30,952 bases of DNA. Source: a virus. Shown here one piece after another: positions 1-30,952 of the stretch (positions within the stretch are counted from its first letter, which is position 1; every line of letters starts with the position of its first letter). The notes below the pieces were generated by a model. The model worked only from the letters and a program-made list of their open reading frames with translations. It had not been told where the DNA came from and did no database searches. Made by a program: the position numbers and the translations under genes. Where the stretch lies: positions 1 through 30,952 of the IMG/VR virus record IMGVR_UViG_3300034684_000212; one strand, given 5' to 3'.

Positions 1-106
1 TACGTTAAATACAATGGAATTTTCGAAGATTACTTTTTTAATAATACATGGTAGATGTGTTATAGTATCTGTAGGACATAATTGCCTCGGCTTATAGACT
101 CACTTA
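1..106. other. host chromosomal flank, displaced 3' end of rlmH
   Basis: This is host DNA that lay downstream of rlmH before integration. Read on the minus strand from the core, positions 117-100 give GAG CCG TAT CAT AAG TGA, encoding Glu-Pro-Tyr-His-Lys-stop, the original end of rlmH. No other gene is visible in these 106 bases. Confidence 0.85.
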
Positions 107-1699
107 TGATACGGCTCCCCCTTCCCTCTCTAACCCTAAAACTTTTCCTGTGTAATCTATTGATAAAGTAGCCCCATAATTAAAGTCTATCTCTACTATT
201 TTCTTTTCTCTTACCCTTATTGCTTTTATTAACATTCTAACCAAATCTTGCTTTCTTTCCTTGCTATCTATTGTTTGAATTACTTTATTTGCATTACTTA
301 ATATTGTTAACATTTCTTCTGAATCCAATGTTTCTTCTTCAATTAATGCAAATTGTCTTTTTGTTTTACTTATTAATTCTTCTGCTTCTTCAATCTCATC
401 ACTTATAGCATCTAATCTATCTCTTATTAGTTGTTTTTGTCTTTCTTTTGTTAGGTATACTAACTCATCCAATAACCTTTTTTCTTCCTTCTCTAATTTA
501 TAAATATTTTTATCAATTCTATCTATTCTTAGCTGTAATTCCTGTACCCTTAAATCTTTATCTACACTTATTGCTGTTAACTGTTTTCTAAAATCTTCAC
601 TTGTTGTTATCATTTCAAATATATCAAAAAATTCTTTCTCTATTACTTCTTGATTTATACCTACTGCACTACATTGTTTCTTATTCTGGTATTGATTGCA
701 AATATAATAGTGGTAGACTTTACCTTTGCTTTCAGTTCTTTGTATAGACATACCCTGACCACAATGAGGACACCTTAGTAAACCACTTAGAAGGTGATAC
801 CCTTGAAATCTCTTTACATGATGTCTTGGATTATCCTTTATCCTATCTTGAACTAAATTATATCTTTCTTCTGATATTATGGGTTTGTGTATACCTTTAA
901 CAAATATTGCATCTTTGTTATACTTTCTTTTTCTCTCTTTTACACCTGTCTTAGGGTTTTTATGTTTTTTACCCCAATCCTTTCTATAACCCCATCTTAC
1001 CCAACCCTTGTAAGTTGGATTTGTTAATATAAACTTTACACCATACCCACTATATTTATTACCTCTGCTTGTCTTATAACCTTCCTCATTAAGTTCTCTT
1101 GCTATTGTTAAGTACCCTTTACCGGATAAATAACTATTATAAATCCTCTTTACTATCTCTGCTTGTTCATCATTAATTACTAAAGATTTCTCTACTAAAT
1201 CATACCCTAATGGAGGCTTCCCACCATTCCATTCACCTTCTCTTGCCTTTTGTTCCATTCCACCAGTTACTTGCATTATCATTGTGTCTCTTTCAAATTC
1301 AGCAAATATACCAGAAAAGTGGACTAAGAATTTATCTTGTGGTCTACTTGTATTTATACCATCTTTAATTGTAACTAATATCTTACCACTTTGCTCAAGT
1401 AGTTCAACAATCTCTAAAACATCAATTACTCTTCTACTTAACCTACTTAACTTCCAACACATTATATACTTTATACCTTCATCACTATACAACAGATGGT
1501 TTAATGCACTTTTTAACCCTATTCTTTCCTCTATCTCACTACCCGATATTCCTTCATCTGCATATATTTCTACTACTTCTATATTGTGCTTTTCACACTC
1601 GTCTCGCATTTCTTTCTCTTGGTTGGCTAAACTATAACCCTCTAATGCTTGTTCATTTGTACTTACACGTTTATATAGTATTGCTTTCTCTTTAACCAT
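104..1699 (-). CDS. int: large serine integrase (site-specific recombinase)
   Basis: This 531-residue recombinase would integrate and excise the prophage. The resolvase-type catalytic domain covers about residues 5-150, with the nucleophile Ser13 in KRVSTNEQ and the arginines of LSRLSRR at 84-90. The recombinase domain follows at about 165-290. A zinc ribbon has Cys310, Cys313, Cys334 and Cys343, and a long coiled coil spans about 380-455, as in phiC31- and TP901-type integrases. The ATG at 1697-1699 is preceded by GGAGGTG (1710-1716). The last codons lie in attL, so excision would change the sequence after the gene. A 51-codon gene lies upstream in the same direction, and a hairpin covers the ribosome binding site. 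Assignment is very secure. Confidence 0.97.
   Translation of the reverse strand: MVKEKAILYKRVSTNEQALEGYSLANQEKEMRDECEKHNIEVVEIYADEGISGSEIEERIGLKSALNHLLYSDEGIKYIMCWKLSRLSRRVIDVLEIVELLEQSGKILVTIKDGINTSRPQDKFLVHFSGIFAEFERDTMIMQVTGGMEQKAREGEWNGGKPPLGYDLVEKSLVINDEQAEIVKRIYNSYLSGKGYLTIARELNEEGYKTSRGNKYSGYGVKFILTNPTYKGWVRWGYRKDWGKKHKNPKTGVKERKRKYNKDAIFVKGIHKPIISEERYNLVQDRIKDNPRHHVKRFQGYHLLSGLLRCPHCGQGMSIQRTESKGKVYHYYICNQYQNKKQCSAVGINQEVIEKEFFDIFEMITTSEDFRKQLTAISVDKDLRVQELQLRIDRIDKNIYKLEKEEKRLLDELVYLTKERQKQLIRDRLDAISDEIEEAEELISKTKRQFALIEEETLDSEEMLTILSNANKVIQTIDSKERKQDLVRMLIKAIRVREKKIVEIDFNYGATLSIDYTGKVLGLEREGGAVS
107..117. other. attL: attL core (TGATACGGCTC)
   Basis: The 11 bases are identical to 30491-30501. 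They form the last four integrase codons (Gly-Ala-Val-Ser) just before its TAA stop, so the integrase gene itself ends at the recombination site. Confidence 0.9.
131..142. repeat. right arm of reconstructed attP
   Basis: TAACCCTAAAAC is the exact reverse complement of the 12 bases at 30475-30486. When the phage ends are rejoined the two arms stand 28 bp apart. Their centre falls between core positions 116 and 117, the usual geometry for a serine-integrase attP. Confidence 0.75.
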
Positions 1700-1700
1700 A

Positions 1701-1749
1701 AAATAAAAACACCTCCAATATGTTTATTTTACCACATTGAAGGTGTTTT
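1701..1749 (-). terminator. terminator-like hairpin covering the integrase Shine-Dalgarno
   Basis: Positions 1706-1722 and 1733-1749 form a 17-bp stem with two mismatches and a 10-nt loop. On the minus-strand RNA the 3' arm contains GGAGGUG, the integrase ribosome binding site, and runs straight into UUUUUAUUUU before the start codon. The structure could end transcription coming from the upstream small gene, hide the ribosome binding site, or both. Confidence 0.6.
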
Positions 1750-1750
1750 A

Positions 1751-1906
1751 TTATCTAATTTTTTCCATTATAGACTTGTTACCATCTTTCTTTATCTGTT
1801 CTTCTACTGCTGCTATTAATGCTTCTGCAAACTCTCTCATTACATACCCTTTTAAGTCCTTTTCCTTAGTTAGTATTCTCTCTACATTATTCTCTCTTAC
1901 TCTCAT
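1751..1906 (-). CDS. small charged protein upstream of integrase
   Basis: A 51-residue gene starts at ATG 1904-1906 after an AGGGGG ribosome binding site and ends 52 bases before the integrase start. The product begins MRVRENNVERILTKE and is rich in Arg, Lys and Glu, with a predicted amphipathic helix around residues 20-40 (REFAEALIAAVEEQIKK). No family was recognised. Its place directly before the integrase, under its own promoter-like region, would suit a regulator or a recombination directionality factor, but this is only positional inference. No Cys or membrane segment is present. The codon use (GTA, AGA, AAG, TTA) matches the neighbouring phage genes. Confidence 0.6.
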   Translation of the reverse strand: MRVRENNVERILTKEKDLKGYVMREFAEALIAAVEEQIKKDGNKSIMEKIR

Positions 1907-1918
1907 TACTATTTCCCC

Positions 1919-1950
1919 CTATTATAAGTTTTTGAAATCATTTATAATAG
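1919..1950 (-). promoter_or_regulatory. putative promoter and operator of the integrase operon
   Basis: CTATTATAA at 1919-1927 and TTATAATAG at 1942-1950 are perfect 9-bp inverted repeats, 23 bp centre to centre. On the minus strand the proximal arm holds TATAAT (1921-1926), a good -10 element just before the small gene. No clear -35 is visible. The symmetry suggests a dimeric repressor site over the -10. From 1951 to 2120 nothing else is supported. Confidence 0.45.
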
Positions 1951-2120
1951 GGCTTTCAGTCCTGCTTTTCCTCAACTGTCTAATTTTCTTGTATTTTTGC
2001 TAATTTATTCCTTACACTGTCTTTATTTATGTCCTCTTTATCTTTTTGATTGTAATTTCAGACTATACCCACCTTTTACTTACTACTACTTGTAAAAACT
2101 AAACCCTTTTTACTATCTAA

Positions 2121-2172
2121 TTTACACTATGTAAACAAAGTCCTTGACGGTGTTTTACATACCCGCTATGAT
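2121..2172 (+). promoter_or_regulatory. sigma70 promoter and TGTAAA operators of the small recombinase
   Basis: TTGACG at 2144-2149 and TATGAT at 2167-2172 are separated by exactly 17 bp. Upstream is the palindrome TTTACA-CTA-TGTAAA (2121-2135), and a third half-site, TTTTACA, lies in the spacer at 2153-2159. The layout looks like a repressed promoter. Confidence 0.7.
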
Positions 2173-2200
2173 GAGACCAAAAGTAAGGTGGTGGTAGTAA

Positions 2201-2791
2201 GTGAAAGTAAGTTATATAAGAGTTAGCAGTATTGAACAGAATGAAAGTAGACAAGTAGAAGCATTAGATAGGTTTGGTATAGATAAGGCATTTGTAGAGA
2301 AAGTAAGTGCAAAAGATACCCAAAGACCAAAACTTCAAGAGATGCTTGAGTATGTAAGAGAATGGGACACTGTTTATGTTATGGATTTTAGTAGGTTGGC
2401 AAGAAGTACAAAAGACCTTTTAGATATAGTGGAACTGTTAGAAAAGAAAAGTGTTACCCTTATTAGTCTTAAAGAGAATTTAGACACATCAACAGCAACA
2501 GGTAAACTACTACTAACAATGATAGGTGCAATTAATGAATTTGAAAGGTGTAACCTATTAGAAAGACAAAAAGAAGGTATTGAAATTGCCAAAAGGCAAG
2601 GGAAGTACAAAGGTGGACAGGTTAAGAAGATTAAAGATATTGAAAAACACTATAAAAGATATATGAGCAGAGAAATTAGTAAGTCAAAGTTAGCAAAAGA
2701 ATTAAAAATAAGTAGACCTACCCTTGATAGATTATTAAAAGAATTTGAAGAAAAACAGAAAAACTCTGAAAGTGTTGATATAACTCAATAA
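2201..2791 (+). CDS. small serine recombinase (resolvase/invertase family)
   Basis: This 196-residue protein has the catalytic domain of Hin/Tn3-type recombinases. Ser9 lies in YIRVSS, the arginines Arg65 and Arg68 lie in DFSRLARS, and the long E helix is at about 100-130. A helix-turn-helix at about 157-182 (KLAKELKISRPTLDRLL) would bind DNA. The start is GTG 2201, preceded by AAGGTGGTGG; the alternative downstream starts would cut the catalytic domain. It is one of two phage genes on the plus strand and has its own promoter and terminator. No invertible segment or paired 26-bp sites were seen nearby, so its target is unknown. It could resolve multimers, invert DNA, or move the adjacent restriction-modification genes. 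Confidence 0.93.
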   Translation: MKVSYIRVSSIEQNESRQVEALDRFGIDKAFVEKVSAKDTQRPKLQEMLEYVREWDTVYVMDFSRLARSTKDLLDIVELLEKKSVTLISLKENLDTSTATGKLLLTMIGAINEFERCNLLERQKEGIEIAKRQGKYKGGQVKKIKDIEKHYKRYMSREISKSKLAKELKISRPTLDRLLKEFEEKQKNSESVDITQ

Positions 2792-2804
2792 TGTAAGAAA
2801 TGCT

Positions 2805-2840
2805 AAAACCCTTGAAATTACTACACTTCAAGGGTTTTTA
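2805..2840 (+). terminator. intrinsic terminator of the small recombinase gene
   Basis: A perfect 12-bp stem (2805-2816 with 2827-2838) has a 10-nt loop and ends in a T-run. It starts 14 bases after the stop codon. Confidence 0.85.
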
Positions 2841-2946
2841 TATGCTTATATTCATATTTTTGATGATTAAGATTCTTAAAATGTATAAGTAGTGGTTGAA
2901 GATTTCTTAAATTCTCTTAATGTTATTTTATTATTTCTTGTTAGAG

Positions 2947-2985
2947 ACAACACAAGGTAAAGCCTTTGGCTTTACCTTGTGTTGT
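2947..2985. repeat. perfect 18-bp hairpin between convergent genes
   Basis: Positions 2947-2964 pair perfectly with 2968-2985 around a 3-nt loop. There is no T-run on either side, so a simple intrinsic terminator is doubtful. It sits between the recombinase terminator and the end of the endonuclease gene. Fourteen bases, CTTTGGCTTTACCT at 2964-2977, recur at 4745-4758 in the methyltransferase leader. Confidence 0.7.
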
Positions 2986-3012
2986 GAGTATTGCAACTAT
3001 AAAATAAACCGT

Positions 3013-3771
3013 CTAAATATCAAATAACTCTGTTGGGTCTATCTTGAACTGCAGCATATTTGCTGTTTCCCTTCCATTATCCCCACCTTTTCTCTGAACC
3101 CCTATTCTACCTATATTAATACTTCCTCTTGGACTCATACATACTTCACCTTGAGAATAATGTTGCATTACCTCATTTATGTTCTTTAATACCCAACGAG
3201 CATTACTATGTACTTTCTGTGCTACTAATACCCATTCTGCACTAAACTCCCCACGTCCTCTTAATATATCAGATACTATAAGCATCTTATTTTCATTTAC
3301 CCAACTTATTACTATTTCTCTTTCTTCTTCTGTAAACTCATTAAGGAACATTCTTCTATTATCTCTTGTCCCTGCTCTATACGGTGGTCTTTCACCTGTA
3401 AAGTATTGTAAGAGTTCATATACATTTGTAGGTATAGTCCACATATCATCATAATTTCTTAACCATCTTTTGTCTACTTGATTAAAACCTTTTTTATTAC
3501 TTACTAACTTTACTTGTACATTCTCAATATCTAATGCATGTTTTAGTTTTATTTGAACTTGCACATTTACATCTGCTTTATACCCGTGTATTACTACTGC
3601 TTTTACATACTCAATCTCTTCTAAATTATACTGCATTATTCTTAACCACTTTTGAGCATCTTCATCATCTACCCATTTGTTAAACTTGTCTGCAATATCT
3701 TCTTCATTTCTAAACCCATTTCTTGCTGTTTGTGAACCCCTTAATACTAAATGCTCATTACTCACCATCAT
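3013..3771 (-). CDS. HinP1I-like type II restriction endonuclease (predicted GCGC)
   Basis: The 252-residue protein closely resembles what I recall of R.HinP1I, which cuts G^CGC and has 247 residues. Shared stretches include GFNQVDKRWL, SPRGSINIGR and the C-terminus ending DPTELFDI. HinP1I uses an SD-X18-QXK active site (Asp62, Gln81, Lys83). Here Asp67, Gln86 and Lys88 keep the same spacing, with Ala in place of the motif Ser. The start overlaps the methyltransferase stop by 4 bases (ATGA), so translation is probably coupled and the modifying enzyme is made first. A ribosome binding site, AAGGGGGA, lies very close to the first ATG; the second Met is equally possible. The specificity is inferred from the family, not shown. 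Confidence 0.88.
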   Translation of the reverse strand: MMVSNEHLVLRGSQTARNGFRNEEDIADKFNKWVDDEDAQKWLRIMQYNLEEIEYVKAVVIHGYKADVNVQVQIKLKHALDIENVQVKLVSNKKGFNQVDKRWLRNYDDMWTIPTNVYELLQYFTGERPPYRAGTRDNRRMFLNEFTEEEREIVISWVNENKMLIVSDILRGRGEFSAEWVLVAQKVHSNARWVLKNINEVMQHYSQGEVCMSPRGSINIGRIGVQRKGGDNGRETANMLQFKIDPTELFDI

Positions 3772-4727
3772 TCCCCCTTAATATATTCTAATAATTTATT
3801 ACCTAATGCTCTTATTACACTTACTGTCATTGCATTACCTGCTTGTGATAATAACTTACCCTCTACTATTTCCCCTTTTGACTTATCTGCTAACTCTCTG
3901 GGAAAACCCTGAAGTAGTAAGGCTTCATAACCTGATAATTTCTTAAGTTGTCCATCTTTTACATATAAGATACCATGTCTACCCGTTCTTAATGTTGGTA
4001 CTTTACCCCTATATAACCTTAAATCTGACTGTCTTGTATCTAATACTAAATAATCCTCTGCTAATATCTCATTTATATCAAACTTACCCACATTATACTT
4101 ATTGTTCAAATACTTTTGAAATGTAGCATCTTCAATAGGTAATATCTTATTCTCTGTATCTATTAAATAATCTTGTATGTTTGGTATAGGTTGTTCTTCT
4201 GGAAATTCAAACCTTTTACCCTCTTTTACTAAATCTTTTCTTATACCAACAAAATAAACCCTTTCTCTCATTTGTGGTACACCATAATTCTGACTATCTA
4301 ACACCTTATGCTCTACTTGGTAACCTGCTTCTTCTAACTCTGTTAGTATTATGTTTAATGTCTCACCACTATTATGATTTGTTAAACCTTTTACATTCTC
4401 TAATATAAAATACTTTGTTCCCCTTGCTATCAATATCTCTATTAATCCATATATTATTTGACCTCTTAAATCTTCTAAACCCTTTCTTTGCCCTACAATA
4501 CTATAACTTTGACAAGGAAAACCCCCAACCATAATATCAAAATCTGGTAAGTCCTCTGTCTTTATATCCATTAAATCCCCATAGTTCTTTTCTTCTATAC
4601 CATAAAATAATTTATATGTTTTAACAGGGTTTTCATCTATTTCTGAATATGCTACACATTCCAAACCTAATGATTCTAACCCTAATCTTCCTCCACCTAT
4701 ACCTGCACAAAAATCCATAAATTTCAT
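3768..4727 (-). CDS. C5-cytosine DNA methyltransferase, partner of the HinP1I-like enzyme
   Basis: The 319-residue enzyme has the ordered m5C methyltransferase motifs: SAM-binding FCAGIGGGRLGL (6-17), the catalytic Pro-Cys-Gln with Cys72 in GGFPCQS, ENVKG at 110-114, QMRER (152-156), and QAGNAMTVSV near the C-terminus. The region between motifs VIII and IX is the target-recognition part. It presumably methylates GCGC to protect the prophage and host from the adjacent nuclease. The ATG is preceded by AAGGAGAC. It is the first gene of a two-gene operon and no controller (C) protein is visible. Phage-borne restriction-modification would exclude competing phages and discourage loss of the prophage. 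Methyltransferase identity is certain; specificity is inferred from the partner. Confidence 0.95.
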   Translation of the reverse strand: MKFMDFCAGIGGGRLGLESLGLECVAYSEIDENPVKTYKLFYGIEEKNYGDLMDIKTEDLPDFDIMVGGFPCQSYSIVGQRKGLEDLRGQIIYGLIEILIARGTKYFILENVKGLTNHNSGETLNIILTELEEAGYQVEHKVLDSQNYGVPQMRERVYFVGIRKDLVKEGKRFEFPEEQPIPNIQDYLIDTENKILPIEDATFQKYLNNKYNVGKFDINEILAEDYLVLDTRQSDLRLYRGKVPTLRTGRHGILYVKDGQLKKLSGYEALLLQGFPRELADKSKGEIVEGKLLSQAGNAMTVSVIRALGNKLLEYIKGE

Positions 4728-4744
4728 TATTATTGTCTCCTTAT

Positions 4745-4777
4745 CTTTGGCTTTACCTGTAATTATAGCATATTATA
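4745..4777 (-). promoter_or_regulatory. leader and -10 elements of the restriction-modification operon
   Basis: Two TATAAT hexamers lie on the minus strand at 4762-4767 and 4772-4777, upstream of the methyltransferase start. No good -35 is visible. CTTTGGCTTTACCT at 4745-4758 repeats 14 bases of the hairpin beyond the endonuclease gene. It could be an operator or a recombination scar. Confidence 0.45.
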
Positions 4778-4815
4778 CATTCTTTTAAAAACCCTTAAAG
4801 TCTTATAATTTTCTA

Positions 4816-4870
4816 ACTTCTTTTATAAAACTTATACTTCTTTTATAAAACTTCCTTACTTTTTATAAAC
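4816..4870. repeat. 20-bp-period direct repeats in the divergent intergenic region
   Basis: An 18-base unit containing CTTTTATAAAACTT occurs at 4816-4833 and 4836-4853. A degenerate third copy is at 4858-4870. The spacing is two helical turns. The rest of 4728-5059 is T/C-rich with no supported gene. The repeats may be regulator sites for the divergent genes. Confidence 0.5.
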
Positions 4871-5059
4871 CATATTCTACCATCTCTATTTTACACTCTC
4901 TTACTACTACCACTTCTGCTTCTTATTTTCTATTTTTAACCTCTTAAACTACTACTATTACTACTACCTACTCACTAAATAAATAAGGTGTTAAAAATTA
5001 AACCCAAAATGTGCCACTTTTTATATACACTAATAAGTGAAATGGTGAGGTGATTAGTA

Positions 5060-5341
5060 GTGAGTAAAAGAATAGTAAAAATAGTAATATTAGGTGTAAT
5101 TGTGTTAATTATTTTAAGTTTTAGCAGTAAGCAAGTAGCAGAAGATAAGACAGTTGAGTATTTGGTTGAAGTAAGTAAAAGTATAGGTGTTGAAGTAGAA
5201 GTTTATAAGGTGTGGAGCAAGGTAGTAGGATTTGGCAAATTTGAAGTGTTTGTAGAGTATAAGGCAGGTGGGTTAGAGTTGGTTAGTATGTTCAATGTTC
5301 AAAAAGGTCAAGTGGTTAGTGGTGTGAGGGTTTCACCATAA
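5060..5341 (+). CDS. small single-pass membrane or exported protein
   Basis: The 93-residue product has a positively charged start (MSKRIVK) and a hydrophobic segment at about 6-22. About 70 residues, rich in Val and Glu, would then lie outside the cell. There is no lipobox Cys. The start is GTG, with GGTGAGGTGATT upstream. It is one of only two plus-strand phage genes and lies alone between the restriction-modification operon and the late region, followed by a hairpin terminator. This position is typical of prophage-expressed accessory genes such as superinfection-exclusion proteins. No family was recognised, so the role is inference from place only. Confidence 0.7.
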   Translation: MSKRIVKIVILGVIVLIILSFSSKQVAEDKTVEYLVEVSKSIGVEVEVYKVWSKVVGFGKFEVFVEYKAGGLELVSMFNVQKGQVVSGVRVSP

Positions 5342-5345
5342 ACAC

Positions 5346-5390
5346 AAAAAGGCATAAAAAGACCACACTCATTATATGGTGTGGTTGGTT
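5346..5390. terminator. bidirectional intrinsic terminator
   Basis: ACCACACT (5362-5369) pairs with GGTGTGGT (5378-5385) around an 8-nt loop. On the minus strand it is followed by CTTTTTATGCCTTTTT, a strong U-tract. On plus it follows the membrane-protein gene but has a weak U-tract. Confidence 0.75.
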
Positions 5391-5644
5391 ATTGCTTATT
5401 ATATCTATTTGGTCTATTTTGGCTTTGCTCTACTATTACTTCATACTCCCCCATACTTGGCTTTATCTTCTATATTGCCTATTATTGCTCATAATTCCCA
5501 TATTGCTTAGGTTGACCATATGTATCCTATCTTTTCCCTTAATCATCCTTTTGTTTATCTTTTCCTTTATCTTTCTTTTCCTTTGTTCATCTTTTACTGT
5601 TTACCAGTTGTTCATCTTTTAGTATTTAAATCTATTTTATTTAT
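5362..5644 (-). ncRNA. candidate phage small RNA (about 280 nt)
   Basis: A putative late promoter at 5651-5695 points leftward, and the next signal in that direction is the intrinsic terminator at 5362-5385. In between, the minus strand has no gene of meaningful length; the only ATG frames are about 20 codons or fewer. The segment contains a purine-rich stretch and two copies of TAAAAGATGAACAA (5583-5596 and 5608-5621, read on minus), 25 bp apart. The unit would also be antisense to nothing else annotated before the terminator. A tiny peptide gene cannot be excluded. Confidence 0.4.
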
Positions 5645-5650
5645 CCTTCT

Positions 5651-5695
5651 ACTATAGGTTACATTTTATGTCCAAACTTTTTCTGATTGTGTCCA
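5651..5695 (-). promoter_or_regulatory. putative late promoter P1 (tandem TGGACA boxes)
   Basis: On the minus strand, TGGACA boxes at 5690-5695 and 5669-5674 are 21 bp apart. The proximal box is 12 bp upstream of TATAGT (5651-5656). The block matches two other places, at 9.78 and 24.15 kb, over GGACA(T/A)AAA...TAACCTATAGT(A)GAAGG. Confidence 0.65.
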
Positions 5696-5768
5696 TTCCT
5701 CTTTTTTACCCCGTTTTTATTATTGAAATTTACCCTCTCAAAGTATTGATATTACTACACTTTATATG

Positions 5769-5843
5769 CTATTTTTGAACTTTTACTATCTTATAAAAAT
5801 CTTTTACTCTCTTACTTTTACCTTGCTGTATGCTTTTGCTCAA
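5769..5843 (-). CDS. possible 24-residue basic peptide at the end of the lysis cassette
   Basis: A TTG start at 5841-5843, preceded by AAAGGG, opens a 24-codon frame that begins 8 bases after the stop of the XhlA-like gene. The predicted peptide starts MSKSIQQGKSKRVKDF and is strongly basic with no membrane segment. No family is recognisable at this length. The ribosome binding site and tight spacing are the only support, so it may not be real. Confidence 0.25.
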   Translation of the reverse strand: MSKSIQQGKSKRVKDFYKIVKVQK

Positions 5844-5851
5844 TTTACCCT

Positions 5852-6127
5852 TTATATTAGACCTATTAAAAAGGCTGTGAGTACTGATGTTGCTATACCC
5901 GTTATTATTGCTAAAAACTTGAACAAAATATTCATTTGTACCCTCATTTGTTTTACTTCTTGTAATAACTGTAAGAACTCTTCTCTGTACTCTTTATCCT
6001 CTGACCTTGATTCTTCCCTTATCTTCTCTATCTCTTTTCTTACACATTCTCTATAATACTCACAGTTCCCTGTGGTTACAAAGGAATCATCCCTTGTTGG
6101 TATCTTAAATTCCTTCTTCTGCTCCAT
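5852..6127 (-). CDS. XhlA-like membrane protein of the lysis cassette
   Basis: The 91-residue protein has a long charged helical part (EKIREESRSEDKEYREEFLQ region, about 33-60) followed by one hydrophobic C-terminal segment at about 68-90. This layout is typical of hemolysin XhlA-type phage proteins that act with holins. The ATG follows GGAGGTACAAGGAA and overlaps the end of the upstream holin-like gene by 23 bases, so the two are probably translated together. It is the last sizeable gene of the late operon. Family assignment rests on size, topology and position. Confidence 0.65.
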   Translation of the reverse strand: MEQKKEFKIPTRDDSFVTTGNCEYYRECVRKEIEKIREESRSEDKEYREEFLQLLQEVKQMRVQMNILFKFLAIITGIATSVLTAFLIGLI

Positions 6128-6461
6128 TTCCTTGTACCTCCTGAGTTATTTTTTCTGCATCTTCTGTTATGTCCTCCTCAGGGGTTACTTCTGGCTCTGT
6201 TTGGTCCCCTTGCTTTTCTTCTTCTTTTAACCTCTGTATTACTAAATCTAATAACTCATCCAAATTGTTTATAACCATACCTACTGCCTTTTCATCTATC
6301 TTACCCTCAGTTATAACATATGATAAGGTAGGTATAACTATCATCAAGACAGTTGTTACTATGTTGATTGTTGTGTCATCTATGTTATAGATTGACAGAA
6401 TACCAGCTATTACAGGTATTAGAGTGATTAAGAATTTCCTACTAAAAAACTTTTTCCACAT
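6105..6461 (-). CDS. putative holin
   Basis: The start chosen is the ATG at 6459-6461, giving 118 residues beginning MWKKFFSRKFLITLIPV, because GAGGGTAATCAAA precedes it. The frame is open further upstream, but that part overlaps the previous gene and has no better site. Two hydrophobic segments lie at about 10-25 and 35-50, followed by an acidic tail rich in Glu, as in many phage holins of this size. It would form membrane lesions that release the endolysin. Unusually, no endolysin is adjacent: the only amidase gene lies 19 kb upstream in the transcription direction. Confidence 0.65.
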   Translation of the reverse strand: MWKKFFSRKFLITLIPVIAGILSIYNIDDTTINIVTTVLMIVIPTLSYVITEGKIDEKAVGMVINNLDELLDLVIQRLKEEEKQGDQTEPEVTPEEDITEDAEKITQEVQGNGAEEGI

Positions 6462-6511
6462 TTTGATTACCCTCTTTCTTTTGTAGGTTTTGGGTAACCT
6501 TCCCCTCTTAA

Positions 6512-6772
6512 TTATTGATGCTTTTTCTTCCTTATACTTGCTAACAACCATAACTCACCTGTTGTAAAACCAAACCAAGCGGCTATTAGGGCAACAGGCT
6601 CTACCATTGTGATTAAAAAGATGTCTAAAAGTCTATTAGTGAACCAAAAGTTCAACAGTATCACTAAAAGTACTATAAACTTACTGTATAAGGACTTTTT
6701 CTTTTCTTCTTGCTTTTTCTCTTGTATCTGTTTGTTTCTGTTATAGTTTTCTACTACTTTACTTATGTCCAT
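6512..6772 (-). CDS. small two-segment membrane protein, late operon
   Basis: Starting at the ATG of 6770-6772, after GGTGAG and just past the fibre gene's stop, the product is about 86 residues. An alternative in-frame ATG 12 bases earlier is possible. A charged Lys/Glu/Gln-rich stretch (about 10-26) precedes hydrophobic segments at about 32-48 and 51-76, and the tail is SIRKKKHQ. It lies between the tail fibre and the holin-like gene, so a lysis role (a second holin or antiholin) is possible. No family was recognised. Confidence 0.6.
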   Translation of the reverse strand: MDISKVVENYNRNKQIQEKKQEEKKKSLYSKFIVLLVILLNFWFTNRLLDIFLITMVEPVALIAAWFGFTTGELWLLASIRKKKHQ

Positions 6773-6773
6773 A

Positions 6774-8213
6774 CTACTCACCATACTTATAACTATACTC
6801 AACCTTAGCCTTTTCTGTTGCTGCTATTGTTTGTGCAGTTGTTAACTTCTTATAACTAAGCATATTACCCACATATTTACAGTATTTTACACCGTGTGTA
6901 CCAAATGCTAAATATGATACTGCTCCCCCATCTTCTTTTATCCCTTGGTATATGTCATCCAATGCTTTTGTGTCAAAATTGTATACCTCATTATTTATTA
7001 AATAATTTGCAGTTGTTTTAAGTAAAGGTAACGGTCTTAATAAACTATTAGGTGCTAAATCTGATAATAATATTGCTTTTGATGTTGTTTTTAATATATT
7101 GTATATAGGTACTGCTATAAATTGATTCCCATAATTTCCTATACTTACACCCTTTAAACTCTCTGGGTAGTATGTGCTTATATCTGATGGTATGCCTAAA
7201 TCTGCATATTGTATATCTGCTGCTGATACCCTTGCATAGGTTGTTGGGTTATAAGCATATAAAGTTGTATAAGTACCTGCTGTATACAAATAACCACCTT
7301 TTGTTAACAATATGCTTGGTATAGCATAACTTGTATTATAAAAATTAATTCCTGTATCTGTATGTGTCTCTGCTACCATATCATAAACCCATATGTCACC
7401 TAATTCATCTTTTCTATAAAACAATCTATCACCTATTATTACTTGTGGTCTGTCTGCTTTCATTAAAGGAAAGTCATAACCTGGGTCACCTGGTGCTAAT
7501 TCTGTCCTTGTTCCTAATACTAAATCAAGTTTTACCCTTCCTACTGTTCCACTTGTTGCATCACCTATAAGTATCTCATTTGCACCTGTTATACCTGTTA
7601 CACCATTTCTTAACATATAACCACTTGGTACTGCTTCACCATTTAATACATCATTTCTCTCTAAACCCTTAAAGATATTCAAACCATTGTATCTATCACT
7701 TCCTGTATTTAGTACATTTGGACCTATTGCTATAAAGTTAAATGTTCCTGTTGCTTTTCCTTCATCCCATTGCCAAGCTATACTGCTTACCCAATCATCA
7801 ACTATGTTTGCAGCAATTCTACCCGTTAATATACCTTGCTTTGCTTGAACTGATACTCTATCTATACTTGCCCATCCTACTATCTTACTATGGTCTATTT
7901 CCATTGTACCTGGTGTGTATATAGGTAATGTTGTTGTATCTGGTGTTATTGCATCTAATTCTGCTTGTGTTAAGTTCAGCAAATATATTGCAATGTTTTT
8001 ATCTTTATTTGCAATATCTACAATTGCTGTATCATTTTTAGGTAATAACCAAGATTGTATAAAATCAAAACCCTCTTCTATTGCTCTGTTTATTGTAAAA
8101 CCCTGTGTTGCTTTCGCTTTGAAGTACATATCACCTAACTTTGTTATCTCATTATAGTACCTCTCTTTTTTACCACTACTTGTACTAAAATCTATAATAC
8201 CTTTTATTTTCAT
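6774..8213 (-). CDS. putative tail fibre / receptor-binding protein
   Basis: The 479-residue protein is the last tail gene before lysis. It has no membrane segment and is rich in Gly, Thr, Asn and Tyr, with alternating short beta-strand-like stretches, for example GDRLFYRKDELGDIWVY and GGYLYTAGTYTTLYAYNP. These resemble propeller blades. The N-terminal 60 residues look helical and may attach to the baseplate. The ATG has AGGGGGTAATAGAAG upstream, and 20 bases separate it from the preceding fibre gene. The role is inferred from position and composition; the fold is a guess. It should be co-transcribed with the cohesin-containing protein from the promoter at 9.78 kb. Confidence 0.6.
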   Translation of the reverse strand: MKIKGIIDFSTSSGKKERYYNEITKLGDMYFKAKATQGFTINRAIEEGFDFIQSWLLPKNDTAIVDIANKDKNIAIYLLNLTQAELDAITPDTTTLPIYTPGTMEIDHSKIVGWASIDRVSVQAKQGILTGRIAANIVDDWVSSIAWQWDEGKATGTFNFIAIGPNVLNTGSDRYNGLNIFKGLERNDVLNGEAVPSGYMLRNGVTGITGANEILIGDATSGTVGRVKLDLVLGTRTELAPGDPGYDFPLMKADRPQVIIGDRLFYRKDELGDIWVYDMVAETHTDTGINFYNTSYAIPSILLTKGGYLYTAGTYTTLYAYNPTTYARVSAADIQYADLGIPSDISTYYPESLKGVSIGNYGNQFIAVPIYNILKTTSKAILLSDLAPNSLLRPLPLLKTTANYLINNEVYNFDTKALDDIYQGIKEDGGAVSYLAFGTHGVKYCKYVGNMLSYKKLTTAQTIAATEKAKVEYSYKYGE

Positions 8214-8233
8214 CTTCTATTACCCCCTACTTC

Positions 8234-9694
8234 TTACTCTATTATTATAAAGACATCATCTGTTATTTTCATACCATCTACACCATTATCACTCTTTGCA
8301 GTATGTTTGCTTATTTCCTCTTTATCTACTATTTGCACCATAGTATCTGTTATAACTAAATCAACTGGCTTTTTACCACTTGGGTCCCATACCTCTAATA
8401 TAAAGGCATCTGTTATTTTCATACTTTCTGTTTTACTGTCAAATGTTACTACATAACTACTTGTCTCTTCTGTATCTATTATTTTCAGTATTCTATCTGT
8501 TATAACTAAATCTACTGGACCACTTGAAGAACCCTCTATTATAGTTATTATTGCACTATCTGTTATCTTAAATCTTTCTATATATCTAAATATTGGTCTC
8601 TCTATTGGTACATCCTGTACTTCATCCCTTGGTATTTTATTTTCAAGTATAAACAACCCGTTTGCCTTTATAAATACATAGAATAAACCATTATCTTCTT
8701 CTTTTTCTGGTTCTACTATGATTTCATAACTTATTTTGCCTGTTGTTAATCCTGGTACTGTTAAAGGTATATCACCTGTTACTGGATTTTCACCTGGTTG
8801 TAGTGGTATAGTTGTTGTTCCAGCAAAAACCCCACCTATATATACATTTATTGTTGCATATATACCACCTGATAGAGTTATACCATTTGGTATCATTAAC
8901 CCTATGTTGAGGTCATAACCTAAACCACTTCCTGTGCTTGGTAGTGATGCTTCTGGTCCTGGTGTTGTTTCTCTTAGCTCTGGCTCTGGTGTTGTTTGTG
9001 TTGCATCTAACAATATTGAACCACTTTGTAGTTTAATAGGTGTTATATAGTATAAATCACCCAAAATCCTTGTTAATAACTCACTACCACTTCCTGTTCC
9101 TACTACACCCTCTAACCTTAAAGGTATCTTAGATGTTCCTGTTGGTACTGTTTCCTTTACATAAAACCTTGCTGTAAATAATGCTATATCTTCCCTTTTT
9201 GCTTCTGTCCTCTCACCTTGTGCTAATATTACACCTGCTGTTGAGGTGTTATATACAAAATTACCATCCCAACTTGTTGCTTGAGTTAAACTATCTAAGG
9301 TCAAATAATCACTATTGTAAGTCAATTTAACTTGAAACCCTGCTACACCTCTATTATCTGCTGCATTTTTTACAATAAAAACAGGTATATCTATGTATTG
9401 ACCTCTTACCCCTTGTCTTTCTTGAACACCTAATGTTAGAATGTCTGCACTACTTATACCTTTGTTCCTTGTATATAACAACTTTATAATGTCTAAACTT
9501 TGGACTATCTTCTTTCTTCCATTCATTAACCCTATAAAGAAAGAGGTCTGCTCTTTTTCATTTGTGGGTAGTGTGATTACACCTTGTTCCCCTATGTTGG
9601 TTATTCTATCTGATAGCTCACTTATTCTTTTTCTACTATTTACACCTATACTATATCCTAACCAATACCATTCCCAATTCATCTCTGTTATCAA
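8234..9694 (-). CDS. tail/baseplate protein with a cohesin-like domain and C-terminal ITD repeats
   Basis: The 486 residues divide into an N-terminal part (1-80), a cohesin-like beta-sandwich (about 83-230), a Pro/Thr/Glu linker (about 232-257), a beta-rich domain (258-370) and a repeat tail (about 373-486). The cohesin features are the GQYIDIPVFIVKNA...GVAGFQVKLTYNSDYLTL pattern, the WDGNFVYN strand and PTGTSKIPLRLEGV, in the order seen in cellulosomal scaffoldins. The tail has two 50-residue units plus a third start, each carrying (K/V)ITD-x-(I/V) strands. A TTG start with GGGGGTG six bases upstream is likely; an ATG four codons later lacks good spacing. It probably recognises the host surface. 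The linker contains LPSTG, a sortase-like string without the following membrane anchor. Confidence 0.75.
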   Translation of the reverse strand: MITEMNWEWYWLGYSIGVNSRKRISELSDRITNIGEQGVITLPTNEKEQTSFFIGLMNGRKKIVQSLDIIKLLYTRNKGISSADILTLGVQERQGVRGQYIDIPVFIVKNAADNRGVAGFQVKLTYNSDYLTLDSLTQATSWDGNFVYNTSTAGVILAQGERTEAKREDIALFTARFYVKETVPTGTSKIPLRLEGVVGTGSGSELLTRILGDLYYITPIKLQSGSILLDATQTTPEPELRETTPGPEASLPSTGSGLGYDLNIGLMIPNGITLSGGIYATINVYIGGVFAGTTTIPLQPGENPVTGDIPLTVPGLTTGKISYEIIVEPEKEEDNGLFYVFIKANGLFILENKIPRDEVQDVPIERPIFRYIERFKITDSAIITIIEGSSSGPVDLVITDRILKIIDTEETSSYVVTFDSKTESMKITDAFILEVWDPSGKKPVDLVITDTMVQIVDKEEISKHTAKSDNGVDGMKITDDVFIIIE

Positions 9695-9778
9695 TAATCA
9701 CACCCCCTTTTTCTTTGTTTCTCCTTGCTTTATTTCAATGTTTTACCTTTTGTCCATCTTCTTATTATTATTCCTTCT

Positions 9779-9823
9779 ACTATAGGTTATTTTTTATGTC
9801 CATACTTTTTTATACTATGTACA
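9779..9823 (-). promoter_or_regulatory. putative late promoter P2 before the fibre and lysis genes
   Basis: On minus, TGTACA (9818-9823, one change from the TGGACA consensus) and TGGACA (9797-9802) are 21 bp apart, and TATAGT (9779-9784) follows after 12 bp. A further TGGACA lies downstream at 9751-9756. It would boost the fibre and lysis genes separately from the rest of the late operon. Confidence 0.6.
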
Positions 9824-9839
9824 TTTTCTATTTTTACTT

Positions 9840-11030
9840 TTATATTGTACCTGCTTCATAACTAACAGTAGTAATGTATAGAGAGTTTTGAATATATCCT
9901 GTAATTTCCCCATTCTCTACAACATACTCAAACTTTTGCTCTTCTTCACCTGCAAACTTTACCTTTACCCCATTATCCTTAAACTTAATGTATTCACAGT
10001 GTTGGTCAGCCCAACCTACTATATGCACCCCATCTTTATCCATTACTATACCTACTACATCCCCGTCATCATCTGTGTGGTATATATGATAAAAACCACT
10101 CTCATCCTTATATGTAAAACCTTGACCTCTTGTTTCTATACCTACACCTGCACCATATATAATAGTTGGTACACCTACTGCATTTGCTGTATTTGCAAAC
10201 TCTATACTCAACTTCTTTGTTAAACTTGAAGGTTTATAAACCATCAATTTAAAGGCATTTCTGTCACTATCTGATATGTCTGGGTACTTATCCCTTGGGT
10301 CTACTGTGGTTATATATCTGTAAGCATCAGGTCCATCTATTATTGCATACCAATAATATGTTGTTGTTTGTTGTCCAGCTGTTGTTGTTGTTATGCTGAA
10401 CTGTTCCTCTTCACTACCCAAAGTAGCCATATAGAAGGATAAAGTCCAATCCTCTGCTTTTATATACTCTACAATCTGACCAGGTTGAGAATTTCTTGTA
10501 GTCATTGACATTACTGCTGTCTGTAAAAGTTGAGTAAATAGACTATCTGTAAAGGCACTTGTTGCTTGTACTACATCTGCTGCTATGGTCTGCTCTTTTA
10601 GTACTGTTGCTATTTGTAGAGGGGTTATGTCCTTTGATGGTAAAATTACTATACTGTTTATTGTTAGGTTTTCCGTGCTTTTATTAAAGAGTTTTAAGGT
10701 TACAGTATATAGGTCATTACCCTTTAACTCTAATATACAAGTATTCTTAAAAATACCTGTTTCAACCTCTACATCCCTGTTGAAGTTTATAAAATAATTC
10801 TCTTTTTTCAATTCTATATTTTTATATACTACCTCTAAATTAGCAAAACCTTTGCTTTTGAAGTTGTAAGCAGTCGCAGAAGATTGTAAAAAATCCACCT
10901 CTACTAATAATGCTTTTGCATCTGACTTTATACCTGTTATTGGTATTACTTGCTCTTGTTGAGGTGTAAGAGTTATGCTATCTGTTGTTTTATATATTGG
11001 TTGCTCTTTATTCCATTGTCTTTCTGCCAT
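9840..11030 (-). CDS. putative baseplate / tail tip protein
   Basis: This 396-residue protein lies between the tail hub and the cohesin-containing fibre. It has no membrane segment. The sequence is mostly beta-type, with Thr-rich stretches (QFSITTTTAGQQTTTYYWY) in the middle and a C-terminal part with Asp/Gly turns (HTDDDGDVVGIVMDKDG) that could bind metal. The N-terminal 130 residues resemble a small beta-sandwich. The ATG is preceded by GGGGTGTAATAA, and the gap to the hub gene is 3 bases. No named family was recognised. Position supports an upper baseplate or fibre role. Confidence 0.55.
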   Translation of the reverse strand: MAERQWNKEQPIYKTTDSITLTPQQEQVIPITGIKSDAKALLVEVDFLQSSATAYNFKSKGFANLEVVYKNIELKKENYFINFNRDVEVETGIFKNTCILELKGNDLYTVTLKLFNKSTENLTINSIVILPSKDITPLQIATVLKEQTIAADVVQATSAFTDSLFTQLLQTAVMSMTTRNSQPGQIVEYIKAEDWTLSFYMATLGSEEEQFSITTTTAGQQTTTYYWYAIIDGPDAYRYITTVDPRDKYPDISDSDRNAFKLMVYKPSSLTKKLSIEFANTANAVGVPTIIYGAGVGIETRGQGFTYKDESGFYHIYHTDDDGDVVGIVMDKDGVHIVGWADQHCEYIKFKDNGVKVKFAGEEEQKFEYVVENGEITGYIQNSLYITTVSYEAGTI

Positions 11031-11033
11031 TTA

Positions 11034-12338
11034 TTACACCCCACTTTCTGCTTTCTTTATCCCTACTTCAACTGATAAGGCATTACCACCGTACCAAGTC
11101 CATATAAGGCTGTGTATATACCCTAAATAATCTATCTTTGCTCTTGTTGGCTCTATTGCATCTACTATATAACATAAATCAAACTCAAAACCTTGTACCT
11201 TTGTTGATATTGTTATATATGGTATAGGCTCTTGTACCCTTTGCCATAAGGTATTTAATAAACTGTCTGCATATGTCTTATCTTGTATAAGTCCACTCTT
11301 TACCTCTATACTCTTTTCACCAACCTCTTGCACTCTTGCTGTGTCTTGTTGTTTTACAAAACTCTCAACCTTTTCAACTGTTTTACCATATACCTCTATA
11401 TCTACTTCTTCTATTGCTGTGCTTGATAAACTCATTGATACTGTCGATTGAGTACAACTTACTTCTTCTGCATAAACCCCTGAACTGCTTAATATCTTTA
11501 TATTGTCTAATTCAAATAAGTTATCTTTTTCTGTCTTATAATTATCTATATTTGTTATTCCTTGCTCTACTTTTACACCTTTTAAATCTAATAATTTACC
11601 CACTTCTGATAACTTTGTTGCTATATACCCTACTTTTAATGTGTTTGCTTGTTGTAACATACTCTTTGGTATGTCTATCTTTGTTATATTCCCACCTGTA
11701 AAATGCTTTACTGCTACACCTGTTATTGCTCTTTTCTTTACTATCACTTTATTTGTCCTTGATATATAACAATAACTATCTGCTGCTATCATACAATCTG
11801 CTAATATTTCACTCAATTTCTTACCATTTATTACTGTATAATTTAACAATATCTCACTTAATGCTGTATCTATTACAATATCTTCTAATGCAAAACCTAC
11901 TGATTGAAACACCAGTGTTAAATACTCTGTCATAGTTAAATCATTGTGTATCTGTTCTATATCAACTGGTCTATTTAATACATTCTGCAGTCTATCTACT
12001 GCTCGTAGTGAGGTAGTAGAAGTAAGTGAGGAAGTAGGGGATTGGTAATCAGTAAGGTAAAGAGTACCAATCCTTGTAGTGTTATCATATACTTGTAATT
12101 CAACACCATCTTGTAGTTTGCCATATAAAGGTGAGGTTGTATTAGATGCTGTAAATATACCATTTGCATTAATACAGGTAAGTTTTAGCTCATTAGCAGA
12201 TATAGGGGCAATTAAAGTGGTTATATCACTGTCTAATTCTTGCTTGAGTGTAAAACTCTTAATTAAACCCTGCTCTGTTGCATCTAATGTGTAAAATGTT
12301 GGTGTATCATCTAATTTTATCTTTACTTTTAAGTCCAC
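11034..12338 (-). CDS. tail hub protein (gp27/Dit-Tal-like)
   Basis: The 434-residue protein lies two genes after the tape measure. That is the usual place of the tail hub, which caps the tube and connects the fibres in siphoviruses of Gram-positive hosts. The N-terminal 130 residues (KVKIKLDDTPTFY, YGKLQDGVELQVYDN, IGTLYLTDYQSP) look like the beta-barrels of hub proteins. A mixed alpha/beta middle follows (MTEYLTLVFQSVGFAL, INGKKLSEILADCMIAADSY). The start is GTG with GGGGTGAGATAA upstream. The hub role is an inference from order and pattern. Confidence 0.65.
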   Translation of the reverse strand: MDLKVKIKLDDTPTFYTLDATEQGLIKSFTLKQELDSDITTLIAPISANELKLTCINANGIFTASNTTSPLYGKLQDGVELQVYDNTTRIGTLYLTDYQSPTSSLTSTTSLRAVDRLQNVLNRPVDIEQIHNDLTMTEYLTLVFQSVGFALEDIVIDTALSEILLNYTVINGKKLSEILADCMIAADSYCYISRTNKVIVKKRAITGVAVKHFTGGNITKIDIPKSMLQQANTLKVGYIATKLSEVGKLLDLKGVKVEQGITNIDNYKTEKDNLFELDNIKILSSSGVYAEEVSCTQSTVSMSLSSTAIEEVDIEVYGKTVEKVESFVKQQDTARVQEVGEKSIEVKSGLIQDKTYADSLLNTLWQRVQEPIPYITISTKVQGFEFDLCYIVDAIEPTRAKIDYLGYIHSLIWTWYGGNALSVEVGIKKAESGV

Positions 12339-12350
12339 TTATCTCACCCC

Positions 12351-12728
12351 TTATATTTCTGTAAATTCTAATGCTAAACCCTGCCATTTACCCCTTATTG
12401 CACTTTCTTTTGTCATTGATATGCTGAATGGTGCAAAGTATGTGTTCATTGTTGCACTTGCACCACCTGGTGCTGTATAGGTTAGTGTTTGCTTGATTTT
12501 CCTACTGCTTAAAAACTCTGTCCAAGTTACACCTAAAATACCCATTAGTTCTGTATCTGTTATTTCATCATATGTTAAAACTATCTTGCCTTTTCCTGCT
12601 ATACCTTCTATAAGCATTGAACCATCTAATGTTCTCTCTGCTTCTGTTATAGGGTTAAAATCTATTTTGAAAGATGATGGGGTTTTTATCTTAACCCCAT
12701 CTATCTTAAACTCAAAATTAAAACTCAT
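12351..12728 (-). CDS. small distal tail protein
   Basis: Starting at the ATG of 12726-12728, seven bases after GGAGGTG, the product has 125 residues (MSFNFEFKIDGVKIKTPSSF). The start lies inside the end of the tape measure gene, an 11-base overlap. The protein looks like a compact beta-barrel similar in size to tail tube or distal tail proteins (GKIVLTYDEITDTELMGILG, KQTLTYTAPGG). It lies between the tape measure and the hub, so it probably joins the tail tube to the baseplate. No exact family is claimed. Confidence 0.6.
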   Translation of the reverse strand: MSFNFEFKIDGVKIKTPSSFKIDFNPITEAERTLDGSMLIEGIAGKGKIVLTYDEITDTELMGILGVTWTEFLSSRKIKQTLTYTAPGGASATMNTYFAPFSISMTKESAIRGKWQGLALEFTEI

Positions 12729-15531
12729 AAGATACACCTCCAACCCTTATATTTTCTTTTTCTAATGCTCTCTTAACTAATTGTGCAATTGTTTCAAGGT
12801 CAGAGCCAAATATGTTATTATCCTTAAATACCACCTGAACAGGTTGACTATTTCCTGCATTTCCTCTTACTTCTCTTGCTATGTCTTGTGCAAATGATTT
12901 TGTGAAACTACTATTCTTTAATGGTACTACTACCTCTGGTCCTGCTTCACCTATCTCTGCCCAAGTTCTACCCGTTACTATTCCACCATCTGCTAATGCT
13001 ACCTGTGGTTTTGGTAATTTTGGTAATGACAACTCTAAACCACCAACAAGTGGTACACCCTTTGGTATTGATATAACACCTACCACATCACTCAATTTGT
13101 TCCAACCATTTACAAACATATTGATTGGTGCCATCATTATTCCACCTATTGCATCAAATATTCCTTTGAATACTGCTTTTAACCCCTCTAATGCCTTTTT
13201 CCAATCACCCGTAAACACACCTGTTACAAAATCTATAACACCACCAAAAGCATCTATTATACCACCAATTACACCTATTACACTCTCAACTGTTGACTTA
13301 ACTATTACCCATACTATATTTAATGTAGTTGACCAAGCTGGTCCAAATGTATCAACTAAAAACCCTACTATTGGTACAATAAACTTTTCCCATATTACAC
13401 CCGCTAATTCTACTATTTTACCTACTACTTCTAATAATTTGTCAACAAAAGGCTTTATAGTTTCGTGATATAAAGTATTGAACTCCTCACTTATTTTTTT
13501 CCAAGTTGGCATTATGTGATTATTGTAAGCATCCAATATCTTACCTACTATTATTGATAAACCTTCTGAAAACTTATCTATAAATGGTTTTATGTACTCA
13601 TCGTATGTTTTTAGTATACTATCCATTGTTCCTTGTACTATGTCTTTTATATTTGTCATCTTTAGACTGAATACTTCTGATAAATTAGTGAAAAATTCCT
13701 CAAATTTTACCTTGTTGTTTTGAAGTATTGTATCTATTCCACCTGTTATATCTTCCCATAATCCTGTTATAAGCAGTAATGAACCATCTACTAACCCCTC
13801 TATTGATGCAAATGCATCAGCTATACCTTGCTTTGTAGTGTCTAACTTGAAGAAGTTACCCAATAACTCACCTACTGTTGATACTGTATTTGTTGCACTA
13901 TCTGTACCACTTGATAAATTGTCAAATATACCAATCCAAGACTTGCTTATTCTATCTTTATTCTGTTGTAAAAATAGGTCTATACCACCTATTACACCCT
14001 CAAACATACCTTTTCCTACTACTATTAAACTAACCCCTAACTGTTTCAAATAGTTTATGTAACTCTCACCAAAGTTCAATGCTGATGGTTTTACATTACT
14101 ACCTATTTCACTTAATGAGGTACTTATGCTATTTATCTCTTGTGGTAATAACTTTAATTTTTCTTTTAATTTATCTATAAATCCAAATGCTTTACCCTTT
14201 TCTTCTTCTTTTGGTGTGAAATTATAACTTGCCAAACCTACACCTAAATTTCCACCACCTGCACCACCACTTGCACCACTACCACTTGCTTCAGGTTTTG
14301 ATAGTTGAATTACATTGTCAATACTTGCTACACTTCCTTTTGCTTTCTTTGCTGCTTTTCCCACTTCTTCATATCCTTCTGCTATATCCTCTACTACACC
14401 AACACCTGCACCTGCTGAACTTGTTATTGCTACACTACTATTTGTTGCTATCCCTAAAAAGTTAGCAAGTGAATTAGCAGAAGATTGTATAGTAGTAAAC
14501 ATTTGGTTAAATCCTTGTATGATAGGTAGTAAGAACTTAATACCAATTGTTCCCAATGTGGCTTTTAACTGATTAAACTGCTCAGATAGTATTCTTGTTT
14601 GGTTCGCCCAACTGTTGCTATTTCTTGCAAAGTCACCTTGGGCATCTGCTGTTACTGATAATAAGTAGTTATTTCTTAATAACATCTTCTCTTGCTCTGA
14701 CATAGCACTTACTGCCTTTGTAATACCTTGACTTAAGGCATATGCTTCAAGGTTAGCAACTGACATGTTCACACCTATTTGCTTCAAAGGCTCTGTTTCA
14801 CCTGTTAAACCTGCTCGAATCTTATTAAATGCTTCATCTGTTGATAAGTTATAGAATGATGCCATATCTGCTGCTAATGCTGTGATTGATTTACCCATAA
14901 CAAGTGCATCTTCTGTTGTAAAACCCATTGACTTACTTATTGCACCTACTGTTGAAGCATACTTCTTTGCTGACGTTTCACTTAATCCAAAACTCTTTAT
15001 TGCTGTCTTTGAGAAGTTGTTTATATCTTCTGCAAGATTTCCAAATGTCACATCCACAACGTTCTGAACTTCTGCTAAATCTGATGCAAGACTTATTGCT
15101 TCCTTTGAAAAGTTTGTTATTGCCCTTACTGAAAAGGCCGCTACAGCTATTTTACCTAATGCTCCAAGTGTCCCTGCTAATGTAGACGTCTGCCTATTTG
15201 CACCTGCTATACCCTTTGATTGATTTATAATCTGATTACTCATTTTAAATGGTGTAATCTTTATATTTTTTGCCGCTTTACCCGTTTGCTTAAAACTATT
15301 TGCTAACATCTCTGATTGTTTTGTCATTTTTTTCATATCAGCAGTTGCTTTACTAAACCCTGTTGTATTTACCTTAAAACTTGACAATGCTTTAGATGTT
15401 TTACTTATTTTTTTACTTAGATTATCTGTTTGTTTACCTATTTCTTTTAGGCTGTTTGTTACTGCTTTATAACTTGATTTGTCTACTTTATATTCTACTT
15501 TAATATAAACTCCACCAATTCTTTCTGCCAC
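12718..15531 (-). CDS. tail tape measure protein
   Basis: This is the longest gene of the phage. The first in-frame TTG (15538-15540) directly touches AAAGGAGG, so the GTG at 15529-15531, nine bases further, is the better start, giving 937 residues. The N-terminus has Lys/Ser-rich helical stretches. A hydrophobic part spans about 125-160 (LGALGKIAVAAFSVRAITNF), then helices, a Gly-rich linker near 418-435, repeated Phe/Ile-rich membrane-like helices (about 720-830), and a typical C-terminal GGIVTGRTWAEIGEAGPE motif. At about 0.15 nm per residue this implies a tail near 140 nm. It guides tail length and helps DNA entry. No peptidase or lysozyme domain was seen. Confidence 0.93.
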   Translation of the reverse strand: MAERIGGVYIKVEYKVDKSSYKAVTNSLKEIGKQTDNLSKKISKTSKALSSFKVNTTGFSKATADMKKMTKQSEMLANSFKQTGKAAKNIKITPFKMSNQIINQSKGIAGANRQTSTLAGTLGALGKIAVAAFSVRAITNFSKEAISLASDLAEVQNVVDVTFGNLAEDINNFSKTAIKSFGLSETSAKKYASTVGAISKSMGFTTEDALVMGKSITALAADMASFYNLSTDEAFNKIRAGLTGETEPLKQIGVNMSVANLEAYALSQGITKAVSAMSEQEKMLLRNNYLLSVTADAQGDFARNSNSWANQTRILSEQFNQLKATLGTIGIKFLLPIIQGFNQMFTTIQSSANSLANFLGIATNSSVAITSSAGAGVGVVEDIAEGYEEVGKAAKKAKGSVASIDNVIQLSKPEASGSGASGGAGGGNLGVGLASYNFTPKEEEKGKAFGFIDKLKEKLKLLPQEINSISTSLSEIGSNVKPSALNFGESYINYLKQLGVSLIVVGKGMFEGVIGGIDLFLQQNKDRISKSWIGIFDNLSSGTDSATNTVSTVGELLGNFFKLDTTKQGIADAFASIEGLVDGSLLLITGLWEDITGGIDTILQNNKVKFEEFFTNLSEVFSLKMTNIKDIVQGTMDSILKTYDEYIKPFIDKFSEGLSIIVGKILDAYNNHIMPTWKKISEEFNTLYHETIKPFVDKLLEVVGKIVELAGVIWEKFIVPIVGFLVDTFGPAWSTTLNIVWVIVKSTVESVIGVIGGIIDAFGGVIDFVTGVFTGDWKKALEGLKAVFKGIFDAIGGIMMAPINMFVNGWNKLSDVVGVISIPKGVPLVGGLELSLPKLPKPQVALADGGIVTGRTWAEIGEAGPEVVVPLKNSSFTKSFAQDIAREVRGNAGNSQPVQVVFKDNNIFGSDLETIAQLVKRALEKENIRVGGVSYEF

Positions 15532-15574
15532 AGTTGTCAACCTCCTTTCTTGTATTATTTTACTCTAAATGTCA

Positions 15575-15684
15575 TTTAAGGATTTATTAACCACTACTTA
15601 CTCATTACCAAATCCTTAAACTTAATTTTTCTCATTATTTTTGCTCATATTAAAAGGGTGAGGGTACTATTCCCCCCACCCTTT
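15575..15684 (-). terminator. two hairpins before the tape measure gene
   Basis: Stem 1 pairs AAAGGGTG (15653-15660) with CACCCTTT (15677-15684) and is followed on minus by a short U4, overlapping the stop of the frameshifted chaperone. Stem 2 is a perfect 11-bp repeat, 15575-15585 with 15610-15620, with a 24-nt loop. They could weaken transcription or protect mRNA ends. The rest of 15541-15682 holds no gene. Confidence 0.45.
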
Positions 15685-16152
15685 AAGGGTTTCTGTTGCT
15701 TTTGGCTTTTATTGCTTTCCAATTTAACAACATTTCCTCTTCTGTTTGCTCTATATGTGTTGTAGAGGTTTTTTTAATTTCTGGTGGTTTTGGTGCTTTT
15801 CCCCAAGTTGATTGTGCTGTTACTATTGCCTGATAATATGCTAATTCATACTCTTTCTGCCTTTTTAACTCTACTAACTCACCAACTTTCTTTGGGGTTA
15901 AACCCCAAAATTGCTCACTTGTTATACCATAACTTAATACTTCTGCTTCATACTCTTCCCAGTATTCATACCAACACTTTCTACTGTCTTTGCTTAAAGT
16001 ACTTCGTCCTCTACTTCTACTGCTTGTTCCGTCTGAACATTCTGTTCCTCTTGAACTCCAACTTCCACTACACCCATTTGTTCCAATAGTGGAGCTATCT
16101 GCTTCTCCATCAATTCCTTGACTTTGATTTTGCTGATAACCCCTCTCATAAA
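15683..16152 (-). CDS. tail assembly chaperone extension (T part), -1 frameshift product
   Basis: This frame has no ATG, GTG or TTG before its conserved part, yet it is open from the slippery site at 16150-16156 to the TAA at 15683-15685, about 155 codons. The C-terminal half looks like a real protein (WYEYWEEYEAEV, EQFWGLTPKKVGELVE) and matches the T domains of lambda G-GT-type chaperones. It would be made only as a fusion to the upstream protein after a -1 slip. The first 50 or so codons overlap the zero-frame gene and have a Ser/Gly-rich, less natural composition. GT proteins bind the tape measure, whose gene follows. Confidence 0.75.
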
Positions 16153-16395
16153 ACCCGCTTTTGCTAAAGCATTTAATACATCTTGCTGTATATCTTCTAA
16201 ATCTATACCCGTGTCTAACTCATCCTGTATAATGTCAAATGCTCTGTCTTTATCTGTTTTTAAACCTATGGCTATCACATCTGCTAAACTATCTACACCT
16301 GACATTACTTCACCTATTAACTGTGCAAAGTTTGTTTTTTGCTCTCTTTCATACTTTGCTACATCTTTTGCTCTGAACTTCATTCCTTGTATCAT
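15994..16395 (-). CDS. tail assembly chaperone (G protein)
   Basis: The 133-residue protein lies between the tail tube and tape measure genes, the fixed place of G-type chaperones. It is largely helical (RAKDVAKYEREQKTNF, DRAFDIIQDELDTGIDLEDI) and ends in an acidic Glu/Gln/Val-rich tail. The ATG has GGAGGGTACATAG upstream. Codons Ala-Gly-Phe at 16158-16150 contain the slippery heptamer GGGTTTT. A share of ribosomes should continue into the T extension there. The function is inferred from gene order and the frameshift arrangement. Confidence 0.8.
   Translation of the reverse strand: MIQGMKFRAKDVAKYEREQKTNFAQLIGEVMSGVDSLADVIAIGLKTDKDRAFDIIQDELDTGIDLEDIQQDVLNALAKAGFMRGVISKIKVKELMEKQIAPLLEQMGVVEVGVQEEQNVQTEQAVEVEDEVL
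16150..16156 (-). promoter_or_regulatory. -1 ribosomal frameshift site GGGTTTT
   Basis: In the chaperone frame the minus strand reads GCG GGT TTT, a canonical X-XXY-YYZ heptamer (G-GGT-TTT). The -1 frame is open from here through the T domain. No strong downstream stem was identified. Confidence 0.65.
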
Positions 16396-16425
16396 CTATG
16401 TACCCTCCTTACTTTATTATTTTTA

Positions 16426-16857
16426 TTATGCTAATGGTTCTGTAAAGTCTTCTATTACTCCACTTATTCTAACTGTTGCCGAGAATGTTACATGCTCACC
16501 TGGTGTGATTTCACCTCTTGTTATCTCACTTAACCAACCCATAAACTTACCATTTAACTCACTAAGCGTAGGATGATAAACTGCAAAAGGTCTTTTTACA
16601 GCTTCATTACCTTTTAATGTTGAATAGTTATCATTCTTAATTATCCCTGTTATTGCTATACTTCCATTGTCTTTCAATGTAGGGTCAAACTCCTTAAATG
16701 CACCACTATCTAAATCTGTTGTTTCTACCTCATCAGTTGTAGTTGTTTGCTCCCCTATTGATTGTAAGTTTACTATTGCATCTGCTAATACAAATGTTGC
16801 TGTTGCTAAATCTGTACCTGTACCCATATATAGTTTTGCACCTTTTCCTAATGCCAT
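16426..16857 (-). CDS. major tail (tube) protein
   Basis: The 143-residue product begins at the ATG of 16855-16857, nine bases after AAAGGGG. A TTG three codons earlier would touch the ribosome binding site. The sequence is beta-rich with TTTTDEVETTDLDSG and GSIAITGIIKND, a pattern common in siphovirus tube proteins, and ends with a second hydrophobic strand pair (VTFSATVRISGVIEDF). It lies between the tail terminator and the tail chaperones, as expected. It would polymerise around the tape measure. Expression should be high, in line with the good ribosome binding site. Confidence 0.8.
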   Translation of the reverse strand: MALGKGAKLYMGTGTDLATATFVLADAIVNLQSIGEQTTTTDEVETTDLDSGAFKEFDPTLKDNGSIAITGIIKNDNYSTLKGNEAVKRPFAVYHPTLSELNGKFMGWLSEITRGEITPGEHVTFSATVRISGVIEDFTEPLA

Positions 16858-16874
16858 AACTGCCAACCCCTTTC

Positions 16875-17267
16875 TTATACTCTCTTATATTTAATCCTAA
16901 AGTCTAAACTTTGAATTATGTTTTTGTCTTTATCCCTCATACTTGAACTGATTTCAAACATACTAACATTATCTATGTAATAATTACCGACTGTTTGTCC
17001 TATCTGCTCATATACCAACCAATAAAACTCTTCTAATAACTGCCTTATACCTACTGTTGTACCTTGAACTATTGCTTTTTTTACATAAAACTGTATATTG
17101 CTTTCTATTACCCCCTCATAACCCTCTAATACTTCTAACTGTCCTGTTGCCCCACTTTCCTCTATTAAGAGAATATCACCCTTATCTGGTAGGTCTACAT
17201 ACACTATATCTATTCTGTCTTGAGGTAATAAACAGTCTATTACTTCTTCTATACTTCTATAATTCAT
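16875..17267 (-). CDS. tail terminator / tail completion protein
   Basis: The 130-residue protein precedes the tail tube gene. It combines an N-terminal helix (SIEEVIDCLLP), beta-strands with DIVYVDLPDKGDILLIEE, a helix (RQLLEEFYWLVYEQIG) and a C-terminal strand pair, the layout of small tail terminators that cap the tube at the head side. The ATG overlaps the end of the upstream gene by 11 bases and follows GGAAGTGAG. The assignment comes from order and secondary-structure pattern. Confidence 0.6.
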   Translation of the reverse strand: MNYRSIEEVIDCLLPQDRIDIVYVDLPDKGDILLIEESGATGQLEVLEGYEGVIESNIQFYVKKAIVQGTTVGIRQLLEEFYWLVYEQIGQTVGNYYIDNVSMFEISSSMRDKDKNIIQSLDFRIKYKRV

Positions 17268-17571
17268 TATTACTCACTTCCTTTCCATACTTTTTATATG
17301 AACTGGATATATAGTGAGTTTTTCCACTTTTTAGTTGTTTTTGTGGCATTTTATCCACAAATCCTGCATACTCTGATGAATACCCTACATTAAAACCAAA
17401 TCTTATTTTATCTCTGTAATATGAATCAATTAATTCACTTGTATCAATAGGACATTTAGATTTACTCTCATCACCAATTTCATTAGATATTCTATCTGTT
17501 TCTTCCATACCTTTTTTTACAGCTATCTTGTTGATTTTGGATTCATATAATTTGAAAGTCATATTAACCAT
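17257..17571 (-). CDS. HK97 gp10-like head-tail connector
   Basis: Starting at the ATG of 17569-17571, after GGTGG, the product has 104 residues (MVNMTFKLYESKINKIA). An upstream TTG two codons earlier is less likely. The features are an N-terminal helix, KCPIDTSELIDSYY and VGYSSEYAGFVDKM. These match the conserved pattern of gp10-type tail completion proteins, P-x-DTG-x-L...YA-x-xVE, with Ser replacing Gly. It overlaps both neighbours by a few bases, so translation is coupled. Confidence 0.75.
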   Translation of the reverse strand: MVNMTFKLYESKINKIAVKKGMEETDRISNEIGDESKSKCPIDTSELIDSYYRDKIRFGFNVGYSSEYAGFVDKMPQKQLKSGKTHYISSSYKKYGKEVSNNEL

Positions 17572-17857
17572 TGTCAACCACCACCTTATATGTCAACAAC
17601 TCACCTGTTACCCCTCTGCCTTCTTCTGTTGCTGTTACTATAAAACCATTTATTAGGTCTCCCTCTTTTACTTCATTTGTCATAAGGTTAAATACTGCTT
17701 TATACACTACTTTTTCTTCATTACCTGTCCTTACATATAACCGTTCTATTGCTTGAGTACAAGGTAAACTGACAGGCTCACCATATTCTGATTCATTATA
17801 CTTATTTACTTGTCCTTTTTTCTCCCATAAACAAGTATATGGATATACACCTATCAT
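17564..17857 (-). CDS. head closure (connector) protein
   Basis: The ATG at 17855-17857 with AAAGGGGTGAAACA upstream gives 97 residues (MIGVYPYTCLWEKKGQVN). A GTG eight codons earlier would overlap the previous gene. It is a small beta-barrel-like protein (VVYKAVFNLMTNEVKEGDLING) of the size and position of head closure or stopper proteins (SPP1 gp16/HK97 gp9 type). It lies between the adaptor and the gp10-like gene. Function is inferred from gene order. Confidence 0.6.
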   Translation of the reverse strand: MIGVYPYTCLWEKKGQVNKYNESEYGEPVSLPCTQAIERLYVRTGNEEKVVYKAVFNLMTNEVKEGDLINGFIVTATEEGRGVTGELLTYKVVVDNG

Positions 17858-17870
17858 TTGTTTCACCCCT

Positions 17871-18293
17871 TTATAAAACACCTCTAAATAAATATTTTCC
17901 TATGTGTACTTTGAAGTTATCACTCACTAATTCTGTATTTTCTTTATATGTTTCACTTACCCCACCTGTTGATATACTCTTTACACCTTGCTTTTGTAGG
18001 TCATATCTGCTACTTATTGAACTCTCTATAAGGTCATATACTATACAAGTTAGTGCTTTCTTAACTCTCTCATTTACCTCTATTGTTATGTCATTTATTA
18101 TCCTTGGAAATTGATGCTCTTGTCCTTCTACTAAATACTTCCCTTTGTATCTTAAACTGTCTATATAAGCTTCTGCTTGAGTTATAAGGGCTTCTTTGTC
18201 AGTAGTTGATAAATTGTCCCAACCTACCTTCTCTAACTGCTTAGAAGTGAAAATAGAGGGCATAAATGTGTTTAATTCAGTTGTTGTTAGCAT
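17871..18293 (-). CDS. head-tail adaptor (gp6/gp15-like)
   Basis: The 140-residue helical protein follows the capsid gene. The N-terminal part (LSTTDKEALITQAEAYIDSL) and the pattern of four helices are those of gp6/gp15-type connector proteins that dock under the portal. The ATG is preceded by GGGGTGATTAA. It is the first of four small joining genes. A 12-bp hairpin separates it from the capsid gene, which may let the capsid be made in larger amounts than the connectors. Confidence 0.7.
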   Translation of the reverse strand: MLTTTELNTFMPSIFTSKQLEKVGWDNLSTTDKEALITQAEAYIDSLRYKGKYLVEGQEHQFPRIINDITIEVNERVKKALTCIVYDLIESSISSRYDLQKQGVKSISTGGVSETYKENTELVSDNFKVHIGKYLFRGVL

Positions 18294-18315
18294 TTAATCA
18301 CCCCTCTTATTTTGT

Positions 18316-18351
18316 ATAAGGTTGGTGTTTTGTATTACCCACCAACCTTAT
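18316..18351 (-). terminator. hairpin after the capsid gene
   Basis: ATAAGGTTGGTG (18316-18327) pairs perfectly with 18340-18351 around a 12-nt loop. There is no strong U-run on the minus strand, so it is more likely a partial terminator or mRNA-stabilising element than a full stop. Confidence 0.55.
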
Positions 18352-18363
18352 TAATATTAGTAA

Positions 18364-19200
18364 CTATACAAACTTCTTAACTAATACTGCTTCTGCCTTT
18401 GTTACTTTGTGTGCATATACTTTTCTTCCTTGTACTGCACTTGCACCTATGTATTTCCCAGAACCTGAAAGGTCTACTACTTTTACTGGTACTGACCATG
18501 CTTGTACTCTTGTTGCAAAGTCTTTGTGTCCTGCTATAAACTCTGTATCTGCTGCTAAGTTGTTAGATACAAAAACATTGAAACCTGCTATCTTACCAAC
18601 TACACCTTCTTCTACTAATTTCTGAGAAAGGTCTCCTTGCTTTATAAAGTTGTCCTTATCTTTTAGTAATACTGCATGTAAATCTGCTGATACAAGTAAA
18701 AATCTGTCAGATACTGGTACGTTTGATTTTGTTAATGATGCTGCTGTATCTACCAAGTAGTCATATGCTGTTGCTACTGTTAATGCAGTAGTATCTGGTG
18801 CATCTAATTCATCCACAATTGTTTTACCCTCTGCTTCTAATACTGCTATACCATCTGCATCAAGTGTATTAGCCATTGAGTAACCTGCACTATCAATTCT
18901 GTCTGCTACTATACCGTCTGGTACTGATGCAGCGTCAAAACCGTCTATTACCTCATTTATTGCTTTGTCTTTGTTGATTGTTACTGTTATGTAAGTTGTG
19001 CTTCCCTCTGTTGGTGCTATTCCTGTTGCTTTGTTGTAATCTCCTACAACTACCTCTGCTCTTGTTGGTATCTTTACTGCTCCTGCTGTTGCATCGCCCT
19101 CATACCTTGTGTTGAATATCATCTCGTCTTTTGTAACTAATTGCTTTCTTGCTCTGATATCCACTAATTTACTGTACTTCTCTTGTAATGTGTGTGCCAT
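18364..19200 (-). CDS. major capsid protein
   Basis: The 278-residue protein follows the scaffold gene. It starts MAHTLQEKYSKLVDIRARK and shows the alternating helix/strand pattern of HK97-fold coats: PTRAEVVVGDYNKATG in the strand-rich P region, ADRIDSAGYSMANTLD (spine helix), NVPVSDRFLLVSADLHAVL and a C-terminal KYIGASAVQGRKVYAHKVTKAEAV. The ATG has AAAGGATGATTAAAA upstream. It lies between scaffold and connectors. The family is clear from order and pattern, though no exact subfamily is claimed. Confidence 0.88.
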   Translation of the reverse strand: MAHTLQEKYSKLVDIRARKQLVTKDEMIFNTRYEGDATAGAVKIPTRAEVVVGDYNKATGIAPTEGSTTYITVTINKDKAINEVIDGFDAASVPDGIVADRIDSAGYSMANTLDADGIAVLEAEGKTIVDELDAPDTTALTVATAYDYLVDTAASLTKSNVPVSDRFLLVSADLHAVLLKDKDNFIKQGDLSQKLVEEGVVGKIAGFNVFVSNNLAADTEFIAGHKDFATRVQAWSVPVKVVDLSGSGKYIGASAVQGRKVYAHKVTKAEAVLVKKFV

Positions 19201-19237
19201 TTTTAATCATCCTTTCTATTCTTCGTCTATTTTTATG

Positions 19238-19768
19238 TTATTCCGCAGGTTTTAAGTCAGGGTTTCTGTCATAAAATGCTTTCTCAACCCCTGTTAATGT
19301 CTCAACTTCTCCTGCAGGGTTGAAACCTTTATTATTACTTGCTTTGTTGAATAGAAATACTTTCTCTTTCTTCAACTTGTCCAAGTAGTCTTGCTCTTTA
19401 CCCTGTTCTGCATTTTTAACTATTAACTCTACTACTAAGTCCTCGTCTACACTACCTTTTGCTAATTCCTTTAACTTGTGTAGTCTTTCTTGTTCCTCTT
19501 TTTCTTTGAGTTTCTTCTCTAAATCTGCTAACTTCTGCTCTAATTCTTTATTATCCACCTTACTTTCCTCCTGACTTTCACCTTTATTATCTTCTTTGGT
19601 GTTTTCTTCTTTCTTTTCTTCCTTTTGTTCTTCCTTGCTTTCTTCTTTCTTTTCTTCCTTTTGTTCTTCCTCTGTATTATCAATCACAAATGCTTTTATT
19701 TGCTCATCTGTTGCTTCTACACCAAAGGCTTCCTTTAACCATTTCTTCATTGATTCTAAAAAACCCAT
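19238..19768 (-). CDS. capsid scaffolding protein
   Basis: The 176-residue protein starts MGFLESMKKWLKEAFGVEAT and has a Lys/Glu repeat at about 34-70 built from EEQKEEKKEESKEEQK units, then a coiled coil (ELEQKLADLEKKLKEKEEQE). Its C-terminal part contains GFNPAGEVETLTGVEKAF, the kind of coat-interacting tail seen in phage scaffolds. ATG follows AAGGAGGGATAAT, one base after the portal stop. The repeat is also visible in the DNA as tandem purine-rich stretches (19580-19670) that could change in length by slippage. Confidence 0.85.
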   Translation of the reverse strand: MGFLESMKKWLKEAFGVEATDEQIKAFVIDNTEEEQKEEKKEESKEEQKEEKKEENTKEDNKGESQEESKVDNKELEQKLADLEKKLKEKEEQERLHKLKELAKGSVDEDLVVELIVKNAEQGKEQDYLDKLKKEKVFLFNKASNNKGFNPAGEVETLTGVEKAFYDRNPDLKPAE

Positions 19769-19769
19769 A

Positions 19770-21020
19770 TTATCCCTCCTTGCTTTCTTCTATACCATCT
19801 TGCCACTCTATATTAATATCTGATAGTTTCAAACCATCTAAACCCCTGTACTCTAACATTTGAACAAACAAGTTTTTTACTACCATATCAAGTTGGTCTA
19901 TACTTCTACTAATCTTGTCTAATGCTGATTTCATTAAATTCTTTACTGTTTCACCACTTATATTACTTGCAAAATCACCCTTTAAGAATGTCTTTGACAT
20001 CTCTGATTGTATTCCTATTTCTTCTATTAACTTGTCTAAATAACCCATTAAATCGCCTATTTGCATATCATATGTTATATACTTAATGTCTTTTTCATCT
20101 TTTCTTACTTCTACTGCACTACCCACACCATTAAACTCTAATTGTCCTGTCTGCTCATTCTCTTGCATTAACCCATAAGGTAACTGAATTATAGGGTTTA
20201 TATTCTTCTGTACCACTATTGATACTATTGTCATTATCTGTTCATATACACCTACTATGTCTGATATAGAAGTATAATCACTATTACCATATACCTCTAC
20301 TGCTGATGGGTTGTTCTCAAATGTGAAAACTGCAAAATCTGTAAGCCCTGTCTTTACTTCTAACCCTTTTGCAGGTACTTTGTAATCCCCAAAATCATAT
20401 GATACTTGCTTGTATAACTCACCTTTTGAATATTCAAATACTTTCTCTATGTAGTAACCCTTATAATGGTATAAAACCCTTATATGTGTAACCTTGCTTA
20501 TATTTTTCTTATAATCTACACTCGTGATTGGTTGTGCTAATATGTAACTCTTAATATCTGAAATGTTGTACTCATCTACTATCTTGTATAAATACATAGG
20601 ATTTATTGAGTTTACTTTTGGGTTTTCTTGTGTACCATATAGATATAATGCACCTGTTCCTAAACTGCTGAAATTTCTAAAGGCTTGTTGAAATGCTAAC
20701 CAAAAACCACTACTTGATATTAAATCCTGCAGCTTAGCATTTACTTCTTCATTGTTCTTATATGTGATTATAGGTAGTTCATTTAATAGCAAACCTTGAA
20801 GTTTTAATGTTATTAACTTGTAGTAGTTCTCTGTCATTATCTTAAAATAATCAACTGTACCCTTTAAGTTCTTAACACCTATATACTTCTCTCTGTTGTA
20901 TTCACCACTAAACCTATCTAAATTGACCTTATAACTCTCTATTCTCTCTTGTGATAATATTGGAGGATAAGGCATACCCTCTGAAAATGCTCTCTCACTT
21001 GTTATAATCTCTCTACTCAA
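19770..21020 (-). CDS. portal protein
   Basis: The frame is open up to 21065, but that upstream part lies in a GC-rich hairpin. The TTG at 21018-21020, six bases after GAGGTG, is the likely start, giving 416 residues (LSREIITSERAFSEG, first residue Met). The protein resembles SPP1 gp6-type portals: an N-terminal clip/stem part, AFRNFSSLGTGALYLYG, IVGVYEQIMTIVSIVVQK, and a C-terminal helical crown (SGETVKNLMKSALDKISRSI). It forms the ring through which DNA is packed and docks large terminase. It lies directly after that gene and before the scaffold. Confidence 0.88.
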   Translation of the reverse strand: MSREIITSERAFSEGMPYPPILSQERIESYKVNLDRFSGEYNREKYIGVKNLKGTVDYFKIMTENYYKLITLKLQGLLLNELPIITYKNNEEVNAKLQDLISSSGFWLAFQQAFRNFSSLGTGALYLYGTQENPKVNSINPMYLYKIVDEYNISDIKSYILAQPITSVDYKKNISKVTHIRVLYHYKGYYIEKVFEYSKGELYKQVSYDFGDYKVPAKGLEVKTGLTDFAVFTFENNPSAVEVYGNSDYTSISDIVGVYEQIMTIVSIVVQKNINPIIQLPYGLMQENEQTGQLEFNGVGSAVEVRKDEKDIKYITYDMQIGDLMGYLDKLIEEIGIQSEMSKTFLKGDFASNISGETVKNLMKSALDKISRSIDQLDMVVKNLFVQMLEYRGLDGLKLSDINIEWQDGIEESKEG

Positions 21021-21051
21021 ATACCTCACCTCTTTTCTTATCTCTCTTGAG

Positions 21052-21078
21052 GCGTGGTTTCGCAAAGCGAAACCACGC
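21052..21078. repeat. GC-rich perfect hairpin between large terminase and portal
   Basis: GCGTGGTTTCGC (21052-21063) pairs fully with 21067-21078 around a 3-nt AAA loop. It contains several CG steps, which are scarce in the rest of the phage. There is no U-run. It resembles an mRNA processing or stability element more than a terminator. Confidence 0.75.
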
Positions 21079-21086
21079 GATTATTG

Positions 21087-22361
21087 CTAATACTCTATAA
21101 AATCACTTAATGCATACCTTGTTGCATCTATGGTGTGGTTGTTTTTGTCATCTAATACATACTCTTGTGCCTTTCTTTTATACACATAACTATATTCTGT
21201 GAACTCTTTATATGTATGTGGTGTTCTATTTTTATCTATGTATATATTATTCAAACCCCTCAACCATATAATTCCATTATCTACACTACCCTTTTTACAA
21301 CCTCTTGCCTTACTTACACCTTCAATTATTAACTGCTTTATACCACCACTATCTTGATTGTCACAATAGACTGTGAAATTGTTTCTGTTTTCTTTTAGTA
21401 TATTTACTGCTATCTCTGGGTAATCTGTGTCTTTCTTGTACCACTCATCTACTATGTAAAGGTCCTTATTCTTCTCATCATAATGTGCTACTACATAGGC
21501 TGTCGGGTCCCCTTGCTTTGCTGTTCCAAAATCTAAACCCCTCTGTAAAGTCTTAAATCTACTCTTATCTACTGTATAATCTTCAATATTTTTAAAAACT
21601 AAACCCTCTTTACCTGATACCAAACCTAAAAATCTAAAATTATATAAGGCTTCATCTAATTGCTTTATTCTCTCTGCTTCTCTTATAAATGCTTTACCCA
21701 ACCATTTCTTCGGTACATCTAAATATGTTACATGTAAACAAAACATATCATCTGTAGTTTCTCTGAACTTCTCATACTGAAAAGTATTTAATTTATCAAC
21801 AGGATTCCAAGCATATAGTATAGGACAACTGTTTTCTTCTAAATATTCATATTCTATTTCTTCATCTTCTTCACCACCTCTGGTGAATGTAAGGTTATTA
21901 TCCTCAACATCATCAAGGTCTTCAAACTCTTGAAACTCCTCATATATTACTAATTTGCAAGGCACTCCATTCTCAAAGGTTGTTCCCTTTACCCCTTGAT
22001 AATCATATAAACCATCAAAAAGTGCTATGTGTTTTGTCTTTTTATTTACTATCATTAAAGGACTTTTATAGAACTCATATTTATCCTTTATACCTATTCT
22101 TGCTGCTACCTTGCCTATTTCTGCATATAATGACTTTCGCATATTTGCTTTAAACTTCCTAAATACCATTACATTACCACCACCAAAGGTAACACTTAAA
22201 CTTAAAAATATAAGTATTAACAATGCAAGTAATGTACTTTTAACACCTGCTCTACCACCCCAAATAGAATATTTTGGGTACTTATTGTTCAGTATGTTAT
22301 ATATCAACTCATTGTATTTGGATGGTATAAAATCATTTAGATTAATCATCTTTTTCTTCAT
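21087..22361 (-). CDS. terL: terminase large subunit (packaging motor)
   Basis: The 424-residue motor has Walker A GGRAGVKST (35-43), Walker B LVIYEE (137-142) and the coupling motif LYAWNPVDK (182-190) in the ATPase half. The nuclease half has RGLDFGT with Asp277, YCDNQDSGG near 335 and HTIDATRYALSD near the end, giving the acidic cluster of the RNase H-like fold. It packs DNA into the prohead and cuts concatemers. The ATG at 22359-22361, after GGTGG, overlaps the small subunit gene by 20 bases. A second ATG four codons later is possible. Assignment is secure. Confidence 0.95.
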   Translation of the reverse strand: MKKKMINLNDFIPSKYNELIYNILNNKYPKYSIWGGRAGVKSTLLALLILIFLSLSVTFGGGNVMVFRKFKANMRKSLYAEIGKVAARIGIKDKYEFYKSPLMIVNKKTKHIALFDGLYDYQGVKGTTFENGVPCKLVIYEEFQEFEDLDDVEDNNLTFTRGGEEDEEIEYEYLEENSCPILYAWNPVDKLNTFQYEKFRETTDDMFCLHVTYLDVPKKWLGKAFIREAERIKQLDEALYNFRFLGLVSGKEGLVFKNIEDYTVDKSRFKTLQRGLDFGTAKQGDPTAYVVAHYDEKNKDLYIVDEWYKKDTDYPEIAVNILKENRNNFTVYCDNQDSGGIKQLIIEGVSKARGCKKGSVDNGIIWLRGLNNIYIDKNRTPHTYKEFTEYSYVYKRKAQEYVLDDKNNHTIDATRYALSDFIEY

Positions 22362-22827
22362 CTATACCACCTGCTTTTTGTCTCTCTATTTGCTCTGCTT
22401 TTGGCATACCATTTATATCAAAACCCCAACCTACTATTTCTTCCTCTTCATCATTTGTTTTATTGTCAATTTCTAACTCTTTCCACAACCTACCCAAGAT
22501 GTCTAAAACTTTTACTGTTTCTATATCTATGCTGTCTTTTTTCTTTAACATTTTCCTGTAGAGTTCAATACTCTCATTACTTGCTCTATTCAGTAAAACC
22601 CTTGTGTTTACTTCTTCATCAAGGTTTCTTTCTTCTACTCTTTCAGCTATCTCTTTATCTCTTTCTGATACTCTTTCTTGCCACTTAAAGGCTACACTCC
22701 ATTTTCTTACTGTTGTTTCACCTACTTTTAATACCTCTGATACTTTACTTAAAGACCTGCTGTTTCCTTGCTTGTAGTAAAGTTCAAAGGCTTCCTTGTG
22801 TCTTAAAGTTTCCTTCAAACTTACCAC
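22342..22827 (-). CDS. terS: terminase small subunit
   Basis: The 161-residue protein starts at GTG 22825-22827, three bases from AAAGGGG, or at the TTG three codons later. The N-terminus holds a helix-turn-helix (SLSKVSEVLKVGETTVRKWS, about 26-45) that should bind the packaging site. A charged coiled region follows, then an oligomerisation part with LYRKMLKKKDSIDIETVKVL. It ends in an acidic tail (DEEKDD). It directly precedes and overlaps the large subunit gene. Position, size and HTH make this assignment firm. Confidence 0.9.
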   Translation of the reverse strand: MVSLKETLRHKEAFELYYKQGNSRSLSKVSEVLKVGETTVRKWSVAFKWQERVSERDKEIAERVEERNLDEEVNTRVLLNRASNESIELYRKMLKKKDSIDIETVKVLDILGRLWKELEIDNKTNDEEEEIVGWGFDINGMPKAEQIERQKAGGIDEEKDD

Positions 22828-22905
22828 CCCTTTTCTGTACCTTTGCAGTATCTCTACAGTATACTTTTACTTATTTAATTGTTGATATATCTATAAAACT
22901 TCACA

Positions 22906-22982
22906 TTTTCTAAAAAAGAAAAATGCCTTTGAGTCCAATAAACCCCTATATTGTTTAAGGTTCGTATTGGTACTCAAAGGCA
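22906..22982 (-). terminator. long hairpin terminator upstream of terminase
   Basis: TGCCTTTGAGT (22924-22934) pairs with 22972-22982, continued by CCAATA/TATTGG after one bulged base. The minus strand then has ATTTTTCTTTTTT. It stops, or attenuates, transcription of the small genes before terminase. The 24-nt loop has a minor inner pairing (AACC/GGTT). The rest of 22828-23007 shows no gene. Confidence 0.75.
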
Positions 22983-23007
22983 CTCTATTTTTATCTTTAT
23001 ATATTTA

Positions 23008-23076
23008 TTAAAATCTAATTACTTTAAAAGGATTATATTCACTATCATCTGACTTACCATTGATTTGATTAATCAT
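23008..23076 (-). CDS. possible 22-residue peptide
   Basis: An ATG at 23074-23076 overlaps the stop of the coiled-coil gene by 8 bases and opens a 22-codon frame (MINQINGKSDDSEYNPFKVI). The overlap is the kind that allows coupled translation, and the composition looks protein-like. There is no separate ribosome binding site and no known family, so it may be chance. Confidence 0.25.
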   Translation of the reverse strand: MINQINGKSDDSEYNPFKVIRF

Positions 23077-23410
23077 TCGTTCTGTTTCTTTTTTTTAATG
23101 CTTTTACTATCTGTACCTTTTCTTCTTCACTTCTAAAAAGTGAATAAAATTGTTTGTATTCCTGGTTTCTTATATAACCTTTTAAATCTTCTATTTCTTC
23201 TTTAAGTTCTTCTATTTCTTTGTCTTTTTCTTCAAGTTGTTTCTCTAATTGTTTATTGTTCACTTTTAATAAACTTATAAGTCTTTCTTTTGAAGCAAGT
23301 TGCTCTTGTAACAATTCTATTTTAACATTTTCTACAACTTCTATAAGTTTGAGTGATACTTCATCTGAATAACCTGATTCTTTTAATAGTTCTAATAATC
23401 TTTCTCCCAT
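23069..23410 (-). CDS. coiled-coil protein of unknown function
   Basis: The 113-residue protein consists mainly of a long coiled coil (about 25-80; LLKVNNKQLEKQLEEKDKEI) between a short helical head and a basic end (KALKKRNRTND). No family was recognised. The ATG is preceded by AGGGGGAAATAGT. It lies in a cluster of small genes before the terminase genes and is followed by a terminator hairpin, so it is likely a late-early or packaging-associated accessory. The leader before it resembles that before the next gene upstream. Confidence 0.6.
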   Translation of the reverse strand: MGERLLELLKESGYSDEVSLKLIEVVENVKIELLQEQLASKERLISLLKVNNKQLEKQLEEKDKEIEELKEEIEDLKGYIRNQEYKQFYSLFRSEEEKVQIVKALKKRNRTND

Positions 23411-23465
23411 ACTATTTCCCCCTATTTCAATGATTTTCTCTTACCCTTTAAGATTTTTACTTTAC

Positions 23466-23636
23466 TTACAATATTAGTAAAACTTTTATAATCCAATAAA
23501 GTGCTAATAAACCTATAATTATATTTAACACCATAACTTCAGGGTTTCTTACTTCTCTAATACTTAAAAAATTATTTATTATACTAATAAAATGAAACAC
23601 TGCTACAAATATACCTATTATGTGAAATAGTGTCAT
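23466..23636 (-). CDS. small two-segment membrane protein
   Basis: From the ATG at 23634-23636 the product has 56 residues with hydrophobic segments at about 3-20 and 33-54 (LNIIIGLLALYWIIKVLLIL), joined by a short charged loop. The ribosome binding site is itself a run of nine G. An in-frame ATG 24 bases earlier would place the G run inside the gene. No family recognised. It lies between the Com-like and coiled-coil genes. A membrane role such as holin accessory or exclusion is possible but not shown. Confidence 0.55.
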   Translation of the reverse strand: MTLFHIIGIFVAVFHFISIINNFLSIREVRNPEVMVLNIIIGLLALYWIIKVLLIL

Positions 23637-23642
23637 TGTATT

Positions 23643-23651
23643 CCCCCCCCC
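23643..23651 (-). repeat. poly-G tract (nine G) used as ribosome binding site
   Basis: Nine C on plus (G on minus) lie six bases before the start of the small membrane protein. It is the longest G/C homopolymer I saw in the window and a likely slippage site. Confidence 0.7.
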
Positions 23652-23668
23652 TATTTTCAATGATTATA

Positions 23669-23821
23669 TTACCCTTTAACTTCCTTACCCTTTATAAACT
23701 TATGTATTTCATTACACCTTTTACACTTAAACTCTAAAATACCCTCAAGTGCCTTACTGTCTACTCTTGCTAAAAGTTGTCCTGCTTTACATCTTATATC
23801 TACTAACTCTTTATTTGTCAT
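23669..23821 (-). CDS. Com-like zinc-ribbon protein with incomplete Cys set
   Basis: This 50-residue gene starts at ATG 23819-23821, after GAGGTGTAATA and two bases beyond the previous stop. The product (MTNKELVDIRCKAGQLLARV..., LEFKCKRCNEIHKF) matches the short Com family, named after the phage Mu Com translational activator of mom. Com proteins have two CxxC pairs. Here the second pair (CKRC) is intact, but the first reads CKAG and lacks its second Cys. Metal binding may therefore be weakened. Related genes occur in many phages with no mom gene, so target and role are open. It is part of the small-gene cluster behind the 24.15-kb promoter. Confidence 0.65.
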   Translation of the reverse strand: MTNKELVDIRCKAGQLLARVDSKALEGILEFKCKRCNEIHKFIKGKEVKG

Positions 23822-23823
23822 TA

Positions 23824-24027
23824 TTACACCTCATAGTCAAAGATTTCTTCAAAACTTTGTATTTCTTCACTTAAAAAGATAATTATATTACCCTCTTTAT
23901 CTGTTTTCATACAAAAACTTAAACCCATTTCTTCTTCTAAACCCTCTATATCTATGTAACCTACAATTTCCCCCAACTTATCAATCATACTTTGTGCTAA
24001 ATTATCGAGCATTTCTCTTGTCCCCAT
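23824..24027 (-). CDS. small acidic protein, first gene of the late operon
   Basis: The 67-residue product is acidic with a predicted helix (MLDNLAQSMIDKLGEIVG) followed by beta-strands (LSFCMKTDKEGNIIIFLSEE). No family recognised. The ATG follows GGGGAGGACAACTAT. The gene lies about 120 bases behind a putative late promoter, and its ribosome binding site has a complementary UCCUCC upstream in the leader, so translation may be switched. Small size and position suggest a regulator, but nothing in the sequence proves it. Confidence 0.55.
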   Translation of the reverse strand: MGTREMLDNLAQSMIDKLGEIVGYIDIEGLEEEMGLSFCMKTDKEGNIIIFLSEEIQSFEEIFDYEV

Positions 24028-24034
24028 ATAGTTG

Positions 24035-24136
24035 TCCTCCCCTCTTTATATCGAAATCCTCTACTCTATTTTGTTTTATTGAAGTGATGCCTATGTCTTA
24101 TGATATAGACACCACTTCTCAAAATTAAGGAGGAGA
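24035..24136 (-). promoter_or_regulatory. structured leader with anti-Shine-Dalgarno
   Basis: In the minus-strand RNA, positions 24118-24102 pair with 24097-24081 in a 17-bp hairpin with a 4-nt loop. Two apparent mismatches become G-U pairs only on this strand, which suggests RNA function. UCCUCC at 24134-24129 is complementary to GGAGGA of the ribosome binding site (24040-24035). Confidence 0.5.
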
Positions 24137-24148
24137 AGGTTACCCTTC

Positions 24149-24192
24149 ACTATAGGTTACTTTTTTTGTCCATTGTTTTTCATTTATGTCCA
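24149..24192 (-). promoter_or_regulatory. putative main late promoter P3
   Basis: TGGACA at 24187-24192 and 24167-24172 are 20 bp apart, and TATAGT (24149-24154) follows after 12 bp. It lies just beyond the terminator of the early-type operon and points toward the small late genes and the whole packaging-head-tail set. Confidence 0.7.
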
Positions 24193-24248
24193 CTTTTTAT
24201 TTTTATTTTTGTGTGGTAGTTGGTAAGGTGTAGTGGTAGTAAGTAAAA

Positions 24249-24288
24249 GGGGGTTATTAGAAACTAATAAAAGTTTTTAATAACCCCC
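24249..24288. terminator. terminator between early-type and late operons
   Basis: GGGGGTTATTA (24249-24259) pairs with 24278-24288. On minus it is followed by TTTTAC, eight bases after the 24296 gene. On plus it is followed by CTTTTTATT. The region 24028-24295 holds this terminator, the promoter and the leader, and no gene. Confidence 0.85.
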
Positions 24289-24295
24289 GTGCTTT

Positions 24296-24844
24296 TTATT
24301 CTAAAATGCTCTTAATTTTCTCTATTACCCCTTTAACTGTTAACACCTCATACATAACTTCCTTAAACTCTTTATCTTCACTACACAACTGCTCTAACCT
24401 CTTATATGCCTTTTTCTCACCCATAAGGCTCAACTTTAGGCTTATGTATATGTCGTGACCTACTGAGTACATATACCTCTCTCGCCACTTGAAGAAGTCC
24501 TCTACTATTGTATCTACATATAGATAATCTATATCTATATCTGAGTCACCCTCTAATACTTCCTCTAAACAACCCTTGTAACCTGCTACAAACTCATCTA
24601 ATGTTATCAATGGCTCTAAAACCTTATCCTCATCTACACTTCTTCTTAACTCACTCAGTTTCTCTACACTTTTACTATACTCTGTTATATCCTCTACTTC
24701 TGAACCTGCTCTTATTATTGTATCAACTATAAGTCCTATACTCTCTGCTGTATATGGTACACCTTGCTTCACTTTTGCAAGGAAATTTACCATTTCCTTG
24801 CTGTACATTTTTTCTTGTCCTTTATTTACACTAAATGTTATCAT
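24296..24844 (-). CDS. unknown 182-residue protein, end of early-type operon
   Basis: The protein is mostly helical and acidic, without membrane segments (LDEFVAGYKGCLEEVLEG, DFFKWRERYMYSVGHD). No domain was recognised. The ATG has GAGAGGGTAATAG upstream. It is the last gene before the terminator that separates the early-type operon from the late promoter, a common place for late-gene activators in phages of Gram-positive bacteria, but no helix-turn-helix could be identified. It should be considered a candidate, not an assigned regulator. Confidence 0.55.
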   Translation of the reverse strand: MITFSVNKGQEKMYSKEMVNFLAKVKQGVPYTAESIGLIVDTIIRAGSEVEDITEYSKSVEKLSELRRSVDEDKVLEPLITLDEFVAGYKGCLEEVLEGDSDIDIDYLYVDTIVEDFFKWRERYMYSVGHDIYISLKLSLMGEKKAYKRLEQLCSEDKEFKEVMYEVLTVKGVIEKIKSILE

Positions 24845-24901
24845 ATCTATTACCCTCTCTTTCTCTTATCACCTCTTCCTTAAAACCTTGCTTACTATTT
24901 T

Positions 24902-25039
24902 CTATTTTCTTAAGTTCTCTATTAATCTATTCATTTTTCTAATTTCTAATTCTATTGTTATTACTAACCTCGCTATAAACAGTATTAATCTACTTAATAA
25001 CAATGCTACTAATACACTTACAATTATCTCAATATTCAT
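24902..25039 (-). CDS. tiny membrane protein beside the endolysin gene
   Basis: A 45-residue gene starts at ATG 25037-25039, after an excellent AAAGGAGGTAAAGTA. The product has one hydrophobic segment (VSVLVALLLSRLILFIARLV, about 7-26) and a basic helical tail (EIRKMNRLIENLRK). It follows the amidase gene by about 40 bases, with a perfect palindrome between. Single-pass, short and basic at the C-terminus, it could be a holin, antiholin or spanin-like helper for the amidase; this is inference from neighbourhood. Confidence 0.65.
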   Translation of the reverse strand: MNIEIIVSVLVALLLSRLILFIARLVITIELEIRKMNRLIENLRK

Positions 25040-25062
25040 TACTTTACCTCCTTTATTTGTGT

Positions 25063-25086
25063 AGATAAGGGGTTAACCCCTTATCT
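25063..25086. repeat. perfect palindrome at the amidase stop codon
   Basis: AGATAAGGGG (25063-25072) is the exact complement of 25077-25086 around TTAA. The amidase stop lies in the right arm. There is no U-run, so it is more likely an mRNA element or a protein site than an intrinsic terminator. Confidence 0.65.
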
Positions 25087-25707
25087 TAACCCTTTTGCTA
25101 TCTTCTCTAACAATGCTTCACCATATGTGTAGGCTTGTAAATAATCCAAGGTTTCCTTTTGCAACCCTATCTTCTGACCTATAATAACCCTATACCTTGC
25201 TATCTCTTGCTCTTTACTTGCTGCACCTTTTACTTTTTCCTTGAACTCTACCCATAGTTGTGGGTTTCTTACCCAAGGCTCAGGGCATTGTTTCTTTGTT
25301 ATGTCATAGTGTCTTATAACCCTCTCTATTGGTATGTTATACTTTTTCATTAAGTACTGTACTAACTCTACTGTTGTTTTTACTGTTTCTTCATCTATGT
25401 ACCAGTTACCTTTTGAATCTTTTAAGCAGCACATTTCTATACCTATACTCTTTTGGTTGAACTCATAGTTCCCTGCGTGCCAAGCTGTATCACTATCTAA
25501 AACACTTTGATACACCTTTGCACCTCTTACTGCATGGTCTACAAAGTAGTGTGCTGATGCTCGTCTACCTTGTCCTTGGAAATACTTAAGGTTTGCTTCT
25601 GCACCACCTAAAGCACCTACATAGTGCAAAACTATGTATTCTATCTTGTTTCTTCTACCTCTTGTGTAGTTGGTGCTGTGTGCTTGTATAAACTTTTCAA
25701 TTTTCAT
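25081..25707 (-). CDS. N-acetylmuramoyl-L-alanine amidase (endolysin)
   Basis: From the ATG at 25705-25707 (AAAGGGGTAATGAA upstream) the enzyme has 208 residues. The frame extends 12 codons further up but overlaps the previous gene. The amidase_2 domain covers about 20-160: His28 in IVLHYVG, Glu91 in SIGIEM, His133 in IRHYDIT and Cys141 in KKQCPEP match the zinc ligands and neighbours of T7 lysozyme-type amidases. A short C-terminal helical part (EALLEKIAKGLR) may bind the wall. It would cut peptide cross-links from glycan for host lysis. Its place in the early-type operon, 19 kb from the holin-like genes, is unusual. Confidence 0.92.
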   Translation of the reverse strand: MKIEKFIQAHSTNYTRGRRNKIEYIVLHYVGALGGAEANLKYFQGQGRRASAHYFVDHAVRGAKVYQSVLDSDTAWHAGNYEFNQKSIGIEMCCLKDSKGNWYIDEETVKTTVELVQYLMKKYNIPIERVIRHYDITKKQCPEPWVRNPQLWVEFKEKVKGAASKEQEIARYRVIIGQKIGLQKETLDYLQAYTYGEALLEKIAKGLR

Positions 25708-25711
25708 TTCA

Positions 25712-26266
25712 TTACCCCTTTCTTTTATTTCCTTTCTCGTCATAAAAAACTATCTTACTATACTGTAATTGCTTTATATACATCTCTACAAAAAACCATT
25801 GTGGTATATAATAACCTGCTTCCATCCATACAGAAGGTAGAGATACTTCTAAGTCACCTAATCTGCTTGGTGTTGCTTTTCTCGCATAATTAAACCTATA
25901 ATTATTGCTATTTAATATAGTTTGTAGATAAACATATATGCTTTTTTGTTCCCAATTTACCCATCTATCTTTTAACTTTAAAATAATAACTGTTGTAGTA
26001 GCATTAAAGTCTTTATCCTGATATAAAGCACCACCTAATTCACTATAAGTGAGTGCAGGTGCTTTATATTTAGGTGCTATATTGTTATATCCTACAACAC
26101 CTTGATTTTGTAATGTAGCTGAAACAAGAGGAACTGTACCTGCTTCATCTACTTCTATTACTTTATAAGTTCCTCTTTCTATATCACATAAAAAATCTAT
26201 ACTGAACAGTTGAAATCCCCTGTGTTCTGTTTTTATAGGCTTTTTTGGTATCCCTAAATCTAACAT
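25712..26266 (-). CDS. half-length type I specificity (HsdS-like) subunit
   Basis: The ATG at 26264-26266, eight bases after AAGGAAG and one base past the methylase stop, gives 184 residues. The sequence has the pattern of a single HsdS target-recognition domain: DIERGTYKVIE, TVPLVSATLQNQGVVGY, GALYQDKDFNATTTVIILK, YLQTILNSNNYRFNYARKAT and LEVSLPS. Full HsdS proteins have two such domains and two long spacer helices (about 400 residues). Here only one domain is present, with a short helical tail. Two copies could join one or two methylase subunits to read a symmetrical bipartite site. No restriction (HsdR) gene is nearby. Confidence 0.75.
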   Translation of the reverse strand: MLDLGIPKKPIKTEHRGFQLFSIDFLCDIERGTYKVIEVDEAGTVPLVSATLQNQGVVGYNNIAPKYKAPALTYSELGGALYQDKDFNATTTVIILKLKDRWVNWEQKSIYVYLQTILNSNNYRFNYARKATPSRLGDLEVSLPSVWMEAGYYIPQWFFVEMYIKQLQYSKIVFYDEKGNKRKG

Positions 26267-26267
26267 A

Positions 26268-27623
26268 TTACACACTTCCTTGTTCTTGCATAAGTTTAAA
26301 AATTGCATATTTCTTTAATTCTCTCTCAAAGTCTGCCCTTGTTATCTTACTGTAATCAGTTTTTACATATGCTTCCCATACCCACTCTGTATCAGCTTCT
26401 TTATCTATTTTATGTGCTATTGCTTGTTGTGGTTTTTCTCTTTTTTCTATTACATCACCTATCCATTCAGTTTTTATTTCATCCCATAACCCTTTATAAT
26501 CTTGTCTACCACCATCTTTACCTTTTCTATACTCAAAACCATCCTCTTTCCAATCTGCAAAATATACAGATTTGTCTGTATCATGTGGTATATGTGCTTT
26601 TACTGTCATAATAACTGTACCAACTGATGCATCAGGATAAAATAATTCAGTATTCATTCCAAAAACCCCTAATAGTGTATGTTTATCTAATAGTTCTGTT
26701 TTTAATTTATCTTTCTTTATTACTACTGAATAAGGTACTATTGCTACTAATATCCCACCTTTTTTTATATAACTTAAACTATCTAAAATAAAATCCATCT
26801 CTGTTTCACCTGGCTTTTTTAACCCGTAAGGCGGATTTATAAAACATATATCTGCTTTATCTTGTATCTTATCTAATACTTCTTTATCATCTTTAATATC
26901 CTTATGTAATGATGATGAATAAATCATATTTTTGAGTTTAATGCCTTTATATGCTGCATTTGCTAACAATAAAGGGAACATCTCATTCCATGCTTCAACA
27001 CATATATAATTATCTTTTATATCCTCTGCCTTATGACAAGAACCTAATAACCACTTATGATAACCATTCATAAAGGCGCCACTACCCGAACAAGTATCTA
27101 ATAATACACGTTTTGAGGGTATATTACCTGTTTCTTCTTCACTTTTTTCTTCATATAGGTAATTATTTGCTAATTCACAAAACAGTTCTCGTATGTGTTC
27201 AGGTGTTAGGACAACACCTAATCCTTTCTTATCATCTACTGTGAAAAATCTACTCATTATATCTTCTGATATGTACTTACTCTTACCCCTTTCATACAAA
27301 CTCTCTTTTGTTACTTCTAATAACACCTCTAAATAGGTTTTATCTATACTTAACTTATATTTTTTAGCAAAATCTTGATGTATCTTACTATTTAACTTGC
27401 TATGTGTTTTTATCTTTTCTAATATTTGAACTATAAAAGGCATTATATTCTCATCTGCTTTATTTTCTTCTAAATAAAGCTTTATCACCTCTTTTAAATC
27501 ACCTTGTTTGTTTGCACTTATATAAAGAATTAACATTGACATTATATGTGCCTTAAAGCCACCTGAAATACTTATATAAAGCATTGTATAATCTATAAAA
27601 CTTATAAAATCTACTAAATTCAT
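26268..27623 (-). CDS. N6-adenine DNA methyltransferase (HsdM-like)
   Basis: The ATG at 27621-27623, after AAAGGGGTAATGAA, gives 451 residues. A start 12 codons earlier overlaps the previous gene and is unlikely. Residues 1-130 are helical, then come GVVLTPEHIRELF, motif I LDTCSGSGAF (about 175-184) for SAM, and motif IV NPPYG (about 263-267) for adenine. This is the order of HsdM and type IIG enzymes. It is followed at once by the half-specificity subunit, so the pair probably forms a sequence-specific methylase without a nuclease. It could protect phage DNA against host restriction or alter host gene expression. Confidence 0.88.
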   Translation of the reverse strand: MNLVDFISFIDYTMLYISISGGFKAHIMSMLILYISANKQGDLKEVIKLYLEENKADENIMPFIVQILEKIKTHSKLNSKIHQDFAKKYKLSIDKTYLEVLLEVTKESLYERGKSKYISEDIMSRFFTVDDKKGLGVVLTPEHIRELFCELANNYLYEEKSEEETGNIPSKRVLLDTCSGSGAFMNGYHKWLLGSCHKAEDIKDNYICVEAWNEMFPLLLANAAYKGIKLKNMIYSSSLHKDIKDDKEVLDKIQDKADICFINPPYGLKKPGETEMDFILDSLSYIKKGGILVAIVPYSVVIKKDKLKTELLDKHTLLGVFGMNTELFYPDASVGTVIMTVKAHIPHDTDKSVYFADWKEDGFEYRKGKDGGRQDYKGLWDEIKTEWIGDVIEKREKPQQAIAHKIDKEADTEWVWEAYVKTDYSKITRADFERELKKYAIFKLMQEQGSV

Positions 27624-27627
27624 TTCA

Positions 27628-28098
27628 TTACCCCTTTCTCTTTCTCTTATCTTCTTCATAATACTTGGTTACTATATCTATTAACTCTCTCTTACTGCTC
27701 TTGTTTGGGTCTATGTTGTACTCTACTACTGTTCTCTGTAAAAACTCTACTGTGTGCTTTATGGCTGTCTTTTCTGTGTAACCTTGCTTTATCTTATCCT
27801 TAACTATCTGTACTGCTGTTGTAGGTATTCCTGGCAGTTCTATTAACTCTATTAGTTGTAGTCTTTTATAATCTTCATATATCTCAGATATTGCAGTATA
27901 AAGATAATGCTTATTAATGTCCTCTAATTCTAAAACCATTTCACTTACCATAACTCTTACCATTACATTTGTTGTATAATCTACTGCACTTTCCTCATTA
28001 AACCCATCTGCTTTCTTCCACTTCATTAAATCTACTACTAAATCTTCCCACCCTTTTACCCTTATTACTTCTTTTAGTTGTTTCTTGCTCATTTTCAT
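27628..28098 (-). CDS. unknown 156-residue helical protein
   Basis: The ATG at 28096-28098 with GGGTG six bases upstream is preferred over a GTG three codons earlier. The product starts MKMSKKQLKEVIRVKGWEDL and is helical throughout, with a basic Lys/Arg-rich end (DKRKRKG). No domain was recognised. The stop is 4 bases before the methylase start, with a gene border (21 bases) identical to that before the endolysin. The neighbourhood (HNH, methylase) suggests a DNA-related or accessory role, without direct proof. Confidence 0.6.
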   Translation of the reverse strand: MKMSKKQLKEVIRVKGWEDLVVDLMKWKKADGFNEESAVDYTTNVMVRVMVSEMVLELEDINKHYLYTAISEIYEDYKRLQLIELIELPGIPTTAVQIVKDKIKQGYTEKTAIKHTVEFLQRTVVEYNIDPNKSSKRELIDIVTKYYEEDKRKRKG

Positions 28099-28114
28099 AT
28101 CTTTCACCCATTTC

Positions 28115-29011
28115 TTAAAGTAACTTGTAGTCTTTGTATGTATCTTTCATCTTCTTATAAATATCTAAAAAATCATATGCATCATAGTTTATATTTTTTT
28201 CCAATCTTGAATTCGTTTGTCTTGTAACTAAACGTAAATTTTCTATTCTGTTATCATCTTTAACCCCATTTATATGGTCTATTGTTATAAAACAATTATG
28301 ACCTATTGTGTGTTTTGCAACCTCTATACCATAAACTAATGCCACCATTACTGTGTGTTCCCTAAATGATAGTTTCTTTTTAGTTTTTTTATCTGTATGT
28401 TCTATCTGTATATATCCATCATCTTTTCTTGGTGTACCCGTCTTTTTCCATCCTTTTTTCTTTGTTATATCCATATATGCATCAGTTAGTACTACAACCT
28501 TACCATCCTCTTTAACCCCTGTTATGTAGTAATACTCTCTATTAATATCAATGTATTTTAACCCTTCTACTTTTGTTTTGTATGTTTTGCCCTTGTTAGT
28601 GTTTACCATAAATACATAATCATCTTGCACCTTCACATAAACCCCAAACCCCACTTCCTCAAACCCTTTCACAAATTGGAAAATTTTATATAATCTACCT
28701 TGTATCTCAGTATCATGTACACAATTATATGCAAATAGATGCTCAATCATGTTATACATAAAACTTAAATCCACAGGTATTAATGGATTATCTGCCCGTT
28801 TCATATCCTCATTTTTAACTGTAAATCTGCTTAGTGTGAAATACCCCGTTTCTATATAATCATAAAATGCATCATGTATGTGTGGCATTACACCTAAAAA
28901 CATTTCTTCACTCTCTCTTAAACTCTCTGCTCTTGCTATATCTACACCAAACCTTATAGCTGCTTCACTTTCCCTTATTATTGCTTCTGCTGTTCTTTCT
29001 TGTTTTTTCAT
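28115..29011 (-). CDS. HNH endonuclease with a novel N-terminal region
   Basis: The last 66 residues contain an HNH motif (ITIDHINGVKDDNRIENLRL...TRQTNS), the HNH_3 type found in phage homing endonucleases. Upstream lies WKKTGTPRKDDGYIQIEH, typical of the DNA-binding part of such enzymes. The first 180 residues or so have no recognised domain and include strands and helices (FQFVKGFEEVGFGVYVKVQDDYVF). The protein has 298 residues. ATG follows AGGGGGAAATAGAT. It would nick or cut a specific DNA site, perhaps for gene drive between phages or for packaging. No intron is evident here. Confidence 0.8.
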   Translation of the reverse strand: MKKQERTAEAIIRESEAAIRFGVDIARAESLRESEEMFLGVMPHIHDAFYDYIETGYFTLSRFTVKNEDMKRADNPLIPVDLSFMYNMIEHLFAYNCVHDTEIQGRLYKIFQFVKGFEEVGFGVYVKVQDDYVFMVNTNKGKTYKTKVEGLKYIDINREYYYITGVKEDGKVVVLTDAYMDITKKKGWKKTGTPRKDDGYIQIEHTDKKTKKKLSFREHTVMVALVYGIEVAKHTIGHNCFITIDHINGVKDDNRIENLRLVTRQTNSRLEKNINYDAYDFLDIYKKMKDTYKDYKLL

Positions 29012-29040
29012 ATCTATTTCCCCCTATAAGTTTATTACTA

Positions 29041-29112
29041 TCACCCCCTAACCACTATCTTCCTTGCACTATACCCACCACATAAGGTGGGTTTCAGATA
29101 CTTAATCCTCAT
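29041..29112 (-). CDS. possible 23-residue peptide
   Basis: An ATG at 29110-29112, ten bases after the preceding stop, opens a 23-codon frame (MRIKYLKPTLCGGYSARKIV). A hairpin, ACCCACC/GGTGGGT, lies inside. The ribosome binding site is poor. It may be only part of an untranslated spacer. Confidence 0.2.
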   Translation of the reverse strand: MRIKYLKPTLCGGYSARKIVVRG

Positions 29113-29121
29113 CAGTAGTGC

Positions 29122-29319
29122 TTACTCTTTTACTTCTTCTACTTGCTCTGTATTACCCTCTATACTTCCTAAATATTGCTCTGCTACTGTGTTTGTGTAT
29201 GTTACTGCTGTTTCATAGGCTTGGTATCCTGCATTTAATATGCTTAACATTGCTACCATTACTATCACATAAACCCCTAACCTTAAGTTCCCTACTAATC
29301 CTAATAATGATGTTTTCAT
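29122..29319 (-). CDS. small membrane protein, first gene of early-type operon
   Basis: The 65-residue protein has a short basic start, one hydrophobic segment (about 15-32; VYVIVMVAMLSILNAGY) and an acidic outer tail (GNTEQVEEVKE). The ATG is preceded by GAGGAGGATAAAGATT. It opens the operon running to 24296. No family recognised. Early expression and topology would suit a superinfection-exclusion or membrane-signalling protein, but this is position-based guesswork. Confidence 0.6.
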   Translation of the reverse strand: MKTSLLGLVGNLRLGVYVIVMVAMLSILNAGYQAYETAVTYTNTVAEQYLGSIEGNTEQVEEVKE

Positions 29320-29366
29320 AATCTTTATCCTCCTCAGAATTTTGATTTTGTTTTTGACTTCTACTT

Positions 29367-29563
29367 AGTATATTTCTTTCTGTCCACCCTCAACTTTTAA
29401 CTGTAGTAACTTTTATTTTGTAATTTTTTATACTTTCTTATATATGTCCATTTAACTTTTTGATTTTACTTTTGTTTTTTTTCAATTTTTCCCCTCTTAT
29501 AAAGTAATATTTCTTTCTGTCCACCCTTAACTTTTATGTGTCCAAAGTTATCAAAAATGTCCC
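29367..29563 (-). promoter_or_regulatory. control region with repeated TGGACA boxes
   Basis: The gene-free stretch 29320-29666 contains TGGACA at 29381-29386, 29445-29450, 29518-29523 and 29539-29544, plus GGGACA at 29558-29563. A segment of about 32 bases including TTTCTTTCTGTCCACCCT (plus) occurs at both 29369-29400 and 29505-29536 with one main change (CTCAAC/CTTAAC). TATAAG at 29496-29501 is 16 bp from one box, and TATACT lies at 29367-29372. It is the probable start region of the early-type operon, bound by the same regulator as the late promoters. Confidence 0.6.
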
Positions 29564-29610
29564 TCAAAATGAAAAAATCATTTATGCGGGTTTCAGAGGT
29601 TTTTTGACAA

Positions 29611-29645
29611 TAAAAAAGAGAGGGTTAAATTGATTACCCTCTCTA
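29611..29645 (-). terminator. intrinsic terminator of the 29667-30317 gene
   Basis: AGAGAGGGT (29617-29625) pairs with ACCCTCTCT (29636-29644), followed on minus by T6. It isolates the single-gene unit from the operon downstream. Confidence 0.88.
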
Positions 29646-29666
29646 TCACTTGCTTTTATTCAATTA

Positions 29667-30317
29667 TTAAAATGTATAATCCTCTTCATTATATTCTTCT
29701 GTATAACCCCACAAAACAGTGGGTGCTGCAATTATATCTTGTGAACTATACAAAGTACCAAATACCTGAAAAGGAAGAAAAACCTGTCTTAAAATGTCAA
29801 AAACCCTCAGTCTATACGATTTTTCATTTACCTTCTCTTTTATAAATTCTTCAAGGTACACCCTGTCATATATTAAAACCTGTCTATCTTCACCCTCTTC
29901 TTCCCATTCTACTGTGAATACAGGATGTTTCCATAGTACCCTTTCCTCATTTACTAAGTTATAATCTTTTATGATACCATCAAACAAACACACTGATATG
30001 TCTGTAACTTCTGTATTTCTTATTTCCCACTCTACCTCGCCTAAACTTTTCAAAGTTTGTAGTTCCCACTTCTTATAATCACCACTTACTGTGAACAACA
30101 TATACCTTGATGGTTGTACCTCTATCTCTTTACTATCTTTTACACCTATCATACTAAAATCCCTTAAAAATAAACCCCTGCTGTTATATTCTGCTATGCT
30201 ATGCTCTAAAATATAGGTTGCTTTTTCTTCAATAAATTCTTGTTTTGTGAAATTACCCTTTTTTTTCTCACATTCTTCTATTAATTTATAAACTAAATCA
30301 AATAACTTAATAACCAT
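29667..30317 (-). CDS. unknown 216-residue protein in its own transcription unit
   Basis: The protein starts MVIKLFDLVYKLIEECEKKKG. It has a helical N-terminus, then beta-strands (RYMLFTVSGDYKKWELQTLK, WKHPVFTVEWEEEGEDRQVL) and a helical part near 155-175 (EEFIKEKVNEKSYRLRVFDI). There is no membrane segment and no obvious helix-turn-helix. No family recognised. The ATG follows GGTAGGTGTAAGGT. It has an excellent sigma70 promoter and its own terminator, so it is probably expressed in the lysogen. Because no CI-type repressor is visible elsewhere, this gene is a candidate for lysogeny control or immunity. Confidence 0.65.
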   Translation of the reverse strand: MVIKLFDLVYKLIEECEKKKGNFTKQEFIEEKATYILEHSIAEYNSRGLFLRDFSMIGVKDSKEIEVQPSRYMLFTVSGDYKKWELQTLKSLGEVEWEIRNTEVTDISVCLFDGIIKDYNLVNEERVLWKHPVFTVEWEEEGEDRQVLIYDRVYLEEFIKEKVNEKSYRLRVFDILRQVFLPFQVFGTLYSSQDIIAAPTVLWGYTEEYNEEDYTF

Positions 30318-30347
30318 ACCTTACACCTACCTTTTCCATTTTTGTCC

Positions 30348-30376
30348 ATTATAACGCGTTAGGATAGGTGTCTCAA
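30348..30376 (-). promoter_or_regulatory. sigma70 promoter near the right end
   Basis: On minus, TTGAGA (30371-30376), a 17-bp spacer and a perfect TATAAT (30348-30353) drive the 216-residue gene. A TGGACA box (30343-30348) shares the last T of the -10, a place where a bound protein would repress. Confidence 0.8.
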
Positions 30377-30380
30377 GCAA

Positions 30381-30414
30381 TAAAAATACTACTATAACAG
30401 ATGTTATAGTAGTA
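30381..30414 (-). terminator. terminator facing rlmH transcription
   Basis: TACTACTATAACA (30387-30399) pairs perfectly with 30402-30414 and is followed on minus by TTTTTATTG. It should stop transcription coming from host rlmH before phage genes begin. Confidence 0.88.
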
Positions 30415-30474
30415 AATTGAGTTTTAAGCTATTATCTTCAAAAATTGAAACCTTGAATTTATAATACTTCTGTG

Positions 30475-30501
30475 GTTTTAGGGTTATTTGTGATACGGCT
30501 C
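30475..30501. other. attR: attR core and left arm of reconstructed attP
   Basis: The core TGATACGGCTC (30491-30501) equals 107-117. The arm GTTTTAGGGTTA (30475-30486) is the exact inverse of 131-142. The phage bases here also code for the new end of rlmH. Confidence 0.88.
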
Positions 30502-30952
30502 ACCCTTCATTATCCTGAAGCTCCTGTATATCTGCTCCAGCAATATAACCTTAAACAGCTGATGGGGAAAGGTCATTTTTGAAAATGACAGTTTCATATC
30601 AGCTTTTTTTAGCACCTTGTCAGAAAGACCTAGTGATCCTCCTATGGCAAAGGTTATATGACTGGTGCCGTATATACCCAGCTCTTCTATTTTTTTTGAA
30701 AGCTCCTCGCTGGAAAGCTGCTTGCCCTTAATATCGAGGACAATAAAATAAGAGGAAGGATCCAGCTTTTGAAGGATTCTTTCTCCTTCCTTATTCTTAA
30801 TTAGTAGCTCTTCTTTTTGGCTTAGATTATCAGGTGCTTTTTCATCGGGTAGTTCTATCTGATCCAGGCTACAATAGGAGGAAAGGCGTTTTGTGTATTC
30901 TTCTATTGCTTTTTTGAAAAAATCCTCTTTTATTTTGCCGATGGATATAAGT
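30484..30952 (-). CDS. rlmH: 23S rRNA (pseudouridine1915-N3)-methyltransferase, 5' end outside the window
   Basis: The 155 visible codons cover nearly all of the usual 159-residue RlmH. The missing start lies just beyond the window edge. Features are GKIKEDFF near the N-terminus, ELPDEKAPDNLS, the SAM-binding knot FAIGGSLGLSDKV, and the C-terminus FRIMKGEPYHK, all typical of this SPOUT-fold enzyme that methylates pseudouridine 1915 of 23S rRNA in helix 69. The last codons (CAC AAA TAA) come from phage DNA. The displaced host version (CAT AAG TGA) encodes the same residues, so the protein is unchanged. The gene is host chromosomal and its codon use differs from the phage. Confidence 0.97.
   Translation of the reverse strand, partial: LISIGKIKEDFFKKAIEEYTKRLSSYCSLDQIELPDEKAPDNLSQKEELLIKNKEGERILQKLDPSSYFIVLDIKGKQLSSEELSKKIEELGIYGTSHITFAIGGSLGLSDKVLKKADMKLSFSKMTFPHQLFKVILLEQIYRSFRIMKGEPYHK

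Follow-up and report, generated by a model that had tools for sequence, protein, structure and literature searches.

What would a cohesin be doing in the tail of a phage? Cohesins serve for docking in cellulosomes and in further proteins of bacteria and archaea, and the locus described here, in which a cohesin is encoded among phage tail genes, shows a known family of domains in a setting that is new for it. The DNA analysed is a stretch of 30,952 nucleotides (IMG/VR record IMGVR_UViG_3300034684_000212, positions 1 to 30,952), hereafter the window. We lean towards the view that a single genuine cohesin, situated in a distal tail protein, acts as a tail adhesin; the presence of the protein in the virion, its adhesive role and its partner are what we infer.

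The window reads as a siphophage-type prophage with mostly minus-strand genes. The genes that frame the cohesin gene are as follows.

6774-8213, minus strand: 479-aa protein that follows the cohesin gene downstream; its counterpart at this place in a second phage, L002, is 27% identical
8234-9694, minus strand: 486-aa cohesin-bearing protein in distal tail position (open reading frame, Pfam Cohesin, syntenic homologue in L002)
9840-11030, minus strand: 396-aa protein upstream of the cohesin gene, 40% identical in L002
11034-12338, minus strand: 434-aa protein in the tail-associated (Tal) position, its role assigned by position, 39% identical in L002
12718-15540, minus strand: tail tape measure protein, 940 aa (phrog_1535, 4.7e-98)
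18364-19200: major head protein (PHROGs)
21087-22361: terminase (PHROGs)
25081-25743: phage-encoded amidase, apart from the tail genes (Pfam/PHROGs)

PHROGs families also match a head-tail adaptor, a neck protein and a major tail protein in the window. Past the tape measure come the 130-, 434- and 396-aa proteins, then the cohesin protein and the 479-aa one, with small genes following as far as 6105. When the 396-aa protein and its L002 counterpart are combined in a profile (profile A2), this profile weakly matches, with 27.9 bits, a 737-aa protein of the Pfam family "Prophage endopeptidase tail", at about residues 549-627; that protein is located behind a Dit protein. Elsewhere in the window lie a second, small resolvase (2201-2791, plus strand), a C-5 cytosine DNA methylase (3768-4727, minus strand) and an N6 DNA methylase (26268-27659, minus strand; Pfam).

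The cohesin gene sits at the distal end of the tail cluster, both here and in L002, which is the place of receptor-binding and tail-tip genes. The corresponding proteins of siphophages of Gram-positive hosts are likewise encoded after the tape measure and Tal-like genes and likewise have a variable C-terminus; they usually carry lectin-like or Ig-like domains, whereas the window has a cohesin there. No recognised receptor-binding family is found in the cohesin protein (Pfam, PHROGs, NCBIfam), and no family at all in PHROGs (E<=0.1) or NCBIfam (E<=1). The earlier note on this DNA had called it a tail protein. The distal-tail position and the tail-gene neighbours bear this out, and position and neighbours are the whole basis of the assignment; it is from gene position only that we infer that the protein belongs to the virion.

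The open reading frame of 486 residues begins with a TTG start codon and can be divided as follows.

9458-9694, minus strand: N-terminal region, residues 1-79, for which a low-confidence model shows some helix
8999-9457, minus strand: cohesin domain, residues 80-232 (PF00963 29.1 bits, model, PDB matches)
8924-9004, minus strand: Pro/Thr-rich linker, residues 231-257, with 11 Pro or Thr among 27 residues
8639-8923, minus strand: second region, residues 258-352, conserved in L002 and modelled, at low confidence, mostly as strand
8237-8584, minus strand: C-terminal region, about 2.5 repeats of 50 residues (150-bp period) with KITD/VITD half-repeats

The protein probably begins with a part for attachment to the baseplate, followed by the cohesin, a linker and a second region rich in beta structure, and ends in a variable C-terminus that bears repeats. 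Residues 1-79, whose sole Pfam match is YrzO, below cut-off (E 0.077), may serve anchoring. The KITD/VITD motifs of the C-terminal repeats start at residues 376, 397, 426, 447 and 476. A Pro/Thr linker behind the cohesin had been claimed in the earlier note, and the stretch is real; a second stretch of 27 residues, from residue 292, holds even more Pro and Thr (12), and neither the linker nor the C-terminal 50-residue repeats have a like in L002.

That the domain is a cohesin follows from profile searches. The Pfam Cohesin family, PF00963, matches the whole protein with 26.4 bits (E 8.8e-6) against a curated cut-off of 24.1 bits, and is the only Pfam family listed for it at E<=1. The match covers residues 93-202 (window 9089-9418), inside the cohesin-like region that had been placed at residues about 83-230, window 8999-9448 on the minus strand being residues 83-232. 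Taken alone, the domain scores 29.1 bits; no further family is listed for it at E<=10, a range in which the HMMER filters discard most matches above about 0.1. The L002 cohesin scores 28.9 bits in the whole protein, 32.5 alone and 31.7 in a DNA search. The cut-off is thus exceeded in both phages, with no competing family over its own cut-off, and the HMM check that had been proposed for this region comes out in favour of a cohesin. As to how freely the family matches, one of 14 control genomes contains a match (E<=0.001), that of Methanosarcina acetivorans. Pfam finds one cohesin stretch per protein, in the window and in L002; the protein is in this respect not a scaffoldin, with several cohesins in one chain.

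One alternative is that the cohesin call is spurious and the domain a generic beta-sandwich of tails. It draws on the scores, only 2-8 bits over the cut-off, and on searches of PDB chains by sequence (phmmer and profile searches), in which no cohesin was found. The latter result indicates that the link to cohesins lies past the reach of those searches. Two divergent sequences nevertheless pass the cut-off, and structure comparison puts cohesins first by a wide margin. On the strength of that comparison and of the second phage we rejected this alternative, to which we give next to no credence.

The structural evidence is as follows. An AlphaFold model of residues 80-232, built from two sequences (the window's and the homologous stretch of L002), has a pLDDT of 77.2 and a pTM of 0.75, with domain residues 128-143, the loop preceding the last strand, below 50; in a full-length two-sequence model, which is poor (pLDDT 42.4), the cohesin region is the best part. 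The domain model predicts nine strands and a short tenth, the beta-sandwich of cohesins being nine-stranded. Among the 50 Foldseek matches listed from the PDB, ranks 1-33 are cohesins or cohesin-containing scaffoldin pieces, counting as the latter 3kcp and 4fl4, which we take to be scaffoldin fragments that include a cohesin. Rank 1 is CaCohA2 of Clostridium acetobutylicum (E 5.2e-10, TM 0.75). In the VIA comparison the same protein superposes with Z 16.9, at 1.9 A over 134 residues with 19% identity, and all 50 entries listed are cohesins, by title or, for 3kcp, 4fl4 and 2o4e, presumably. By the earlier note, the call was to be abandoned if the predicted fold were another one or if a general tail Ig-like domain matched best; neither appeared, and the structure prediction that it had asked for returned a cohesin fold with cohesins at the head of the PDB lists.

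The first non-cohesin among the 50 Foldseek matches listed stands at rank 34, a CLIPPER adhesin domain (9ifr), and a general Ig-like tail domain was accordingly dropped as a candidate. CLIPPER, formerly DUF11, is a beta-sandwich with an intramolecular isopeptide bond (PMC12617251); the word "cohesin" is absent from the main text of that article. A viral protein of 243 aa in BFVD, A0A7T8ERM8, has a predicted cohesin-like fold as well (Foldseek E 4.1e-9); its TM score to the window domain is 0.76 by query length, with only 15% identity.

Among cohesin types, the model favours, without proving, type I as the closest in fold. VIA Z scores are 13.0-16.9 for entries that we class as type I, and 11.1-12.9 for types II and III and most Ruminococcus flavefaciens entries, with 5lxv from the latter species at 13.7; the ranges of the types meet, and Z differences below 1 are to be read as ties. 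CaCohA2 (PDB 6kgd, 6kgc) resembles the window domain in fold and has a similar domain length; unlike the latter, it was solved with a dockerin, CaDoc0917 (PDB title), and the window domain lies in a phage tail gene. The cohesins of Archaeoglobus fulgidus (2xdh) and of Clostridium perfringens hydrolases (2vo8, 2w1n), with Z 15.2, 14.9 and 13.3, are non-cellulosomal like the window's, yet they sit in cellular proteins.

The second phage, L002, lies on viral contig IMGVR_UViG_3300017832_000011 and was found by a tape-measure search of viral contigs. It is divergent: the tape measures, both phrog_1535, are 35% identical in full alignment, and GC content is 44.1% over its 19-kb locus against 32.4% in the window. 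Past the tape measure the gene order is the same, beginning with a phrog_1194 protein in both, with 27-40% identity per aligned protein; the L002 homologue of the 434-aa protein matches phrog_10359, minor tail protein (6.5e-8). The cohesin proteins are 31% identical (BLASTP E 7e-30, 354 aligned positions), the match stopping before the C-terminal part, and the cohesin domains are 38% identical, above the value for the whole protein. The retention of a cohesin in one slot across this divergence speaks against a recent chance fusion.

How rare is such a protein? Neither the window protein nor its L002 homologue found a relative in the 50,697 INPHARED records by tblastn; the window protein found none in plasmids or viral contigs, nor did the 434-aa protein in viral contigs. 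Eight scans of viral contigs yielded one contig with a cohesin relative, that of L002. The tape-measure search gave L002 and L003, the latter lacking a cohesin; profiles A1, A2 and A4, a DNA pattern and the L002 protein found only L002's own contig. Profile A1, a two-sequence cohesin-protein profile (window and L002) that could miss other cohesins, had no match in genome contigs and matched 0 of 225 genomes of the order of genome G302, the latter search being run without a positive control. Profile A2, run on 391 genomes of the class considered below, gave one weak match, on a 7.6-kb contig with Dit, a prophage endopeptidase tail protein and a tape-measure-like protein; none of the four open reading frames scanned there contained Cohesin. 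The frames of 33 bacterial tape-measure loci had no match to profiles A1-A4 at E<=1, and none of 25 bacterial cohesin places compared with these loci (of 30, three of G025 and two of G011 being left out) fell inside one. A motif at the N-terminus, thought common to gut-phage tail proteins, had 0 hits in 3707 open reading frames and was dropped. From the INPHARED, plasmid, viral-contig and genome searches it follows that a cohesin tail protein of the window's type is rare in the data searched.

The earlier note's remark that it knew of no phage cohesin described as a receptor-binding module agrees with the open-access papers listed in literature searches, none of which describes a phage tail cohesin in its title or abstract opening. 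In an account of ANME archaea, cohesins and phage-like translocation structures are treated in separate sections of the text consulted (PMC9012536). A bacterial cohesin matched phrog_22121, a family of unassigned function, at positions 574-695 of 765 (E 3.5e-6); no members of this family were found by tblastn in INPHARED. Two bacterial cohesins run against INPHARED by tblastn gave no match in one case and three weak ones, with E of 2 or more, in the other. Together, the phrog_22121 match and the BFVD protein suggest that further viral cohesins may exist.

For a cohesin on a free virion, adhesion by binding a protein of the host surface is the most likely function, and the leading single candidate for the partner is a dockerin-bearing surface protein of the host. 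Such a partner is attractive because the predicted fold is nearest to dockerin-binding cohesins and because related bacteria own such systems. Residues Asn37 and Asp39 of a cohesin that we take to be that of C. thermocellum, in a numbering that fits 1aoh, offer a point of reference. Both touch the Ser/Thr motif of the dockerin, and mutants altered at these and two more positions no longer bind the original dockerin (PMC5772552). An alignment with four PDB cohesins appears solid near strand 3 and is unreliable near strands 5-6; at the equivalent positions it has Gly/Gln in the window and Gly/Ile in L002, so that the C. thermocellum contacts are absent and the specificity of that species' dockerins is not to be expected. 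The cohesin 4uyp, solved with a dockerin, has Ala/Ser at these positions, and it is possible that the window domain binds a dockerin with another specificity than that of C. thermocellum. Conservation of the putative docking face (strands 8-3-6-5) and of the other face, counted by hand in two sequences, shows no clear difference.

These positions bear on the main rival, that of a passive beta-sandwich or of another ligand. Ig-like domains are thought to be passive spacers in other tail proteins, and the cohesin could be such a spacer or stalk of a tail fibre, with the second region or the C-terminus doing the binding and no dockerin involved. Dockerin-contact positions that are not kept, and that differ between the window and L002, would suit such a role, as would the occurrence of cohesin and immunoglobulin domains in animal adhesion molecules (title of PMC6030884). 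Against it, the cohesin is the sole recognised domain of the protein and is better conserved (38%) than the whole (31%), the BLASTP match to L002 ends ahead of the C-terminal part that would have to bind, and a passive spacer need not most resemble dockerin-binding type I cohesins. We regard it as a real but lesser possibility.

Bacterial cohesins add to the case for a spacer. PF00963 is common in bacteria: of the 33 genomes in which the tape-measure loci lie, 16 have a match at E<=1e-3 and 13 one that exceeds the cut-off, and by eye 7 of the 24 bacterial cohesin frames listed show a dockerin-like stretch, the others showing none in the part listed. Most of these proteins, again by eye, look secreted or surface-bound, which could also mean that the phage gene acts in lysogenic conversion, as a moron gene whose product belongs to the surface of the host cell and not to the virion. 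The cohesin gene, however, lies inside a same-strand run of tail genes and occupies one slot in both of the divergent phages, and its product, judged by eye, lacks the signal peptide and the anchor in membrane or wall that many bacterial cohesin proteins have; a moron gene is, in our judgement, very improbable.

The adhesin that we favour calls for a host, and the ends of the window point to one.

104-1699, minus strand: large serine recombinase, likely the phage integrase (Pfam Resolvase, Recombinase, Zn_ribbon_recom)
107-117, plus strand: 11-bp direct repeat, left copy of a possible att core, at the 3' end of the serine recombinase gene
30484-30951, minus strand: bacterial rlmH gene, truncated at the window end (155 residues), the probable integration site (SPOUT_MTase PF02590, 194.2 bits)
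30491-30501, plus strand: 11-bp direct repeat, right copy of the possible att core, at the 3' end of rlmH

The SPOUT_MTase gene is what we take to be rlmH, a site at which SCC elements also insert. By a rough estimate, about 0.04 such 11-bp repeats would be expected by chance in random sequence, and more in AT-rich DNA. The same prophage ends are also joined by an inverted match of 12 bp, between 131-142 and 30475-30486, and by direct matches of 10 bp, so the 11-bp repeat alone is weak evidence and marks a possible att core only. Taken together, rlmH, the serine recombinase and this possible core make an integrated prophage the best reading of the window.

The rlmH fragment has a match in 342 of 391 genomes of the class of a Herbinix genome, a class that we take to be Clostridia, the best identity being 65%. 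This best value is the same in the samples of the class (391 genomes), the order (225) and the phylum (398), in which no closer host was found; the best match in the order is G465, and in the phylum sample only G302 passed E 1e-62. A Clostridia bacterium is, on this sequence evidence, most likely the host, with the reservation that tape-measure relatives also occur in Paenibacillus (best segments up to 53%).

Dockerins and cohesins were sought in the 20 best rlmH-matching genomes, namely G465 and the first 19 of the 391-genome class search. Dockerin matches over the cut-off occur in five (14 in G465, 12 in G302, one each in G334, G151 and G277) and none in the other 15; cohesin matches also occur in five (G465 5, G302 5 with one under the cut-off, G151 2, G179 1, G277 1). 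The two genomes that rank first by rlmH score, G465 and G302, have both, yet G223, G317 and G353, with nearly equal rlmH identity, have no dockerin match. Dockerin_1 was found neither in the window nor in L002's record. When domains of G302 and G465 were cut out and scanned with hmmscan, 7 of 7 cohesins and 3 of 3 dockerins were confirmed; the 315-aa cohesin protein of locus L077 shows no Cohesin by whole-protein hmmscan at E<=0.01, and its cut-out domain scores 33.8 bits.

Small cohesin proteins of these two genomes, at loci L076, L077 and L078, resemble the window protein in having one cohesin (29.3-34.4 bits when cut out) and a linker-like stretch after it. They differ in having, by eye, a signal peptide and a C-terminal membrane segment, and those of L077 and L078 lie beside dockerin genes. 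At these two loci the small cohesin protein adjoins dockerin proteins with leucine-rich-looking repeats or a Glucosaminidase domain; the arrangement looks like a cohesin-dockerin surface system, one that is not cellulolytic-looking. Two further loci show dockerins near the N-terminus, L080 in four similar adjacent genes (418-437 aa) and L084 in adjacent genes of 434 aa and 106 aa.

The glucosaminidase proteins bear on another alternative, in which the virion cohesin would load host dockerin enzymes such as wall hydrolases and carry them to the next cell. G302 and G465 each encode a candidate in which a C-terminal dockerin accompanies a Glucosaminidase domain (58.7 and 62.4 bits; cut-off 30.2). 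These dockerins, which reach 25.2 and 28.9 bits in the genome search, fall just under the cut-off of 22.9 in the whole protein (21.2 and 22.6); rlmH identity to the host is only 65% for both genomes, and the phage has an amidase of its own at 25081-25743. We think enzyme loading hardly plausible.

The reading in the earlier note is supported in part: profile, structure model and second phage speak for the cohesin fold and the distal-tail place, and the virion may dock on host dockerins or carry host enzymes. Returning to the tail adhesin, a dockerin as its partner is for the present a doubtful assignment: 15 of the 20 rlmH genomes give no dockerin match, Asn37 and Asp39 are not kept, and many bacterial cohesin proteins show, by eye, no dockerin. 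The fuller proposal, in which the cohesin of the virion is a receptor-binding module that plugs into dockerin proteins displayed by a Clostridia host, is to be held just as tentatively.

That two divergent phages keep a cohesin in one slot among their tail genes suggests recruitment of a docking fold for virus-host contact. Should the partner be a dockerin, phage and host would form a defined protein-protein receptor pair, testable by standard cohesin-dockerin assays, and surface cohesin-dockerin complexes would cost bacteria exposure to phages. If the virion cohesin docks on host dockerins, the cohesin-dockerin lock of the cellulosome would double as a phage receptor. The tail cohesin could, in addition, help to find the hosts and receptors of uncultured phages of Clostridia.
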